Origin: Microbacterium sp. YJN-G
GTDB taxonomy: Bacteria > Actinomycetota > Actinomycetes > Actinomycetales > Microbacteriaceae
Length of the DNA: 64,000 bases
Direction: 5' to 3'
Assembly (NCBI RefSeq): GCF_015040615.1
Contig: NZ_CP060402.1
Span: 1,364,001-1,428,000 of the forward strand
The translations under genes were made by a program, and so were the position numbers. The notes beneath the pieces were generated by a model, which saw only the letters and a program-made list of their open reading frames with translations, was not told the origin of the DNA and searched no databases. The stretch's first letter is position 1. Every line of letters starts with the position of its first letter. Below, in pieces: positions 1 to 64,000 of this stretch.

Positions 1-104
1 GCGGCGTGCTGCTCTCGGCAGAACACGCCGCGGACGGCACGCTCGTGCACGCGCACGTCTCCGAGCGGCTCGCCGCCGAACTCGCCCCCTTCGCGGTCTC
101 CTGA
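1..104 (+). CDS. C-terminal fragment, probable HflX-type GTPase
   Basis: Only the last 33 codons are present, in the frame that ends with TGA at 102-104. The visible tail reads GVLLSAEHAADGTLVHAHVS and ends in ...LAAELAPFAVS. This resembles the C-terminal domain that follows the GTPase domain in actinobacterial HflX (ribosome-associated GTPase), where a segment of the type 'x-S-x-E-[HY]-x-x-x-G-T' precedes 'LAAEL'. No GTP-binding motif lies inside the window, so the assignment rests on this short tail and on memory of the family. The gene is transcribed toward the SIMPL gene on the opposite strand. Confidence 0.4.
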   Translation, partial: GVLLSAEHAADGTLVHAHVSERLAAELAPFAVS

Positions 105-155
105 GCGCACGCACCGGCCGCCCCGGCGGCCGGTGCGGCAGACCTTCGCGACGGC

Positions 156-809
156 TCAGCGCGCGGAGAAGCGCCCCTCGACGGTCGCCGACACGGTGAT
201 CTCCTCACCCTGGAACTCCATCGCGGCGGAGGCATCCATGGCGAATCCCGCACCGGCGCGCATCGCGACCACACTCGGCACCTCGGAGGAGATCAGCCCG
301 CGGTCCGCGATCTCGAGCGGGGTCACGTCCTGCAGGCCGAGAGCCTGCGCGTACGCCTGCGCGCGCGACACGGCGACGCCAACGGCCCGCGTCGCGACCT
401 CGCGCTCCGCCTCACGCTCGGTCTCAGGGGTCAGATGCCAGTCCATGTGACCGACCGAGACGCCATCCTCCGCCGAGAGCTCGGTGATCCAGACCGACAG
501 GTCCGAGATGTCCGAGAAGGTGGCGGTGAACTCGACGCTGGCGCGGTACACGGGCGCCAGGCGCCTGCCTTCGGTGTTCCAGGGGCGTTCGGCGTAGACG
601 CTGAGCCGCTGGCTCGTCCACGCCGTGACGCTGCCGGCCTGCTCCCGGGCCTTGATCCCGTCGCGCACAGGCTCCGCGAGCGACAGGGCCCGCTGCACGA
701 CATCCTCGCGGTGCGGCCCGTCCACTCCGACGCTCAGGTGGACGGTGGCCCGCTCGGGCGCGATGCGCAGCTCGTGCTCGCCGCGGACGGTGATGATGAC
801 CTCGCTCAT
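156..809 (-). CDS. SIMPL domain (DUF541) protein
   Basis: The 217-residue product starts MSEVIITVRGEHELRIAPER and has the pattern of SIMPL/DUF541 proteins. An N-terminal beta strand is followed by the 'ATVHLSVGVDG' segment, a central part comparing pairs of values (DISDLSVWITEL), and a C-terminal 'ITVSATVEGRF' strand. Family members are mostly envelope or cytosolic proteins of poorly known function. No signal peptide is visible. The start at 809 is preferred over the longer open frame because that frame would run through the tmRNA gene. In addition, a -10-like TACAGT (822-817) lies exactly 7 nt before this ATG, as in a leaderless transcript. It is convergent with the fragment at 1-104. Confidence 0.8.
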   Translation of the reverse strand: MSEVIITVRGEHELRIAPERATVHLSVGVDGPHREDVVQRALSLAEPVRDGIKAREQAGSVTAWTSQRLSVYAERPWNTEGRRLAPVYRASVEFTATFSDISDLSVWITELSAEDGVSVGHMDWHLTPETEREAEREVATRAVGVAVSRAQAYAQALGLQDVTPLEIADRGLISSEVPSVVAMRAGAGFAMDASAAMEFQGEEITVSATVEGRFSAR

Positions 810-955
810 GCGTGCGACTGTACGGCACGCCGGTGACACCGCGGTCGCGGAATAGCATCCGGCCCCGATCCGTTGTAGTCTGTGATGCTCGGGAGCGTGA
901 GTTCCCGTCTGGTAATTCCACAGTGTGACAGCGGCTCCTTCGCGAGAAGGTCCAC

Positions 956-1325
956 GGGGCTGATCGGTTTCGACGGCGCCTGTGTATCGACGAGAAGCGG
1001 GCCGAGGATGCAGGGTCATCTCGTGAACGATCCCTGCGAACCAATAGTTGCCGAATCCAAGCGCAACGACTTCGCCCTCGCTGCCTAAGCGAGCCCGATA
1101 GTCCGTCAGACCGTATGTGATCCCGATACGGACCCTGGCGTCATCTAGGGATCTTGCTGCGTGATGGCGTCTGGACGTCACGTGGGACTCTTCCCAGGCT
1201 GGGCTCGTCGACTTAGGTGTCTGTGACAAAGGTCGGAGCCGAGCAGAACGCCTCTACAGACTGCGCCCGGAGAAGACGTGGATTAGCAGCGTCGGACGGG
1301 GGTTCGATTCCCCCCAGCTCCACCA
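956..1325 (+). ncRNA. ssrA: tmRNA (SsrA)
   Basis: The gene begins GGGGCTG at 956 and ends CAGCTCC-A-CCA at 1315-1325. The two 7-nt ends pair as an acceptor stem with one G-U, and CCA is encoded. The 3' part has a T arm with GGTTCGATTCC. The tag reading frame is at 1050-1088 and encodes AESKRNDFALAA followed by TAA, matching the actinobacterial tag ending in ALAA. The first tag codon is GCC, downstream of the usual tRNA-like 5' domain with TGATCGGTTTCGAC. It rescues ribosomes stalled on broken mRNAs together with SmpB, which is not in this window. Confidence 0.97.
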
Positions 1326-1347
1326 AGCCGCTGTCACTGTGGAAAGC

Positions 1348-1390
1348 GAGAGGCCCGCCTCCCGGTGTCATGCCGGGGAGCGGGCCTCTC
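1348..1390. terminator. Bidirectional hairpin between ssrA and TetR gene
   Basis: Two arms (GAGAGGCCCGC... and ...GCGGGCCTCTC) form a long GC-rich stem of about 18 bp, with a short bulge and loop near TGTCATG. It sits between the 3' end of tmRNA and the stop codon of the convergent TetR gene, so it can serve both. Confidence 0.75.
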
Positions 1391-1396
1391 GTCGAT

Positions 1397-1999
1397 TCAG
1401 GTACGGGGCCGCAGGCCGCCCAGCGTCACCGCGAGGATCTCCTCGCCCAGCAGGTCCGGGTCGACCGGGCCGTCGGGGCGGTACCACTCGACGACCGAGT
1501 TGATCATGCCGAAGATGAGGCGCGTGGCGACTCCGGCATCCAGATCCGCGCGCACCAGGCCCTCCGCCTGCGCCTCGCGCACCAGACCCGTCACGGTGTG
1601 GTCGAAGCGCCGCCGGCGCTCCAGCGCCGCGGCCTCGATGACGCTGTTGCCGCGCAGCCGCAGCAGCAGTGTCACCTGCGGCTGGCGTGCGGTGAGCACC
1701 TGCACGGCGCCGCGGATGATCGCGGTCAGCCGCGATGCGGCGGTCGTCTCGGTGAGAGCATCCTGCAGCGCCTTCTCGAGCCCGCCGAGGGCCTGTTCGA
1801 GGGCGATCTCGAGGATCTGCTCCTTCGAGTCGACGTGGTGGTACAGCGCCGACTTGGTGACGCCGAGCCGCCGGGTGAGGTCCGAGACCGAGGTCGCGTC
1901 GTATCCCTGCGCGTTGAACAGCTCGACGCCGGCGCGGATCACGTCGTCCCGATCGTGCCCTGGGCGCCCGCGGCGCACGGGGCGCAGTCCTGCGGTCAC
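1397..1999 (-). CDS. TetR/AcrR family transcriptional regulator
   Basis: 200 residues, GTG start at 1999. The N-terminal helix-turn-helix domain (about residues 15-65) carries the typical TetR segments 'VIRAGVELFNAQGYDATSV', 'LTRRLGVTKSALYHHV' and 'DSKEQILEIALE'. The C-terminal domain with 'MINSVVEWYRPDGPVDPDLLGEEILAVTLGGL' resembles regulators of fatty-acid or sterol degradation (KstR2/FadR-like C-terminal domain), which usually sense acyl-CoA. The specific ligand cannot be read from the sequence. The nearest acyl-CoA genes start about 9 kb away, so a role there is only possible. Confidence 0.85.
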   Translation of the reverse strand: MTAGLRPVRRGRPGHDRDDVIRAGVELFNAQGYDATSVSDLTRRLGVTKSALYHHVDSKEQILEIALEQALGGLEKALQDALTETTAASRLTAIIRGAVQVLTARQPQVTLLLRLRGNSVIEAAALERRRRFDHTVTGLVREAQAEGLVRADLDAGVATRLIFGMINSVVEWYRPDGPVDPDLLGEEILAVTLGGLRPRT

Positions 2000-2135
2000 G
2001 ACGTCATCCTCGGCATGACACCAAATCTAGCCCGCGTCGCACGAGAACCGGTCCGGCTGGCGGGAGGTCGTCAACGGCACCGGGACGAAGCCGACTAAGC
2101 TGGAGAGGTTATCCGACGATCTGGAGGCAAGCGAA

Positions 2136-2333
2136 GTGGTCGACTTCATCGTGTTCATCGTGCTGTTCCTCGGTGGGTTCTACCTTTTCGGGGTCTCGTG
2201 GAGCCTGCCGACCGCTCAGGGCCTCGCCTTCTCCGCAGGCATCATCCTGGTCAGCCTCGCCCTCGCGTACGTGATGCGCCAGCGCGGCTCGGACACGCGC
2301 CGCACCGACAACTGGAACCAGCGCAACCAGTGA
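2136..2333 (+). CDS. Small two-helix membrane protein
   Basis: 65 residues with a GTG start at 2136 and a clear ribosome site GGAGG at 2122-2126. Two hydrophobic segments (about residues 4-19 and 27-46) are joined by a short loop, and the polar tail is rich in Arg, Asn and Gln (RGSDTRRTDNWNQRNQ). A TAAGCT hexamer at 2095-2100 could be its -10. I do not recognise a named family. Very similar short membrane proteins are common and uncharacterised in Microbacteriaceae. It is convergent with the lipoprotein gene and separated from it by a terminator. Confidence 0.65.
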   Translation: MVDFIVFIVLFLGGFYLFGVSWSLPTAQGLAFSAGIILVSLALAYVMRQRGSDTRRTDNWNQRNQ

Positions 2334-2338
2334 TCGCC

Positions 2339-2363
2339 GGGCGCCGCTCGTGCAGCGGCGCCC
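2339..2363. terminator. Hairpin terminator between convergent small genes
   Basis: Perfect 10-bp arms GGGCGCCGCT (2339-2348) and AGCGGCGCCC (2354-2363) enclose a CGTGC loop. It lies in the 48-bp gap between the stop codons of the genes ending at 2333 (+) and 2382 (-). Confidence 0.7.
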
Positions 2364-2381
2364 CCCTCCAGAGGTGCTGCG

Positions 2382-2957
2382 TCAGTTCTCCCACTCGATG
2401 AGAAGCAGCCCCTGCTTGGTGTCGGCGAACTTCACCCAGCCGTCACCGAACTCGTACGTCATCCCGTATCCGGCGTCATCCGTCGCGATCGCAGTGGCCG
2501 GATCCTCGGTGAAGTAGACCAGGTCGCCCTCGGTCGACCGCAGCCACGCGTCGCGCTGCAGGTTCGACTGCGCGGTGCGCGCGGCGTCGGCGCTGAGCGG
2601 CCCCCAACCGTACATCTGGCCGTGATCGGATGCCGTCGTGTAGTCCGCCCACAGGCATTCCAGCCCGCCTTCGACGACCACGTCGCCGATCCTGAACTCG
2701 CGCTCCTTGTAGGTCCACCCCTGCGCGGTGAGCGCATCGACCGTCGCGGACGAGATGAGCGTCCCGCAGGTCGGTGTCTCGGCGACCGTGGGGGGCGGCG
2801 TGCTCTCGACAGGGGCCGTGGTCACGGTCGCCTTCGGCATCTCGGGCGTCTTCGTGGGGGAGGAGGTGGGGGCTGTCTCCGTCTGGGTGCCGCTGCAGGC
2901 GGTGAGTGTCAGCGCGGCGAGCAGCGCGACGGCAGTGAGGGATGTGCGGGTTTTCAT
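2382..2957 (-). CDS. Hypothetical lipoprotein
   Basis: 191 residues. The N-terminus is a lipoprotein signal peptide (MKTRTSLTAVALLAALTLTA followed by Cys) with lipobox L-T-A-C. A Thr/Pro/Ser-rich linker (about residues 25-60) follows, and then a globular domain with two conserved-looking Cys residues (PTCGTLIS and GLECLWAD) that could form a disulphide. This architecture is common for actinobacterial surface lipoproteins of unknown role. Nothing in the sequence points to a specific substrate. Confidence 0.75.
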   Translation of the reverse strand: MKTRTSLTAVALLAALTLTACSGTQTETAPTSSPTKTPEMPKATVTTAPVESTPPPTVAETPTCGTLISSATVDALTAQGWTYKEREFRIGDVVVEGGLECLWADYTTASDHGQMYGWGPLSADAARTAQSNLQRDAWLRSTEGDLVYFTEDPATAIATDDAGYGMTYEFGDGWVKFADTKQGLLLIEWEN

Positions 2958-3020
2958 GTGATCCGTGGGGAGTCGGGATGCGGTGCGGGGAAGGGGAGGG
3001 TGCTGCGGGGAGCGCGACGC

Positions 3021-3830
3021 TCAGTGCTGTGGGACGTCGCGGAACAGCGTGAGGAACTGATCGTGCAGGATGCCGTTGGTGGCGAGGGCCGACAGCGCCG
3101 AGAGGGTCTCGGTGCCGTCGAACGCCGTCATACGTCCGCCGGCCTCGCGGACGATCGGGACGGCCGCCGCGATGTCGTACTCCTTGACATCGAACTCGGC
3201 GACCATGTCGATGCGTCCCTCTGCCAGCAGCATGTAGCTGAAGATGTCGCCGTAGGCGCGGTCGCGCCAGACCCGGTCGGCGAGGGCGAGCAGCTCGGGC
3301 ATCCTGCCGGCATCCGCCCACTGCCCGATGCTCTGGAAGCTGACGCTCGCGTCGTCGAGGGTGTCGACGCCCGAGACGGTCAATCGCCGGGGTTCTCCGC
3401 TCGTGGCGGTCCAGGATCCGTGGCCGGCGGATGCCCACCAGCGGCGTCCCAGCGCGGGCATGCTGACCACGCCCACCTGGGGAACGCCGTCGATCGCGAG
3501 GGCGATCATCGTGCCCCACAGGGGCACCCCGCGCAGGAAGTTCGCGGTGCCGTCGATCGGGTCGATGATCCACTGGCGGTGCACATCGCCTTCGGCGCCG
3601 TACTCCTCGCCGAGGATGCCGTCCTGTGGGCGCTCGGTGCTGAGCAGCTCGCGGATAGCGCGCTCGGTCGCGAGATCGGCATCCGTGACGTGCGACCGGT
3701 CGGCCTTGCGTGAGACCTCCAGGTCGGATGCGTCGAAGCGCGGCATCGTCTGCGCATCGGCGGCGTCCGCCAGTCGCAGGGCCAGCTCGAGGTCGGCAGG
3801 GAGCTCTGCGGCATTGGGGGAGACTGTCAC
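3021..3830 (-). CDS. hisN: Inositol monophosphatase family, probable histidinol-phosphatase
   Basis: 269 residues with the metal-binding motifs of the family: 'GILGEEYG', 'WIIDPIDGTANFLRGVP' and 'EYDIAAAVPIVREAGG'. Actinobacterial members with this pattern are usually HisN, which removes phosphate from L-histidinol phosphate; inositol-1-phosphatase or another sugar phosphatase remains possible. I chose the GTG at 3830 because a TATCCT (-10-like, 3842-3837) stands 6 nt before it, giving a leaderless mRNA. The longer frame to 3944 would also start close to the tRNA-Lys promoter. No other his genes are in the window. Confidence 0.8.
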   Translation of the reverse strand: MTVSPNAAELPADLELALRLADAADAQTMPRFDASDLEVSRKADRSHVTDADLATERAIRELLSTERPQDGILGEEYGAEGDVHRQWIIDPIDGTANFLRGVPLWGTMIALAIDGVPQVGVVSMPALGRRWWASAGHGSWTATSGEPRRLTVSGVDTLDDASVSFQSIGQWADAGRMPELLALADRVWRDRAYGDIFSYMLLAEGRIDMVAEFDVKEYDIAAAVPIVREAGGRMTAFDGTETLSALSALATNGILHDQFLTLFRDVPQH

Positions 3831-3895
3831 CTCAACAGGATAGTCGGGGGTGGGGCGTGCGAGCGGCTCTGCAACGCGCCCGAGATGATCACGAT

Positions 3896-3924
3896 TTGGT
3901 GCACTCCCACCCCGCTGGTAATGT
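3896..3924 (+). promoter_or_regulatory. Promoter of tRNA-Lys
   Basis: TTGGTG (3896-3901) and TAATGT (3919-3924) are spaced by exactly 17 bp and end 30 nt before the first base of the tRNA. This is the best -35/-10 pair seen in this part of the window. Confidence 0.55.
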
Positions 3925-3954
3925 AATTCCTCGGTCGGGTTCATCCCGGACCAT

Positions 3955-4030
3955 GCGCCTCTAGCTCAATCGGCAGAGCAATTGACTCTTAATCAATGGG
4001 TTCAGGGTTCAAGTCCCTGGGGGCGCACCA
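3955..4030 (+). tRNA. tRNA-Lys (anticodon CTT)
   Basis: 76 nt including encoded CCA. The acceptor arms are GCGCCTC and GGGGCGC (one U-G). The D arm contains AGCTCAATCGGCAGAGC. The anticodon stem TTGAC/GTCAA-like region has loop CTCTTAA with anticodon CTT, and the T arm has GGTTCAAGTCC. Confidence 0.95.
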
Positions 4031-4031
4031 G

Positions 4032-4075
4032 AAGCCTGAGGCCCGGATCCGGAGGATCCGGGCCTCAGGCTTTTC
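4032..4075 (+). terminator. Terminator after tRNA-Lys
   Basis: A 19-bp perfect inverted repeat, AAGCCTGAGGCCCGGATCC (4032-4050) and its complement (4054-4072), with a 3-nt loop and followed by TTTTC. It is a classical intrinsic terminator immediately after the CCA end. Confidence 0.9.
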
Positions 4076-4106
4076 GTCGTCCTCGTGCGCGTGCGTGAGC
4101 TGTGGT

Positions 4107-5192
4107 TCAGGTCCCGCCCATGAGCGCTGCGGCCTCGTCCACGGTGTCGACCAGGTGCACGTGCGCCTCCATCGGCCTGCCCTTCGCGAGCGCCCTCAGC
4201 AGCGGCCAGGCCGGGTAGCGCTCGGTCCAGTACTCCCGCCCCACGAGCACCATCGGCGCGGTGGACGACTCATCGGCGTAGTAGTTCTCGCAGGCGTCCT
4301 GGAAGATCTCCTGGATCGTTCCGCCCGACCCGGGCAGGAACGCGATGCCTCCCCGGCAGACCTCGAGCAGCACCGCCTCGCGCTGCGCGTTGCGGAAGTA
4401 TTTCGCCACGGCGTTCGCGAAGGGGTTGGGCGGCTCGTGCCCGTAGTGCCAGGTGGGGATCCCGAGCGAGTCCGCACCACCCGGGAAGCGCGCCCGCACC
4501 GCGAAAGCCGCGCGCGCCCAGTCGGCGATGCTGGGAACGAAACCCGGAACCGCGCTGAGCAGGGCCAGAGCCTCGGCGAGGGCCTCCTCCGGCTGCGTCG
4601 AGAGGTAGCCGCCGAGGTTCACCGCCTCCATCGCGCCCGGCCCGCCTCCGGTGGCGACGGTGCACGTCTGCGACAGCATCCACCCCAGGCGCGCCCCGGC
4701 GGAGTAGGTGCTGTCGGCCCGGGCCGCGGCGTGCCCGCCCATCACACCGACGAGCCGTCGACCCCGGGTCCATTCCTCCAGTGCCAGGTCGATGCTGTGG
4801 TCGTGCAGCGCCTGGGCCAGGGCGGTCTCTCTCGAGCTGCCGCGCTGCGACCATGCGTAGACCCGGGCATCCAGCGACCGGGGATACAGGTCATCGTCGA
4901 ACAGTTCCGCGGGCGTGTACAGCGTCGCCCGGTAGGTGTCGACCGGCACATCCGGGATCGCGGGGAACACGATCGCCCCGCGTGCGCGCACCGACTCGTC
5001 GTCCTCGGGGTGCAGGGTGCAGCCCAGGAACAGGGCGCCCGCGACATCGCGCGAGCGGAGTGCAGCACCGTGATCGCTGAGGTCGAGCCCCCGCAGATGC
5101 CAGCCCGACAGCGACATCGCCCCGGACGCCAGACGGCTGTCGAGATCGTCCAGTGAATCGACGTCGACGACGCGTCCGTGCGTTCTCCTCAT
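4107..5192 (-). CDS. LOG family (nucleotide-binding Rossmann) protein
   Basis: 361 residues. The C-terminal two thirds carry the LOG fold signatures 'VATGGGPGAMEAVN' (about residue 193) and 'PGSGGTIQEIFQ' (about residue 290). The latter is a variant of the PGGxGTxxE motif of cytokinin riboside-monophosphate phosphoribohydrolases. The roughly 130-residue N-terminal extension is not part of a standard LOG protein, which has about 190 residues, so this is the larger type with unknown substrate. A TAATCT (-10-like, 5205-5200) stands 7 nt before the ATG, suggesting a leaderless message. Hydrolysis of a nucleoside monophosphate is likely but unproven. Confidence 0.75.
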   Translation of the reverse strand: MRRTHGRVVDVDSLDDLDSRLASGAMSLSGWHLRGLDLSDHGAALRSRDVAGALFLGCTLHPEDDESVRARGAIVFPAIPDVPVDTYRATLYTPAELFDDDLYPRSLDARVYAWSQRGSSRETALAQALHDHSIDLALEEWTRGRRLVGVMGGHAAARADSTYSAGARLGWMLSQTCTVATGGGPGAMEAVNLGGYLSTQPEEALAEALALLSAVPGFVPSIADWARAAFAVRARFPGGADSLGIPTWHYGHEPPNPFANAVAKYFRNAQREAVLLEVCRGGIAFLPGSGGTIQEIFQDACENYYADESSTAPMVLVGREYWTERYPAWPLLRALAKGRPMEAHVHLVDTVDEAAALMGGT

Positions 5193-5265
5193 GTCGTCGA
5201 GATTAGGCGACGGTGCTCTTCCGTCATTGCCGACGCGGTGACATCATGGCGACGAGGAGGTTGTC

Positions 5266-5760
5266 ATGATCGAACTCGAGGACATCGACACGGACGAAGA
5301 CGGCGCGCTCACCGCGACCGCCGAGCTGCCGGGTGGACGCCGCGTCACAGTGGAGTACGAATTCGAGGAGGAGTTCGAGCGCGACGACGATGGCGACGAC
5401 GACGCGGACGAGGACGGCGAACTCGACGACATCGAGCGCGAGGACCTCCCCGACATGGACGCCATGCAGGCCACCGTGCAGCACGCACTGGCACGGCTGA
5501 GCCAGGAGGTGCTGGATGCCCGCGAGCGCGAGGTCGCCGAGGAGCTCACCGATGCCGCCTATGAGGACGAGGAGGAGGACGAGGTCGACAAGGCCGAGGC
5601 GCTGCAATCGCTGAAGGATGACCTCTCCCTCGACGGCGTCGTGGTGTTCGGCGACGGCGGCATGACACTGCTGTACATGGCTCCGGAGGAGTATCCGGAT
5701 CTCATCATCTACTGCCTGCTCGACGAGGACCTCGAGATCGAGGATTTGATGGTCGAGTAG
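5266..5760 (+). CDS. Highly acidic protein of unknown function
   Basis: 164 residues, of which about 61 are Asp or Glu. Runs such as EEEFERDDDGDDDADEDGE (about residues 34-52) and YEDEEEDEVD (about 101-110) frame a helical middle part (MQATVQHALARLSQEVLDAR). The C-terminal domain is more ordered, with hydrophobic strands (GVVVFGDGGMTLLYM, DLIIYCLL). The ATG at 5266 follows GAGGAGGTTGTC, a good ribosome site. I recognise no family. Acidic proteins of this sort may bind cations, basic proteins or nucleic-acid-binding surfaces, but the sequence does not decide this. Confidence 0.6.
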   Translation: MIELEDIDTDEDGALTATAELPGGRRVTVEYEFEEEFERDDDGDDDADEDGELDDIEREDLPDMDAMQATVQHALARLSQEVLDAREREVAEELTDAAYEDEEEDEVDKAEALQSLKDDLSLDGVVVFGDGGMTLLYMAPEEYPDLIIYCLLDEDLEIEDLMVE

Positions 5761-5768
5761 TTCGGCTC

Positions 5769-5873
5769 GGGCCCTTCGAGAGTCTCAGGGACCCAGCACA
5801 CTGGGTTGCTGAGCCTGTCGAAGCACCCGGGCCAGCTGTGAGTGCTGGGGCCCTTCGACAGGCTCAGGTACCC
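5769..5873. repeat. Three copies of a dispersed extragenic palindrome-like element
   Basis: Three ~26-bp copies of the motif GGGCCCTTCGACAGGCTCAG+GGACCC lie between convergent genes. They are at 5769-5794 (plus, with AGAGTCT variation), 5803-5828 (inverted, CTGAGCCTGTCGAAG) and 5848-5873 (plus). The first two face each other and could fold together as a large hairpin. The same core occurs three times at 33231-33355, so this is a genome-dispersed element rather than part of a gene. Confidence 0.8.
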
Positions 5874-5877
5874 AGGG

Positions 5878-6360
5878 TCAGGCGACTCGGATGGTGGCGC
5901 CGCGGGTGAGCGTCTCGAGCTGGTCGAAGGTCAGCGGCATCACCGTCTCCGGTGTCCCGCCTGCGGTCCAGATCTCGTCGTAGCCGCGCAGATCCTCGTC
6001 GAGATACGTCCGCAGCGGCGCAGGATGCCCGACGGGTGCCACACCGCCGATCACCTGGCCGGTCGCCTCGCGCACGATCGCCGCGGGCGCCATGGCCACG
6101 GCATCCGCCCCGATGCTCTGCGCGAGCACCCCGAAGTCCACCCGGTGCGCGCCGCTGGTCATCACGAGGATCGGCTCGCCGTCGGCGACCAGCACGAGGC
6201 TGTTGGCGATCGCGCCCACCTCGCACCCGATGGCCGCAGCCGCCAGGGCGGCCGTGCGCGCCGAGTCCGGCAGCACGACGATGCGGTTCCGGATGCCGGC
6301 GGCGGCGAGCCGCTCATGCACGATGCGGCTGCGGGCGGGAAGCGTCTCGGGTGCGTTCAC
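5878..6360 (-). CDS. YbaK/EbsC family aminoacyl-tRNA deacylase-like protein
   Basis: 160 residues with the YbaK/ProX-type editing domain. Visible segments are 'VLPDSARTAALAAAAIGCEVGAIANSLVLV', where the expected conserved Lys of the substrate pocket is replaced by Ser in 'ANSLV', and 'GQVIGGVAPVGHP', the family's G-x-x-P-x-G-H loop. Such proteins remove wrongly attached Cys, Ala or similar residues from tRNA. The GTG at 6360 follows GAGGAG about 11 nt upstream, and the frame upstream of it has no better start. Loss of the usual Lys in many actinobacterial members leaves activity uncertain. Confidence 0.75.
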   Translation of the reverse strand: MNAPETLPARSRIVHERLAAAGIRNRIVVLPDSARTAALAAAAIGCEVGAIANSLVLVADGEPILVMTSGAHRVDFGVLAQSIGADAVAMAPAAIVREATGQVIGGVAPVGHPAPLRTYLDEDLRGYDEIWTAGGTPETVMPLTFDQLETLTRGATIRVA

Positions 6361-6480
6361 GGTTGCTCGGGCTCCTCTGCTCGGATGCCGCACGGGCGGC
6401 GTCTCCCACGAGGATAACGTCGCCGCGCCACCGCCGAGCGGCGGTTCGCCTTGACGACCGGCCCGCGCCGTTCTAACATT

Positions 6481-6496
6481 CCAATACCTGAATCGG
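6481..6496. promoter_or_regulatory. Imperfect palindrome upstream of the ABC operon
   Basis: CCAATACCTGAATCGG matches its own reverse complement at most positions of each half and lies 40 bp before the ATG of the substrate-binding protein. It is a possible site for one of the TetR regulators. No other strong signal was seen in the 176-bp gap 6361-6536. Confidence 0.25.
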
Positions 6497-6536
6497 GTTT
6501 CATGTTCCCGACCTTCCACTGTTGAAAGGCATCCAG

Positions 6537-7724
6537 ATGCGGGTTACGAAGAAGTTGCTCCTGGGTTCGGTGATCGCCACCGCGGCCCTTGTCATGTCGG
6601 CCTGCGCGCCGCAGCCCTCCGCAGCCCCTGAGGGTGGCGTAGACGAAGGCCCCGCTGAGGTGCGCGTCGGCGTCATCACCAGCGAGACCGGCCCCCTGGC
6701 CGGATACGGCCAGCAGTACCTCGACGCGTTCACCGCCGGGCTCGACTACGCCACCGACGGCACCGGCGAGATCGACGGCATCAGGATCGTCATTGAGAAC
6801 CGCGACGACGCGGGCGACCCCGACACGGCCGTCACCGCCGCGAAGCAGCTGATCGGCGAGGGCGTGAACATCCTGATGGGCAGCGCCTCGTCGGGTGTGT
6901 CGCTCGCGGTGGCCGAGCAGGCAGCGCAGAACAAGGTGCTCTTCATCTCGGGCCCGGCCGCCGCCGACGCAATCACCGGGGTCAACGAGTACACCTTCCG
7001 CTCGGGCCGTCAGTCCGCACAGGACGTCGCCACGGCCGGTACGTTCCTCGATGACATCGACGGCAAGAAGATCGTCGTCTTCGCGCAGAACAGCGCGTTC
7101 GGTCAGGGCAACGTCGCCGCGGTCGAGGCCATCCTCGGCGCCAAGGGCGCGACGGTCGAGCCGGTGCTCGTCGCCGAGGACGTCACCGAGTTCACCCCGT
7201 TCGCACAGCAGGTGCTCTCCGCGCAGCCCGACCTGGTGTTCGTCGCCTGGGCCGGTGCCACCTCAGGCGCCATGTGGCAGGCCATGAGCCAGCAGGGCGT
7301 GCTCGACGCGATCCCCGTCGTCACCGGTCTGGGCGACAAGGCCACGTTCGGCGCCTACGGCGTCGCCTCCGAGCAGATCAACTTCCTCAACCACTACTTC
7401 GGCGCCGCCCCCGACAACGAGGTCAACGACGCGATGGTGGCAGCGCTCGAAGAGGCCGGCACCGAGCCCGACCTGTTCAGCCCGGACGGCTTCAACGCGG
7501 CGATCATGCTCGTGCAGGCCGTCAAGGAGGGCAAGGGCGACGTGGATGCGATGGTCGCAGCGCTCGAGGGCTTCACGTTCGAGGGCCCCAAGGGCACCAA
7601 CACGGTGCGCGCCGAGGACCACGCCCTGCTGCAGGACATGTACCAGGTGAAGCTCGTCGCCTCCGGCGACGCCTTCACCCCCGAGCTCGTCGCCACGGTT
7701 CCCGCCGAAGACGTCGCTCCCTGA
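6537..7724 (+). CDS. ABC transporter substrate-binding lipoprotein (branched-chain amino acid type)
   Basis: 395 residues. The lipoprotein signal peptide has lipobox M-S-A-C (about residues 18-21). The mature part begins with 'VRVGVITSETGPLAGYGQQY' and has 'GVNILMGSASSGVSLAVAEQAAQNKVLFIS', typical of the Peripla_BP_6 (LivK/amide-binding) family. The ATG at 6537 has GAAAGG 7 nt upstream, whereas the TTG at 6522 would overlap that ribosome site. It is first in an operon with both ATPases, both permeases and an acyl-CoA ligase. Proteins of this class also bind carboxylic acids and aromatic acids, so context argues for an organic acid rather than leucine. Confidence 0.88.
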   Translation: MRVTKKLLLGSVIATAALVMSACAPQPSAAPEGGVDEGPAEVRVGVITSETGPLAGYGQQYLDAFTAGLDYATDGTGEIDGIRIVIENRDDAGDPDTAVTAAKQLIGEGVNILMGSASSGVSLAVAEQAAQNKVLFISGPAAADAITGVNEYTFRSGRQSAQDVATAGTFLDDIDGKKIVVFAQNSAFGQGNVAAVEAILGAKGATVEPVLVAEDVTEFTPFAQQVLSAQPDLVFVAWAGATSGAMWQAMSQQGVLDAIPVVTGLGDKATFGAYGVASEQINFLNHYFGAAPDNEVNDAMVAALEEAGTEPDLFSPDGFNAAIMLVQAVKEGKGDVDAMVAALEGFTFEGPKGTNTVRAEDHALLQDMYQVKLVASGDAFTPELVATVPAEDVAP

Positions 7725-7746
7725 CCCGCATCCCCGAGGAGCCGCA

Positions 7747-8523
7747 GTGAACACCCCAGCCCCGCCCGCCGCCGGAGCATCGCTCCGGATCGAGGGTCTC
7801 GGTCTCGACATCGGAGGTGCGACGATCCTGAAGGACGTCGACCTCACGGTCGAGCCCGGTGCCCTGGTCGGAGTGATCGGACCGAACGGCGCAGGAAAGA
7901 CCACGCTGTTCAACGCCGTCTCAGGAGTGATCCGGCCGACCGCCGGACGCATCCTCATGGACGACGTCGACATCACCCGCACGAGCGTGCCGCAGCGCGC
8001 GCGGGCGGGACTGGGGAGGACCTTCCAGACCTCCAGCCTGTTCCCCCAGCTCACCGTTCGCGAGAACGTGCGCGTCGCGGTGCAGGCCACGGAAGGCGGC
8101 AGCTATTCGCTGCTGCACTTCCCGAGAAGAACGGATGCCGCGAGCATCCGCGCCGAGGAGCTGCTGCACTCCGTGGGCCTCGGGCACCGGCTCGACGCCC
8201 GCGCGGGCGACATCAGCCACGGCGACAAGCGCAAGCTCGAGATCGCCGTGCTGCTGGCCACGCGGTCCCGCCTCGTGCTGCTCGATGAGCCCATGGCCGG
8301 CGTCGCCTCCGGCGACGTCGCGGGACTCGTCGACAGCATCCGGGGCCTGCAGGCCGAGACCGGATGCACCGTGCTGATGGTCGAGCATCACATCGAGGTG
8401 CTCATGGGGCTGGTCGACCTCGTCGCCGTGATGTACTTCGGCACGATCATCGCCGTCGACACCCCGCAGCGGATCATGGAGAACGCCACCGTGCAGAGTG
8501 CATACCTGGGGACCGGAGCATGA
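7747..8523 (+). CDS. livG: ABC transporter ATP-binding protein (LivG type)
   Basis: 258 residues. Walker A is GPNGAGKTTLF (about residue 41), the signature region is ISHGDKRKLEIAV, the LivG-type variant of LSGGQ, and Walker B is RLVLLDEPMAG. The C-terminal 'VTFGTIIA'-like segment with 'GTIIAVDTPQRIMENATVQSAYLG' is typical of LivG. The GTG at 7747 follows GAGGAG. It overlaps the next ATPase gene by ATGA (8520-8523), indicating translational coupling. Confidence 0.9.
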   Translation: MNTPAPPAAGASLRIEGLGLDIGGATILKDVDLTVEPGALVGVIGPNGAGKTTLFNAVSGVIRPTAGRILMDDVDITRTSVPQRARAGLGRTFQTSSLFPQLTVRENVRVAVQATEGGSYSLLHFPRRTDAASIRAEELLHSVGLGHRLDARAGDISHGDKRKLEIAVLLATRSRLVLLDEPMAGVASGDVAGLVDSIRGLQAETGCTVLMVEHHIEVLMGLVDLVAVMYFGTIIAVDTPQRIMENATVQSAYLGTGA

Positions 8524-9227
8524 CCCCGATCCTGCAGGTGCGGAACCTGCGCGCATCCATCGCCGGCCAGCAGGTCGTCGAGGACGTCACCTTCGACGTC
8601 CCCGCGACCGGCATCACCGCCGTGCTCGGCCGCAACGGTGCGGGCAAGACCTCGACGCTGCGCGGCATCCTGGGGCTCATCTCCCGCAAGGGCGAGGTGC
8701 TGCTCGACGGCGAGCGGATCGACGGGTTGAGCACCCACCGCATCGTGCAGCGCGGCGTCGGCTACGTGCCTGAGGACCGTGAGGTGTTCGCGGGCCTCAC
8801 CGTCGCCGAGAACCTCGCTCTCGCCGAGCGCCAGCGCGAGCCGCGCCGCGAGTTCGTCGACCAGCTCTTCCCCGACCTCGTCGCCCGGCGCGAGCAGCGC
8901 GCGGGAACCCTCTCGGGCGGGCAGCAGCAGATGGTCTCGGTCGCACGCGCCCTGCTCAACGACAACCGCCTGCTGCTCGTCGACGAACCCACCAAGGGCC
9001 TTGCGCCCAAGATCGTCACCGAGGTGGCCGACGCGCTGGCCGAAGCGGCCGCGACCGTCCCCATGCTGCTCGTCGAGCAGAACCTCGACGTCGTGCGCCG
9101 TCTCGCCGACCAGGCGATCGTCATCGCCGGCGGCCGCGTCGTGCACACCGGCCGCGCCGCCGACATCCTCGACGACGCCGACCTGACCCGACGCCTCCTG
9201 GGCGTCAGCGCGGAGGAGCACGTATGA
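8520..9227 (+). CDS. livF: ABC transporter ATP-binding protein (LivF type)
   Basis: 235 residues. Walker A is GRNGAGKTSTL, the signature LSGGQQQMVSVARAL, and Walker B LLLVDEPTKGLAP. The 'PEDREVFAGLTVAENL' segment is typical of LivF. The ATG lies in the stop codon of livG, and its own stop overlaps the permease start (ATGA at 9224-9227). It forms the ATPase pair with the preceding gene. Confidence 0.9.
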   Translation: MTPILQVRNLRASIAGQQVVEDVTFDVPATGITAVLGRNGAGKTSTLRGILGLISRKGEVLLDGERIDGLSTHRIVQRGVGYVPEDREVFAGLTVAENLALAERQREPRREFVDQLFPDLVARREQRAGTLSGGQQQMVSVARALLNDNRLLLVDEPTKGLAPKIVTEVADALAEAAATVPMLLVEQNLDVVRRLADQAIVIAGGRVVHTGRAADILDDADLTRRLLGVSAEEHV

Positions 9228-10099
9228 GCACCCTCATCCTCACACTCGTCATCGGCCTGGGCCTGGGCGCGCTGTACTTCCTCGTCGCCAGCGGGCTGAG
9301 CCTGATCTACGGGCTCATGCACGTGCTGAACTTCGCGCACGGCGCCTTCCTCACCCTCAGCGCCTTCGTCGGGTGGGCGTTCGCCCAGCTGATCGGCGTC
9401 TCGAGCTGGGGCGGCTTCCTGCTGTCGATCCTGGTCGGTGCGCTCGTCGGGGCGGTCTTCGCCGCCGTCACCGAACTGCTGCTGATCCGGCCGCTGTACG
9501 AACGGCACATCGAGCAGGTGCTCGTCACCGTCGGACTGTCGTTCGCCGCGATCGCCCTCTTCGAGGGCATCTGGGGCACCGACCCGGTCACGGTCGCAGG
9601 GCCCGCCTGGCTCAGTCAGACCACCAGCGTGCTGGGCGCCAGCATCCCGAACAAGTACTGGGTGCTCATCATCGCCGCAGCGCTCGTGCTCGCCGGCCTC
9701 GTGCTGTTCCTGAACCGCACCCGCTACGGCATGATCATCCGCGCCGGCGTCGAGAACCGGGCCATGGTCACCGCGCTCGGCATCGACGTGCGCCGCTCGT
9801 TCACGCTCGTCTTCGCGATCGGCGGCGCCGCCGCCGGCATCGGCGGAGTGCTCGCCATGCACGCCATGACCTACGTCTCGGCGCACCTGGGCTCGACACT
9901 GCTGATCTTCGCCTTCATCGTCACGGTGGTCGGCGGGCTCGGCTCGCTCACCGGCGCCGCCATCGCCTCGGTGCTCGTCGCGGTGCTGCAGCAGGTGGCC
10001 AACACCTATCTCGGGGGCACCGGCGACTTCATCGTCGTGATCCTGCTGGCCGTGGTGCTGCTGGTGCGGCCCGCGGGACTCATGGGAAGGAGGGCCTGA
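9224..10099 (+). CDS. livH: ABC transporter permease (LivH type)
   Basis: 291 residues with about eight hydrophobic segments. It has the LivH motifs 'GLSLIYGLMHVLNFAHGAF' near the N-terminus, 'RTRYGMIIRAGVENRAMVTALGIDV' (cytoplasmic EAA-like loop) and 'VVGGLGSLTGAAIASVLV' near the C-terminus. The stop is 2 nt before the next permease start. Confidence 0.9.
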   Translation: MSTLILTLVIGLGLGALYFLVASGLSLIYGLMHVLNFAHGAFLTLSAFVGWAFAQLIGVSSWGGFLLSILVGALVGAVFAAVTELLLIRPLYERHIEQVLVTVGLSFAAIALFEGIWGTDPVTVAGPAWLSQTTSVLGASIPNKYWVLIIAAALVLAGLVLFLNRTRYGMIIRAGVENRAMVTALGIDVRRSFTLVFAIGGAAAGIGGVLAMHAMTYVSAHLGSTLLIFAFIVTVVGGLGSLTGAAIASVLVAVLQQVANTYLGGTGDFIVVILLAVVLLVRPAGLMGRRA

Positions 10100-10101
10100 T
10101 C

Positions 10102-11205
10102 ATGCGCGGCACCGTTCCCGCCCGCTGGGCACCGCTCGCCGTCGGTGTCGTCCTGGTCGTCGTACTGGCGATCCTGCCGCTGCTGAACCTGTCGATCCCC
10201 GGCGTCCTGCCCGGCGCCACCTACACGCCGGGATCGCTCGCGCTCATGTCGCTGTGCATGGTGTTCGCGGCCCTCGCCCTGTCGTACAACCTCATGCTCG
10301 GCACCGCCGGGATGCTGTCCTTCGGCCACGCGCTGTACTTCGGCGCCGGAGCCTACGGGCTGGGCATCGTGCTCGACGCGGCGCAGCTGCCGCTCGCGGC
10401 GGGCATCTTCGCCGCGCTCATCGGCGGCATCGTGATCGCCGTCGTCACCGGTGCGGTCGCGATGCGCGTGAACGGCATCCCGTTCGCCATGGTGACCCTC
10501 GCCTTCGCGCAGGCCGGCTCTGTGCTCGTCCGCCGCAATCAGGCGATCACCGGCGGCGAGGAGGGCCTGAGTCTGAACACCGCCACCGTGCCCGACTGGC
10601 TCGTCGGCGTCGTCAACACCAGGAACCTGTACTGGTTCTCGCTCGCGGTGGTCGTCATCGTCTACCTCGTGGTGCTCTGGGTCGACCGCTCGCGTCTCGG
10701 GCACCTCGCCGCCGCCGCACGGGAGAACGACCTGCGCGTGCGGGTGCTCGGCCTGCAGCCGACCCGCGCCAAGCTGCTCGTCTTCGTCGTCGCCGGGCTG
10801 TGCGCCTCGCTCGCCGGCATCGCCTATCTGCTGCTGCAGTCGGGCACCCAGCCCAGCGCCGTCGGTGCCGATCTCACGATCACCGTGCTCGTCATGGTCG
10901 TGCTCGGTGGCGTCGGGTTCCGGTGGGGTGCGATCCTCGGTGGTGTGCTCTACACGATCCTCGACCAGCGTCTGACGGTGCTCGCCCGCGCCGAGGGCAT
11001 CCAGCAGCTGCCCGACGTGCTGCGCGTGCCGCTGTCGGAGCCGCTGTTCCTGCTCGGCGTGCTGTTCATCCTCGTCGTCATGTTCCTGCCCGGCGGCATC
11101 GCCGGCACCGTCGACGCCTGGCTGCGTCGCCGGCGCGGCAGCGCGCCGAGCGCCCGGATCGAGGCGATGGACGAGCAGGACGTCCTCGAGCCGGTGGCAC
11201 GATGA
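10102..11205 (+). CDS. livM: ABC transporter permease (LivM type)
   Basis: 367 residues with about ten hydrophobic segments. It has 'LSYNLMLGTAGMLSFGHALYFG' and 'RENDLRVRVLGLQPTRAKLLVFVVAG', typical of LivM, and the final 'LVMVVLGGVGFRWGAILGGVLY' loop. AAGGAGG sits 5-11 nt upstream of the ATG. It overlaps the acyl-CoA ligase gene by ATGA (11202-11205), so the ligase belongs to the transport operon. Confidence 0.9.
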   Translation: MRGTVPARWAPLAVGVVLVVVLAILPLLNLSIPGVLPGATYTPGSLALMSLCMVFAALALSYNLMLGTAGMLSFGHALYFGAGAYGLGIVLDAAQLPLAAGIFAALIGGIVIAVVTGAVAMRVNGIPFAMVTLAFAQAGSVLVRRNQAITGGEEGLSLNTATVPDWLVGVVNTRNLYWFSLAVVVIVYLVVLWVDRSRLGHLAAAARENDLRVRVLGLQPTRAKLLVFVVAGLCASLAGIAYLLLQSGTQPSAVGADLTITVLVMVVLGGVGFRWGAILGGVLYTILDQRLTVLARAEGIQQLPDVLRVPLSEPLFLLGVLFILVVMFLPGGIAGTVDAWLRRRRGSAPSARIEAMDEQDVLEPVAR

Positions 11206-12767
11206 CCTCCGGGATCGTGGGAGCGCACACGATCGGCCGCTGGCTGCACGACAGCGCCCTCGCAGCCCCTGCCCGCATCGCGATCGATGACCGCGGGGTG
11301 CGCACCGACTACCGCACCCTCGCCGACCGTGTCGACGCGCTCGCGCGGCGGCTGACGGATGCCGGGTACGGCGCCGGGCAGCGGATCGCGACGGTCTCGG
11401 GGAACTCGGCCGACCACATCGTCGCCTTCTTCGCCTGTGCACAGCTCGGAATCGCCTTCGTCCCGCTGTCGTGGCGGCTGACCCCGGCCGAACTGGCCGA
11501 CCTGATCACGCGCACGGCGCCCGCCCTGCTGCTGGTCGAGGACGAGCACGCGGCGCTCACGACCGCGGCGCTGGAGCTCGCGGAGGCCGCCCCTTCTCGT
11601 GTCGCACTCGGCGTCGCGGGGGTGGAGGCGGATGCGCCCGCCGCGGTGGATGCCGTCGCCGCGCGCCCCGCGCACGACGACGACCCGCTGCTGATCATCT
11701 ACACCTCCGGCAGCGAAGCGGCGCCCAAGGGCGTGGTGCTCACCCACGAGAACTGCTTCTGGAACAACCTCGCCCTCGACCGCGCCATGCCGCTCGACGC
11801 CGACGACGTCGTGCTGGCGATGCTGCCCCAGTACCACGTGGCCGCCTGGAACGTGCAGCCGCTGCAGGCGTGGTGGCGCGGCGCCACGGTCGTGCTCGAG
11901 CGCGGCTTCGACCCGGGCCGGGTGCTGCAGCTGATCACCGCGCGCGGCGTGACCGCGATGATGGGGGTGCCCACGCAGTACCGGATGCTGCAGCGGCATC
12001 CGCTGTGGTCCTGCGCCGACCTGTCGTCGCTGACCCGCATCGTCGCGGGCGGAGCCACCATCCCCGAGGATCTCGCCGCACTGTGGGGTGAACGCGGGCT
12101 CGCGTTCACCCAGGGCTACGGGCTCACCGAGGCCGGCCCCAACGTGCTCTTCCTGGCACCCGAGCTCGCCGCCGAGCACCCCGGTGCCGTCGGGCGTCCC
12201 TACCCGGGGGTCGACGTGTGCCTGGTCGATCCCGACACCGGACTCGAGCTCGAGGGCGCCGCCACCGGAGAGCTGTGGGTGCGGGGGGCGAGCGTGTTCG
12301 CCGGCTATCTGGACGACCCCGAGGCCACGGCACGCGCACGGCACGGCGAATGGCTGCGCACCGGTGACCTGCTGCAGCGCGACGCCCAGGGCATCCACCG
12401 CGTCGTCGATCGCCTGAAGGAGATCTACGTGTCGGGCGGTGAGAACGTCGCCCCGGCCGCGGTCGAGCGCGCCCTCGCCGCGCACCCGCTGGTCGTGGCC
12501 TGCGCGGTCGTCGGCGTCGCCGACGAGACCTGGGGCGAGCGGGGCTTCGCGTTCGTCGTGACCAGCGGCGCCGTCTCGGCCGACGAGCTGCGCGCGTTCG
12601 CGGCGGAGCGGCTGGCGTCGTTCAAGCTGCCCGCGCGCATCGAGTTCATCGACAGGCTGCCGCGCTCGACCATCGACAAGGTCGCCCGCAGCACGCTGCG
12701 CCGCATGGCGCAGGACCTCATGGCGGCGCAGCCCGCCCAGAAGGAGACGCATGACCGTGCACACTGA
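11202..12767 (+). CDS. AMP-dependent acyl-CoA synthetase/ligase
   Basis: 521 residues of the ANL superfamily. Visible motifs are 'LLIIYTSGSEAAPKGVVLTH' (P-loop-like A3; the usual TSGTTG is TSGSEA), 'FTQGYGLTEAGP' (A5), 'WLRTGDLLQRD' (A7), 'VVDRLKEIYVSGGENV' (A8) and 'RSTIDKVARSTL' (A10, catalytic Lys). The enzyme activates a carboxylic acid to its CoA thioester. The chain length is not readable from sequence, and an imported short or medium acid would fit the operon. The substitution in A3 is unusual enough to deserve note. Confidence 0.85.
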   Translation: MTSGIVGAHTIGRWLHDSALAAPARIAIDDRGVRTDYRTLADRVDALARRLTDAGYGAGQRIATVSGNSADHIVAFFACAQLGIAFVPLSWRLTPAELADLITRTAPALLLVEDEHAALTTAALELAEAAPSRVALGVAGVEADAPAAVDAVAARPAHDDDPLLIIYTSGSEAAPKGVVLTHENCFWNNLALDRAMPLDADDVVLAMLPQYHVAAWNVQPLQAWWRGATVVLERGFDPGRVLQLITARGVTAMMGVPTQYRMLQRHPLWSCADLSSLTRIVAGGATIPEDLAALWGERGLAFTQGYGLTEAGPNVLFLAPELAAEHPGAVGRPYPGVDVCLVDPDTGLELEGAATGELWVRGASVFAGYLDDPEATARARHGEWLRTGDLLQRDAQGIHRVVDRLKEIYVSGGENVAPAAVERALAAHPLVVACAVVGVADETWGERGFAFVVTSGAVSADELRAFAAERLASFKLPARIEFIDRLPRSTIDKVARSTLRRMAQDLMAAQPAQKETHDRAH

Positions 12768-13440
12768 CGACCCGCCGATCTCGCCGGCGACCGGACGGCC
12801 GTTGACCAAGCGCGGCCAGCAGACGCGTCGTCGCCTGCTGGAGGCCGCAGAGCAGGTCTTCGCCGATCTCGGCTACCACGAGGCGTCGATCGTGAAGATC
12901 ACCGACAGTGCCGGCGTGGCGCTGGGCACGTTCTACCTGTACTTCGACAGCAAGCAGTCGATCTTCGAGGCGCTGGTCGTCGACCTGAACAGCCGCGTGC
13001 GCCACTCGATGTCCGAGGCGATGGCGGGGGCCGCCGACCGCATCGAGGCCGAGCGCCTCGGCTTCGAGGGCTTCTTCCGGTTCACCGCGCAGCATCCCGC
13101 CCTCTACCGCGTCGTGCGCGAGGCCGAGTTCGTCTCACCGGCGATGCTGAAGCTGCACTACGAGCGCATCGTCGACGGCTACCGCGCGGGACTCGCCGCC
13201 GCGCAGCGCGACGGTGAGATCGCCGCCGAGCTCGACACCGAGGTCGTCGCCTGGGCGCTGATGGGCGCCGGCGAGCTGATCGGCATGCGGTATCTGCTCT
13301 GGGAGAGGGATGCCGATGGCTGCCCGCCCGAGCAGATCGATCCGGCTGTGCTCGAGGGCATGACCGCATTCATCACCCGGGCGCTGCGCCCGGATGCCAC
13401 GGCCACAGAGCCCGATGCCACGGAGGGGGTACAGCGATGA
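12751..13440 (+). CDS. TetR family regulator of the transport/degradation operon
   Basis: 229 residues. The DNA-binding domain (about residues 20-70) has 'RRRLLEAAEQVFADLGYHEASI' and 'ITDSAGVALGTFYLYFDSKQSIFEALV'. The start overlaps the ligase gene by 17 nt and has AAGGAGA upstream, and its stop overlaps the dehydrogenase start (ATGA 13437-13440). A regulator embedded in the operon that it probably controls would typically sense the acid or acyl-CoA. Confidence 0.85.
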   Translation: MTVHTDDPPISPATGRPLTKRGQQTRRRLLEAAEQVFADLGYHEASIVKITDSAGVALGTFYLYFDSKQSIFEALVVDLNSRVRHSMSEAMAGAADRIEAERLGFEGFFRFTAQHPALYRVVREAEFVSPAMLKLHYERIVDGYRAGLAAAQRDGEIAAELDTEVVAWALMGAGELIGMRYLLWERDADGCPPEQIDPAVLEGMTAFITRALRPDATATEPDATEGVQR

Positions 13441-14189
13441 CGGAGCAGGATCTCGCCGGACGGCGAGCCGTGATCACCGGAGGGGCGAGCGGTATCGGCC
13501 TCGCCTGCGCACGGGAGTTCGCCCGCAGAGGCGCGCACGTCGTGATCGCCGACCTCGACGCCGCGGCTGCCGAGACCGCGGCAACCGAGCTCGGCGGGGA
13601 GGCCTGGGTCGTCGACCTGTCCGACACCCGGGCTCTCGACACCCTCGCGCTCGACGCCGACATCCTCGTCAACAACGCCGGCATCCAGCGGGTGAGCCCG
13701 ATCGTCGACTTCGACCCCGAGGCGTTCCGCAGCATCCAGCGCATCATGGTCGAGGCGCCGTTCCTGCTGATCCGCGCCGTGCTGCCAGGCATGTACGAGC
13801 GCGGCTGGGGCCGGATCGTGAACGTCTCCAGCGTGCACGGGCTGCGCGCGAGCGCCTTCAAGTCGGCCTACGTCACCGCCAAGCACGCACTGGAAGGTCT
13901 CTCGAAGGTCACCGCCCTGGAGGGCGGACCGCACGGCGTGACCAGCAACTGCATCAACCCCGGCTACGTGCGCACGCCGCTGGTCGAGAAGCAGATCGCC
14001 GACCAGGCACGTCTGCACGACATTCCCGAGAGCGAGGTCGTGCAGCGGATCATGCTGACCGAGAGCGCGATCAAGCGCCTCGTCGAGGCCGATGAGGTCG
14101 CGTCGCTGGCGGGATGGCTGACCTCGGACACCGCGGGCATGGTCACCGGCGCCTCGTACACGATGGACGGCGGATGGAGCGCCCGGTGA
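13437..14189 (+). CDS. bdhA: Short-chain dehydrogenase, probable 3-hydroxybutyrate dehydrogenase
   Basis: 250 residues. The NAD(P) motif is TGGASGIG (residues 14-21), then NNAG, and the catalytic Ser with Tyr-x-x-x-Lys (YVTAK). The C-terminal part has 'QIADQARLHDIPESEVVQRI', 'MLTESAIKRLVEADEVA' and the ending 'TMDGGWSAR', which is the pattern of D-3-hydroxybutyrate dehydrogenases (acetoacetate formation with NAD+). It lies 1 nt from the hydrolase and about 1.8 kb from the acetoacetate-activating CoA-transferase, which supports the assignment. Confidence 0.82.
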   Translation: MTEQDLAGRRAVITGGASGIGLACAREFARRGAHVVIADLDAAAAETAATELGGEAWVVDLSDTRALDTLALDADILVNNAGIQRVSPIVDFDPEAFRSIQRIMVEAPFLLIRAVLPGMYERGWGRIVNVSSVHGLRASAFKSAYVTAKHALEGLSKVTALEGGPHGVTSNCINPGYVRTPLVEKQIADQARLHDIPESEVVQRIMLTESAIKRLVEADEVASLAGWLTSDTAGMVTGASYTMDGGWSAR

Positions 14190-15100
14190 TGCGCCACGCG
14201 TACCGCACCACCGATGTTCCCGTCGCCGGGGGCGAACTGCGCGTGGGCATCTGGGAGCCCGAGGGCGGCGCCACAGCGACCGTCCTGCTGATCCACGGCG
14301 TGACCGCCTCGCACCTGGCCTGGCCATTCGTCGTCGAACGGCTCCCCGGCGTGCGCGTGATCGCGCCGGATCTGCGCGGTCGCGGCGCGAGCGGTGCCGT
14401 CGAGGGGCCGGCCGGCATGGCCGCGCACGCCGACGACCTCGCCGCCGTGCTGCATGCGCTGGGCATCGGCAGCACGCTCGTGGTCGGCCACTCGATGGGC
14501 GCCTTCGTCGCGGTGGTGCTCGCGCACCGGCACCCCGAGCGGGTGCGGCGTCTCGTACTCGTCGACGGAGGGATGCCGCTGGCCGTGCCGGCCGGTGTCG
14601 CACCCGAGCAGCTCGTGCAGGTGATCCTGGGGCCGGTCGCCGAGCGCCTGTCGCGGCGATGGACCGGCGTGCGGCAGTACACCGACGAGTTCTGGCGCCC
14701 GCATCCCGCCTTCGCGCGGCACTGGAGCGACGAGCTCGAGGCGTACATCGCGTACGACCTGGTGCCCGACGGCGATGCCTTCCGCGCAGCGACCCGCTAC
14801 GAGGTCATGGCCGAGGACACCCTCGACATGAACACCGGCTCTGCGCTGCCCGATGCGCTGGATGCCCTGTCGGTGCCGACTCTGCTGATCACGGTGCCGC
14901 GCGGCCTGCAGGACGAGGAGCCAGGACTGTACCCCGAGCAGCACCTGCGCAGCGTGCTCGCGGCGCACCCCGCCGTGCGACATGTGCGCTTGGACGACCT
15001 CAACCACTACACCGTCGTGATGTCCCCGGCGGGGGCTGAGGCGCTCGGCCCGCTCATCCGGGAGGAGCTGAGCCTGGCCGAGCCGGCGCGGTCGACTTGA
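14189..15100 (+). CDS. Alpha/beta hydrolase
   Basis: 303 residues. The oxyanion region is 'LLIHGVTASHLAW', the nucleophile elbow GHSMG (Ser), and the probable catalytic His is in 'DDLNHYTVV'. The ATG at 14189 shares one base with the preceding stop; an in-frame ATG at 14174 is possible. Position at the end of an operon with 3-hydroxybutyrate dehydrogenase suggests an esterase or lactonase that releases a hydroxy acid from an ester or oligomer; this is inference from context. Confidence 0.8.
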   Translation: MRHAYRTTDVPVAGGELRVGIWEPEGGATATVLLIHGVTASHLAWPFVVERLPGVRVIAPDLRGRGASGAVEGPAGMAAHADDLAAVLHALGIGSTLVVGHSMGAFVAVVLAHRHPERVRRLVLVDGGMPLAVPAGVAPEQLVQVILGPVAERLSRRWTGVRQYTDEFWRPHPAFARHWSDELEAYIAYDLVPDGDAFRAATRYEVMAEDTLDMNTGSALPDALDALSVPTLLITVPRGLQDEEPGLYPEQHLRSVLAAHPAVRHVRLDDLNHYTVVMSPAGAEALGPLIREELSLAEPARST

Positions 15101-15107
15101 CGCGCTG

Positions 15108-15149
15108 CGCCGGCGCCCGTCCGATGGGGATCAGCGACGGGCGCCGGCG
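15108..15149. terminator. Bidirectional terminator overlapping the IclR 3' end
   Basis: Perfect 14-bp arms CGCCGGCGCCCGTC (15108-15121) and their complement (15136-15149) enclose a 14-nt loop. The right arm lies inside the last codons of the IclR gene, whose stop is at 15131-15133, and the left arm follows the hydrolase stop at 15100, so one hairpin can end both transcripts. Confidence 0.7.
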
Positions 15150-15925
15150 ATCCGCGACGAGAGCTGGTGGGCGTGCGCGAGCAGCGTGCGGCCCAGCTGG
15201 GGCAGCCGGTCCGGACCGAAGCGGAACTCCACGCCGGTGAGGCTCAGCGCCCACTCCGGCCGGCCCTCACGATCGAACACGGCCGCGCCGATTCCCCACG
15301 ACCCCTCGACGATGAGCCCCGGGTTCACGGCATAGCCTCGCGACTTCGTCTCGCGCAGCCGGGTGCGCAGCGGCGCGATCCCGTGCGGCCGCCCCCAGCG
15401 CTCTTCGAGCTCGGGATGCCGCTCGAGGTACGCATCCACATCGTGGTCAGGCAGGAACGAGAGGATGGCCAGGCCGGCACTGGCGACTCCCAGCGGAAAG
15501 CGCACGCCCTCGCTGAGCACGAAGGAGCGGATGGGGAACGAGCCCTCCTCGCGCACCAGGCACACCGTCTCATCCGCCCGCCGGGTGGACAGGAACGCGC
15601 TCTCCTCGGTCTTCACCGCCAGCGAGCGCACGATGTCGCGGGAAAGCTCGGTGATGTCGTACCGTGACGCGGCGATCGTTCCCATAAGATACAGCTCGGG
15701 ACCCGGCATCCACAGCGCCGTCGCGGGGTCCTGATCGACGAGCCCCTCCACCCGCAGCGCGGTGAGCAGCCGGTGCGTCGTGGAGCGGCTGAGATCGGCA
15801 TCCCCGGCCAGCCGCTGCAGCGACGCGCCGTCCGCGGAGGCGGTGACCAGGCGCAGCAGCGCCGCCGCCCGCGCGACCGCCTGCGCACCCGGGACGGTGC
15901 GCCTGGCGGTGTTCGATGATTCCAT
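15131..15925 (-). CDS. IclR family transcriptional regulator
   Basis: 264 residues. The N-terminal winged helix (about residues 10-75) has 'AVARAAALLRLVTASADGASLQRLAGDADLSRSTTHRLL'. The C-terminal effector domain (about 80-260) has 'SRDIVRSLAVKTEESAFLS', 'LGVASAGLAILSFLPD' and 'YAVNPGLIVEGSWGIGAAV'. It is divergent from the CoA-transferase/thiolase genes with palindromes in between, so it is the likely regulator of that unit. IclR proteins control both ketone-body-type and beta-ketoadipate (pca) pathways; see the thiolase entry for the choice. Confidence 0.88.
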   Translation of the reverse strand: MESSNTARRTVPGAQAVARAAALLRLVTASADGASLQRLAGDADLSRSTTHRLLTALRVEGLVDQDPATALWMPGPELYLMGTIAASRYDITELSRDIVRSLAVKTEESAFLSTRRADETVCLVREEGSFPIRSFVLSEGVRFPLGVASAGLAILSFLPDHDVDAYLERHPELEERWGRPHGIAPLRTRLRETKSRGYAVNPGLIVEGSWGIGAAVFDREGRPEWALSLTGVEFRFGPDRLPQLGRTLLAHAHQLSSRIAGARR

Positions 15926-15938
15926 GATGTGGACGCTA

Positions 15939-15974
15939 GTCGCCTGTGCGACCACATCGCAAGCATGCGCTTGC
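15939..15974. promoter_or_regulatory. Two adjacent inverted repeats, candidate IclR operators
   Basis: GTCGC-CTGT-GCGAC (15939-15952) and GCAAGC-ATGC-GCTTGC (15959-15974) sit side by side in the 103-bp gap between the IclR start and the CoA-transferase start. Each has perfect arms. Confidence 0.45.
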
Positions 15975-16028
15975 CCGTGCCGACCCGCCGGGCGGATGCT
16001 GGAGAGAACCATCACGAAGGAGTGCTCT

Positions 16029-16826
16029 GTGATCGACAAGCAGTTCTCATCAGCGGCGGACGCCGTCGCCGACATCCCCGACGGGGCCTCGCTGGCCGTC
16101 GGCGGCTTCGGGCTCTCCGGCAACCCGATGAAGCTCATCGAGGCCCTGCACGCGCAGGGCACGAGCGGGCTGAGCGTCGTCAGCAACAACTGCGGCGTGG
16201 ACGACTGGGGGCTCGGCGTCCTGCTCGCCTCCCGCCGCATCCGCAAGATGACCTCGTCGTACGTCGGCGAGAACAAGGAGTTCGAGCGTCAGTTCCTCGA
16301 GGGCGACCTCGAGCTCGAGCTGACCCCGCAGGGCACCCTGGCCGAGAAGCTGCGCGCCGGCGGCGCCGGCATCGCCGCGTTCTTCACGCAGACCGGCGTC
16401 GGCACCCAGGTCGCCGAGGGCGGGCTGCCCCGGCGCTACAACCCCGACGGGACGATCGCGGTCGCCTCGCCGGTCAAGGAGGTGCGCGGGTTCGACGTGC
16501 GCGGCGAGCAGCGCGACTTCGTGCTCGAGGACTCCATCGCCACCGACTTCGCGCTCGTCCACGCGCTCAGGGGCGACCGGCACGGCAACCTGATCTTCAA
16601 CAAGGCGGCCCGCAACTTCAACCCGCTCGCCGCCATGGCAGGCCGGGTCTGCATCGCCCAGGTCGAAGAGCTCGTCGAGCCGGGCGAGCTCGACCCCGAC
16701 AGCATCCACCTGCCCGGCGTGTACGTGCATCGCGTCGTCGAGGTGGGCACCGGCATCGAGAAGCGCATCGAACGCCGCACCGTGCGCGCTTCGGCGGGCG
16801 CAGAGACCCAGGAAAGGGAGGTCTGA
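16029..16826 (+). CDS. scoA: 3-oxoacid CoA-transferase subunit A
   Basis: 265 residues. It carries '[23 protein letters not shown]', '[18 protein letters not shown]', '[29 protein letters not shown]' and '[17 protein letters not shown]', standard for the alpha subunit. GTG start with AAGGAG at 16017-16022. With the B subunit (1-nt gap) it moves CoA from succinyl-CoA to acetoacetate, or to 3-oxoadipate in the pca variant. Confidence 0.9.
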
Positions 16827-16827
16827 C

Positions 16828-17484
16828 ATGGCACTCACGCGTGACCAGATGGCGGCTCGTGCCGCTCGCGAGCTGACGGACGGCTCGTACGTCAACCTCG
16901 GCATCGGCCTGCCGACCCTCGTGCCCAACTACGTGCCGGACGACGTCACCGTGGTGCTGCAGTCCGAGAACGGCATCCTGGGCGTCGGTCCCTACCCGAC
17001 CGAGGAGAACGTCGACCCGGATCTCATCAACGCCGGCAAGGAGACGGTCACGCTGCTGCCGGGCGCGGCCTTCTTCGACTCCGCGACGAGCTTCGGCATG
17101 ATCCGCGGGGGCAAGATCGACGCCGCGATCCTCGGCGCCATGCAGGTGTCGGTGAACGGCGACCTGGCGAACTGGATGATCCCGGGCAAGATGGTCAAGG
17201 GACCCGGCGGCGCGATGGACCTCGTCCACGGCGCAGCACGGGTGATCATCCTGATGGAGCACGTCGCCAAGGACGGCTCCGCGAAGATCGTCAACGAGTG
17301 CTCGCTTCCGCTGACCGGCAGGGGAGTGGTGCACCGCATCATCACCGACCTCGCCGTGATCGACGTCACCGACGACGGGCTCGTGCTCGTCGAGACCGCT
17401 CCCGACGTCACCGTGCAGCAGATCATCGATGCCACCGAGCCGCCGCTGACGGTCTCGGAGGGCCTGAAGGAGAAGTCATCATGA
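16828..17484 (+). CDS. scoB: 3-oxoacid CoA-transferase subunit B
   Basis: 218 residues. The catalytic glutamate lies in '[14 protein letters not shown]' (about residue 51). '[15 protein letters not shown]' and '[19 protein letters not shown]' are also typical. ATG after AAGGGAGG. The stop overlaps the thiolase start by ATGA (17481-17484). Confidence 0.92.
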
Positions 17485-18659
17485 GCGACATCGTCATCGT
17501 CGCCGCCGCCCGCACCCCGCAGGGACGCCTGAAGGGGCAGCTCGCGTCGTTCACCGCACCGCAGCTCGGATCGCTCGCCATCCGCGGCGCCCTCGAGCAG
17601 GCGGCCATCTCGCCCACCGACATCGACGCCGTCGTGATGGGGCAGGTGCTCGCGGCCGGATCCGGTCAGAACGCGGCCCGCCAGGCCGCGATCGGCGCGG
17701 GTATCGGCTGGGACGTGCCCTCCAGCTCGGTCAACAAGGTCTGCCTGTCGGGGCTGACCGCGATCATCGATGCCGCCCGCATGATCCGCACCGGCGACGC
17801 CACCACCGTGGTCGCCGGCGGCATGGAGTCCATGACCCGCGCACCGCACCTGCTGGTCGGCTCACGCGACGGCTGGACCTACGGCAGCATCGAGGTGCTC
17901 GACCACATGGCGTACGACGGGCTCACCGACGCGTACGACAGGGAGAGCATGGGCGCGTCGACGGAGCGGCACAACCCGCGGTTCGAGATGACCCGCGAGC
18001 GACAGGATGCCGTGGCCGCGCTCTCGCACCAGCGTGCAGCCGCAGGCCAGGGTACCGGGGTCTTCGACGCCGAGATCGTGCCCGTGACCGTGCCGCAGCG
18101 CAAGGGCGACCCGATCGTGCTCACCAAGGACGAGGGCGTGCGGCCCGACACGACCGTCGAGACCCTCGCGGGCCTGCGCCCGGCGTTCGCCGAGGGCGGC
18201 ACCATCACCGCGGGCAACTCGTCGCAGATCTCCGACGGCGCCGCCGCGGTGATCGTGACCACTCGCGAGAACGCCCAGGCGAAGGGATGGTCCGTGCTGG
18301 CCGTCATCGGGGCGAGCGGGCAGACCGCCGGCCCCGACAACTCGCTGCAGGCGCAGCCGGCCCGCGCCGTCGAGCGCGCGCTCGAGAAGCAGGGGATCAC
18401 CGCCGACCAGCTCGATCTCGTCGAGATCAACGAGGCCTTCGGCGCCGTGGTCGCGCGTTCGCAGGAAGAGCTCGGCCTGTCCGGAGACATCGTGAACGTG
18501 CACGGCGGCGGGATCGCCATCGGGCATCCGATCGGCGCCAGCGGTGCGCGGCTGGTCGTGCACCTCGCGCACGAACTGGCCAAGCGCGGCTCGGGCACTG
18601 CGGTCGCCGCGCTCTGCGGCGGCGGCGGTCAGGGAGAGGCCTTGGTCCTCACACGTTGA
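17481..18659 (+). CDS. Acetyl-CoA C-acetyltransferase (thiolase)
   Basis: 392 residues. Active-site Cys is in 'NKVCLSGL' (about residue 88), with '[10 protein letters not shown]', '[16 protein letters not shown]' and the second Cys in '[11 protein letters not shown]'. The '[25 protein letters not shown]' stretch is typical of actinobacterial acetoacetyl-CoA thiolases. Together with ScoAB it would convert acetoacetate to two acetyl-CoA. A 3-oxoadipyl-CoA thiolase (PcaF) was considered because of the IclR neighbour, but the 3-hydroxybutyrate dehydrogenase nearby and the lack of other pca genes favour the ketone-body route. Confidence 0.88.
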
Positions 18660-18666
18660 CGATGAC

Positions 18667-18704
18667 GGGCTGAGTCCGCGCCGATGACCGCGCGGGCTCA
18701 GCCC
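18667..18704 (+). terminator. Hairpin after thiolase gene
   Basis: GGGCTGAGTCCGCG (18667-18680) pairs with CGCGCGGGCTCAGCCC (ending 18704) around an 8-nt loop, with one mismatch. There is no T tract. A further GGGCTCAGCCCC motif lies at 18717-18728 within the end of the next, convergent gene. Confidence 0.5.
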
Positions 18705-18720
18705 GCGCCCTGTGGCGGGC

Positions 18721-18996
18721 TCAGCCCCTTGCGATGCGCGCGACCTCGTCGCGACGCTTCTCACGGCGCTCGCGCTTGTCGGGCTTGGGTGCGAAAGGCG
18801 AGTCCACCGCTACCGGCAGGCCCTTCTCCTGCCGGCGCATGTCCTTGATGGCGCCGAGCGCGAGGGCGAAGGTGATCGCCCAGCTCGCCCAGGCGAGCAC
18901 GGCCCGCCAGGTGATCGCCTGGCCGCGCGAGCCGCGCAGCAGTGTCACGCCGGTGGTGATGGCGCTGAAGAGTCCGGTGCGAAGCAGATAGCGCAT
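18721..18996 (-). CDS. Small membrane protein of unknown function
   Basis: 91 residues. One hydrophobic segment (about residues 30-48, VLAWASWAITFALALGAI) is preceded by a short amphipathic part. The C-terminal tail is rich in Lys, Arg and Asp (KPDKRERREKRRDEVARIARG). I do not recognise a family. It separates the catabolic block from the iron block. Confidence 0.55.
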   Translation of the reverse strand: MRYLLRTGLFSAITTGVTLLRGSRGQAITWRAVLAWASWAITFALALGAIKDMRRQEKGLPVAVDSPFAPKPDKRERREKRRDEVARIARG

Positions 18997-19074
18997 CCCC
19001 CCACGCTACCCGGCGTCGCGAGGATGACGAACGGGTTGACTCCGGGCGTTTCCCTGTGCCGCAGAAGGAATAGG

Positions 19075-19093
19075 CTAGGTGAGCCTAACCTTC
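19075..19093. promoter_or_regulatory. DtxR/IdeR-type iron box upstream of the Fe ABC operon
   Basis: CTAGGTGAGCCTAACCTTC; read on the other strand it matches the known actinobacterial iron box TTAGGTTAGGCTCACCTAA at 16 of 19 positions. It ends 13 bp before the ATG of the binding protein, so a bound repressor would block the operon when iron is plentiful. Confidence 0.85.
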
Positions 19094-19106
19094 GAAAGGA
19101 ACCCCG

Positions 19107-20138
19107 ATGCACGCCTCCGGCCTGCGCTCCGTCGCGCTCCTCGCATCATTGGCCTCGATCGCAGCCGTCACGGCCTGCGCCCCCGCCGGGGAAGGCGGAG
19201 CCGCGGATGCCGATGCGCTGATCATCTACAACGCGCAGCACGAGCAGCTGACCGAGGAGTGGACTGCGGTGTTCACCGAGGAGACCGGCATCGAGGTGGT
19301 GCTGCGCAACGGCGGCGACAGTGAGCTGGGCAGCCAGCTGGTGCAGGAGGGGGATGCCTCTCCTGCCGACGTGTTCCTGACCGAGAACTCGCCGGCGATG
19401 TCGCTGGTCGAGCAGGCGGGCCTCTTGGCCCCGGTCGACGACGCGACCCTCGAGGTCGTCCCGCAGCAGTTCCGTCCCAGCAGCGGAGCGTGGACCGGCA
19501 TCGCGGCACGCGACACTGTGCTGGTCTACAATCCCGACCTCATCTCGGAGGACGAGCTGCCCGACTCGATCATGCAGCTGCAGGACCCGCAGTGGAAGGG
19601 CAAGTGGGGAGCGGCGCCGGGTGGGGCGGACTTCCAGGCCATCGTCTCGGCCATCCTCGCCACCGAGGGTGAGGAGGCCGCTGCGGCGTGGCTGGCGGGG
19701 ATGCAGGAGAACGCCGAGAAGTACCGCAACAACATCGTCACCATGAAGGCCGTCAACGACGGCGAGGTTCCGATGGGGATCATCTACCACTACTACTGGT
19801 ACCGCGATCAGGCCGACACGAAGGAGAGCAGCGGGAACACCGCGCTGCACCGCTTCGCAGCCGGCGACCCCGGCGCCTTCGTGAGCATCTCCGGCGGCGG
19901 GGTGCTCGCCTCCAGCGACCACCCCGAAGAGGCGCAGCAGTTCCTGTCCTGGCTGGTCGGCGAGAGCGGGCAGACGATCCTCGGAGAGGGCTACAGCTAC
20001 GAGTACCCGGTCGCCAGCGGCATCCCGCCGCGCTCGCCGCTTCCGCCGCTGGAATCCCTCGGCGCGCCCGAGATCGATCCGTCCGTGCTCAACGGGCCGA
20101 CCGTGATCGACCTGATGACCGAGGCGGGCCTGCTCTGA
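19107..20138 (+). CDS. Iron(III) ABC transporter substrate-binding lipoprotein
   Basis: 343 residues. Signal peptide with lipobox V-T-A-C (about residues 21-24). The mature part begins 'LIIYNAQHEQLTEEWTAVFTEETGIEVVLRNGGDSELGSQLVQEG', typical of FbpA/FutA-type Fe(3+) binding proteins. Tyr pairs that bind ferric iron in this family appear in 'YHYYWYRD' (about residues 229-236). AAAGGA precedes the ATG. The iron box upstream agrees with the function. Direct binding of Fe(3+) or a small ferric chelate such as citrate is expected. Confidence 0.9.
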   Translation: MHASGLRSVALLASLASIAAVTACAPAGEGGAADADALIIYNAQHEQLTEEWTAVFTEETGIEVVLRNGGDSELGSQLVQEGDASPADVFLTENSPAMSLVEQAGLLAPVDDATLEVVPQQFRPSSGAWTGIAARDTVLVYNPDLISEDELPDSIMQLQDPQWKGKWGAAPGGADFQAIVSAILATEGEEAAAAWLAGMQENAEKYRNNIVTMKAVNDGEVPMGIIYHYYWYRDQADTKESSGNTALHRFAAGDPGAFVSISGGGVLASSDHPEEAQQFLSWLVGESGQTILGEGYSYEYPVASGIPPRSPLPPLESLGAPEIDPSVLNGPTVIDLMTEAGLL

Positions 20139-20149
20139 GCGCAACCCCG

Positions 20150-21739
20150 GTGACCACGACCGCGGCGCGCACAGACCCGGGGCACACGACCCCGGCGCGC
20201 GCCCCCCGTGGTCGTGCGCCACGGCCGGGTGCGCGACGATACCCGTGGATGCTCGCCGCCGCGGTGGCGGCGATGGCGGCGTTCGCGCTGATCCCGGTCG
20301 GCTACGTCGTCATCTCCAGTGCGCAGACCGGCGCTGCGCGGCTGGCACAGCTGCTGCTGCGCCCGCGTGTCGCGGAGCTCACCGTCAACACGGTGCTGCT
20401 GGTCGTGCTGGGGATCGGCGCCGCCCTCGTCATCGGCATCGGCGGTGCCTGGCTGGTCGAGCGCACCGTGATGCCCCTGCGCCGCGTCTTCGCCGTGGCG
20501 CTGGCCGCGCCGCTGGCCGTGCCGGCGTTCGTGATGAGCTACGGCTGGGCCACGGTCGCCCCGGGGCTCGACGGGCTGGGCGGGGCCGTGCTCATCTCGG
20601 CGTGCGCCTACTCGCCGCTGGTGTACCTGCCGGCCGTGGCGGCGCTGCGCGGTCTGGATCCCGCCCTCGAGGAGTCGGCCCGGTCGCTGGGACTCGGCCC
20701 CTGGCGGGTGTTCCTGCGGGTCGTGCTCCCTCAGCTGCGCCTCGCGGCGCTCGGCGGCGGGCTGGTGGTGGGTCTGCATCTGCTTGCCGAGTACGGCGCC
20801 TTCGCCTTCCTGCAGTTCGACACCTTCACGACGGCGATCATGGTGGCCTACCAGTCGAACTTCGGCGGAGCGAACGCCGCCGCGCTCGGCATCGTGCTGA
20901 CCGGGCTCTGCCTGGTGCTCGTGCTCGCCGAGACGCGGATGCGCGGCGGCGCCCGCCTGTCGCGCACCGCCGCGAACCGCCCGGCCACCCGGGCGGCGCT
21001 CGGACCCTGGGCCGTTCCCGCCGTGATCGGGCTGCTGGCGTTCATCTGCGCGGCGCTGATCGTGCCGCTGTCGTCGGTGCTGCGCTGGGGGCTGCGCACG
21101 GATGCCGGCGACTGGGCCGCCGTGACACCGGCCGCCGTGCAGACAGTGCTGCTCGCCGTCGGCGCCGCACTCGCCTGCGCGGCCGTCGCGCTGCCGGTCG
21201 CGTGGCTGGCCGTGCGGCACCGCCGCAGACTCAGCATGATGCTGGAGGGCGGCTTCTACCTCGCAGGCAGCCTGCCGGCGATCATCGTCGCACTCGCCCT
21301 GGTCGGTGTCGCACTGCAGGCCGCGCCGGGCCTGTACCAGACCGCCGCGACGGCGATAGCGGCCTACGTGATCCTGTTCCTGCCGCGCATCCTCGTGCCG
21401 CTCCGTGCCGGCCTGGCGCAGATCCCGCCCGAATGGGAGGAGGCCGCGCGCTCGCTCGGGACGCCTCCGATGCTCGCGCGGCTGCGTGTCACCGCGCCGC
21501 TGCTCGCCCCCGCCGTCGCGAGCGGAGCGGCCCTGGTCGCCCTGGGCGCCGCCAACGAGCTCACCGCGACGCTGCTGCTGGCCCCGATCGGCACCGAGAC
21601 CATCGCGACCGGGTTCTGGTCGGCGGCATCCGCCATCGACTACATCGCCGCCGCCCCTTACGCACTCACACTGATCGTGATCTCGGTGCCTGCGGTGCAC
21701 CTGATGTTCACGGAAGCGACGTCGAGAGGCAGCGCATGA
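20150..21739 (+). CDS. Iron(III) ABC transporter permease (two-domain)
   Basis: 529 residues with about twelve hydrophobic segments in two halves, as in FbpB/SfuB. Each half has an EAA-type loop: 'LDPALEESARSLGLGPWRVFLRVVLP' (about residue 175) and 'IPPEWEEAARSLGTPPMLARLRVTAP' (about 425). The start is uncertain: the GTG at 20150 follows the FbpA stop by 11 nt without a strong ribosome site, and an internal ATG at 20249 is possible. The stop overlaps the ATPase start (ATGA 21736-21739). Confidence 0.88.
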   Translation: MTTTAARTDPGHTTPARAPRGRAPRPGARRYPWMLAAAVAAMAAFALIPVGYVVISSAQTGAARLAQLLLRPRVAELTVNTVLLVVLGIGAALVIGIGGAWLVERTVMPLRRVFAVALAAPLAVPAFVMSYGWATVAPGLDGLGGAVLISACAYSPLVYLPAVAALRGLDPALEESARSLGLGPWRVFLRVVLPQLRLAALGGGLVVGLHLLAEYGAFAFLQFDTFTTAIMVAYQSNFGGANAAALGIVLTGLCLVLVLAETRMRGGARLSRTAANRPATRAALGPWAVPAVIGLLAFICAALIVPLSSVLRWGLRTDAGDWAAVTPAAVQTVLLAVGAALACAAVALPVAWLAVRHRRRLSMMLEGGFYLAGSLPAIIVALALVGVALQAAPGLYQTAATAIAAYVILFLPRILVPLRAGLAQIPPEWEEAARSLGTPPMLARLRVTAPLLAPAVASGAALVALGAANELTATLLLAPIGTETIATGFWSAASAIDYIAAAPYALTLIVISVPAVHLMFTEATSRGSA

Positions 21740-22806
21740 CACTCCAGCTCAACGGCATCCGGCGCTCGTTCGGTGCGGAACCGGTGCTCGACGGCGTCAC
21801 GTTCGAGGTGCCGACCGGGTCGCGGATGGCCCTGGTGGGGGCCTCAGGCAGCGGCAAGAGCACGCTGCTGCGGCTGATCGCGGGCTTCGACCGCCCCGAT
21901 TCGGGGAGCATCGTCCTCGACGGGACCACCCTGGCCGACGACCGCGTACTGGTCCCCGCGCACCGTCGCGGCATCGGCTACGTGCCGCAGGACGGGGCGC
22001 TCTTCCCGCACCTGAGCGTCGCGCGCAACATCGGCTTCGGGCTGCCCCGCGGCCCGCACCGTGCCGCCCGTGTGCGCGAGATGATGGCGCTGACCTCGCT
22101 GGCTCCCGAACTCGCCGACCGGGCCCCGCACGAGCTCTCCGGCGGGCAGCAGCAGCGCGTCGCGCTGGCGCGCGCGCTCGCCCCGGCGCCGAAGGTGCTG
22201 CTGCTCGACGAACCGTTCAGCGCCCTCGACACCGCACTGCGCATGCAGACCCGCGAGGCGACCATCGAGATCCTGGAGCGCACCGAGGTGACGACGGTGC
22301 TGGTCACGCACGATCAGGATGAGGCACTGTCGTTCGGCGACCTCATCGGCGTCGTCGGCGCGGGCGGACTGGCCCAGCACGGCGAGCCGGCGACGGTGTT
22401 CGACGCGCCCTCCGACCGGGCGACCGCCGAGTTCCTGGGCGCAGCCGTGCACCTGCCGGCGCGGCGGCTCGACGAGGATGCGATCGTGTGCGCGCTCGGG
22501 CCGGCAGGCGTGCGGCACGACCTGTCGGGAGGGGCGGCCGAGGTCGCCGCGATGTTCCGCCCCAGCCAGCTCGAGATTGTCGCCGACGGGGACGCCGCCG
22601 GTCAGGCGACGATCACCGCACGCCGCGCGATCGGCGCCCGCACCGAGCTGCGCGTCGACATCCACGGCGCCGAGGGCGTGCGGGTGTGGATCCAGGTGCC
22701 CACCCACCGCGCCGCGGTGACGATCGACGGCGACGCCGTCAGTCTCCGGATCGCAGGCGGGGTCGTGCTGTATCCGGCATCCGACGACGCGCTGCAGCGC
22801 CACTGA
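21736..22806 (+). CDS. Iron(III) ABC transporter ATP-binding protein
   Basis: 356 residues. Walker A GASGSGKSTLL, signature LSGGQQQRVALARAL, Walker B VLLLDEPFSALD and H-loop 'VLVTHDQDEAL', followed by a C-terminal TOBE-like regulatory domain (about residues 240-356), as in FbpC. The last 68 bp overlap the end of the convergent adenylation/acyltransferase gene, so there is no room for a terminator between them. Confidence 0.9.
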   Translation: MTLQLNGIRRSFGAEPVLDGVTFEVPTGSRMALVGASGSGKSTLLRLIAGFDRPDSGSIVLDGTTLADDRVLVPAHRRGIGYVPQDGALFPHLSVARNIGFGLPRGPHRAARVREMMALTSLAPELADRAPHELSGGQQQRVALARALAPAPKVLLLDEPFSALDTALRMQTREATIEILERTEVTTVLVTHDQDEALSFGDLIGVVGAGGLAQHGEPATVFDAPSDRATAEFLGAAVHLPARRLDEDAIVCALGPAGVRHDLSGGAAEVAAMFRPSQLEIVADGDAAGQATITARRAIGARTELRVDIHGAEGVRVWIQVPTHRAAVTIDGDAVSLRIAGGVVLYPASDDALQRH

Positions 22807-25405
22807 GCGCCGCAGACCCGCTCAGCAGTCGCGAGATCCGCCGGTGGATCGCCCACGCCGCGATCCCGACGATCAGTGACAGCAGGGTTCCCACCAGCGG
22901 TGCCGTGCGCTCGAACGGCGGGTACACCACCCAGTGGGTCAGGTAGATGAACAGCGACGCCTGCGCGATGAGCGTGATCGGCGGCCGCAGCCAGCCGGGC
23001 ACGCGCACGGCGGCGACCCAGATCAGCAGCAGGACCCCTGCGGCGATGATGCCCTCGCGCAGCGGATCGCCGAAGAATCCGGGGACGAGGACCACGGCCA
23101 GCACCGAGGCGACGACCCGCCGGCGGATGCTGTCGGCGCGGGCGATCACCCAGCCCAGGGCGATGCACCACAGCACCGTCGGCACGGCGTAGCGCTCGAC
23201 GTGCTCGGCCGGCGACGCCCCCAGCAGTGTGAGACGGACGGCGACGGTCACCGCCAGCGCGCCCAGCGCGAACGCCCACGGCGCGGCGCGCTCGATCCGG
23301 TCGATGCGGGCCGAGGCGAACAGGGCGACCAGCGGCAGCATCGTCCACACCATCGCCTCGAGGAACCAGAACTGCCACTGCTCGCTCCACAGCCCGTCCG
23401 AGGGCATCGCACCGTTGACCAGCAGCACGGTCGGCAGGGCGTACTTGCCGCTGATCAGCGCGACCGCACCGATCCACAGCACCGCCGGGATGACGACCTG
23501 CGCCGCCGCGGCGAGCAGTCGCCGAGACCGGGAGCCGGGGGCGGGCGAGAGCGCGAAGCGGGCGAGGTTGTAGCCGGCGACGATGAGCAGCAGATGCGCA
23601 CCGCCCTTGAGCGAGAAGTCCTCACCCAGGAACAGGTCGGCGTGCGTGCCGACGATCAGCACGATCGCGATCGCCCGCAGCAGCACCGGCGTCTCGAGGG
23701 CGGGCAGGTTGCGCAGCCGCCCGGCACCGGCGCGCCGGCGGCGTGGAGCGGCATCATCCGCGTCCGCGGACCTCGCGGATGCCGCGGGCGACGAGGGTGC
23801 CACCAGGCCCGCGAGCTCGACGGCGGTCAGCGACGGCCAGTCGCGGGGGAGCGGTCCGATCAGTTCCTCGAGCCGCACGGATGCCTCCACGTAGCTCAGC
23901 GAGTCGCCGCCCAGGGTGGAGAAGCTGTCCGACTCGGCGGCATCCGGTCGCCCGGTGCAGACCCCGAGCACCGTGCGGACCTGCTCGGCGGTGGCGCCGC
24001 CGGCATCCGCCGGCTCAGCGCCGGTCTGCAGCGCGGTGACCGCGCGGTGGTGGGCCAGCAGCGCGGCGTTGTCCGGTTTGCCCGAGGAGGTGACGGGGAA
24101 CGCGTCGACGATGTGCACGGTGACGGCGGATGCAGGCAGCCCGAGCCGCGCCGAGACCACCCGGTTCGCCGCAGCGGCATCCCGCCCGTCGTGGACGAAG
24201 ACGAGCAGCTCCTCGCCGTCGGCGGCGGTGCGCGCGGCGATGCCGTCCTGCCCGAGAAGGGCCTGCACCCGGTCGAGGTCGATGCGCAGCCCGAAGATCT
24301 TCACGAAGCGGTTCATCCGCCCGACGATCTCGACGTAGCCGTCGTCGCGCCAGCGCGCCAGATCGCCGGTGCGCAGCTCGTCGACGGTGCGACCGAGAGC
24401 GAGGTCCGCCGGCGACTCCGCATAGCCGAGCATGACGTTCGGCCCCGAGTACACCAGCTCCCCGGCATCCGAGCCGTCGACCGCATCGATGCGGAACGAG
24501 CCCCCGGGGATCGCGCGCCCGATGGACCCGGCGCCGCTGATGGCATCCTCCGGCGGCAGGTACGACATGCGGGCCGTGGCCTCGGTCTGGCCGTACATCG
24601 TGATGAACTCGAACCCGCGCTCGCGTCCGGCCGCCGCCAGCGCCCGCACCCGGTCGGCCGGCAGCCGGCCGCCGGCCTGCGTCAGATAGCGGATGCCGTC
24701 GGGCAGCCGATCCACCCCGCCGACCGCGTCGAGCAGGTCGAAGGTGTACGGGACCCCGGCGATGCCCGTGACCCCCGTCTCGGCGGCGCGGAGCCAGAAC
24801 GCCTCGTCCGACACCGAGCGGTCGGTGAGCACGAGGCCCGCGCCGGCGAGCAGGTGGCTGTTGATGACCGAGAGGCCGTAGCAGTAGTGCATCGGCAGCG
24901 AGGTGATCGCGCGGTCGCCGGGAGTGATGCGCAGGTACTCGACGATCGCCTCGGCGTTGGCCAGCAGCGATGCGGCCGAGATGCGCACCAGCTTGGGTGA
25001 GCCGGTCGAGCCCGAGGTGCTCATCAGCAGCGCCAGATCGTCGTGCAGCTCGTGGATCGTGCCCTCGCGGACGGGACGCACGACGCCGTCGGCGAGGATC
25101 GCGTCGGGGTCGAATCGTTCCCGCAGCGTCGCCCGGGTCGACGCGGATGCCGTGTCATCGCCGCCGGGGGCGAGCAGCACCGGATGCCCGCCGGCGAGGG
25201 CACCCGCATACGCCGCGATGCTCGCGCTGGTGTTGCCCGCCTCGAGCATCACCAGCCGCCTGGTCTCACCCAGCTCGAGCCGGATCGCGTCGGCGCGACG
25301 GCCGAGATCCGCATAGCTGATCGGCCCGTCGTCGGTCCACAGGGCGATGGCGGCGGGGTCGCCGCGGAGCAGGTCCGCGGCGGGAGCGGTGGGGAGAGGG
25401 AGCAC
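22739..25405 (-). CDS. Adenylation - carrier protein - membrane acyltransferase fusion
   Basis: 888 residues from the GTG at 25405, which follows GCGAGGA; a TTG at 25429 would overlap the iron box. Residues ~1-465 form an ANL adenylation domain: 'LLMSTSGSTGSPKLVRIS' (A3), 'MYGQTEA' (A5), 'LRTGDLARW' (A7), 'GRMNRFVKIFG' (A8) and 'PVTSSGKPD' (A10 Lys). Residues ~475-540 form a peptidyl/acyl carrier domain with attachment Ser in 'STLGGDSLSYVEA'. Residues ~555-860 are an Acyl_transf_3-type domain with about ten membrane helices and the His motif 'RAIAIVLIVGTHADLF'. No condensation or thioesterase domain is seen. The protein could activate an acid, load it on the carrier and pass it to an acceptor at or across the membrane. 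Substrate unknown; iron control is suggested by the box at 25427. Confidence 0.85.
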   Translation of the reverse strand: MLPLPTAPAADLLRGDPAAIALWTDDGPISYADLGRRADAIRLELGETRRLVMLEAGNTSASIAAYAGALAGGHPVLLAPGGDDTASASTRATLRERFDPDAILADGVVRPVREGTIHELHDDLALLMSTSGSTGSPKLVRISAASLLANAEAIVEYLRITPGDRAITSLPMHYCYGLSVINSHLLAGAGLVLTDRSVSDEAFWLRAAETGVTGIAGVPYTFDLLDAVGGVDRLPDGIRYLTQAGGRLPADRVRALAAAGRERGFEFITMYGQTEATARMSYLPPEDAISGAGSIGRAIPGGSFRIDAVDGSDAGELVYSGPNVMLGYAESPADLALGRTVDELRTGDLARWRDDGYVEIVGRMNRFVKIFGLRIDLDRVQALLGQDGIAARTAADGEELLVFVHDGRDAAAANRVVSARLGLPASAVTVHIVDAFPVTSSGKPDNAALLAHHRAVTALQTGAEPADAGGATAEQVRTVLGVCTGRPDAAESDSFSTLGGDSLSYVEASVRLEELIGPLPRDWPSLTAVELAGLVAPSSPAASARSADADDAAPRRRRAGAGRLRNLPALETPVLLRAIAIVLIVGTHADLFLGEDFSLKGGAHLLLIVAGYNLARFALSPAPGSRSRRLLAAAAQVVIPAVLWIGAVALISGKYALPTVLLVNGAMPSDGLWSEQWQFWFLEAMVWTMLPLVALFASARIDRIERAAPWAFALGALAVTVAVRLTLLGASPAEHVERYAVPTVLWCIALGWVIARADSIRRRVVASVLAVVLVPGFFGDPLREGIIAAGVLLLIWVAAVRVPGWLRPPITLIAQASLFIYLTHWVVYPPFERTAPLVGTLLSLIVGIAAWAIHRRISRLLSGSAALSGAAARRRMPDTARPRLRSGD

Positions 25406-25426
25406 GGGTCCTCGCTTCCGGTTCAG

Positions 25427-25445
25427 CAAGGTGAGCCTAACCTAT
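25427..25445. promoter_or_regulatory. DtxR/IdeR-type iron box in divergent promoter
   Basis: CAAGGTGAGCCTAACCTAT; the other strand matches the consensus TTAGGTTAGGCTCACCTAA at 16 of 19 positions. It shares 15 identical bases (AGGTGAGCCTAACCT) with the box at 19075. It lies 22 nt upstream of the fusion gene's GTG, and about 30 bp upstream of the -10 of the MFS gene on the other strand, so it could control both directions. Confidence 0.85.
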
Positions 25446-25474
25446 CCTGAGAGCCCGAAACGAGGGCATGACGC

Positions 25475-25480
25475 TAGAAT
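25475..25480 (+). promoter_or_regulatory. Candidate -10 box and structured leader of MFS gene
   Basis: TAGAAT at 25475-25480 is a good -10. Transcription from about 25487 would give a leader of about 118 nt before the ATG at 25605. The leader begins with a perfect hairpin (GCCGGC-CCAG-GCCGGC, 25491-25506) and continues with further GC-rich complementary stretches near 25530-25560. No known riboswitch is recognised. Confidence 0.45.
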
Positions 25481-25604
25481 GATGATGACCGCCGGCCCAG
25501 GCCGGCGTGCTTCCACTGTGTATCTACCGGCCGCCGGCATCCCGGCGGACAGCGGCGGCACCCGACCCGGCGTCGCAGCACTCCGCTCGCGACGCCCGAG
25601 AGCC

Positions 25605-26828
25605 ATGACACAGACCACCACGTCGTCGCCGAGCCTGCTGCGTCTCGCCGGCCTGCCCTACTTCGTCATCGCGTTCATCGCGCGTCTGCCCTTCGCGATG
25701 ATGGTCGTCGGCGTGCTGACGATCGTCGTCACCGTGCGCGGTTCGCTCTCCCTCGGCGGCATCACCTCGGCCGCGGTCGGCGTGGGCACCGCGCTGATCG
25801 GCCCCTTCCTCGGAGCGGCGGCCGACCGGTACGGCCAGCGACCCGTGCTCGTCGCCGCCGCGGTGCTGAACTCCGTCATGCTCGCCGCCTTCGCGGCGGT
25901 GGTCTACAGCCCGCTTCCGGAGAGCCTGATCCTGCTCACCGCACTCGCGATCGGTGCCACCGCACCCCAGGTCGCGCCGATGTCGCGTTCCCGGCTGGTC
26001 ACCATCATCGACGAGCGGATGCCGCGTGAGCGCCGCATCCGCACCACCTCGGCGACCATGTCGTACGAGTCCGCCGCCGACGAGACCGTCTTCGTCTTCG
26101 GCCCGTTCCTCGTCGGCGCGCTCGCCTCGCTCATCGCGCCGTGGGCGCCGATCGTGATCGCCGCAGCACTCACCCTGATCTTCGTGGGCGCCTTCGCCCT
26201 GCACCCCACCGGCCGGCACGTGTCCGCGACGCGCGGTGCCGGGGGAGCGGCGCCGTCCGCCGTCTCGGAGCTGTTCCGCCCCAGCCTGATCGTCGTCGTG
26301 CTCGGCATCCTCGGCGTCGGGCTGTTCTTCGGGGCGACCCTCACCGCGCTCACCTCGTTCATGGCAGACCGGGGTGCGGCCGAGCAGGCAGGGCTCCTGT
26401 ACGGCGTCATGGGCATCGGTTCGGCGATCCTCGCGCTGGGAGTGGCCTGGCTGCCTCCACGGTTCACCCTGCACGCACGCTGGCTCGTCTTCGGCAGCAT
26501 CCTGCTGGCCGGATCGGCGCTCGTGGCCACGGCATCCTCGGTGGGGATGATGACGATCGCCCTCGCCCTTCTCGGCATCGGCGTGGGGCCGACCCTGGTC
26601 ACGCTGTACAGCCTCGGCGCCGCACGCAGCCCGCTGGGACGCTCGGCCACGGTCATGACCATGCTCGGCTCGGCCGTGATCGTGGGGCAGGCCGCGGCCT
26701 CGGCGATCACCGGCGGACTCGCCGAGAGCACCGGCACCGCGGCCGCCCTGCTGTTGCCGCTCGTCGCCTCCGCGATCGTGGTCGGCTCGGGCATCGCGAA
26801 CCGCCTGCTTGCGACATCCCGCTCCTGA
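25605..26828 (+). CDS. MFS transporter, candidate iron-regulated exporter
   Basis: 407 residues with about twelve hydrophobic segments. The loop motif between helices 2 and 3 is 'GAAADRYGQRPVLVAAA' (typical MFS A-motif variant), and a central cytoplasmic loop lies near residues 195-220. The ATG at 25605 was chosen because the longer open frame to 25479 begins within the -10 box. It is divergent from the adenylation/acyltransferase fusion and shares its iron box, so export of that enzyme's product is a natural guess; the substrate is otherwise unknown. Confidence 0.8.
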   Translation: MTQTTTSSPSLLRLAGLPYFVIAFIARLPFAMMVVGVLTIVVTVRGSLSLGGITSAAVGVGTALIGPFLGAAADRYGQRPVLVAAAVLNSVMLAAFAAVVYSPLPESLILLTALAIGATAPQVAPMSRSRLVTIIDERMPRERRIRTTSATMSYESAADETVFVFGPFLVGALASLIAPWAPIVIAAALTLIFVGAFALHPTGRHVSATRGAGGAAPSAVSELFRPSLIVVVLGILGVGLFFGATLTALTSFMADRGAAEQAGLLYGVMGIGSAILALGVAWLPPRFTLHARWLVFGSILLAGSALVATASSVGMMTIALALLGIGVGPTLVTLYSLGAARSPLGRSATVMTMLGSAVIVGQAAASAITGGLAESTGTAAALLLPLVASAIVVGSGIANRLLATSRS

Positions 26829-26874
26829 CCCGCGCGGGCCTGGGTAGCCTGGGAGGACCGAGCAGAGGAGTCCC

Positions 26875-28296
26875 ATGGTCGCCGCACAGTTCGTCGTGGT
26901 CGCGAATCGCCTTCCCGTCGACAGGGTGGTGACCGCCGACGGCGAGGAGATCTGGCGCACCTCGCCGGGCGGCCTCGTGGCCGCACTCGAGCCGATGATG
27001 CACGCCGTCGACGGAGCCTGGGTCGGCTGGCCGGGCATGCCCGACCTCGAGCTCGAGCCCTTCGACGCCGACGGCATCCGCCTCATCCCGGTCGCGCTCA
27101 GCGAGCGCGACATCGAGGACTACTACGAGGGCTTCTCGAACGACACGATCTGGCCGCTGTACCACGACGTGATCGCCCCGCCGCAGTACCACCGCGAGTG
27201 GTGGGAGGCCTACGTCTCCGTGAACCTGCGCTTCGCCGAGGCCGCCGCCGAGGCCGTCGCCGAGGGCGGCACGGTGTGGGTGCACGACTACCAGCTGCAG
27301 CTCGTGCCCGAGATGGTGCGCAGCCTGCGGCCCGACGTCACGATCGGCTACTTCCACCACATCCCGTTCCCCGCCCACGGGCTGTACGCGCAGCTGCCCT
27401 GGCGCGACCAGGTGCTGCGCGGCCTGCTCGGCGCCGACGTGATCGGCTTCCAGCGCGCACAGGATGCCGCGAACTTCCTCGCCGCCGCCAAGCGGCGGCT
27501 GGACGGCGAAGTCAAGGCGAGCTCGATCACGCTGCCGGGCGGCCACCGCACGATCGTGAAGGCGTTTCCCATCTCGATCGACACCACCCCGTACCGCGAG
27601 CTCGCGCAGCGCCCCGACATCCGCGCCCGCGCCGTCGAGATCCGCGAGGGGCTCGGCAACCCCAGGCACATCCTCCTCGGCGTCGACCGGCTCGACTACA
27701 CCAAGGGCATCAGGCACCGCATCAAGGCGTACGGTGAACTGCTCGACCAGGGCCGGATCTCGGTCGAGGACGTCGCCTTCGTGCAGGTCGCGAGCCCGAG
27801 TCGCGAGCGGGTGGACGCGTACATGCAGCTGCGCGACGAGGTCGAGCTCGCGATCGGCCGCATCAACGGCGACCACGACACGCTCGGCCACACCGCGATC
27901 CGCTACCTGCATCAGGGGTTCCCGCGCGAGGAGATGGTCGCGATGTACCTGGCCGCCGACGTGATGCTCGTCACGGCGCTGCGCGACGGCATGAACCTCG
28001 TCGCCAAGGAGTACGTCGCCACCCGGGCCGACAACCGCGGCGTGCTCGTCCTCAGCGAGTTCACCGGTGCTGCCGACGAGCTGCGCCAGGCCGTGCGCGT
28101 CAATCCGCACGACATCGAGGGCGTCAAGGACGCCATCGTCGCTGCGATCGAGATGCCGCGCGCCGAGCAGGCCAGACGGATGCGGTCATTGCGCAAGCGC
28201 GTACTCGAGCACGACGTCACGGCGTGGTCGCAGTCCTTCCTCAGAGCACTCGAGCACGCCGCCCACCACCGCCGCACCACCGAGGGGAAAGCATGA
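26875..28296 (+). CDS. otsA: Trehalose-6-phosphate synthase
   Basis: 473 residues, GT20 family. Conserved parts: 'VVVANRLPVDR' at the N-terminus, 'WVGWPG', 'VWVHDYQLQLVPEMVR', 'GYFHHIPFP', 'GVDRLDYTKGIRHRIKAY' and 'ALRDGMNLVAKEYVA'. It makes trehalose 6-phosphate from UDP- (or GDP-/ADP-) glucose and glucose 6-phosphate. AGAGGAG precedes the ATG. The last bases overlap the phosphatase gene (ATGA 28293-28296), giving a coupled two-step trehalose pathway. Confidence 0.96.
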   Translation: MVAAQFVVVANRLPVDRVVTADGEEIWRTSPGGLVAALEPMMHAVDGAWVGWPGMPDLELEPFDADGIRLIPVALSERDIEDYYEGFSNDTIWPLYHDVIAPPQYHREWWEAYVSVNLRFAEAAAEAVAEGGTVWVHDYQLQLVPEMVRSLRPDVTIGYFHHIPFPAHGLYAQLPWRDQVLRGLLGADVIGFQRAQDAANFLAAAKRRLDGEVKASSITLPGGHRTIVKAFPISIDTTPYRELAQRPDIRARAVEIREGLGNPRHILLGVDRLDYTKGIRHRIKAYGELLDQGRISVEDVAFVQVASPSRERVDAYMQLRDEVELAIGRINGDHDTLGHTAIRYLHQGFPREEMVAMYLAADVMLVTALRDGMNLVAKEYVATRADNRGVLVLSEFTGAADELRQAVRVNPHDIEGVKDAIVAAIEMPRAEQARRMRSLRKRVLEHDVTAWSQSFLRALEHAAHHRRTTEGKA

Positions 28297-29090
28297 CCCG
28301 CGACTGGACACCCGGAACCACCGATCCGGCCATCACCGCGATCGCACGCACACCCGTGCTGCTGATCGCGCTCGACTTCGACGGGACGGCGGCCCCGCTC
28401 GTCCCCGAGCCGATGAGCGCGCGGGCGCTGCCCGAGATCGCCGACGCCGTCGCACGGCTCACCGCAATGCCGTCGACCTTCGTGGCGTACGTGTCGGGCC
28501 GCAGCCTGGTGCACCTGCGCGAGATCGCCGAGCACCTCGACGACTCCTCGGTGATCCTCGCCGGCTCGCACGGCGCGCAGTACTGGTACCCCGGCCAGGG
28601 CGAGGCCGATGTGCAGGAGGCCGCACACGAGCGCGAGCTGCGCGAATCGCTGTTCCAGGAGCTCGAGCCGCTGCTGACCGCCTACCCGGGTGTCGAGCTG
28701 GAGCGGAAGACCTTCGGCGTCGGCATCCACGGCCGCCCGGCCGCGCGCGACGTAGAGCGGGCCGCCTTCGCCGCCGTCGACGAGGTACTCGCCCGCCGTG
28801 CGGCGCGCTGGCGCCGCCGCACCGGCGACCGCATCCTGGAATTCTCCTCCCGCGACGAGGGGAAGGATGCCGCGATCGCGGCACTGCGCGAGCACACCGG
28901 CGCGACCGGCATCCTCTTCGCCGGCGACGACGTCACCGACGAGGATGCGATGGGCGTGCTCGGCCCCGGCGACCTGGGCGTCCGGGTCGGCGCGGGGGAT
29001 ACCTCGGCGACCCTTCGTGTGGGATCCCCACAGGAGATCGCCGCGCTCCTGGGCGTCATCGCGAACGAGCGCGGCTCCGGTCGGGAATAG
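28293..29090 (+). CDS. otsB: Trehalose-6-phosphate phosphatase
   Basis: 265 residues of the HAD superfamily. The nucleophile motif is 'LIALDFDGTAAPL' (D-F-D), followed by 'YVSGRSL', the Lys region 'DEGKDAAIAAL', and the acidic 'GDDVTDEDAM'. It removes phosphate from trehalose 6-phosphate. The stop (TAG) is part of the -10 region of ilvD. Confidence 0.93.
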   Translation: MTRDWTPGTTDPAITAIARTPVLLIALDFDGTAAPLVPEPMSARALPEIADAVARLTAMPSTFVAYVSGRSLVHLREIAEHLDDSSVILAGSHGAQYWYPGQGEADVQEAAHERELRESLFQELEPLLTAYPGVELERKTFGVGIHGRPAARDVERAAFAAVDEVLARRAARWRRRTGDRILEFSSRDEGKDAAIAALREHTGATGILFAGDDVTDEDAMGVLGPGDLGVRVGAGDTSATLRVGSPQEIAALLGVIANERGSGRE

Positions 29091-29093
29091 ACT
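29088..29093 (+). promoter_or_regulatory. Leaderless -10 box of ilvD
   Basis: TAGACT ends 6 nt before the ATG at 29100, which places the transcription start at or next to the start codon. It overlaps the otsB stop codon. No ribosome site is visible in front of ilvD, in agreement. Confidence 0.6.
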
Positions 29094-29099
29094 TCCGTC

Positions 29100-30833
29100 A
29101 TGTCCTCCCACGAAGCTCACTCCGGTGCGCCCGGCGCGCCCTCTGAAATCGACATCAAGCCGCGCAGCCGAGTCGTCACCGACGGCATCGAGGCGACCAC
29201 CTCCCGGGGCATGCTCCGTGCCGTCGGCATGGGGGATGCGGACTGGGACAAGCCCCAGATCGGCATCGCCTCGAGCTGGAACGAGATCACCCCGTGCAAC
29301 CTGAGCCTCGACCGGCTCGCACAGGGCGCCAAGGAGGGCGTGCACTCGGGCGGCGGCTACCCCCTGCAGTTCGGCACCATCTCCGTCTCCGACGGCATCT
29401 CGATGGGCCACGAGGGCATGCACTTCTCGCTCGTCTCGCGCGAGGTCATCGCCGACTCGGTCGAGACGGTCATCATGGCCGAGCGCCTCGACGGCACCGT
29501 GCTGCTCGCCGGCTGCGACAAGTCGATCCCCGGCATGCTCATGGCCAGCGCGCGCCTGGGCCTGTCGAGCGTCTTCCTCTACGCCGGCTCAATCGCGCCC
29601 GGCTGGGTGAAGCTCTCGGACGGCACCGAGAAGGAGATCACGATCATCGACTCCTTCGAGGGCGTCGGCGCGTGTCGTGCCGGTCGCATGACCGAAGAGG
29701 ACCTCAAGCGCATCGAGTGCTCCTTCGCCCCCGGTGAGGGCGCGTGCGGCGGCATGTACACCGCCAACACCATGGCATCCGTCGCCGAGGCGCTGGGCCT
29801 CAGCCTGCCGGGCTCGGCCGCGCCGCCCTCGGCAGACCGCCGCCGCGACTACTACGCGCACCGCTCGGGCGAGGCCGTGGTGAACCTGCTGCGTCAGGGC
29901 ATCACCACCAAGGACATCCTCACCAAGGAGTCGTTCGAGAACGCGATCGCCCTGGCGATGGCGCTCGGCGGTTCGACCAACGTCGTGCTGCACCTGCTCG
30001 CCATCGCGCGCGAGGCCGGCGTCGAGCTGAGCCTGCACGACTTCAACCGCATCGGCGACCGCACCCCGCACGTGGGTGACATGAAGCCGTTCGGCCAGTA
30101 CGTCATGAACGACGTCGACCGCCACGGCGGCATCCCGGTGATCATGAAGGCCATGCTCGACGAGGGCCTGATCCACGGCGACGCGCTCACCGTGACCGGC
30201 AAGACCGTCGCCGAGAACCTGCGCGACCTGAACCCCGACCCCATCGACGGCGAGGTCATCCGCAGCTTCGACAACCCGATCCACACCTCCGGCGGAATCA
30301 CGATCCTGCACGGCTCGATGGCGCCCGAGGGTGCGGTCGTGAAGTCGGCCGGCTTCGACGCCGACGTCTTCGAGGGCCCCGCACGCGTGTTCGAGCGCGA
30401 GCGCGCCGCCATGGACGCCCTCGCGGCAGGCGAGATCAACGCCGGCGACGTCGTGGTGATCCGCTACGAGGGCCCCAAGGGCGGCCCCGGCATGCGCGAG
30501 ATGCTCGCCATCACCGGCGCCATCAAGGGCGCGGGGCTCGGAAAAGATGTACTACTCTTGACGGACGGACGATTCTCAGGCGGCACAACCGGCCTGTGCA
30601 TCGGCCACATAGCACCCGAAGCGGTCGACGCAGGTCCGATCGCCTTCGTGCGCGATGGTGATCTGATACGGGTCGATATCGCGGCTCGCTCCCTCGAGCT
30701 ACTCGTCGAGGAGGCGGAGCTGACCTCCCGCCGCTCTGGCTGGGAGCCCCTTCCCCCGCGCTATACCCGTGGCGTCCTTGCCAAGTACTCGCGTCTCGTG
30801 CGCTCCGCAGCTGAGGGAGCGACGACCGGCTGA
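29100..30833 (+). CDS. ilvD: Dihydroxy-acid dehydratase
   Basis: 577 residues. Iron-sulfur/active-site motifs are '[10 protein letters not shown]' (about residue 140) and '[15 protein letters not shown]' (about 215), with '[12 protein letters not shown]' near the C-terminus. It dehydrates 2,3-dihydroxyisovalerate and its methyl homologue in isoleucine and valine synthesis. From codon 30540 on, codon use changes sharply: about 30 of the last 97 codons end in A or T, against about one in forty just before, although the protein sequence stays typical of IlvD. The gene heads the ilv group. Confidence 0.96.
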
Positions 30834-30895
30834 GCGCTGGCGACCGCCTGTCTCACGACGGGCCGAATCGACAACGACGATCATCAAGGAATGAA

Positions 30896-32701
30896 ATGAC
30901 TCCTTCAGACTCCGCACCGGCCGTGCCACGGCCGCCCGCGCGGCCCTCGGCGGCCCCCGAGATCTCCGGAGCAGAAGCGGTCGTCCGCTCGCTCGAGAAG
31001 CTGGGCGTCACCGACGTCTTCGGCATCCCGGGCGGGGCGATCATGCCGGTGTACGACCCGCTGATGGACTCCTCCGGGGTGCGCCACGTGCTGGTGCGCC
31101 ACGAGCAGGGCGCCGGTCACGCGGCCGAGGGCTATGCCGCGGCATCCGGCCGGGTCGGCGTATGCATCGCGACCTCCGGTCCCGGGGCGACCAACCTCGT
31201 CACCGCGATCGCCGACGCGTACATGGACTCCATGCCGCTCGTGGCGATCACGGGTCAGGTGTTCTCGACGCTGATGGGAACGGATGCGTTCCAGGAGGCC
31301 GACATCGTCGGCATCACCATGCCGGTCACGAAGCACTCCTTCCTGGTCAAGCGCGCCGAGGACATCCCCGGTGCCCTCGCCGCCGCGTTCGAGATCGCCT
31401 CGACCGGTCGCCCCGGTCCGGTGCTGGTGGACATCACCAAGGATGCCCAGCAGGACGTGGTGCCCTTCACCTGGCCGCCGAAGATCGATCTGCCCGGGTA
31501 CCGTCCGGTGACCAAGGCGCACGGCAAGCAGATCCAGGCGGCGGCGAACCTGATCGCCGAGGCGAAGAAGCCGGTGCTGTACGTCGGCGGCGGCGTCGTG
31601 CGCGGGCGTGCATCCGAGCAGCTGCTCGTGCTGGCGGAGTCGACGGGTGCGCCCGTCGTCACCACGCTGATGGCCCGCGGCGCGTTCCCGGATTCGCACC
31701 CGCAGCACCTCGGGATGCCGGGGATGCACGGCACGGTGCCTGCAGTGCTGGCACTGCAAGAGTCCGACCTGATCGTCTCGCTCGGGGCGCGGTTCGACGA
31801 CCGCGTCACGGGCAAGGCCGCGCTGTTCGCCCCGAACGCGAAGGTCGTGCACGTCGACATCGACCCTGCCGAGATCTCCAAGATCCGCACCGCCGATGTG
31901 CCGATCGTGGGCGACGTGCGCGACGTGCTCGTCGACCTCGACACGGCGTTCCGCAGCGCGATCGGCGGCGGCAAGCCCGACACCGAGGAATGGTGGTCGT
32001 ACCTCGACGGGCTGCGCGCCGAGTTCCCGCTCGGCTACTCGCAGCCCGAGGACGGCCTGATGTCGCCGCAGTACGTGATCCAGCGGATCGGCGAGCTGAC
32101 CGGCCCCGAGGCCATCTACGCGGCCGGCGTCGGTCAGCACCAGATGTGGGCGGCGCAGTTCATCAAGTACGAGCGCCCCAACTCGTGGCTCAACTCCGGC
32201 GGCGCCGGCACCATGGGCTACTCCGTTCCTGCCGCCATGGGTGCCAAGGTCGCCGAGCCCGACCGCGTCGTCTGGTCGATCGACGGCGACGGATGCTTCC
32301 AGATGACCAACCAGGAGCTAGCCACCTGCGTCATCAACAACATCCCGATCAAGGTCGCGATCATCAACAACTCGTCGCTGGGCATGGTGCGCCAGTGGCA
32401 GACGCTGTTCTACGACGGACGTCACTCGAACACCGACCTGAACACCGGCCACGGCACGGTGCGGGTGCCCGACTTCGTCAAGCTCGCCGAGGCCTACGGC
32501 TGCCTCGCCCTGCGGGTGGAGACCGAGGAAGAGGTCGACGCGGCGATCAAGACGGCACTCGAGACCAACGACCGGCCCGTCGTGATCGACTTCGTCGTGA
32601 GCGCCGACGCCATGGTGTGGCCGATGGTGCCGCAGGGTGTCAGCAACAGCTATGTCCAGTACGCGCGTGACCACGCCCCGGCATTCGATCAGGAGGACTG
32701 A
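30896..32701 (+). CDS. ilvB: Acetolactate synthase, catalytic subunit
   Basis: 601 residues. It has the three ThDP-enzyme domains: the catalytic Glu in '[15 protein letters not shown]' (about residue 64), the central domain with '[10 protein letters not shown]', and the ThDP/Mg motif '[14 protein letters not shown]' ending in '[12 protein letters not shown]'. The ATG follows AAGGAATGAA. It forms acetolactate or acetohydroxybutyrate from pyruvate. The 62-bp gap after ilvD has no obvious attenuator or leader peptide. The first codons are slightly AT-richer, like the end of ilvD. Confidence 0.96.
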
Positions 32702-32704
32702 ACC

Positions 32705-34415
<1,711 letters not shown>

Positions 34416-34430
34416 CATCGGTTCGATCAG

Positions 34431-34461
34431 AAGGGGCATCCCGTACGGGGTGCCCCTTCTT
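34431..34461 (+). terminator. Intrinsic terminator after ilvC
   Basis: AAGGGGCA (34431-34438) pairs with TGCCCCTT (34451-34458). The inner CCCGTACGGG extends the stem, and CTTCTTC follows. Confidence 0.85.
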
Positions 34462-34476
34462 CGTGTCGGGCGCACG

Positions 34477-34491
34477 AGACATCCGATGTCT
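34477..34491. promoter_or_regulatory. Perfect 15-bp palindrome upstream of first fucosidase
   Basis: AGACATC-C-GATGTCT is perfectly symmetrical around its central base and lies 16 nt before the ATG. The inner ACATCCGATGT is identical to the complement of 37015-37025 in the ROK/ABC intergenic region. It is a likely operator for the sugar locus. Confidence 0.7.
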
Positions 34492-34507
34492 GTGCCAGGA
34501 TGGTGCA

Positions 34508-35773
34508 ATGCGACAGCAATGGTTCGATGACGCCCGTTTCGGAATGTTCGTGCACTTCGGCATCTACAGCGTGGCGGCGCGCCACGAGTGGGTGCAGAGC
34601 TACGAGCGCCTCACCGATGAGGAGTACCGCCCGTATTTCGAGCACTTCGACCCCGACCTGTTCGACGCCAGGGCTCTCGCTCGCACGGCCAGGGAGGCCG
34701 GCATGGGCTACGTGGTGCTCACCACCAAGCACCACGACGGCTTCTGCCTGTTCGAGTCCGCCCTCACCGATTTCTCGTCGCAGACCACCTCGAGCCGCGA
34801 TCTGGTGCGCGAGTTCGTCGAGGCGGTGCGCGCCGAGGGGCTGAAGGTCGGCCTGTACCACTCCGTCATCGACTGGCATCATCCCGACTTCACGGTCGAC
34901 TGGAACCACCCGCGGCGCGACGATGAGAACGCCGCCGCGCTCAACGAGGGGCGGGATCTGAGTCGCTACCGCGAGTACCTGCACGGGCAGGTGCGCGAGC
35001 TGCTCACCGGCTACGGCGAGATCGACTACCTGTTCTTCGACTTCACCTATCCCGAGAGCCGCGACGGCTGGGCGGGCAAGGGCCCCGAGGTGTGGGATGC
35101 CGAGCGGATGCTGGCGATGTGCCGCGAGCTTCAGCCGAACATGCTCGTCAACGACCGCCTCGGCATCCCGGCCGACTTTGTGACGCCCGAGCAGTATCAG
35201 CCCACCTCGCCGCTGACCGTGGACGGCGAGCCGCAGGTGTGGGAGGCCTGCCAGACGCTCAACGGCTCATGGGGCTACCACCGCGACAACACCGATCAGA
35301 AGTCGTCGACCCTGCTCGTGCAGATGCTCGCCGACTCGGTGTCGATGGACGGCAACATGCTGCTGAACATCGGCCCCGACGGACGCGGCGCGATCGCCCC
35401 GCGCGACGCGCGGACGCTCGGTGAGATCGGGGAGTGGATGCGGCTGCACCGCAACGCGATCGTGGGTGCGGGTCATGCGGAGTTCACGCCGCCGCGCGAG
35501 GGCGTCTACACCCGCCGCGGCGACCGGCTGTACCTGCACCTGTTCAGCTGGCCGCTCGGATTCGTGCACCTGCCCGACCTCGCGGGGAAGGTCTCGTTCG
35601 CGCGCCTGCTCGACGACGGCTCGTGGCTGAAGACCTCGGTGATCGACCCCGGTCAGCAGGCGACGCACATGACGCCGGCGGGCGAGGCCGAGGGCACGCT
35701 GACCGTCCACCTTCCCGTGCGCCGTCCCGACGTGCTCATGCCGGTGATCGAACTCACCCTGACGGGGGAGTAG
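34508..35773 (+). CDS. GH29 alpha-L-fucosidase
   Basis: 421 residues. 'RFGMFVHFGIYSV' at the N-terminus, 'TTKHHDGFCLFES' (His pair of the fucose pocket), 'YLFFDFTYPE' with the probable nucleophile Asp, and 'GNMLLNIGPDGRG' are family features. There is no signal peptide, so it acts on imported fucosides in the cytoplasm. It stands alone behind the ilvC terminator with its own palindrome. It differs clearly from the second GH29 at 42831, so the two are not a recent duplication. Specificity (alpha-1,2/3/4/6) is not readable. Confidence 0.88.
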   Translation: MRQQWFDDARFGMFVHFGIYSVAARHEWVQSYERLTDEEYRPYFEHFDPDLFDARALARTAREAGMGYVVLTTKHHDGFCLFESALTDFSSQTTSSRDLVREFVEAVRAEGLKVGLYHSVIDWHHPDFTVDWNHPRRDDENAAALNEGRDLSRYREYLHGQVRELLTGYGEIDYLFFDFTYPESRDGWAGKGPEVWDAERMLAMCRELQPNMLVNDRLGIPADFVTPEQYQPTSPLTVDGEPQVWEACQTLNGSWGYHRDNTDQKSSTLLVQMLADSVSMDGNMLLNIGPDGRGAIAPRDARTLGEIGEWMRLHRNAIVGAGHAEFTPPREGVYTRRGDRLYLHLFSWPLGFVHLPDLAGKVSFARLLDDGSWLKTSVIDPGQQATHMTPAGEAEGTLTVHLPVRRPDVLMPVIELTLTGE

Positions 35774-35778
35774 CAGAC

Positions 35779-35823
35779 GGACGCCGTTGCAGCCGGGATC
35801 GCACCCGGCCGGCAACGGCGTCC
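35779..35823. terminator. Terminator between fucosidase and ROK gene
   Basis: Outer arms GGACGCCGTTGC (35779-35790) and GCAACGGCGTCC (35812-35823) are perfect complements. An inner GCCGGG/CCCGGC pair stacks inside. It lies between convergent stop codons. Confidence 0.85.
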
Positions 35824-35837
35824 GGGTCCGCTGCCGG

Positions 35838-36974
35838 TCAGGCGGCTGCGGGCACCTCGAGGGTGTCGAGCGCGAGGCGCGCCGCGCCCAGAATGATCGC
35901 GTCGGCGCCGGTGCTCGCGGCCTCGATCCGCAGGCGCTGGGTCACCAGCGGGTGGCATGCCTCGTAAACTCGACTGCGCACGGCGGCCAGGAACGGCTCG
36001 GAGGCGCTCATGCTGCCGGTGAGGAACACGGCGTGCGGGTTGAAGAAGTTCACCACGCCCGACAGCGCCTGGCCGAGGTGGGTTCCGGCGGTGCGCACCA
36101 GGGTCGTCGCGACGGGGTCGGCGTCACGGGCGAGGGCCAGCACCTGCTCGGTGGTGCGGATGCCGTCGGCGCCGCGTTCGCGCATCTGCCGCACCAGGCT
36201 GGCGCCGCTGGCGACGGTCTCGAGGCATCCGGTGTTGCCGCACGAGCACGGCACGTCACCGCTGCCGTCGATGCGGGTGTGGGTGATGTCGCCGGCGGCG
36301 CCGGTGGCACCCCTGTGCACCGACCCGTCGACGATGATCCCGCTGCCGATCGCGGTGCCCGCCTTGACGGTGATGCTGTGCTGTGCGGTGCCGAACTGCT
36401 CGCGATGCTCGCCGAGCGCGGCGAGGTTGGCGTCGTTGTCGACCGCGACAGGCACTCCGTAGCGCTCACGAAGATGCTCGCCGACACGGAAGCCGGGCCA
36501 GCCCGGCATCCGCGACGGCTGATCGACCGCTCCCGTCTCGATGTCCACCGGACCGGGCAGGCTGATGCCGATGGCCCGCACGATGGAGCCTGTGATCAGC
36601 CGGTCCAGCGCCTCGCTGACGATCCGCAGCGTGGCCTCCGGCCCCTGGGTGAGGTCGACGGGCAGGGTCTCGACGCGCTGCATGGCGCCGGACAGTCCGT
36701 GACGGCCGATACGGGCGTGGCGTCCGCCCAGGTCGGCGGTGAGGACGATGCCGCCGTCCTCGGCGACCCGCAGCATCCGAGGCCGGCGCCCTCCACGCGA
36801 GCTGCCCTCGCCGGCCTCCTGCAGCAGCCCGGCATCGAGCAGGGACTGCACGCGCAGACCGACGGTGGAGGCTGCGAGTCCGAGCTGGGTGGCGAGCTGC
36901 GTGCGCGAGCGAGCCTGCCCGCTGGCGACGAGGTCCAGGATGCGACGGGCGTCGTCGGGTACGGCGTTGGACAT
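35838..36974 (-). CDS. ROK family transcriptional repressor
   Basis: 378 residues. The N-terminal helix-turn-helix (about residues 8-65) has 'RTQLATQLGLAASTVGLRVQSLLDAGLL'. The ROK domain (about 75-378) has 'VDNDANLAALGEH', 'KAGTAIGSGIIVDGSVHRG' and the zinc motif 'CSCGNTGCLE'. Such proteins (NagC/XylR type) sense sugars. It is divergent from the sugar ABC operon with two palindromes between them, so it most likely represses that operon and itself. Confidence 0.9.
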   Translation of the reverse strand: MSNAVPDDARRILDLVASGQARSRTQLATQLGLAASTVGLRVQSLLDAGLLQEAGEGSSRGGRRPRMLRVAEDGGIVLTADLGGRHARIGRHGLSGAMQRVETLPVDLTQGPEATLRIVSEALDRLITGSIVRAIGISLPGPVDIETGAVDQPSRMPGWPGFRVGEHLRERYGVPVAVDNDANLAALGEHREQFGTAQHSITVKAGTAIGSGIIVDGSVHRGATGAAGDITHTRIDGSGDVPCSCGNTGCLETVASGASLVRQMRERGADGIRTTEQVLALARDADPVATTLVRTAGTHLGQALSGVVNFFNPHAVFLTGSMSASEPFLAAVRSRVYEACHPLVTQRLRIEAASTGADAIILGAARLALDTLEVPAAA

Positions 36975-37014
36975 TCTGCTCGCCTCTCGGCCCGCATCGG
37001 GCGACGGTGTGGAT

Positions 37015-37025
37015 ACATCGGATGT
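37015..37025. promoter_or_regulatory. 11-bp palindrome shared with fucosidase promoter
   Basis: ACATC-G-GATGT; its reverse complement ACATCCGATGT is identical to the core of the site at 34477-34491. It lies 41 bp upstream of the ROK start codon, in the 165-bp divergent region. Confidence 0.65.
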
Positions 37026-37082
37026 TCAGGTTGCGCTTCGTGTCGAATCATGACACGGTAACTTCCTGCAAAACAGTAGCAG

Positions 37083-37105
37083 GTTGTTTCGATAGCCGAA
37101 GCAAC
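37083..37105. promoter_or_regulatory. Second palindrome in ROK/ABC intergenic region
   Basis: GTTGTTTCG (37083-37091), spacer ATAGC, CGAAGCAAC (37097-37105); 8 of 9 arm positions pair. It lies 35 bp before the ABC operon ATG. Upstream of it the related AACTTCCTGC/GCAGGTTGTT arrangement (37060-37088) adds further partial symmetry. Confidence 0.5.
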
Positions 37106-37139
37106 TCCCGACAAGAACACTTTCTGCAAGGAGCATTCA

Positions 37140-38402
37140 ATGAAGAAGATGCGGATGGGTGCCGTGGCCGCCATCGCGGGCGTCGCAGTCGCCGTGACCG
37201 GTTGCGCGTCCGGCGGCGGCTCGAACGGCGCCGGCGGCTCGGACGACACGATCGTCGTCGACATGTGGGCGGGCAGCGAGGACGACACCGCGGCGCTCGA
37301 GGCTCAGATCGCGATCGCGAAGGAGCAGAACCCCGATCTGAAGATCGAGCTGCGCACGGCTCCCTGGGGTGACTTCTTCACCAAGCTCACGACCAACATG
37401 GCCTCGGGCAGCATGGCCTGCGTCACCGGGATGAACTCGGGCATGCTCTCGGGCTACACGGCCGGTTTCGTCAAGCTCACCGCCGACGACCTCAAGACCG
37501 CCGGCCTGGCCGAGGACGACTTCGCACCCGGCGCGACCGAGATCCTGAAGAACAAGGGCGACCTGTACGGCCTGCCCTTCGACGTGGCGACCATGCTCAC
37601 GTACTACAACGAGGACATGCTCACCGCCGCCGGCGCCGATCTGCCGAAGGTCGGCTGGACGTTCGACGACTTCGAGGCCATCGCCAGGAAGGCCACCACG
37701 GGCGGCAAGCACGGCTTCGCCGTCGGCATGGGTGACTTCCAGTGGCAGGCGATGCCGATCGCCCGCTCGGGCACGCAGCCGGTCGCCGAGGACGGCACGC
37801 TGCAGCTCACCGACAAGGGCTTCGCCTCGGCAGCCGAGTGGTACGCAGGCCTGGTCACCGACGCCGGTGTCGCCGCCCCCGTGGCCTCGGCATCCGACGG
37901 CGGCTGGGGCGAGAACCAGTACACCGGTCAGAACGCGGCCATGGCCGTGGATGGCACGTGGAACGCGGTCGGCTACCTCAACAACGACGCGGGCTTCAAG
38001 GCAGGCATGGCGCCTCTGCCCACCGGTGACGAGGGCAACCTGAGCCTCATCCTCGGTTCCGGCTACGGCATCGCCGAATCGTGCGAGAACAAGGAAGCCG
38101 CACTCAAGGTGCTCGGCTCGCTGCTCTCCAAGGACGCGCAGGACTACATCGCCTCCTCGGGCCGCAGCTACCCGGCGCGCGCCGAGAGCCAGCCGCTGTA
38201 CTTCGAGTCCATCGGCGAGCAGCACCGCGAGCAGGTGAAGTCGGTGTTCGAGGCCGCTTTCGAAGACGTGCAGGGCCAGTACGTGTCGGACAACTGGGCC
38301 AAGGTCGGCACCTTCGTGCAGCCCGAGCTCGTGAGCGTGTACAACGGTCAGGCCTCGATGACGGACGTCCTCGGCTCGGCCCAGCAGCAGTTCGGCAACT
38401 GA
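37140..38402 (+). CDS. Sugar ABC transporter substrate-binding lipoprotein
   Basis: 420 residues. Signal peptide with lipobox V-T-G-C (about residues 19-22). The mature domain is of the SBP_bac_1 type: '[24 protein letters not shown]', '[20 protein letters not shown]', '[16 protein letters not shown]' and a C-terminal '[21 protein letters not shown]'. AAGGAG precedes the ATG. It is first in an operon with two permeases and a ROK kinase. The fucosidases make an oligosaccharide containing fucose a plausible ligand. Confidence 0.9.
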
Positions 38403-38444
38403 CAGAGATCAACCGGGGCTGCGGCCCCGCGAAGGAACACAGAG

Positions 38445-39353
38445 ATGACCATCACGACAGCTCCACGTCGTCGCCGGTCGTTCGCCAAGGACGAGGCGCG
38501 CCAGGCGCTGGGCTTCGCAAGCCCGGCCCTGGTGGGCCTCGCCCTCTTCACGATCGTGCCCGTCGTCTTGTCCATCGTGATGAGCTTCTTCGACTGGCCG
38601 ACGTTCGGTGAGCGCACCTTCAACGGCGGTGCGAACTATGCCCGCCTGTTCGAGGACCCGAACTTCCTGCCCGCACTGCGGAACACCCTGGTGTTCACCG
38701 TGCTCTATGTTCCGGTGAGCATCGCGCTCTCGCTGGCGCTGGCTCTGGGCCTCGGCCCGCGCATCCGCGGGCGCGGCGCACTGCGTGTGCTGTTCTTCAT
38801 CCCGGTCGTGACGCCCATGGTGGCCAACGTGCTGGTGTGGAAGATGCTCCTGCAGCCGCAGGGTCTGTTCAACGGTCTCGCCCAGACCTGGTTCGGCGCC
38901 GAGCTGCCCAACTTCCTCGCCGACCGGCAGTGGGCGATGATCATGGTCGTCGTCATGAGCGTCTGGCAGGGACTCGGCTACAACATGCTGATCTTCTCGG
39001 CGGCTCTCGAGCAGCTGCCCGAGAGCGTCGTGGAGGCCGCGCGCATCGACGGAGCGCGCGGGCTGCGGATGATCTGGAGCGTGATGATCCCGATGATCTC
39101 GCCGGCGATCTTCTTCGCCACGATCATGACGATGATCACCTCGCTGCAGGTGTTCGTGCAGCCGCAGATGCTCACCGGCGGAGGCCCGGGCAACGCCACC
39201 ATGCCGCTGGTCATGTGGATCTACAACCAGGGCTTCAAGTTCCAGGACCTCGGTCTGGCAGCGGCCGGCGCGTGGATCCTGTTCGCACTCATCATCATCA
39301 TCACCGCCCTGCAGTTCGGCGCACAGAAGAAGTGGGTGCACTATGAGCACTGA
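38445..39353 (+). CDS. Sugar ABC transporter permease (MalF type)
   Basis: 302 residues with six hydrophobic segments. The EAA loop is 'LPESVVEAARIDGARGLRMIWSVMIP' (about residue 190). 'GGPGNATMPLVMWIYNQGFKF' is typical of the family. AAGGAACA precedes the ATG. The last 11 bp overlap the partner permease. Confidence 0.92.
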   Translation: MTITTAPRRRRSFAKDEARQALGFASPALVGLALFTIVPVVLSIVMSFFDWPTFGERTFNGGANYARLFEDPNFLPALRNTLVFTVLYVPVSIALSLALALGLGPRIRGRGALRVLFFIPVVTPMVANVLVWKMLLQPQGLFNGLAQTWFGAELPNFLADRQWAMIMVVVMSVWQGLGYNMLIFSAALEQLPESVVEAARIDGARGLRMIWSVMIPMISPAIFFATIMTMITSLQVFVQPQMLTGGGPGNATMPLVMWIYNQGFKFQDLGLAAAGAWILFALIIIITALQFGAQKKWVHYEH

Positions 39354-40263
39354 CACCGTCATCGACCGCCCTGCGCCCCTCGACGCGACCGAGCACGTCG
39401 AGCCCGAGCGGCGCACGGGCCGTGAGCCGGCGACCCGCGGGTCGAGGGTGCGGACCGCGATCGGCCATGTCGTCATCTACCTGGCCGCAGCCGTGTTCAT
39501 GCTGCCGCTGGTGTACGCGTTCTTCTCGGCACTCAAGCCCAACGGCGACATGTTCGCGATGCCGCCGAGCCTGTTCGGCTCCGAGATCCGCTGGTCCAAC
39601 TTCGCCGAGGTGTTCGCCTACGGGCCATTCTGGACCTACATCTTCAACTCGCTCTTCGTCGCCGTCGCCGGTACGGCAGTGGTGCTCGTCGTCTCGGCGA
39701 CAGCCGGCTACGCGTTCGGGCGGCTGCGCTGGAAGGGCAGGGACGCGGTGTTCGTGCTGTTCCTGGCCACCCTGATGGTCCCCGCCGAGGTGCTGGTCAT
39801 CCCGATGTTCCAGGTCATGCAGTGGTTCGGCTGGGTCGACACGTTCCAGGCGCTGATCTTCCCGTTCGCCTTCACCGCCTTCGGCACCTTCCTGATGCGC
39901 CAGTTCTTCCGCGGCATCCCCTTCGAGCTCGAAGAGGCTGCGCGCGTGGACGGGGCCGGTCCCATCCGCAGCTTCCTGCAGATCATCCTGCCGCTGTCGA
40001 CCTCGGCGATCGCCGTGCTCGCGGTGTTCACCTTCCTGTCGTTCTGGAACAGCTACCTGTGGCCGCTGATCGTCACCGTCGACTACGCCGCGCACGGCAC
40101 GCTGCCGGTGGGTCTGGCCAGCTTCTCGGGGCTGACCGGAACCAGGTGGGACCTGCAGATGGCCGCCTCGATCATCTCGATGATCCCGACGACCATCCTC
40201 GTCATCGCGCTGCAGAAGCACCTGGTCAAGGGCATCGCCATGGCCGGCCTCGGCGGGCGCTGA
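39343..40263 (+). CDS. Sugar ABC transporter permease (MalG type)
   Basis: 306 residues. Six hydrophobic segments follow a polar N-terminal extension of about 40 residues. The EAA loop is 'IPFELEEAARVDGAGPIRSFLQIILP' (about residue 190). 'QKHLVKGIAMAGLGGR' is the normal end of the family. No ATPase gene accompanies the operon, so a shared MsmK-type ATPase elsewhere is expected. Confidence 0.92.
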   Translation: MSTDTVIDRPAPLDATEHVEPERRTGREPATRGSRVRTAIGHVVIYLAAAVFMLPLVYAFFSALKPNGDMFAMPPSLFGSEIRWSNFAEVFAYGPFWTYIFNSLFVAVAGTAVVLVVSATAGYAFGRLRWKGRDAVFVLFLATLMVPAEVLVIPMFQVMQWFGWVDTFQALIFPFAFTAFGTFLMRQFFRGIPFELEEAARVDGAGPIRSFLQIILPLSTSAIAVLAVFTFLSFWNSYLWPLIVTVDYAAHGTLPVGLASFSGLTGTRWDLQMAASIISMIPTTILVIALQKHLVKGIAMAGLGGR

Positions 40264-40269
40264 GCGATC

Positions 40270-41211
40270 ATGGCAGGACCACACAGCACAGCCATGCCCG
40301 CAGACGGCACCCCGGTTCTCCTCGGTCTCGACATCGGCGGCACCAAGATCGCCGCTCTCATCGCCGATGAGAGCGGACGGATCCTCGCACGCGATGCGGT
40401 GACCGCCCCGGTCCGCGAAGGCGGAGCGGCGGTCGCGGATGCCGCGGCAGCCCTCGGCCTCGCCGTCGCGGGCGGCGCGCCGATCAGTTCGGCCGGTGTC
40501 GGCGCCGCCGGGGTGATCGACCACGAGACGGGCACCATCCGGGCCGCATCGGCGACCTTCGTCGACTGGGTCGGCTTCCCCCTGGCCGCCGAGCTCGGCG
40601 CGCGAATCGGTGCACCGGTCGTCATCGAGAACGACGTCAACGCGTTCCTCCTGGGCGAGGCGGCCGACGCAGCCGGCGACGTGCTCGGCGTCATGCTGGG
40701 CACCGGAGTCGGCGGCGCACTGATCGTCGACGGCGAGCTGCGTCGCGGCCCGCACGGCGCCGCGGGCGAGATCGGCCATACTCCCGGGTACGGCGAGCTG
40801 GTGTGCACCTGCGGGCAGGTCGGACACCTCGAGACCCTCGCCTCGGGCACCTCGATCGCTCGGCGCTACACCGAGCGCTCGGGCATCGGCATCCGCGGTT
40901 CCCGGGAGGTCGCCGACCGCGCGCGAGCCGGTGACCCGCACGCCCGCGAGGTGTTCCACGCCGCAGGCCGGGCGCTGGGGCTCGCCTGCGCCAGCGCCGC
41001 GACGCTGCTGGACCTGCCGACCGCGATCGTCGGAGGCGGCGTCACCCAGGCCTGGGACCTGCTGCGACCGGGCATCGACGACGCGCTGCGCACCGATGCC
41101 CCGGTCTCGGGCATCCCCCTCGGGATCCGCCCTGCGCGGCTCGGCGGCGACGCCGTCGCGCTGGGGGCGATCGAGGCCGCGCGCCGCTCCGCACCCATCC
41201 CCACCCACTGA
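40270..41211 (+). CDS. ROK family sugar kinase
   Basis: 313 residues without a DNA-binding domain, unlike the ROK repressor at 35838. ATP site 'LGLDIGGTKIAALIAD', catalytic region 'IENDVNAFLLGEAA', 'GTGVGGALIVDGELRRG', and zinc-site 'CTCGQVGHLETLASG'. It probably phosphorylates the sugar released in the cytoplasm; glucose or an N-acetyl sugar is typical for the family, and fucose would be unusual. An in-frame ATG at 40294 is an alternative start. Confidence 0.87.
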   Translation: MAGPHSTAMPADGTPVLLGLDIGGTKIAALIADESGRILARDAVTAPVREGGAAVADAAAALGLAVAGGAPISSAGVGAAGVIDHETGTIRAASATFVDWVGFPLAAELGARIGAPVVIENDVNAFLLGEAADAAGDVLGVMLGTGVGGALIVDGELRRGPHGAAGEIGHTPGYGELVCTCGQVGHLETLASGTSIARRYTERSGIGIRGSREVADRARAGDPHAREVFHAAGRALGLACASAATLLDLPTAIVGGGVTQAWDLLRPGIDDALRTDAPVSGIPLGIRPARLGGDAVALGAIEAARRSAPIPTH

Positions 41212-41253
41212 CAGCCCCACACTCATAGCCCCCACCACAGCGAGGATCGCACC

Positions 41254-42828
41254 GTGACCGAACGCCCCGAAGCCAGCGAGATCTGGATGGGCCTGCTGCC
41301 CGCCGTCGAGAACGGCGGGCTCGCCGCACCCCGCATCGGCATCGGGGGAATCTCGATCGAGTCGAGCACCTTCTCACCGCACGTCTCGGGCGACGAGGCC
41401 TTCACGATCCGCACCGGCGCCGACCTGATCGGCTACTACCCGTTCCTCGACGAGGGGCGCGAGCTCCGTGAGGCGGCGGACTGGGTGCCGATCCACCACG
41501 GCCGGTCGCTGCCGGGCGGCGCGGTGGCGCCGGCCACCTACGAGCGGATGAAGCACGCCATCGTCGACGGCATCCGCGACAGCATCCGCACCGGAGGCGC
41601 CTTCGACGGCTTCTTCTTCGACATCCATGGCGCGATGAGCGTCATCGGGATGCAGGATGCCGAGGGCGACCTCGCCCTCGCCGTGCGCGAGGCGCTCGGC
41701 CCGGCGACGCTTATCTCGACGTCGATGGACCTGCACGGCAACGTGTCCGAGGTGCTGCGCGACGAGGTCGACCTGCTGACCTGCTACCGGATGGCACCGC
41801 ACGAGGACTGGCTGAACACCAAGGAGCGCGCGGTCTGGAACCTGCTCGCGCGGCTGCGCGGCGCGCACGGGGCCGACCCGCTGCAGCGGCGCCCGTTCAA
41901 GGCGTGGGTGCCGGTGCCGGTGCTGCTGCCGGGGGAGAAGACGAGCACCAGGCTCGAGCCCGCCGCGGGCCTGTACGCCGAGCTCCCCGGGATCGAGGCG
42001 CGTGACGGCGTCGTGGACGCCTCGATCTGGATCGGCTATGCGTGGGCCGACGAACCGCGCTGCCAGGCGTACGTCGTGGTGATGGGCGATGATCGCGACC
42101 TGATCGCCGCCGAGTCCGAGCGGCTCGCGCGCCGGTTCTGGGACGCCCGCGCCGACTTCGCCTTCGTCGCACCGACGGCCACACTCGACGGCGCGCTCGA
42201 GAAGGCGCTCGCACCGGATGCCGCCCGCCCCTACCTGATCTCCGACTCCGGCGACAACCCGACGGCCGGCGGAGCCGGCGACGTCACCTGGACCCTCACG
42301 CAGCTGCTCGCCCGCCCCGAGCTCACCGACGGCACCCGCACCACCCTGGTGGCATCGGTCTTCGACGCCGAGGCGGTGGCGGCGGCCCGGCAGGCCGGAG
42401 TCGGCGCGACGGTCGCGCTCACGGCGGGAGCCCGCGTCGACGACGGCCCGAGCGGACCGGCGAGCATCACCGGCACCGTGTTCTCGATCACCGACGGCGA
42501 CCCGGTCGCCGGAACCCAAGCCGTCATCGCGGTCGGCGGACTGCACGCGATCATCACCTCCCGCCGCAAGCCCTTCCACCATCTCGACGACTTCCGCATG
42601 CTGGGACTGGACCCCGAGTCGGCCGACCTCGTCGTCGTGAAGATCGGCTACCTCGAGCCCGAGCTGTACGACCTCGCCGCCGACTGGACGCTCGCACTGA
42701 CGCCGGGCGGTGTCGACCAGGATCTGCTGCGCCTCGGACACCACCGCCTCGCGGCAGGGGTGTATCCCTTCGACACCACCGGAAACCCGCCGCTGACCGC
42801 GCACATCAGCCGCCGACAGGAGATCTGA
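41254..42828 (+). CDS. M81 family (MlrC-like) metallo-enzyme
   Basis: 524 residues. The N-terminal part (about 20-310, DUF1485/MlrC N) has 'GGISIESSTFSPH', 'GFFFDIHGAMSV' and 'STSMDLHGNVSEVL', whose Asp/His residues bind zinc in this family. The C-terminal part (about 325-510) begins 'ISDSGDNPTAGGAGDVTW'. The family is named for microcystinase C, but most members have unknown substrates and many sit in sugar or amino-acid catabolic operons, as here between a ROK kinase and a fucosidase. GTG start after GCGAGGA. Confidence 0.85.
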   Translation: MTERPEASEIWMGLLPAVENGGLAAPRIGIGGISIESSTFSPHVSGDEAFTIRTGADLIGYYPFLDEGRELREAADWVPIHHGRSLPGGAVAPATYERMKHAIVDGIRDSIRTGGAFDGFFFDIHGAMSVIGMQDAEGDLALAVREALGPATLISTSMDLHGNVSEVLRDEVDLLTCYRMAPHEDWLNTKERAVWNLLARLRGAHGADPLQRRPFKAWVPVPVLLPGEKTSTRLEPAAGLYAELPGIEARDGVVDASIWIGYAWADEPRCQAYVVVMGDDRDLIAAESERLARRFWDARADFAFVAPTATLDGALEKALAPDAARPYLISDSGDNPTAGGAGDVTWTLTQLLARPELTDGTRTTLVASVFDAEAVAAARQAGVGATVALTAGARVDDGPSGPASITGTVFSITDGDPVAGTQAVIAVGGLHAIITSRRKPFHHLDDFRMLGLDPESADLVVVKIGYLEPELYDLAADWTLALTPGGVDQDLLRLGHHRLAAGVYPFDTTGNPPLTAHISRRQEI

Positions 42829-42830
42829 CC

Positions 42831-44177
42831 ATGCTGAGCTTCGAGACCCGCACCGGCCCCGACTTCGGCGCCGATGCTCCCGTCTATCCCGCCAACGGCG
42901 TTCCGGAGTGGTATCGCGACGCCAAGCTCGGCTTCTTCGTGCACTGGGGCTTGTACTCGGTGCCGGCGTGGGCCGTGCGGCACGGCGAGGGCGTGAACAT
43001 CCCCGCCGAGGATGCGTACGCCTGGCACCAGTACGCCGAGTGGTACGGGAACACCGTGCGCATCGCGGGCAGCCCCACCTGGGAGCGGCACCAGCGCCTC
43101 TACGGCGCCGGCACCTCGTACGAGGACCTCGCCGATCTGTGGGACGCCTCGGCGTTCGACGCCGACGCGTTCGTGGGCGAACTGGTCGGCGCCGGGGCGA
43201 AGTACGTCATCCCCACCACAAAGCATCACGAGGGCTTCTGCCTGTGGGACACCCCGTCGACGGGATTCAACTCGGTCGACCGGGGCCCGCGTCGCGACCT
43301 GATCGGCGAGTTCCACGACGCGACCCGCCGTGCAGGGGCGCGCTTCGGCGTCTACTACTCGGGCGCCCTCGACTGGCACGTCAGCGACTTCCCGCCGATC
43401 GAGTCCGACACCGACCTGTTCCGCTTCCGCCGCAACGACGAGCATTTCGCGCGCTACTCGGCCGCCCAGCTCGAGGAGCTCATCGAGCGGTTCTCACCCG
43501 ATGTGCTCTGGAACGACATCGAGTGGCCCGACGGCGGCAAGGGGCGCGAGGACTACGCGGTGGCCGCCCTGCTGTCGCGCTACTTCGACGCCGTGCCCGA
43601 CGGGGTGGTGAACGACCGCTGGGGCGTTCCGTACCACGGCTTCCTCACGCGCGAGTACCGCGACATCCCCGGCATCCTCGAAAGCCCGTGGGAGTCCACG
43701 CGCGGTCTGGGATACTCGTTCGGCTTCAACCAGGACGAGGATGAGCGGCACTCGCTGTCGGGCGCCGAGCTGATCCGGATGCTGGTCGATGTCGTCTCGA
43801 AGAACGGCAACCTGCTGATCAACGTCGGCCCGGCCGCAGACGGCACGATTCCCGCCCTGCAGCTCGCGGCGATGCGCGAGATGGGTGCATGGCTGGCGCA
43901 GAACGGCGATGCGGTCTACGGCACTCGTCCGTGGCTCCGCTTCGGTGAGGCGACCGGTGCGCCGGTGCGGTACACGTCCTCGTCCCAGGGCGTGCACGTG
44001 CACGCCCTCGACCCGGCCGCAGGCGACCTCGTCCTGCCCGCGGAGCTCGCCGGAGGCGAGGCACGCTGGTCGGACGGCACGCCCGCCGAGCGGAGCGTCC
44101 GCGGCGACGGCACCGTCGTGCTGGCGGTCCCCGCCGGTCTGCGAGGCGGTCCGGTGGCCACGGCGACGGTCGGATGA
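42831..44177 (+). CDS. Second GH29 alpha-L-fucosidase
   Basis: 448 residues. 'LGFFVHWGLYSVPAW', 'IPTTKHHEGFCLWDT', nucleophile Asp in 'DVLWNDIEWPDGGKG', and 'GNLLINVGPAADG' are GH29 features. No signal peptide. It starts 3 nt after the M81 stop and overlaps cutC by ATGA (44174-44177). Its longer N-terminal part and different active-site flank (WNDIEW against FFDFTY) suggest a specificity distinct from the enzyme at 34508. Confidence 0.9.
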   Translation: MLSFETRTGPDFGADAPVYPANGVPEWYRDAKLGFFVHWGLYSVPAWAVRHGEGVNIPAEDAYAWHQYAEWYGNTVRIAGSPTWERHQRLYGAGTSYEDLADLWDASAFDADAFVGELVGAGAKYVIPTTKHHEGFCLWDTPSTGFNSVDRGPRRDLIGEFHDATRRAGARFGVYYSGALDWHVSDFPPIESDTDLFRFRRNDEHFARYSAAQLEELIERFSPDVLWNDIEWPDGGKGREDYAVAALLSRYFDAVPDGVVNDRWGVPYHGFLTREYRDIPGILESPWESTRGLGYSFGFNQDEDERHSLSGAELIRMLVDVVSKNGNLLINVGPAADGTIPALQLAAMREMGAWLAQNGDAVYGTRPWLRFGEATGAPVRYTSSSQGVHVHALDPAAGDLVLPAELAGGEARWSDGTPAERSVRGDGTVVLAVPAGLRGGPVATATVG

Positions 44178-44965
44178 CCGGCCCCAACGAGACGGTGGCG
44201 CAGACCGAGCACCGCCGGCAGCCGATGGACCGCGTGCAGCTCGAGATCGCGGTGCAGGATGCCGCAGGCGCCCGCACCGCGTTCGCGGCCGGCGCCGATC
44301 GCGTCGAGCTCTGCCAGGCCCTCGCCGAGACCGGGGGCCTCACGCCGTCGGCCGCGACGGTCGACGCGGTGCTGGAGGCCGCCGGCCACCCCGGCCGGGT
44401 CGCGGTGCTCGTGCGGCCGCGCCCTGGAGGGTTCGTCTACGACGCGGACGACGTCGCGCTCGTCGCCGCGGACGTCCGCGAGATCGTGCGCCGGGGCGCG
44501 GGCGGAGTCGTGGTCGGCGCGCTGACCCGCGACGGCCGTGCGGATGCCGAGGCGCTGCGGCGCTGGACGGATGCCGCGGACGGCGCCGAGGTCGTCTTCC
44601 ACCGCGCGATCGACACGCTCCCCGAACCCGCGCGTGTGATCGACGAGCTGGCCGCCCTCGGCATCCGCCGTGTGCTGACCAGCGGCGGGGCGGCCCGCAG
44701 CATCGACGGGCTGAACGCCCTCGAGTCGCTCGTGCGGGCGTCGGCGGGGCGCGTGCAGATCATGGTCGGCGGGGGAGTGCGCGTGCAGGACGTGCCGCAG
44801 TTCGTCGCGGCCGGCGCGGATGCCGTGCACCTCTCGGCACGACGGCCGTCGGGCGATACCGCTGCGAGCGGCCCCGGCGGCGGTGCCGCCGGGTTCGACG
44901 TCACCGACCCGCAGATCGTCGCCGCCGCGCGCATCGCACTGGATGCGGCGCAGCCCACGCGGTAG
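44174..44965 (+). CDS. cutC: CutC family protein
   Basis: 263 residues, TIM-barrel fold. 'EIAVQDAAGARTAFAAGADRVELCQALAETGGLTPS', 'VLVRPRPGGFVYDADD', 'VVFHRAID', 'RVLTSGGAARSIDGL' and 'IMVGGGVRVQDVPQF' are family signatures. The start is 44174 or the in-frame ATG at 44225, where homology begins. CutC was named for copper tolerance, but that role is disputed, and genes of this family often lie in carbohydrate operons. Here it is translationally coupled to a fucosidase. Confidence 0.9.
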   Translation: MTGPNETVAQTEHRRQPMDRVQLEIAVQDAAGARTAFAAGADRVELCQALAETGGLTPSAATVDAVLEAAGHPGRVAVLVRPRPGGFVYDADDVALVAADVREIVRRGAGGVVVGALTRDGRADAEALRRWTDAADGAEVVFHRAIDTLPEPARVIDELAALGIRRVLTSGGAARSIDGLNALESLVRASAGRVQIMVGGGVRVQDVPQFVAAGADAVHLSARRPSGDTAASGPGGGAAGFDVTDPQIVAAARIALDAAQPTR

Positions 44966-44991
44966 ATCTCAGGCGGACCGCTTCGTGGGGC

Positions 44992-45918
44992 TCACTCCGC
45001 CGGGGCGTCCTCGATCTCGATCGGCGCCTCGTCACCCGCCGCCCACACGGGTGCGGGAAGGGTCGTGGCCTGCCCGTCCCGGATCTGCCGCAGCGCGGTG
45101 ACGATCTCGTCGGCGTTCTCGGGCACCGGGCGTCCGCACGCGTTCAGCTCCGACGCGAACTCCAGCGTGAGGCGGGTCTTGCCTGCCTCCACGGCCTCGG
45201 CGGTCGTGCCGTAGAGGATCTCGCTGCCGGTCTGGATGTCGGGCACCTGATCGCACACGTGGTAGACGCCACCGCCGGCGACCCAGGTGACCTCATCCTC
45301 ACCGAGCAGCTGGATCACGGCCGACTGATCGGCGGTGTACTCCTCGACCGACGCCGGATCGAAGTCGATGCCGATGAACGCAGCCACGGCGGCGAGCACG
45401 ATGCCGACAATGCCCGCCGTCGCCTTCTGGCCCTTGTCCATGTCCTTGTTCAGGAAGATCAGGATGATCAGCGGCAGGAAGGCGATGATCGCGATGATCG
45501 CGCCGAGCTGGTTCTGCACGAAGAACCGCACGGTGTCCGACCTGCTCGCGGGGTCGAGCCTGTTCGCCTTCTTCCACAGCACCGATCCGGTGATCGACAG
45601 CGCCGCGATGACCACGAGCAGCACCAGCAGCGTGATGAACGCCCACTGCGGGAAGGTCGCGGTGACACCGCGTTCCTCGAGCAACCCGGTGTCGGGGTCG
45701 CGCACGAGGGTGCCCTCCTTGCCCGAGAACTCGCGCTGACGCAGCAGCCAGAAGATGGCGATGCCCTCGGCGATGATCGCGACGGCCCACAGTGCCGCGG
45801 CGATCCAGCGGAAGGTGGTGGCCTTCCTCTTCGACTCCGGCGTCGGCTTCCAGCCCCGCGAGACGCCTGCGCCGTCTCCGGCGCCGGCCTCGGCCGCCCT
45901 GCTGCTGCTCTCTGTCAC
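44992..45918 (-). CDS. Membrane protein of unknown function
   Basis: 308 residues, GTG at 45918 after GGGAGG. Four hydrophobic segments lie at about residues 38-58, 92-113, 140-157 and 165-185, and are followed by an extracytoplasmic-looking C-terminal domain of about 120 residues with two Cys (YHVCDQVPD and LNACGRPVP) that may form a disulphide. I do not recognise a named family. Secreted-domain proteins of this shape are frequent and uncharacterised in Microbacterium. Confidence 0.65.
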   Translation of the reverse strand: MTESSSRAAEAGAGDGAGVSRGWKPTPESKRKATTFRWIAAALWAVAIIAEGIAIFWLLRQREFSGKEGTLVRDPDTGLLEERGVTATFPQWAFITLLVLLVVIAALSITGSVLWKKANRLDPASRSDTVRFFVQNQLGAIIAIIAFLPLIILIFLNKDMDKGQKATAGIVGIVLAAVAAFIGIDFDPASVEEYTADQSAVIQLLGEDEVTWVAGGGVYHVCDQVPDIQTGSEILYGTTAEAVEAGKTRLTLEFASELNACGRPVPENADEIVTALRQIRDGQATTLPAPVWAAGDEAPIEIEDAPAE

Positions 45919-45988
45919 GGTGACCTCCCGGTGCGATGTGCCACTGAGCCTAGTGGGAGGGGATTGCGCGCGTCGCTACGCTGGGATC

Positions 45989-46522
45989 ATGAATTCGGAT
46001 GCCGACGACGACGCGCTGAGCTGGGACGGCGACGACGCGCTGGAGGCGCGCCGCCCTGAGCGGCCGCGCAGGGCCGAGCACGCGCGGAAGGAGCAGCCGC
46101 GCACGGAGCGGCCAGGCGAGGCGGCGCCCGCGGGTGCCGCGCCCGCGGCATCCGCTCCTGCGGCATCCGCTCCTGCGGCATCCGCTCCCACGACGGAACC
46201 GGATGCCGACGATGAGCCACGCGGCATCGGAACCGTGAGCCTGGTGCTGCTCGGCATCCTCGGCGGGATCTACCTGCTCTACACCGTCGGCTGGATCATC
46301 GGGGGCCTGGGGATGCAGTCGCGCGCGCTGTTCATGCTGCCCGCACCGCTGTACCTGGCGGGCCTGTGGGTCGCCGTGCTCGCCCCCGCGCTGTGGTTCG
46401 CGAGCGTGCTGCTGCTCACCCGGCACTCGAGCGAGTGGGTGCGGTTGACCGGACTCGTCGTCGGAGCCCTGCTGCTCGTGCCCTGGCCGTTCGTCGTCGC
46501 CGGGGGAGGAGGAGCACTGTGA
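45989..46522 (+). CDS. Membrane protein with low-complexity N-terminus
   Basis: 177 residues. Residues 1-75 are polar and repetitive: acidic start, Arg/Glu-rich middle, then an Ala/Pro/Ser repeat. Three hydrophobic segments follow (about residues 82-106, 115-137 and 146-170). A TACGCT 6 nt before the ATG (45977-45982) suggests a leaderless transcript. The stop overlaps the next gene by GTGA (46519-46522). Similar proteins are sometimes auto-annotated as DNA polymerase III tau because of the repeat; nothing supports that here. Confidence 0.65.
   Translation: MNSDADDDALSWDGDDALEARRPERPRRAEHARKEQPRTERPGEAAPAGAAPAASAPAASAPAASAPTTEPDADDEPRGIGTVSLVLLGILGGIYLLYTVGWIIGGLGMQSRALFMLPAPLYLAGLWVAVLAPALWFASVLLLTRHSSEWVRLTGLVVGALLLVPWPFVVAGGGGAL
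46145..46189 (+). repeat. Three 15-bp in-frame tandem repeats
   Basis: GCGGCATCCGCTCCT occurs at 46145-46159 and 46160-46174, and with one change at 46175-46189, encoding (A-A-S-A-P)3-like sequence. It is a likely length-variable tract within the gene at 45989. Confidence 0.9.
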
Positions 46523-46863
46523 CCCGGGATGCTCTCTCGCCGCACGCCGAGCCGTCGGCATCGCGCCTGCTGCGCGGAATCCTCACCGGCCTGCTCGGGC
46601 TGGCCTACGCCTTCATCGTCTGGACCGCCGTGTTCTACCTGATGCAGATGGCGCAGGTCGGCATCAGCGGCTACGGATGGCTGGTGCTGCTGCTGCCCGC
46701 GGTCGTGCCGGTGATCGTCTTCGCCGCCGGTTTCGCCCTGAGCAGGCGACGCGGCCTCGGTGCGTTCACGGTGACGATGCTCGCCGGTCTCGCGCTGAGC
46801 GCGGTGTTCTGGCTCGACACACTCAGCTACGCGATCCGCAACGGCGCCGACCTGCTCGGCTGA
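46519..46863 (+). CDS. Small membrane protein of unknown function
   Basis: 114 residues. GTG start after GGAGGAGGAG, overlapping the preceding stop. Three to four hydrophobic segments (about residues 22-44, 50-75 and 82-100). It is co-transcribed with the gene at 45989, and the two probably work together. No family recognised. Confidence 0.65.
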   Translation: MTRDALSPHAEPSASRLLRGILTGLLGLAYAFIVWTAVFYLMQMAQVGISGYGWLVLLLPAVVPVIVFAAGFALSRRRGLGAFTVTMLAGLALSAVFWLDTLSYAIRNGADLLG

Positions 46864-47008
46864 GACTCGCACGGATGCCCGCCCGGGGGCCGTCGCACCG
46901 CGTCACGCGGTCGGGGAGGGCCTCCGTGCTGCGGTAAAGTGTGTCCCGATCGCGCCCCCACGGCGTGCGGCGCATCGGCTCCCCGACCGTGCTGCCCGAA
47001 GGATCCCT

Positions 47009-48628
47009 GTGACGAATCAGTCTGCGACCAAGCCCGTCGTCCTCCTCGCCGAGGTGCTCTCTCCTGCGACGGTCGAGGCGCTCGGCCCCGACTTCGATGT
47101 GCGTGAGGTCGACGGCACCGATCGCGAGGCGCTGTTCGCCGCTCTCGCCGACGCGAACGCCGTGCTCGTCCGCTCCGCGACCCGCATCGACGCCGAGGCC
47201 CTCTCGCACGCACCCAAGCTGAAGGTCGTCGCACGCGCCGGCGTCGGCCTCGACAACGTCGACATCAAGGCCGCGACCACCGCCGGTGTCATGGTGGTCA
47301 ACGCGCCCACCTCGAACATCGTCTCGGCGGCCGAGCTGACCATCGGTCACATCCTCAGCCTCGCGCGCCGCATCCCCGCCGCACACGCCTCGCTGGCAGG
47401 CGGCGCCTGGAAGCGCAGCGCGTTCACCGGCGCCGAGCTGTTCGAGAAGACCGTCGGCATCGTGGGCCTGGGCCGCATCGGCGCCCTGGTCGCCGCGCGC
47501 CTGAACGCCTTCGACATGCGCGTGATCGCCTACGACCCCTACGTCACCAGCGCCCGCGCGCAGCAGCTGGGCGTGCAGCTGGTCTCGCTCGACGAGCTCG
47601 TCGCCGAGGCCGACTTCCTCACCATCCACATGCCCAAGACACCCGAGACGACCGGCATGATCGGTGCCGAGCAGTTCGCGGCGATGAAGCCGACCGCGTT
47701 CGTCGTCAACGTCGCGCGCGGTGGCCTGATCGACGAGGAGGCCCTGCACGAGGCCCTCGTCGCGGGCGAGATCGCCGGCGCAGGCCTCGACGTGTTCACC
47801 TCCGAGCCGCCGGCTGAGGGTGGCAGCGCGCACGCGCTGCTCGACCTGCCGAACGTCGTCGTCACGCCGCACCTCGGCGCCAGCACCGACGAGGCGCAGG
47901 AGAAGGCAGGCGTCTCCGTCGCCCGCTCGGTGCGCCTCGCCCTCGGCGGCGACCTCGTGCCGGATGCCGTCAACGTCGCCGGCGGTGTGATCGACCCGTA
48001 CGTGCGCCCCGGCATCGCCCTGGTCGAGAAGCTCGGCCAGATCTTCTCGGCGCTGTCGCAGGCACCGCTGACGAGCCTCGACGTCGAGGTGCACGGCGAG
48101 CTCAACGACTACGACGTGAGCGTGCTCAAGCTCGCCGCGCTCAAGGGCGTCTTCACGAACATCGTCAGCGAGACGGTGTCGTACGTGAACGCCCCGCTGC
48201 TGGCCGAGCAGCGCGGCGTCGCCGTGCGGCTGCTCAAGGACGACATCAGCGAGGAGTACCGCAACGTCATCACGCTGCGCGGCGCCCTCTCCGACGGCTC
48301 GCAGCTGTCGGTGTCGGGAACGCTCACCGGCCCGAAGCAGATCGAGAAGCTCGTCGAGATCGACGGCCACGCCATCGAACTGCCCATCGAGAAGCACCAC
48401 GTCGTGATGATGTACACCGACCGCCCCGGCATCGTGGCCGTCTACGGCCAGAAGTTCGGCGAGGCCGGCATCAACATCGCCGGTATGCAGATCGCGCGAC
48501 AGGCGGCGGGCGCTCAGGCGCTCAGCGTGCTCACGCTCGACTCGCCCGTCACCGACGAGCTGCTCTCCGACATCAGCGAGGCGATCGACGCCGACCTGTT
48601 CCGCCAGATCGAGATCACCGAGGTCTGA
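47009..48628 (+). CDS. serA: D-3-phosphoglycerate dehydrogenase
   Basis: 539 residues, the long actinobacterial form. NAD-binding region with '[17 protein letters not shown]' (about residue 150), '[15 protein letters not shown]', '[13 protein letters not shown]' and catalytic His in '[14 protein letters not shown]'. The intervening ASB domain (about 320-455) and C-terminal ACT domain '[24 protein letters not shown]' mediate serine feedback. GTG start with GAAGGAT upstream. A TAAAGT at 46935-46940 may be the -10. Confidence 0.96.
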
Positions 48629-48648
48629 CCCGGCGGGATCGCCGGGGC

Positions 48649-49248
48649 TCAGCCCTTGTCCGACGGCGCGGACTCCGCATCCTGCGGGGTCCGCGCCGTC
48701 CTTTCGACGACCAGCGCGACCAGGCGCTCGAGAGCGGCGCCCGAAGGCACGAACTCGCCGAACCCGCCCGGCTCCTGACCGGCCTCGGCCAGCGAGTTGT
48801 TGAAGTACAGCCCGTCGCTGAGCAGCATCACCAGATCGAGCGACGCCTCATCGCGCACGTGCCCGCGGATCACCTCGGCCCAGCGTGCACGTTCGCGGCG
48901 CAGCGCCGCCGACGCGACGGGAGATCCGCCCTGGGCGAGACGGGTCGTGGCGATCAGGGCGCGGTCGAGGGCGTCATCCTCCATCACCGACGTGCGCACG
49001 TAATACGCGACCGGACCCTCATCGGCCGCACGCATGCGCTCGAGATCATCGTCGGTCAGTGATTCCAGGCGCGCGACGAGCGCGGTGGCGAGATCGTCCT
49101 TCGAAGCGAAGTGGTACAGCAGACCGCCCTTCGAGACACCTGCTGCCTTCGCCACCGCGTCGAGGGTCGCAGCGCGCTCGCCCTCGCGGATGAGGATGCT
49201 CTCGTACGCATCGAGTACGCGCTCGCGGGCAAGCGGGGGACGGGCCAT
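48649..49248 (-). CDS. TetR family regulator of the adjacent MFS pump
   Basis: 199 residues. HTH domain 'ARERVLDAYESILIREGERAATLDAVAKAAGVSKGGLLYHFASKDDL' occupies the first 50 residues or so, here cited only as the region of positions 6-52. Start at 49248 with GAAGGAG upstream. It is divergent from an MFS pump with repeated half-sites in the 120-bp gap, so repression of both genes is likely. The 3' end of the gene contains the arms of a terminator hairpin. Confidence 0.87.
   Translation of the reverse strand: MARPPLARERVLDAYESILIREGERAATLDAVAKAAGVSKGGLLYHFASKDDLATALVARLESLTDDDLERMRAADEGPVAYYVRTSVMEDDALDRALIATTRLAQGGSPVASAALRRERARWAEVIRGHVRDEASLDLVMLLSDGLYFNNSLAEAGQEPGGFGEFVPSGAALERLVALVVERTARTPQDAESAPSDKG
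48662..48700. terminator. Long hairpin inside TetR 3' coding end
   Basis: GACGGCGCGGAC (48662-48673) and GTCCGCGCCGTC (48689-48700) are perfect 12-bp arms. An inner CCGCA/TGCGG pair extends the stem to about 17 bp. It lies 34 bp past the serA stop and within the last codons of the convergent TetR gene, so it can stop serA transcription. Confidence 0.65.
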
Positions 49249-49260
49249 GGGCAGTTCTCC

Positions 49261-49320
49261 TTCACAGGCGGGAACGGTTTCACAGGCGGGAACAGTGATC
49301 CACAGACCGGAACAGTGATC
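49261..49320. repeat. Three direct repeats of 18-20 bp between TetR and MFS genes
   Basis: TTCACAGGCGGGAACGGT (49261-49278), TTCACAGGCGGGAACAGTGA+TC (49279-49300) and CACAGACCGGAACAGTGATC (49301-49320). Each carries GGAAC(A/G)GT, the complement of the half-site ACTGTTCC, which resembles the arms of the palindrome at 49329. Confidence 0.85.
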
Positions 49321-49328
49321 CTCGTGAT

Positions 49329-49352
49329 ACTGTACCAGCCGGACGGTTCAGT
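49329..49352. promoter_or_regulatory. 24-bp palindrome, candidate TetR operator
   Basis: ACTGTACC (49329-49336), AGCCGGAC, GGTTCAGT (49345-49352). The halves match at 9 of 12 positions. It ends 16 nt before the MFS start codon, where binding would block the promoter or early elongation. Confidence 0.6.
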
Positions 49353-49368
49353 AATCGAGAGGATCATC

Positions 49369-50925
49369 ATGTCCACCACCGGAATCATCGCGCTCGTGCA
49401 CGAGGGCGAGGGGCCCCGTGCCGGTGCGCGCGGGTGGGCGGCACTGGCCGTGCTCATGCTCCCGGTGCTGCTCGTCTCGGTCGACAACACGGTGCTGGCC
49501 TTCGCGCTGCCCGAGATCTCGCTGGCCCTGCAGCCCAGCGGTGCCGAGCAGCTGTGGATCATCGACGTCTACTCACTCGTGCTCGCGGGACTTCTGGTCA
49601 CCATGGGCGTGCTCGGCGACCGCTTCGGACGCCGCCGGATGCTGCTGATCGGCGCCTCCGGATTCGCGGTCGTCTCCGCTCTGGCCGCGCTCGCGCCGAC
49701 CGCCGGGCTGCTCATCCTCGCGCGCGCAGCGCTGGGCTTCTTCGGTGCGATGCTCATGCCCTCGACGCTGTCGCTGCTGCGCACCATCTTCCGCAACCGC
49801 GATCAGCGCCGGCTGGCGATCGCCGTGTGGGCATCCGCGTTCTCAGCGGGCTCGGCGCTGGGGCCGGTCGTCGGCGGCTTCCTGCTCGAGCACTTCGCAT
49901 GGGGATCGGTGTTCCTGGTGGCGGTTCCCGTGCTGATCCCGCTGCTGATCGGCGGACTGTGGCTGCTGCCCGAGAGCCGCGATCCGGCACCGGGGCGGGT
50001 CGACCCGATCGGCATCCTGCTGTCGATGGCGGCGATGATCCCCGCGGTCTTCGCCATCAAGTCGTTCGCAGTCGACGGTCCGAACCTCACCGCGGCCGTC
50101 CTGCTGGCCGCCGGCGTCGCGGCCGGTGCGTTCTTCGTGCGCAGGATGCAGCGCGCCGAGAACCCGATGCTCGACATGACCCTGTTCCGGCGGGGCGGAT
50201 TCAGCGGTGCGATCCTCGTCAACCTGCTCAGCGTGATCGCCCTCGTCGGCTTCCTGTACTTCGTCTCGCAGCAGCTGCAGCTGGTGATCGGGCTCTCGCC
50301 GATGGCCGCGGGTCTCGCGCTCGTGCCGGGCATGGCGGCGATGATCGTCGCCGGGCTCTCGGTCGTGCCGATCTCGCGCCGCGTGCCACCGCACATCGTG
50401 GTTCCCGCCGGCCTGTCGCTTTCCGTGCTCGGCTACGTCATCGTCGCGGCGACGGCCGGGCTCGGCAGCGTCGGATGGCTGCTGGCAGCGTTCGTCGTGC
50501 TGGGCATCGGCATCGGCGCGGCCGAGACCATCTCGAACGAGCTGATCCTGGCGCACGCGCCGCCCGAGAAGGCAGGCGCGGCCAGTGCCGTCTCCGAGAC
50601 GGCGTACGAACTGGGCGCGGTGCTCGGCACGGCGGTGCTGGGCGGGATCATCACCGCCTTCTATCGCGGTGCGCTCGTGGTGCCCGAGGGCCTGCCACCG
50701 GCATCCGCCGCCCATGCGCGCGAGACTCTCGCCGGGGCGTTCGCCGAGGCGCAGGAGCTGCCGGCCACCATCGGCGGCGCACTGTGGGATGCCGCGACCG
50801 CGGCGTTCGGCTCGGGCGTGGTGACCACCTCGATCATCGGCGCGCTGCTCGTCGCCGCGGCGATGGTCATCGCGATCCTCACTCTGCGGCCTACTCCGCG
50901 GCCCGTTCGCCGCGGCGTGCGCTGA
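49369..50925 (+). CDS. MFS drug exporter, DHA2 (14-helix) type
   Basis: 518 residues with about fourteen hydrophobic segments. 'SVDNTVLAFALPEIS' in helix 1 (motif D1), 'GVLGDRFGRRRMLLIG' (motif A) and 'GSALGPVVGGFL' (motif C of drug exporters) are visible. The ATG at 49369 is chosen because the longer frame to 49111 translates the operator repeats and part of the TetR gene. Substrate range unknown; Lfr/QacA-like export of cationic drugs or dyes is typical of relatives. Confidence 0.9.
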   Translation: MSTTGIIALVHEGEGPRAGARGWAALAVLMLPVLLVSVDNTVLAFALPEISLALQPSGAEQLWIIDVYSLVLAGLLVTMGVLGDRFGRRRMLLIGASGFAVVSALAALAPTAGLLILARAALGFFGAMLMPSTLSLLRTIFRNRDQRRLAIAVWASAFSAGSALGPVVGGFLLEHFAWGSVFLVAVPVLIPLLIGGLWLLPESRDPAPGRVDPIGILLSMAAMIPAVFAIKSFAVDGPNLTAAVLLAAGVAAGAFFVRRMQRAENPMLDMTLFRRGGFSGAILVNLLSVIALVGFLYFVSQQLQLVIGLSPMAAGLALVPGMAAMIVAGLSVVPISRRVPPHIVVPAGLSLSVLGYVIVAATAGLGSVGWLLAAFVVLGIGIGAAETISNELILAHAPPEKAGAASAVSETAYELGAVLGTAVLGGIITAFYRGALVVPEGLPPASAAHARETLAGAFAEAQELPATIGGALWDAATAAFGSGVVTTSIIGALLVAAAMVIAILTLRPTPRPVRRGVR

Positions 50926-51035
50926 GCGGCATCCGGGTGTGACGCACAGTCGGGAGGGCTGTGCCGTCGCGACTACGCTGGAGGCAGCGTCCGCAGCGAC
51001 CCGCGCGGCGGACAGCCGTGGTGCAAGGGAGATCC

Positions 51036-52085
51036 ATGTCGCGCGTCGTGAAACTGGCCGTCATTCCGGGAGACGGAATCGGCCGTGAGGTCATCGCCCA
51101 GGCCGAGCGCGTGCTCGACGCCGTCACCGCCGGCAGCGATGTCACGTTCGAGAAGACGCCGTTCTCGCTCGGCGCCGACCGCTACCTCGCCACCGGCGAC
51201 ACGCTGACGGATGCCGACCTCGACGCGATCCGCTCGCACGATGCGATCCTGCTCGGCGCCGTCGGGGGCGTGCCCGGCGACCCGCGCCTGAAGGACGCCA
51301 ACATCGAGCGCGGCCTGCTGCTGAAGCTGCGGTTCGAACTGGACCACTACGTGAACCTGCGCCCGTCGAAGCTGTTCGCCGGTGCGCCTGGCCCGCTGTC
51401 GAACCCCGGCGAGATCGACTTCGTCGTCGTCCGCGAGGGAACCGAGGGGCCGTACGTCGGCAACGGCGGCAGCATCCGCACCGGCACCCCGCACGAGATC
51501 GCCAACGAGACCAGCGTGAACACCGCCTTCGGTGTGGAGCGTGTGGTCCGCTACGCCTTCGACCTGGCCGAGCGCCGCCGCAAGAAGCTCACGCTCGTGC
51601 ACAAGACCAACGTGCTCGTGCACGCCGGCGCGATCTGGAAGCGCGTGGTCGATCAGGTGGCGTCGGAGCACCCCGACGTGGCCGTAGACTATCTGCACGT
51701 CGACGCGGCCACGATCTTCTTCGTGACAGACCCCTCCCGCTTCGACGTGATCGTCACCGACAACCTCTTCGGAGACATCCTCACGGATCTGGCAGGCGCC
51801 GTCACCGGTGGCATCGGCCTCGCCGCATCGGGCAACATCAACCCCGACGGCGCCTTCCCCTCGATGTTCGAGCCCGTGCACGGTTCGGCCCCGGACATCG
51901 CGGGTCAGCAGAAGGCGGATCCCACCGCGGCCATCCTCTCCGTCGCGCTGCTGCTCGATCACCTCGGGCTGCGCGACGAGGCCGCACGCGTGCAGCGTGC
52001 GGTCGAACAGGACATCGCGGCCCGTGAGGGCAGCCGCAGCACCAGCGAGACCGGCGACGCCGTGCTCGCCCTGCTGCAGGCGTAA
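51036..52085 (+). CDS. leuB: 3-isopropylmalate dehydrogenase
   Basis: 349 residues. '[20 protein letters not shown]' at the N-terminus, '[18 protein letters not shown]', '[17 protein letters not shown]' and '[22 protein letters not shown]' are family motifs; the 'REGTEG' version is typical of actinobacterial LeuB. AAGGGAGA precedes the ATG. It carries out the third step of leucine synthesis and is followed by ilvE. Confidence 0.96.
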
Positions 52086-52130
52086 TCTGACAGTACGCGC
52101 GCGTCGCCGCATCCGGATCGAGGACACCAC

Positions 52131-53231
52131 ATGACCGACACCACGACCAGCCCAGCCACCGCCGAGCTCACCTTCGCGGTCACCAAGAACCTGGCCGCCA
52201 AGAGCCCCGCCCAGCGCGAGGAGATCCTGCAGAACCCTGGGTTCGGCACGAACTTCACCGACCACACGGTCGACATCTGCTGGTCGGAGAAGGGCGGCTG
52301 GCACCGTCCGCGTGTCCAGCCCTACGGCCCGATCTCGCTCGACCCGGCCGCGGCGGTGCTGCACTACGGTCAGGAGATCTTCGAGGGCATCAAGGCATAC
52401 CGGCACGCCGACGGGTCGATCCACACCTTCCGGCCCGACCGCAACGCCGCCCGCCTGCAGAAGAGCGCACGACGCCTGGCCCTGCCCGAGCTGCCGACCG
52501 AGTACTTCATCCAGTCGCTGCGCGAGCTCATCGCCGTGGATGGCGACTGGGTGCCCTCGGGCGCCGACCAGAGCCTGTACCTGCGCCCGTTCATGTTCGC
52601 CAAGGAGGCGTTCCTGGGTGTGCGCCCGGCGAAGAAGGTGGCCTACTACGTCATCGCCAGCCCCGCCGGAGCCTACTTCTCGGGTGGTGTGAAGCCCGTG
52701 CGCATCTGGCTGAGCGAGGACTACGCCCGTGCGGGCAAGGGCGGCACGGGTGCGGCCAAGACCGGCGGCAACTACGCCTCGAGCCTGCTGCCGCAGTCGG
52801 AGGCGTATGAGAAGGGCTGCGACCAGGTCGTCTTCCTCGACGCGGACCGCAACGTGGAGGAGCTCGGCGGCATGAACGTCGTGTTCGTCTACAAGGACGG
52901 TCGCGTGGTCACGCCCGCATCGGACTCGATCCTCGAGGGCATCACGCGCGACTCGCTGCTGCAGCTGGCCGAGGACCGCGGGCTGACCGTCGAGCGCCGT
53001 CCGGTCTCGCTCGGCGAATGGCGCCAGGGCGTGGCATCCGGTGACATCGTCGAGGTGTTCGCCTGCGGCACCGCCGCCGTGGTCACCCCGATCGGCGCGC
53101 TGGTCTCGAGCGAGTTCGAGGACGAGCAGCCGGTGGGCGAGCTGGCACTGTCGCTGCGCGAGGAGCTCACCGACATCCAGTACGGCCGCCGCGAGGACAA
53201 GCACGGCTGGCTGCTCCGCCTCGACGCCTGA
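52131..53231 (+). CDS. ilvE: Branched-chain amino acid aminotransferase
   Basis: 366 residues, class IV PLP enzyme. 'LHYGQEIFEGIKAYRHADG', 'YLRPFMFAKEAFLGV', the PLP-Lys region 'GTGAAKTGGNYASSL' (Lys about residue 208), and 'EELGGMNVVFVYKDG'. It makes the last step of valine, isoleucine and leucine synthesis, fitting the surrounding ilv and leu genes. A pure pyrimidine tract follows the stop. Confidence 0.96.
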   Translation: MTDTTTSPATAELTFAVTKNLAAKSPAQREEILQNPGFGTNFTDHTVDICWSEKGGWHRPRVQPYGPISLDPAAAVLHYGQEIFEGIKAYRHADGSIHTFRPDRNAARLQKSARRLALPELPTEYFIQSLRELIAVDGDWVPSGADQSLYLRPFMFAKEAFLGVRPAKKVAYYVIASPAGAYFSGGVKPVRIWLSEDYARAGKGGTGAAKTGGNYASSLLPQSEAYEKGCDQVVFLDADRNVEELGGMNVVFVYKDGRVVTPASDSILEGITRDSLLQLAEDRGLTVERRPVSLGEWRQGVASGDIVEVFACGTAAVVTPIGALVSSEFEDEQPVGELALSLREELTDIQYGRREDKHGWLLRLDA

Positions 53232-53277
53232 CCCCCCTTCTCCCTCTCCTCTCTTCTCTCTCCTCTCTTTTCTCTCC
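53232..53277 (+). repeat. 46-nt uninterrupted pyrimidine tract
   Basis: Every base from 53232 to 53277 is C or T, directly after the ilvE stop. In the transcript this is a C-rich, G-free stretch resembling a Rho utilisation site; in DNA it can adopt a triplex. Confidence 0.9.
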
Positions 53278-53280
53278 GCC

Positions 53281-53353
53281 GAGACCCCTCCTGAGCGTCG
53301 AGACCCCTCGTGAATCACGCGAATCACGAGGGGTCTGGGCAACCATGAGGGGT
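53281..53353. repeat. GAGACCCCTC repeats with perfect palindrome
   Basis: AGACCCCTCGTGA (53301-53313) and TCACGAGGGGTCT (53324-53336) are perfect 13-bp arms around a 10-nt loop containing GAATCACGCGAATCAC. Further copies of the core are at 53281-53290 (GAGACCCCTC) and, inverted, 53344-53352 (ATGAGGGGT). It may act as terminator for ilvE; the repeated core suggests a dispersed extragenic element. Confidence 0.75.
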
Positions 53354-53395
53354 TTCGGCGGGAGAGGAGCGGCGCGCGGCGATTAGGCTGTCTGG

Positions 53396-54172
53396 GTGAA
53401 GATCGCACGGTTCAGCCACAGCGGCACCATCCGGTACGGCATCGTCGACGACGGCGAGCTGGTGGTCCTGGACGGCGACCCGATGTTCGCAGGGTTCGAG
53501 ACGACGGGGGAGCGCGTTCCCGTGGCGGATGTCGCGCTGCTCGCGCCGGTCATCCCGCGATCGAAGGTCGTGTGCGTGGGCCGCAACTATCACGATCACG
53601 CCGCCGAGTTCGGCAACGTGGCCCCCGAGGAGCCGCTGCTGTTCCTCAAGCCGAACACCTCGGTGATCGGCCCCGGCGACAGAATCCTGCGTCCGGCGAT
53701 CTCGGAGCGCACCGAGTACGAGGGCGAACTGGTCGTCGTGATCGGACGCATCGCGAAGAACGTCCGCGCCGAGGACGCGCTCGACCACGTGTTCGGCTAC
53801 ACCGTGGGCAACGACTTCACCGCCCGTGACATCCAGCGCAAGGATGGCCAGTGGACGCGCGGCAAGGGCTTCGACACGTTCTGCCCGCTCGGTCCGGTGA
53901 TCGAGACCGAGTTCGACGTCGCGGATGCCCGCATCGAGACGCGCGTGAACGGCGAGGTGCGCCAGCAGGCGCCGCTGACCGACATGATCCACTCGGTCTC
54001 CGAGATCATCGCGTACGCCTCGGCGGCGTTCACCCTGCTGCCGGGAGACGTCATCATGACCGGCACGCCGGCGGGCGTCGGCCCCGTCGTCGCCGGTGAC
54101 GAGATCGAGATCGAGGTCACCGGCATCGGCACACTCCGCAACGCCGTGCGCGACGCGGTTCCGGCCTCGTGA
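53396..54172 (+). CDS. Fumarylacetoacetate hydrolase family protein
   Basis: 258 residues. 'KVVCVGRNYHDHAAEFGN', 'LFLKPNTSVIGPGD', metal ligands in 'YEGELVVVIGR' and 'GYTVGNDFTARDIQRKDGQWTRGKGFDTFCPLG', then 'LLPGDVIMTGTPAGVGPV'. Such enzymes cleave or isomerise 2-oxo acids (for example acylpyruvate or oxaloacetate). GTG start at 53396 with TAGGCT (53384-53389) 6 nt upstream, suggesting a leaderless message. The stop overlaps the MFS start. In many actinobacteria a FAH gene lies next to gltX, as here. Confidence 0.88.
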   Translation: MKIARFSHSGTIRYGIVDDGELVVLDGDPMFAGFETTGERVPVADVALLAPVIPRSKVVCVGRNYHDHAAEFGNVAPEEPLLFLKPNTSVIGPGDRILRPAISERTEYEGELVVVIGRIAKNVRAEDALDHVFGYTVGNDFTARDIQRKDGQWTRGKGFDTFCPLGPVIETEFDVADARIETRVNGEVRQQAPLTDMIHSVSEIIAYASAAFTLLPGDVIMTGTPAGVGPVVAGDEIEIEVTGIGTLRNAVRDAVPAS

Positions 54173-55428
54173 ACACCCACACGCTCGACCAGCTCTCCGC
54201 GATCCAGCGCCGCACCGTCCTGGTGCTGTCACTGGGGCAGGTGCTCGGTGGCATCGCCTTCGGCGCCACGGTCTCACTCGGCGCGCTGCTGGCGGCCGAT
54301 CTGTCCGGCGACGACGCCCTGTCGGGGCTGGCGACGGCATCCGTCACCCTCGGGGCGGCGGCGTTCGCGATCCCGCTCGCGCGATTCGCCGCGCGTCGCG
54401 GCCGTCGGCTGTCGCTGACGGCCGGCAACCTGCTCGCCCTGGCCGGCATCGCCATCGTGATCACCGCCGCCGCGCTGCGGGTGTTCCCGCTGCTGCTGGC
54501 GGGCATCATCCTCATCGGCATGGGCAACGCCGGCAACCTGCAGTCGCGCTTCGCCGCCACCGACCTGGCCGCTCCCCAGCACCGCGGACGCGACCTGTCG
54601 ATCGTGGTCTGGTCGACGACCATCGGCGGGGTCGCCGGCCCGCTGCTGCTCACCCCCGGTGAGGCGCTGGGGCATCTGATCGGGATGCCGCCTCTGACCG
54701 GTTCGTACCTCTTCTCGCTCGTCGCGCAGACGGCCGCGCTCCTCCTGTACCTGGTCGCGCTGCGCCCCGATCCGCTGCTGACCGCGCTGCGCGTGGCGGG
54801 CGGGCCGGCCACGGCATCCGCGCTGGGCGCCGAGATCGACCGCCCCGTGGTCGCGCGCTACGCGATCTTCGCCGTCTCGGGATCGCACGCGGTGATGGCC
54901 TCGGTGATGGCCATGACGCCGATCCATCTGTCGCACATGGCTCACAGCGCGGGCGGCGGCGAGGCATCGAGCACTGACGTCACTCTGCTGGTCGGCTTCA
55001 CGATCGCGCTGCACGTGGCCGGCATGTACGGGCTCTCGCCGCTGTTCGGCATCCTCGCCGACCGCTGGGGGCGCGTGCAGGTCGTGCTGCTCGGCCAGGC
55101 GATGCTCGCGGCATCCCTGCTGTTCGCGATCTTCGCCGGCGAGAGCGCGGTGGGCGTGATGATCGCCCTCACGCTGCTCGGCCTCGGCTGGAGCGCGGCG
55201 ACCGTCGCGGGCGCCGCCCTGCTGACCGAGTCGTCGACGGTGCCGATGCGTCCGCGCCGTCAGGGCATCAGCGACTCGCTGATGAGCCTCACCGCCGCAG
55301 TCGGCGCCGCCGGCGCCGGCGTGGTGCTCACCTCCTTCGGATACGCCGGGCTCGGAGTCGTCGCACTGGTGATCGTCATCGCGATCGCGGCGCTGTCTCC
55401 GCTGGGTCGGATCCGCGCCGCCGCATGA
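54169..55428 (+). CDS. MFS transporter
   Basis: 419 residues, about twelve hydrophobic segments. 'LARFAARRGRRLSLTAGNLL' is the A-motif-like loop between helices 2 and 3, and 'GILADRWGRVQVVLLGQAML' the equivalent loop in the second half. GTG start shares bases with the FAH stop (GTGA). Substrate unknown; co-transcription with the FAH enzyme is likely but not clearly functional. Confidence 0.85.
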   Translation: MNTHTLDQLSAIQRRTVLVLSLGQVLGGIAFGATVSLGALLAADLSGDDALSGLATASVTLGAAAFAIPLARFAARRGRRLSLTAGNLLALAGIAIVITAAALRVFPLLLAGIILIGMGNAGNLQSRFAATDLAAPQHRGRDLSIVVWSTTIGGVAGPLLLTPGEALGHLIGMPPLTGSYLFSLVAQTAALLLYLVALRPDPLLTALRVAGGPATASALGAEIDRPVVARYAIFAVSGSHAVMASVMAMTPIHLSHMAHSAGGGEASSTDVTLLVGFTIALHVAGMYGLSPLFGILADRWGRVQVVLLGQAMLAASLLFAIFAGESAVGVMIALTLLGLGWSAATVAGAALLTESSTVPMRPRRQGISDSLMSLTAAVGAAGAGVVLTSFGYAGLGVVALVIVIAIAALSPLGRIRAAA

Positions 55429-55490
55429 CGACGGCGCGGCGCGGCGCCGCACCGGACTGTGCACGCCACAGAGCCTCGCACCCGCCCCGA

Positions 55491-55496
55491 TAGAAT
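55491..55496 (+). promoter_or_regulatory. -10 box of gltX
   Basis: TAGAAT lies 9 nt before the ATG, so the gltX message has almost no leader. No T-box or other leader element fits in the 77-bp gap. Confidence 0.5.
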
Positions 55497-55505
55497 CGAC
55501 GGGAT

Positions 55506-57014
55506 ATGGCTACCGTGCACCCACTCACCACCACCGCGACCGGATCCGACGTCCGTGTGCGCTTCTGCCCCTCGCCGACCGGCCTGCCGCACGTCGGCAT
55601 GGTGCGCACGGCGCTGTACAACTGGGCGTACGCCCGTCACAACGGCGGCAAGCTGATCTTCCGCATCGAGGACACGGATGCTGCGCGCGACAGCGAGGAG
55701 AGCTTCCTGCAGCTCGTCGATGCGCTGACCTGGATGAACATCGACTGGGACGAGGGTGTCGAGGTCGGCGGCCCGCACGCCCCGTACCGCCAGTCCGAGC
55801 GGCACGACATCTACCGCGAGGTGATCGAGAAGCTCAAGGCCACCGGTGCCGTCTACGAGAGCTACTCGACCGCCGAGGAGATCGACGCGCGCAACGAGGC
55901 CAACGGCCGCGCCAAGCAGCTCGGCTACGACAACTTCGACCGTGACCTCACCGACGAGCAGAAGAACGCGTTCCGCGCCGAGGGCCGCCAGCCGGCGCTG
56001 CGGCTGCGCGTGCCCGATGAGGACCTCACCTACGTCGACCTGATCCGCGGCGAGGTCACCTTCCCGGCCGGCTCCTTCCCCGATTTCGTCGTGGTGCGCC
56101 CCAACGGCGTGCCGCTGTACACGTTCGTCAACCCGGTCGACGACGCCCTGATGGGCATCACCCACGTGCTGCGCGGCGAGGATCTGATGCCCTCGACCGC
56201 CCGCCAGCTCGCCCTGTACGACGCGCTGATCCAGGCCGGTGTCACGACGTTCGTGCCGCGCTTCGCACACATGCCGCTGGTGCTGGGTGAGACCGGCAAC
56301 AAGAAGCTCTCCAAGCGCGACCCGCAGGCCGACCTGTTCCTGCACCGCGAGCGCGGCTTCATCCACGAGGGACTGCTGAACTACCTGGCGCTGCTGGGCT
56401 GGTCGATCGGTCCCGACCGCGACATCTTCTCGCTCGAGGAGTTCATCGCCGCGTTCGACATCGTCGACGTGAACCCGAACCCGGCCCGCTTCGACCAGAA
56501 GAAGGCCGAGTCGATCAACGGCGACCACATCCGGATGCTGGGTGAGCGAGACTTCGCCGAGCGGATGCTGCCGTACCTGGCCGCCGCGAACGTGTTCGGC
56601 GGTGAGCCGACGCACGAGCAGATCGTGCTGGCCTTCCGGGCCGCGCCGCTCGTGCAGGAGCGGATGCAGCTGCTGGGCGAGGCGCCCGGCATGCTCGGCT
56701 TCCTGTTCACCGACGAGGTCGTCTACGAGGACGACGCGCTCAAGGGCCTTCCGGCGAACGCCGCCGAGGTACTCGCCGCGTGCGTGACCGCACTCGAGCC
56801 GGTGGAGGACTTCACTCCGGATGCCGTTCAGGCAGCGCTCTCGGCGAAGCTGGTGGACGAGGTCGGCCTCAAGCCGCGCGTCGCCTACGGTCCGCCGCGC
56901 GTCGCCCTCACCGGGCGTCGCGTGTCGCCGCCGCTGTTCGAGTCCATGGAGCTGCTCGGCAAGGACGAGACGCTGCGTCGCCTGCGGGCGCTGGGGGAGC
57001 ACCTCGGTCGCTGA
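55506..57014 (+). CDS. gltX: Glutamyl-tRNA synthetase
   Basis: 502 residues, class I synthetase. HIGH region '[22 protein letters not shown]' and KMSKS region '[15 protein letters not shown]'. '[15 protein letters not shown]' is the conserved tRNA-Glu/ATP segment. It charges tRNA-Glu, and tRNA-Gln by misacylation if the cell uses GatCAB; a tRNA-Gln gene lies 2 kb downstream. Confidence 0.97.
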
Positions 57015-57041
57015 CCGGGCACACGGGACGGGATCGCCGCC

Positions 57042-58358
57042 ATGAGAGCTCGGACGGATGCCGGGATGCCGGCGGCCGAGACCGATGTCATCCTCGGTGA
57101 TCTCGGCGTGCTGCTGCTGGAGTGCGGCACCTCGGTCACCGACGTGCGCGGTTCGCTCGAACAGGTGAGCCGGCGCGCGGCGCCGGACGCGTCGCTGGAG
57201 TTCGCGATCCTGCCCGAGCTCGTGATGGTGAGCCGGCCCGGTGCGGCGTCGGCGACGACCACCGTGATCGGCAAGGGGGAGGCGCTGACCTTCCGCCAGT
57301 CCGCGAAGGCCAGCCGGCTCGTGCACGACCTCGAGTCGGGCGCGGCGTCGCTGGCCGAGGCACCCGGCCGGATGGCCCGAATCCGTGCGACACCGCGGCA
57401 TCTGCCGGGTCTGCAGAACGTGCTGGGTTGCGGGCTGCTGTCGCTGTCGCTGGCGGCGCTGTTCCGCTGCCCGTGGTGGGCAGTCGTGCTCGCGCTGCTC
57501 GTGGGACTGGTCGTAGGAGCCCTGACCATGCTCATGATGCGGGTGCGGGCGGCGGCGGCAGTGGCACCGTTCGTCTCGGCATTCGTTTCGACGATCCTGG
57601 TCGGCACGATCGCGGGGATGCTGGACCTCGGACCCGTGCCGCTGTTCGCGGTGTGTGCGCCGATCGCGATCCTCGTCCCGGGTGCGCTGATCACGAACGC
57701 GCTGCTCGAACTGACCTCGACCGACATCGTCACAGGCGCGTCCCGGCTGATGTACGGGCTGATCATGCTGGCGTTCATGGCGGCGGGCGTGTACTCGGGG
57801 GCCGCGCTGACGGGACTGCGCATCGATTCGGCATCCGCAGCCCTGGTCGGTGAAGCCGTGCAGCTGACCGGAGACGACGGCGGGGGAGGGTGGGATGCCC
57901 TGCCGTCCCTGTGGGCGACCTGGCCGGCCGTGATCGTGCTGGCGATCGGCATCGGGCTCGCGTTCGGCTCAGGATTCCGGCTGACCGTCGTCTGCGTGGT
58001 CGTGATGACCGGCACCTACGCGGTGCTCGCACTGGTGAGCACGCAGGTGGGCAGTGTGGTGGCCGTCGGTGTCGCGGCCGCCGTGCTGTTCGTCGCCGCG
58101 CGCGTGCTGGAACGGGTGACGCTGGCGATCCCGGCGACGGTGTCGTTCCAGCCGGCGTTCCTGCTGCTCGTGCCGGGCACGATCGGCCTGGTCGCGCTGG
58201 CGAGCTTCGACGCCCAGGCCCTGGTGTCGGCGCCGATGATGTTCCTCAGCCTGTGCATCGGTACGAAGGTCGGCGCGCTGCTGGCCGATCTCGCGCGCAT
58301 CACCCGGTCGACGGTGTTCCGGCGGTGGGTCGAACCCGCGCGCATGGGTGAGCTGTGA
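57042..58358 (+). CDS. Threonine/serine exporter family (ThrE-like)
   Basis: 438 residues. An N-terminal cytoplasmic domain (about residues 15-125: 'LGVLLLECGTSVTDVRGSLEQV', 'EFAILPELVMVS') is followed by about ten hydrophobic segments. This is the ThrP/ThrE_2 order of the Corynebacterium ThrE exporter. The 'PTRHLPG'-like link 'ATPRHLPGLQNVLG' precedes the first helix. It probably exports threonine and serine or similar small solutes. Confidence 0.83.
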   Translation: MRARTDAGMPAAETDVILGDLGVLLLECGTSVTDVRGSLEQVSRRAAPDASLEFAILPELVMVSRPGAASATTTVIGKGEALTFRQSAKASRLVHDLESGAASLAEAPGRMARIRATPRHLPGLQNVLGCGLLSLSLAALFRCPWWAVVLALLVGLVVGALTMLMMRVRAAAAVAPFVSAFVSTILVGTIAGMLDLGPVPLFAVCAPIAILVPGALITNALLELTSTDIVTGASRLMYGLIMLAFMAAGVYSGAALTGLRIDSASAALVGEAVQLTGDDGGGGWDALPSLWATWPAVIVLAIGIGLAFGSGFRLTVVCVVVMTGTYAVLALVSTQVGSVVAVGVAAAVLFVAARVLERVTLAIPATVSFQPAFLLLVPGTIGLVALASFDAQALVSAPMMFLSLCIGTKVGALLADLARITRSTVFRRWVEPARMGEL

Positions 58359-58482
58359 CGGTGGCACGCCGGTAGCCGAACCCTGCTCGCGCCCGCAAGC
58401 CCGTTCGCATCCGCGGGCCGGTTCCGTAACGTGGCACGCGACCGGAGGCACGGATTGGACGCCACGGGATCGGAGGAGACTC

Positions 58483-58980
58483 ATGGACGACGGTGAAGTG
58501 CGCTCGGTGCCCGCGCTCGAGCTGGGCCGCTACCTCGGCCTGTGGTACGAGATCGGCCGGCTGCCGCTGCGGCATGAGGATGAGGACGCCCGCGACATCA
58601 CGGCGGAGTACACGCTGGACGACGACGGCACGGTGCGGGTCGACAACCGCTGCCTCGACGACGACGGCGAGCCCACGCAGGCTGTCGGTCAGGGCGTGCC
58701 GGACCAGGAACACCCTGGGCGGCTAAAGGTGACGTTCCTGCCCGAGGCGCTGCGATGGATCCCGTTCACGCACGCCGACTACTGGGTGCTGCGTGTGGAC
58801 GAGGACTATCAGCACGCGCTCGTCGGTACGCCTGACCGCAAGCACCTCTGGTTCCTCGCGCGCGAGGCGAAGGTGACGGATGCCGTGGAGAAAGACTTCC
58901 TCGCCACGGCTCATGAGCAGGGCTTCGACCTCGATGACTGGGTCCGCCCGGAGCAGTCCGGCCGTGTCGTGCAGGTCTGA
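58483..58980 (+). CDS. Lipocalin family (Blc-like) protein
   Basis: 165 residues. Lipocalin signature 'LGRYLGLWYEIGRLP' with the G-x-W motif near residue 20, then 'DITAEYTLDDDGTVRVDNRC', 'GRLKVTFLPE' and 'YWVLRVDEDYQHALVGTPDRKHLWFLAR'. All match bacterial lipocalins (Blc). Blc proteins are usually lipoproteins, but no signal peptide is seen here, so this one appears cytoplasmic. GGAGGAG precedes the ATG. Confidence 0.85.
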   Translation: MDDGEVRSVPALELGRYLGLWYEIGRLPLRHEDEDARDITAEYTLDDDGTVRVDNRCLDDDGEPTQAVGQGVPDQEHPGRLKVTFLPEALRWIPFTHADYWVLRVDEDYQHALVGTPDRKHLWFLAREAKVTDAVEKDFLATAHEQGFDLDDWVRPEQSGRVVQV

Positions 58981-59071
58981 GCACGCCACGCCCGGGGCGA
59001 CCGTGTCGATTCGCCATCTGTGCTCGGCTCGGGTAAGCTTGAACCTCGGTGCGGGGTTCCGATTCCGCCCT

Positions 59072-59143
59072 TGGGGTATGGTGTAATTGGCAACACGGCT
59101 GATTCTGGTTCAGTTGTTCTTGGTTCGAGTCCAGGTACCCCAG
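59072..59143 (+). tRNA. tRNA-Gln (anticodon CTG)
   Basis: 72 nt. Acceptor arms TGGGGTA and TACCCCA with discriminator G; CCA is not encoded. D arm GGTGTAATTGGCAACAC, anticodon loop TTCTGGT with anticodon CTG, T arm with GGTTCGAGTCC. TAAGCT at 59034-59039 may be the -10. Confidence 0.93.
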
Positions 59144-59154
59144 CAAGACGAAGA

Positions 59155-59176
59155 CCCCCGCCTGAGCGGGGGTTTT
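59155..59176 (+). terminator. Terminator after tRNA-Gln
   Basis: CCCCCGC (59155-59161), loop CTGA, GCGGGGG (59166-59172), then TTTTG. Confidence 0.9.
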
Positions 59177-59232
59177 GTCGTCTCGTCAGACGTTCTGCTC
59201 CGCCTTGCGAGCGATCGGTCCGACCGTGAAAC

Positions 59233-59976
59233 TCAGGAATCCGGCAACGCCAGCCACGCTCCGAGCCTCTGGGCGAACCACTCCGGTCGCTGCAGCGGGA
59301 TGCCGTGACCGCATCCCTCCACGATCTGCAGCTCGCTGCTGGGCAGCGCGCGGTGCAGCACACGCGCCGACGCCTGCATGAAGCCTCGCTCCCGGCTTCC
59401 CGCGAGCACGAGCGCGCGGCCGGGGAACTCACTCCAGGCCGGCGGCACCGTGAATCGGATGTTCTCGCCGACGCTCGCGACCAGCGTGCTGGTCGACACG
59501 AGCGCCGAGGTGCGCACGTAGTCGTCCATCAGCGTCGGCGGGACGAACAGCTCGCGGGCCTGCAGCCGCGCGAATGACGGGATGCGGGCCAGCGGGGCCG
59601 CCGCGCGCAGCATCCCCAGCAACGGTCCTGCCGCGCGGGTCGGGATCGCCTGCGCGCTGACCACCACGACCCGATCGACGAGATCGGGCCGCTGCGCGGC
59701 CAGCAACACGGCGAGCTGCGCGCCGAGCGAGAACCCGACCACGGCGAGTGGCTCACCTGCGCGGCGCTCAACCATCTCCGCGAGCGCCTGAACTGTCTCG
59801 GCGTGCGACGCGTACGGCATCCCGGCACTGCGGTCGTGGCCGGGCAGATCCGGCAGGATGCCGTGGATGCCGGGCAGCAGATCCGTCGTCGGACGCCACA
59901 TCCAGCCGCCCACACCGCCTCCGTGCAGGAAGAGGACGGGACGCCCGTCCGGGGTTCCGGATTCCCCCACGTGCAT
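59233..59976 (-). CDS. Alpha/beta hydrolase
   Basis: 247 residues. 'VLFLHGGGVGGWMW' (oxyanion loop), nucleophile elbow 'VVGFSLGAQLAVL' (G-F-S-L-G) and C-terminal His in 'VEGCGHGIPLQ'. An esterase, lactonase or similar enzyme; the substrate is not readable. The gene ends about 57 bp after the tRNA-Gln terminator on the other strand. Confidence 0.82.
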   Translation of the reverse strand: MHVGESGTPDGRPVLFLHGGGVGGWMWRPTTDLLPGIHGILPDLPGHDRSAGMPYASHAETVQALAEMVERRAGEPLAVVGFSLGAQLAVLLAAQRPDLVDRVVVVSAQAIPTRAAGPLLGMLRAAAPLARIPSFARLQARELFVPPTLMDDYVRTSALVSTSTLVASVGENIRFTVPPAWSEFPGRALVLAGSRERGFMQASARVLHRALPSSELQIVEGCGHGIPLQRPEWFAQRLGAWLALPDS

Positions 59977-60073
59977 GAGTCCGCCTCGCGTTCCATCGAC
60001 CTATCTGCCGGCCGCGAGGATCGTTCTCCGGCCCGTCACCAGTCAATCAGAGCGGGCGCGCAGGCCGGCGCCG

Positions 60074-60457
60074 TCAGCCGGGAACCCGCATCCACACGAT
60101 CGAGACGCAGACGGCCATGCCGGCCAGCGCCACCACGGCCATGGCCAGCATGCAGCCGGCCAGCCAGCGCCGCCGCGCCAGGTGCGCGTGAACCGTGAAG
60201 CGCACGACGAACATCGCCGCGAGCAGTGCGATCAGCAGCACACCGGTGACGAGCGCCACGGCGGCGGCGGCGCCGCCGGACGCCACGATGCCGATCAGCG
60301 GGATCAGGCACAGCGCGACGAAGATGCCGGAGCAGACCAGCCAGATCACCCCGGAGGAGGTCCGCAGGGCCGGCTGGTTCGTGACCATCGTCGGGTCCGA
60401 TGGTGATCCGGGAATCCGGTCCTCCGGGATGCGGTGCGACATCGCGGGTTTTCTCAT
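60074..60457 (-). CDS. Small membrane protein of unknown function
   Basis: 127 residues from the ATG at 60457; an ATG at 60442 is also possible. A polar N-terminus (about 35 residues) is followed by three hydrophobic segments (about 37-57, 61-82 and 98-122). No family recognised. The longer open frame on this strand passes through the gene at 60659 and is not used. Confidence 0.5.
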   Translation of the reverse strand: MRKPAMSHRIPEDRIPGSPSDPTMVTNQPALRTSSGVIWLVCSGIFVALCLIPLIGIVASGGAAAAVALVTGVLLIALLAAMFVVRFTVHAHLARRRWLAGCMLAMAVVALAGMAVCVSIVWMRVPG

Positions 60458-60658
60458 GCCGTCAGCATCCCGCCGCCGGGCCCGACAGACCACGGGCTGG
60501 ACTCCGCGCCCCGCTCGCGCTATGGAGAGACAGGCCGTCCGGTACCACTCGACCCGCCGGTCGGCCAGACCCTTCCGCATGGACGTGCCCCGCAGCATCG
60601 TCGACCGGGTGAGAAAGCCCCGGCGCGCGCCGGGGCCCCACGGAGAGGAGCAGGAGAG

Positions 60659-61012
60659 ATGACCGTTCAGCTGAACAAGGATGCGCTGTCGCACGCCCGC
60701 GGCCTGCTGCGCGACGGTGAGGTGGTGCGTGACGAACGCGACGACTGGAGTGAGCACGCGCCGAGCACCGACGACGAGAACGCGTTCATCGAGGAGCACG
60801 GGATGGCGGAGTTCGCGCGCTGGCATCTCGGCGAGGACACCGATGAGAACACCGATACGAAGGGGCGGTACCGCTTCCCGTACGGCGACTTCCACCGTCT
60901 GCACCGGTGCGCGGTGATCTCGGCCGAGAGCCGGGCCGGCCAGTATCACCACGAGTCGATCGAGAGCGCGCTGAAAGAGCTTCTCGAGGGCATCGACGAG
61001 AAGGGCGACTGA
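60659..61012 (+). CDS. Small conserved-looking protein of unknown function
   Basis: 117 residues, polar, no membrane segment. AGGAG precedes the ATG. Sequence features are an N-terminal helix (LNKDALSHARGLLRDGEVV), a central 'MAEFARWHLGEDTD', and 'RYRFPYGDFHRLHRCAVISAESRAGQYHHESIESA', rich in His, Arg and Tyr. The length, good ribosome site and normal codon use support a real gene. I cannot give a function. Confidence 0.65.
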   Translation: MTVQLNKDALSHARGLLRDGEVVRDERDDWSEHAPSTDDENAFIEEHGMAEFARWHLGEDTDENTDTKGRYRFPYGDFHRLHRCAVISAESRAGQYHHESIESALKELLEGIDEKGD

Positions 61013-61092
61013 TCGCCGCACGTCCACCCTCGAGGCGGGGACGCTGGGTACGCTGACTTGCAGCAGTCCACCGGACGACGAGGAGCGCGCGC

Positions 61093-62088
61093 ATGACCAA
61101 TCTGGAGAAGAACCCGACGGAGAGCGTGCTCGAGCCGGGGCAGCCGTGCATCGACGTCGAGGTGCTCACTCCGCGCGAGGTGCCCCTCGGCGGATTGCGG
61201 GCGATGACCGTGTACCGGACGCTTCCGCAGAAGCGGCGATCCCTCGTGGGCGCCTGGTGCTTCCTCGACCACTACGGCCCCGACGACGTCGCGCAGACCG
61301 GCGGGATGGAGGTGCCGCGGCATCCGCACACCGGACTCGCCACGGTGTCATGGCTGTTCACCGGGCGCATCGATCACCTCGACTCCAACGGCATCGCGGC
61401 GCCGGTGCTCCCCGGTGAGCTGAACCTCATGCTCGCCGGCAGCGGCATCACCCACCAGGAGATCAGCACGCCCGACACCACGGTGCTGCACGGCGTGCAG
61501 CTCTGGTACGCGCTGCCCGACTCCACCCGCTTCACCGACAAGCACTTCGAGCACTACGCACCCGAGCCCGTGCAGCTGCCAGGCGTCACACTGCGCGTGT
61601 TCATCGGGTCGCTCGCCGGATCCACGTCGCCGGTCGACACCCGCACCCCCGATCTGCTCGGCGCCGAGCTGATGCTCGAGCCCGGGGCGGAGGTGACCCT
61701 GGACGTGCGCACCGACTTCGAGCACGCCGTGCTCGCCGAGACCGGCTCGCTCACCGTCAACGGCACGTCCGTCGAGCACCGCGCCCTCGGATACGTGCCC
61801 ATCGGCTCCGACACGCTGCGCATCAGCGCCGGACCGGATGGGGCGCGGGCGATCCTGCTGGGTGGCGTGCCGCTCGGTGAGCAGATCGTGATGTGGTGGA
61901 ACTTCATCGGGCGCAGTCACGACGAGATCGTCGAGTACCGACGCCGCTATCAGGCCGAGCTCGGATTCGAGCCCGCCGACCCGCGCGATGAGGGCAAACC
62001 TGCCCTGTTCGGCCCGTTCGCCGAGGGGCAGCGCGCCCCGCTTCCCGCGCCGCCGCTGCCGACCGTTCGGCTGCGACCGCGCGAGTAG
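61093..62088 (+). CDS. Pirin family protein
   Basis: 331 residues. The cupin metal site is visible as 'VPRHPHTGLATVSWLFTGRIDHLDSNG' with 'GSGITHQEIS', and 'LHGVQLWYALPD' follows. The C-terminal cupin domain (about 185-290) and the tail 'PPLPTVRLRP' complete the pirin fold. Bacterial pirins include quercetin dioxygenases and proteins that bind metabolic enzymes; the role here is open. GAGGAG precedes the ATG. Confidence 0.9.
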   Translation: MTNLEKNPTESVLEPGQPCIDVEVLTPREVPLGGLRAMTVYRTLPQKRRSLVGAWCFLDHYGPDDVAQTGGMEVPRHPHTGLATVSWLFTGRIDHLDSNGIAAPVLPGELNLMLAGSGITHQEISTPDTTVLHGVQLWYALPDSTRFTDKHFEHYAPEPVQLPGVTLRVFIGSLAGSTSPVDTRTPDLLGAELMLEPGAEVTLDVRTDFEHAVLAETGSLTVNGTSVEHRALGYVPIGSDTLRISAGPDGARAILLGGVPLGEQIVMWWNFIGRSHDEIVEYRRRYQAELGFEPADPRDEGKPALFGPFAEGQRAPLPAPPLPTVRLRPRE

Positions 62089-62113
62089 CCGCGGAGGAAC
62101 CGCGTGAGGCGGC

Positions 62114-62464
62114 TCAGTCCGCCGCGGCCCGCACGGCGTCGATGTGCTCAGGCAGGGGCTGGACGATGTGCTCGTCGTACTCCGGATGCTTGGGAACCCA
62201 GGCCACGACGTAGGGGCACACCGGCACGACGCTCATGCCGGACGCGATGGTGTCCTCCACCACCGCCCGCACGAGCACCGACGCCAGGCCCTGACCGCCG
62301 TAGTCCGGTGAGACCAGCGTGTGGTACAGCACCCGATCGCCGCCGACGTCGACGAATGACTCCTCGCCGATCTCGATCGACGAGGCGCCGTCCTCGCCCC
62401 GGTCGAGCAGCACGTAGCGTGACTGCCCGGCGAGCTTCTCGACGACGAAGCGGTCGGCGGTCAT
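62114..62464 (-). CDS. GNAT-like N-acetyltransferase (short YjdJ/Gtn type)
   Basis: 116 residues. 'LYHTLVSPDYGGQGLASVLVRAVVED' is the acetyl-CoA-binding segment (variant of R/Q-x-x-G-x-G/A), and 'VVPVCPYVVAWVPKHPEYDEH' is typical of the short single-domain GNATs. The ATG at 62464 overlaps the stop of the upstream AhpD-like gene (62461-62464), so the two are coupled. Confidence 0.85.
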   Translation of the reverse strand: MTADRFVVEKLAGQSRYVLLDRGEDGASSIEIGEESFVDVGGDRVLYHTLVSPDYGGQGLASVLVRAVVEDTIASGMSVVPVCPYVVAWVPKHPEYDEHIVQPLPEHIDAVRAAAD

Positions 62465-62934
62465 GACAGCACCTTCCCGTCCGCGCCGCGCGGGCGCACC
62501 GGATGCTCGCTGAGGATCGAGATCCGGTTGAACGTGTTGATCGTGAGCGCCACCCATTCGGCTGCGGCGAAGACCGCGTCACCGAGCACGCTGCGGGCGC
62601 CGGCGAGGTCGGCCTTGGACTCCTCGCTCAGCGGCATCCGGGTCGCCGCCTCGGCGATCGCCAGGACGGCGGTCTCGCGCTCGTCGTACAGCGTCGTCTC
62701 GCGCCAGGCCGGCAGCAGGTCGAGCTTCTGCTGGGTGATGCCCGAGTTGCGTGCCTCACGCGAGTGCAGATCCAGGCAGAACGCGCACGCGTTGATCTGC
62801 GACGCCCGCACCTTGATCAGCTCGGTCTCCTGCAGCGTCAGCCCGTGAGCCTTTGCATGCTCGGCCACGACCGTGGAGTAGGCCGCGACGGACTTCCATA
62901 CCTCGGGGGCGGACTTGTCCAGATAGGGGCGCAT
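62461..62934 (-). CDS. Carboxymuconolactone decarboxylase/AhpD-like protein
   Basis: 157 residues. The redox motif is 'INACAFCLDLHSREA' with Cys-x-x-Cys and His, as in AhpD-like alkylhydroperoxidases, and the C-terminal 'WVALTINTFNRISI' is typical. GAGGAG precedes the ATG. Proteins of this type reduce peroxides or act on small carbonyl compounds. It is paired with a GNAT enzyme. Confidence 0.88.
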   Translation of the reverse strand: MRPYLDKSAPEVWKSVAAYSTVVAEHAKAHGLTLQETELIKVRASQINACAFCLDLHSREARNSGITQQKLDLLPAWRETTLYDERETAVLAIAEAATRMPLSEESKADLAGARSVLGDAVFAAAEWVALTINTFNRISILSEHPVRPRGADGKVLS

Positions 62935-63001
62935 GGTTCTCCTCATCGTCGGCGGGCACAGAGCCCGCGATCTTCCCGCATCAACCTCGTGCGCGGCATG
63001 G

Positions 63002-63499
63002 TCATTCCCTCGTCCGGCGGTGCGGCACGACACCCGCACCGTCACGCAGCTCGAACACGAGCTGGGTCTCCGTCGCCCGCACCACATCATGCACCGTGAT
63101 GTGCTCGAGCACGATGTCGCGCAGCGCGCCGGCATCAGGCACCGCGACGTGCACGAGGAAGTCGTCCGCCCCGGCGATGTGGAACACCTGCAGCACGCCG
63201 GCGGTCGCGGCGAGCGCGTCGAACAGGGCATCCACGCCGGCCTTGCTGTGGTTCGCCAGCCGCACCCGGATCATCGCTTGCACGGGGGCGCCCAGCGCTG
63301 CGGGATCGACCACGAGGCGGACGCCTGCGATCACTCCGCGGGCGCGCAGCGAACGCACCCGGAAGGCGCAGGTCGACGCCGGGATGCCGAGGGTCGCCGC
63401 CAGCTGCTTGACGGGCGCATCGGGCCGCGCGGAGAGCTCGGCCAGGATGCGGAGGTCCAGCTCGTCCACCGCCGAGGGAGTGCCCTGCGCTGCGCCCAA
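63002..63499 (-). CDS. Lrp/AsnC family regulator
   Basis: 165 residues. HTH 'LDLRILAELSARPDAPVKQLAATLGIPASTCAFRVRSL' (about residues 14-51), then the RAM ligand domain with 'VQAMIRVRLANHSKAG' and 'VLQVFHIAGADDFLVHVAVPDA'. TTG start at 63499 with GGGAGTGG upstream; a GTG at 63469 is an alternative. It is divergent from the PLP enzyme gene and probably controls it in response to an amino acid. Confidence 0.88.
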   Translation of the reverse strand: MGAAQGTPSAVDELDLRILAELSARPDAPVKQLAATLGIPASTCAFRVRSLRARGVIAGVRLVVDPAALGAPVQAMIRVRLANHSKAGVDALFDALAATAGVLQVFHIAGADDFLVHVAVPDAGALRDIVLEHITVHDVVRATETQLVFELRDGAGVVPHRRTRE

Positions 63500-63612
63500 G
63501 TTCCACTCCCTGCGATCGGCGGCGATTGCTCATCCAACAACCTACGCGACCTGCCCGCGCGATCGCGACAACCCGGGTGGAACTCCGTCGCCCGCAGGAG
63601 CATCCTGGTGCC

Positions 63613-64000
63613 ATGTCCGACCTTCCGCTGCATCCCGACACCGTGGCCGTCCACGCCGGCCGCTCCGACTTCGGCGCACTGGGCGTGCACGCCGCGCCCA
63701 TCGACCTGTCGTCGACGAACCCGCTGCCCGATATCCTGCACGGCGGTGACTCCTACGAGTCGATGGCTACGGGGGGACATCCGCTGCCGGACGGCGGGAA
63801 CGTTTACGCACGACTGTGGAACCCGACCGTGGCGCGGTTCGAAGAGGCACTGGCCGAGCTCGAGCACGCCGAGGCGTCCGTCGCGTTCGGATCCGGCATG
63901 GCGGCGATGACCGCCGCGATCCTCTCGCACACCACGGCCGTCGGAAAGCATCACATCGTGGCGGTGCGCCCGCTGTACGGCGGCACCGACCACCTGCTCG
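63613..64000 (+). CDS. Cys/Met metabolism PLP-dependent enzyme, N-terminal part
   Basis: The gene is cut by the window end after 129 codons. 'HPDTVAVHAGRSDFGALGVHAAPIDLSSTNPLP' opens the family pattern, then 'GGNVYARLWNPTVARFEEALAELEHAEASVAFGSGMAAMTAAIL', which includes the Tyr-x-Arg and the G-S-G-M-A phosphate site. It could be methionine gamma-lyase, cystathionine gamma-synthase or a lyase; the PLP lysine lies beyond the window. AGGAG about 15 nt upstream and the divergent Lrp gene fit an amino-acid-inducible lyase. Confidence 0.85.
   Translation, partial: MSDLPLHPDTVAVHAGRSDFGALGVHAAPIDLSSTNPLPDILHGGDSYESMATGGHPLPDGGNVYARLWNPTVARFEEALAELEHAEASVAFGSGMAAMTAAILSHTTAVGKHHIVAVRPLYGGTDHLL

Follow-up and report, generated by a model that had tools for sequence, protein, structure and literature searches.

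Within the window, the 64,000-nucleotide stretch of Microbacterium sp. YJN-G DNA that was analyzed, a gene that we call APA encodes an adenylation domain, a carrier domain, and an Acyl_transf_3 (AT3) membrane domain in one polypeptide. It is flanked by a ferric ABC operon and an MFS transporter gene:

19075-19093, no strand, DtxR/IdeR-type iron box of the ferric ABC operon (CTAGGTGAGCCTAACCTTC; 16/19, hand count)
19107..20138, plus strand, Fe(III)-binding protein of the SfuA/YfuA/FbpA type (matches to YfuA 1xvx and SfuA 1xvy)
20138..21739, plus strand, ferric ABC permease (two BPD_transp_1 stretches; start approximate)
21736..22806, plus strand, ferric ABC ATPase (Pfam)
22739..25405, minus strand, APA gene, adenylation-carrier-AT3 fusion (GTG start, 888 aa; open reading frame and Pfam)
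22832..23692, minus strand, AT3 membrane domain, about residues 572-858 (Pfam, predicted model, alignment)
23786..23998, minus strand, carrier domain, about residues 470-540, with Ser502 in GGDSL (alignment and family Pfam)
24041..25405, minus strand, adenylation domain, about residues 1-455 (Pfam, alignment, Foldseek)
C175 Y176 S179 A216 T242 A244 M270 A278 R279 K443, putative pocket letters of the adenylation domain
25427-25445, no strand, DtxR/IdeR-type iron box between APA and the MFS gene (CAAGGTGAGCCTAACCTAT; 16/19 to TWAGGTWAGSCTWACCTWA, hand count)
25605..26828, plus strand, divergent MFS transporter (ATG 25605; MFS_1 2.6e-19), a lineage-specific neighbor

The open frame of APA extends to a TTG at 25429 (22739-25429, minus strand). 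Because this TTG falls within the iron box, the GTG at 25405 (888 residues, as in database entry P0001) is the likelier start, with the TTG as a possible alternative. Pfam finds AMP-binding (1.3e-35) and Acyl_transf_3 (1.3e-13; 51.2 bits versus a cutoff of 31) in APA and no condensation or thioesterase domain; the window's carrier (FSTLGGDSLSYVEA) scores under Pfam's limit for PP-binding. Across 45 family members, AMP-binding is found in 45, PP-binding in 40, and AT3 in 42, and a Pfam scan of the same 45 gave no condensation or release domain. The domain order claimed in the first-pass annotation, including the lack of condensation and release domains, is thus real in the window and conserved in the family. 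The GGDSL serine that it had also pointed out, and whose loss in homologues was to be looked for, is kept as Ser502 in 92 of 92 aligned rows (the query, 88 loci, and L150-L152, with two repeat loci, L014 and L015, included) at identities down to 36%, and the same holds for R577 and H588 in the first helix of the AT3 domain (R577-X10-H588). We read ten helices in the AT3 domain of the predicted model, and judging by charge both of its ends are probably cytosolic; the model has a pTM of 0.53 and thus does not establish the packing of the domains. The window genome gave only one match to a phosphopantetheinyl transferase, in a small frame.

APA is carried by many soil actinobacteria, often beside a ferric-iron importer. 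A single-protein search over a class-wide sample of 197 genomes (own genome included) found it in 30, about one in seven; it is present in 2 of 59 genomes of the genus and 8 of 150 of the family (own genome counted in both). The 88 loci compared below comprise 86 distinct ones, as L014 repeats L024 and L015 repeats L026; of the 449 confirmed stretches, the best 80 were taken as named loci, which biases the set to close relatives. The class sample adds 29 loci, 28 of them new, since L153 repeats L084. Of the features whose recurrence across genomes was to be looked for, the iron boxes and the ferric ABC genes recur and the MFS gene does not.

The iron box noted between the fusion and the MFS gene lies 21 bp upstream of the GTG start and that of the ABC operon 13 bp upstream of the Fe(III)-binding protein gene; TWAGGTWAGSCTWACCTWA is what we take to be the 19-bp palindromic DtxR/IdeR consensus. 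With up to 2 mismatches allowed, the 3.62-Mb genome matches the degenerate pattern TWAGGTNAGSCTNACCTWA at only 5 places and the reversed-pattern control at none; a more stringent palindrome, allowed up to 3 mismatches, had no hits in the genome and recovered neither window box. The other 3 places precede siderophore-uptake-type genes (SIP, Peripla_BP_2, FecCD, ABC ATPase), which makes the box credible; these other boxed iron-uptake genes stand apart from APA. A box of at least 15/19 was found upstream of APA in 61 of 88 loci and upstream of the Fe-binding protein gene in 47 of 50, in windows from −300 to +60 bp of the inferred start (to +90 bp in the class sample). Sites of at least 16/19 number 89 in 1.68 Mb against none in the control with reversed sequence, and those of exactly 15/19 number 26 versus 2. 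The box tracks the transcription unit of APA: 56 of 63 stand-alone loci have their own APA box versus 3 of 23 loci co-directional with the ABC genes, and in 22 of these 23 the box is at the Fe-binding gene, the remaining locus being cut off before that gene. Counting its own box or the operon's, APA is under an iron box at 78 of 86 distinct loci and 26 of 29 class-sample loci, so the lack of box conservation that was to count against the proposal is not seen; 8 of the 86 have none at 15/19 or above. We consider the boxes well supported; by its box, APA is a predicted member of the DtxR/IdeR iron regulon.

The window's Fe(III)-binding protein matches the solved structures of YfuA (1xvx, 6.1e-119) and SfuA (1xvy, 2.1e-113). 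The first-pass annotation had described a Fe(3+) ABC operon next door with its own box, which is correct, except that the operon is convergent to APA and its last gene, encoding the ATPase, overlaps the APA 3' end (22739-22806). The ABC neighborhood recurs, with all three ferric ABC genes within 9 kb of APA at 49 of 86 distinct loci and 22 of 29 class-sample loci, in convergent, co-directional, or divergent order and with binding proteins 31 to 80% identical to the window's. (L025, labeled co-directional upstream on the strength of a single ATPase match some 8 kb distant, was tallied as stand-alone in the 56/63; L094 is labeled co-directional downstream, yet the genes for its binding protein and permease are upstream of APA.) The arrangement changes at least 15 times on a quick APA tree, indicating that the linkage has been re-formed. 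No ABC part is nearby at 30 of 86 distinct loci, 7 of them with a short flank. Of 31 loci without a local ABC, 30 were checked (all but L060, with L025 added as an extra), L015, L016, L017, and L021 in a family-level search for SfuA-like proteins and the other 26 separately; in 30 of 30 (29 genomes) an SfuA-like protein is encoded elsewhere, mostly a distant one (34 to 39% identity in 20 of 30). In the family sample, SfuA-like proteins occur in 8 of 8 genomes with APA versus 27 of 142 without (P = 4.5e-6, kinship not corrected; both counts taken as the same 150 genomes, among the matches listed), and in 5 of the 8 the identity is only 34 to 39%. We consider the partnership of APA with the ferric ABC transporter well supported.

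The importer itself does not need APA, as all 7 ABC loci without it have their own box; these controls are all the genomes with a listed binding protein of at least 57% identity and no APA match. No adenylation-carrier-AT3 partner, fused or split, was found at any of the 7. A split APA beside such loci was rejected on this count (0/7), the ligases in 2 of them being unrelated (29 to 30% identity).

The divergent MFS gene had been presented as an exporter belonging to the pathway. The gene is present, but it neighbors APA at only 5 of 88 loci, or 4 of the 86 distinct ones, every one of them in the window's Microbacterium clade, and at 0 of 29 class-sample loci, which rules it out as a core partner; at all 5 MFS-bearing loci the two genes share the boxed intergenic region. 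Leaving aside presumed antisense ABC frames, no further family in the ORF clustering recurs at more than 8 loci, and no other recurrent neighbor was evident by eye in 25 neighborhoods.

Which acid does APA activate? The pocket positions except 235 were placed by what we take to be GrsA numbering. The letters read CYSATAMARK in 89 of 92 rows, CYSSTAMARK in 1, and CYSHTAMARK in 2 (L150 and L151). In two alignments to LgrA, the position of the amino-holding Asp (GrsA 235) falls opposite Cys175, present in 92 of 92 rows, or Gly177, invariant in 45 members, and the stretch that holds α-amino groups lacks Asp in APA; the substrate is most likely a small carboxylic acid and not a normal α-amino acid. 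Foldseek matches of the adenylation model (MenE, MatB, PltF, EntE-EntB) have E-values within one order of magnitude, too alike to name the acid, and this approach was dropped. The invariant Arg279 might have indicated a dicarboxylic substrate, an idea weakened by its presence in all four free-standing ligase relatives, two of which have the pocket SYSATAMARK. As these ligases have much of the pocket in common with APA, and the 9 to 20 kb read contain no iron box of at least 15/19, the acid of APA need not be an iron ligand. Two of the four adjoin carrier-like, SDR/LuxE, or dehydratase-like genes, with glycosyltransferases also nearby as judged by eye. These surroundings and the missing Asp tilt the balance toward APA acylating a surface glycan or lipid.

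Several known systems resemble parts of APA. DltA, DltC, and DltB (ligase, carrier, and membrane acyltransferase) d-alanylate teichoic acids, and APA would likewise carry an activated acid through the membrane and onto an acceptor at the surface. Unlike Dlt, APA is one polypeptide with an AT3 domain instead of an MBOAT (DltB), lacks the amino-binding Asp in the pocket stretch, and has an iron box and a ferric ABC partner. NRPS siderophore modules of the EntE/EntB/EntF type also combine adenylation and carrier domains under iron control, and EntE-EntB is among the structural matches, but APA has a membrane transferase and neither condensation or thioesterase domains nor the amino-binding Asp. 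The linked transporter resembles SfuABC/YfuABC/FbpABC through its binding protein and differs in being paired with APA; we know of no APA-like enzyme in those systems. APA shares PF01757, ten helices (in the model), and R-X10-H with the AT3/TmAT family (OafA/OafB/OatA, IcaC, VanT), whose motif is given as R/K-X10-H in the part of PMC7448272 consulted; it differs in its presumed donor, a cytosolic adenylation-carrier front end instead of free acyl-CoA. The AT3 fusions named in the consulted parts of PMC9558356, PMC12423673, and PMC7448272 involve SGNH, racemase, and NRF domains and the extra domains of HGSNAT and CASD1. The main texts contain no occurrence of "acyl carrier" or "non-ribosomal" (PMC9558356), "carrier protein," "adenylation," or "pantetheine" (PMC12423673), or "AMP" or "nonribosomal" (PMC7448272). 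By its description in the part of PMC5550956 consulted, Rhodococcus "NRPS-1" is similar to the APA locus, with one adenylation and one carrier domain, an MFS gene, and a product that is not known; it is placed in all strains but pathogenic mycobacteria, and that part does not mention AT3 or an iron box.

The architecture, its invariance, the iron boxes, the linkage, and the co-occurrence are established. We hypothesize, with a probability of roughly 0.5, that APA is a self-contained iron-starvation enzyme that activates and translocates an acyl group and partners an Fbp/Sfu-type ferric importer. In low iron, DtxR/IdeR would leave the conserved box and APA would be made. From its invariant parts, the cytosolic adenylation domain would convert a small carboxylic acid other than a normal α-amino acid to acyl-AMP and attach it to the phosphopantetheine borne by Ser502 of the same polypeptide. 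By analogy to the AT3 family, the ten-helix domain would receive the acyl group from the carrier at R577 and H588 and transfer it to a hydroxyl group on an acceptor outside the cytoplasm. Linkage and co-occurrence suggest that the product, most likely an acylated glycan or glycolipid of the surface, would hold Fe(III) at the envelope, from where it could reach the SfuA-type binding protein and the ABC transporter. The acid, acceptor, and product are all inferred; the product is most likely a ferric ligand, either surface-bound or released, that supplies the importer. The specific version, in which an envelope glycan or lipid bearing an iron-holding acyl group acts as a surface "iron antenna" that loads the SfuA-type importer and replaces a secreted siderophore, is less likely than not.

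A surface polymer could instead be acylated when iron is short, to serve some function unrelated to holding it (charge, permeability, adhesion, xenosiderophore or phage access), with the ABC transporter merely co-regulated. AT3 members mostly acylate surface sugars according to the consulted part of PMC9558356, and the surroundings of 2 of the 4 free-standing ligases are polysaccharide-like. However, repeated re-linkage to the ferric ABC genes in varied orders, even with binding proteins as different as those above, exceeds the needs of shared regulation, and the genome's other boxed iron-uptake genes are unlinked to APA; this explanation is unlikely, if a serious contender. We regard as rather unlikely that APA builds a small diffusible siderophore, its AT3 domain joining the acid to a soluble acceptor for export (by the MFS transporter in Microbacterium) and re-import with iron. 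The iron box, the boxed region common to APA and MFS genes, and the action of some AT3 proteins on small antibiotics would fit, but the MFS gene is missing in 83 of 88 and 29 of 29 loci, no further family recurs, and the linked binding protein belongs to the Fe(III) SfuA/FbpA class and not to the Peripla_BP_2 class.

The patchy spread in genus and family and the occurrence of the ABC genes alone could also reflect two iron-regulated units that travel together by horizontal transfer and are functionally uncoupled. This is quite improbable given that 8 of 8 APA genomes in the family sample also have an SfuA-like protein and that one is encoded elsewhere for 30 of 30 checked loci without a local ABC, though many of these proteins are distant. 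That APA is a functionless degenerate NRPS remnant would account for the missing condensation and release domains but is contradicted by the invariant carrier Ser and AT3 Arg and His and is hardly credible.

The enzyme is present in about one-seventh of the sampled genomes of the class and nearly always iron-boxed where the flank was read (26/29), yet its sources give only generic names; those among 120 relatives listed are AMP-binding protein, acyl-CoA synthetase, NRPS, tyrocidine synthase, and hypothetical protein. We found no description of the fusion in the literature, as judged from titles and abstract openings. If its product handles iron, APA may represent a novel means of iron capture and would explain how actinobacteria without an evident siderophore synthetase feed a ferric importer; the window strain is an example, with no IucA/IucC match in the genome and no AMP-binding frame longer than 908 aa, the longest of nine. 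Carrier-bound acyl donors would also be added to the AT3 family. Apparently free-standing AT3 relatives gave no context: of 67 matches, 25 have an adenylation or carrier domain as well, and short contigs are the source of many, so they look like pieces of the same fusion.

APA carries AMP-binding, GGDSL carrier and Acyl_transf_3 domains, and a domain scan of the protein found neither condensation nor thioesterase domains, which confirms the domain order without condensation or release domain read in the first-pass annotation. The iron box proposed between APA and the divergent transporter gene (MFS) and a separate box for the ferric ABC operon are both present.

22739-25405, minus strand: APA, 888 residues; AMP-binding, GGDSL carrier, Acyl_transf_3
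25427-25445: APA/MFS iron box, CAAGGTGAGCCTAACCTAT; 21 bp upstream of GTG 25405 and, on the other side, 159 bp upstream of the start of the divergent MFS gene
19075-19093: iron box preceding the ferric ABC operon

The start of APA is ambiguous by eight residues (TTG 25429 or GTG 25405); we took GTG 25405 because TTG 25429 falls within the iron box. An AlphaFold2 model built from a 45-sequence alignment has a mean pLDDT of 88 but a pTM of 0.53, so the individual domains can be trusted but not the way they pack. By our own reading of the model, the C-terminal part has ten membrane helices, and its basic loops lie on the same side as both termini, which would put the adenylation and carrier domains on the cytosolic side. 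Score, helices and motif place APA in the AT3 (acyltransferase-3) family.

A ligase, a carrier and an AT3 domain in one chain would form a one-piece machine in which an acid is activated and then moved across the membrane. DltA-DltC-DltB has a similar working principle, but APA is not a member of that system: its transferase is of another family and it has no amino-acid pocket. An NRPS loading module works in a partly similar mode; APA is nevertheless not an NRPS synthetase, because condensation and release domains are absent.

A protein search with APA gave 7458 proteins at E <= 0.001 among 8000 scored candidates; all 120 of the matches listed have AMP-binding and Acyl_transf_3 (precomputed Pfam assignments), and the closest named relatives are from Microbacterium. 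Searching one genome per species, we found relatives encoded in 449 stretches. The best 80 of these, kept for locus analysis, come from Microbacteriaceae, Nocardioidaceae, Micromonosporaceae, Rhodococcus, Micrococcaceae, Demequina and Phytoactinopolyspora. In the class sample, 34/197 genomes match at E <= 1e-60, four by an adenylation domain alone. The distribution is patchy but wide, since APA occurs in 2/59 genomes of the genus, 8/150 of the family and 30/197 of the class (own genome included in each).

In the source genome (two contigs, 3.62 Mb), a degenerate box pattern with <=2 mismatches has five sites (reversed-pattern control, 0); a stricter palindrome scan with 3 mismatches allowed recovered neither window box. 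The other three sites lie upstream of siderophore-interacting protein and Peripla_BP_2, FecCD or ABC ATPase genes, so all five are at iron genes or APA.

The box recurs across genomes, a check that the annotation had proposed. An own APA box of >=15/19 is found at 61 of 88 loci (86 distinct), and 47/50 Fe-binding protein genes have one. Sites of >=16/19 number 89 in 1.68 Mb versus 0 in reversed sequence, and those at 15/19 number 26 versus 2. If the operon's box is credited to APA wherever APA and the ABC genes share a direction, APA is under a box in 78/86 distinct loci. The split is telling: an own box is present for 56/63 APA genes that stand alone versus 3/23 in co-directional units. All three ABC genes lie <=9 kb from APA in 49/86 distinct loci; the ABC genes are convergent with APA in 28 (the window's type), co-directional in 24 (including, on weak grounds, locus L025), divergent in 4 and absent nearby in 30, of which 7 have short flanks. 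Mapped on a quick tree built from 89 APA rows, this arrangement requires at least 15 changes. The class sample, drawn independently of similarity, agrees on boxes and linkage: 22/29 loci have a full ABC, 21/29 an own APA box and 19/22 a boxed Fe-binding gene, with 0 sites in the reversed control. With operon boxes (L154, L156, L157, L164, L174), APA is under a box in 26/29; L151, L173 and L175 have none, own or operon's. Of the two neighbours named in the annotation, the Fe-ABC recurs and the MFS does not (0/29 class-sample loci). Even the most diverged full-length APA of those examined, L152 (36% identity), starts downstream of a near-perfect iron box, TTAGGTTAGCCTAACCTAT. In four loci of one genus (L161, L165, L167, L171) the gene immediately upstream of APA is a large one in the same direction, called at about 1000-1730 aa; DETVLWDSA..GPHESYHVQGL occurs in at least three of these genes.

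SfuA-like proteins accompany APA. In the family sample (E <= 1e-20) they occur in 8/8 APA genomes versus 27/142 without APA (Fisher 4.5e-6, kinship ignored), being only 35-39% identical in 5/8; in the genus sample (E <= 1e-30) the counts are 2/2 versus 6/57 (p 0.016). Among 31 loci without a local ABC, all 30 checked (29 genomes) have such a protein elsewhere in the genome, only 34-39% identical in 20/30.

A link between acyl transfer and iron is inferred from regulation, linkage and co-occurrence. We hypothesize, at a probability of about one half, that the APA product is a ferric ligand, surface-bound or released, which supplies the importer. Against a coupling of APA and ABC counts that the importer stands on its own, since 7/7 ABC loci without APA have an iron box. 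A surface change without iron binding is rather unlikely. L119, an 18-kb locus in a same-genus genome, lacks APA and MFS and is apparently a natural "ABC only" form of the window locus, with ilvC/ilvN/ilvB/ilvD/otsB-like genes next to its ferric ABC, a setting that by eye matches the window. In two APA-less genomes (L121, L125), an APA-unrelated AMP-binding ligase (29-30% identity) precedes a ferric ABC operon that has an iron box.

The carrier serine S502, together with R577 and H588, is kept in 92/92 aligned rows. The putative pocket, whose prediction the annotation had proposed, reads CYSATAMARK in 89/92, the other three deviating at one position. The Asp of amino-acid-activating domains aligns with Cys175 in one LgrA alignment and with Gly177 in the other, a numbering uncertain by two residues, and the APA family has Asp at neither; the remaining positions follow what we take to be the GrsA numbers. 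Because the ten putative letters are near-uniform and Asp is absent, the family likely shares a single type of substrate that is no ordinary alpha-amino acid. Four free-standing adenylation relatives (39-43% identity) read SYSATAMARK (two), SFSPQAMPRK and SYSGTAMSRK. One has as neighbours an SDR, a LuxE-type protein and a carrier scoring at Pfam's cut-off; beside another are a dehydratase-like protein and a frame that looks carrier-like by eye but has no Pfam match, and glycosyltransferase-like genes were also recognised by eye; a third has a phosphopantetheinyl transferase (PPTase) next door; the fourth showed no such neighbour. These neighbourhoods lean to short acids on carbohydrates rather than classical siderophores. 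That APA makes a diffusible siderophore, which would also suit iron control, is doubtful. The only PPTase match in the source genome (L126, C1:722996-723244) lies in a 123-residue open frame of AcpS-like size, so arming the APA carrier may fall to it.

Accessible parts of three AT3 papers (PMC9558356, PMC12423673, PMC7448272) report fusions to SGNH, racemase, NRF and a few others, and describe no adenylation-carrier-AT3 fusion; nor did our searches of open-licence papers turn up one that describes the APA fusion. A Rhodococcus genome survey (PMC5550956) mentions an adenylation-carrier cluster of one module that includes an MFS gene and has no assigned product, which may or may not be APA; NRPS-like clusters of N. 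simplex that a table in PMC7824959 gives without known match are likewise only candidates.

Elsewhere in the window, 15131-18659, just before the ferric ABC genes, holds an IclR-type regulator, CoA-transferase-like ORFs (by eye) and a thiolase, perhaps an aromatic-acid degradation operon. A repeated stretch (16 protein letters in one frame) lies at 33214-33387, around the gap that separates the ilvN-like from the ilvC-like gene.
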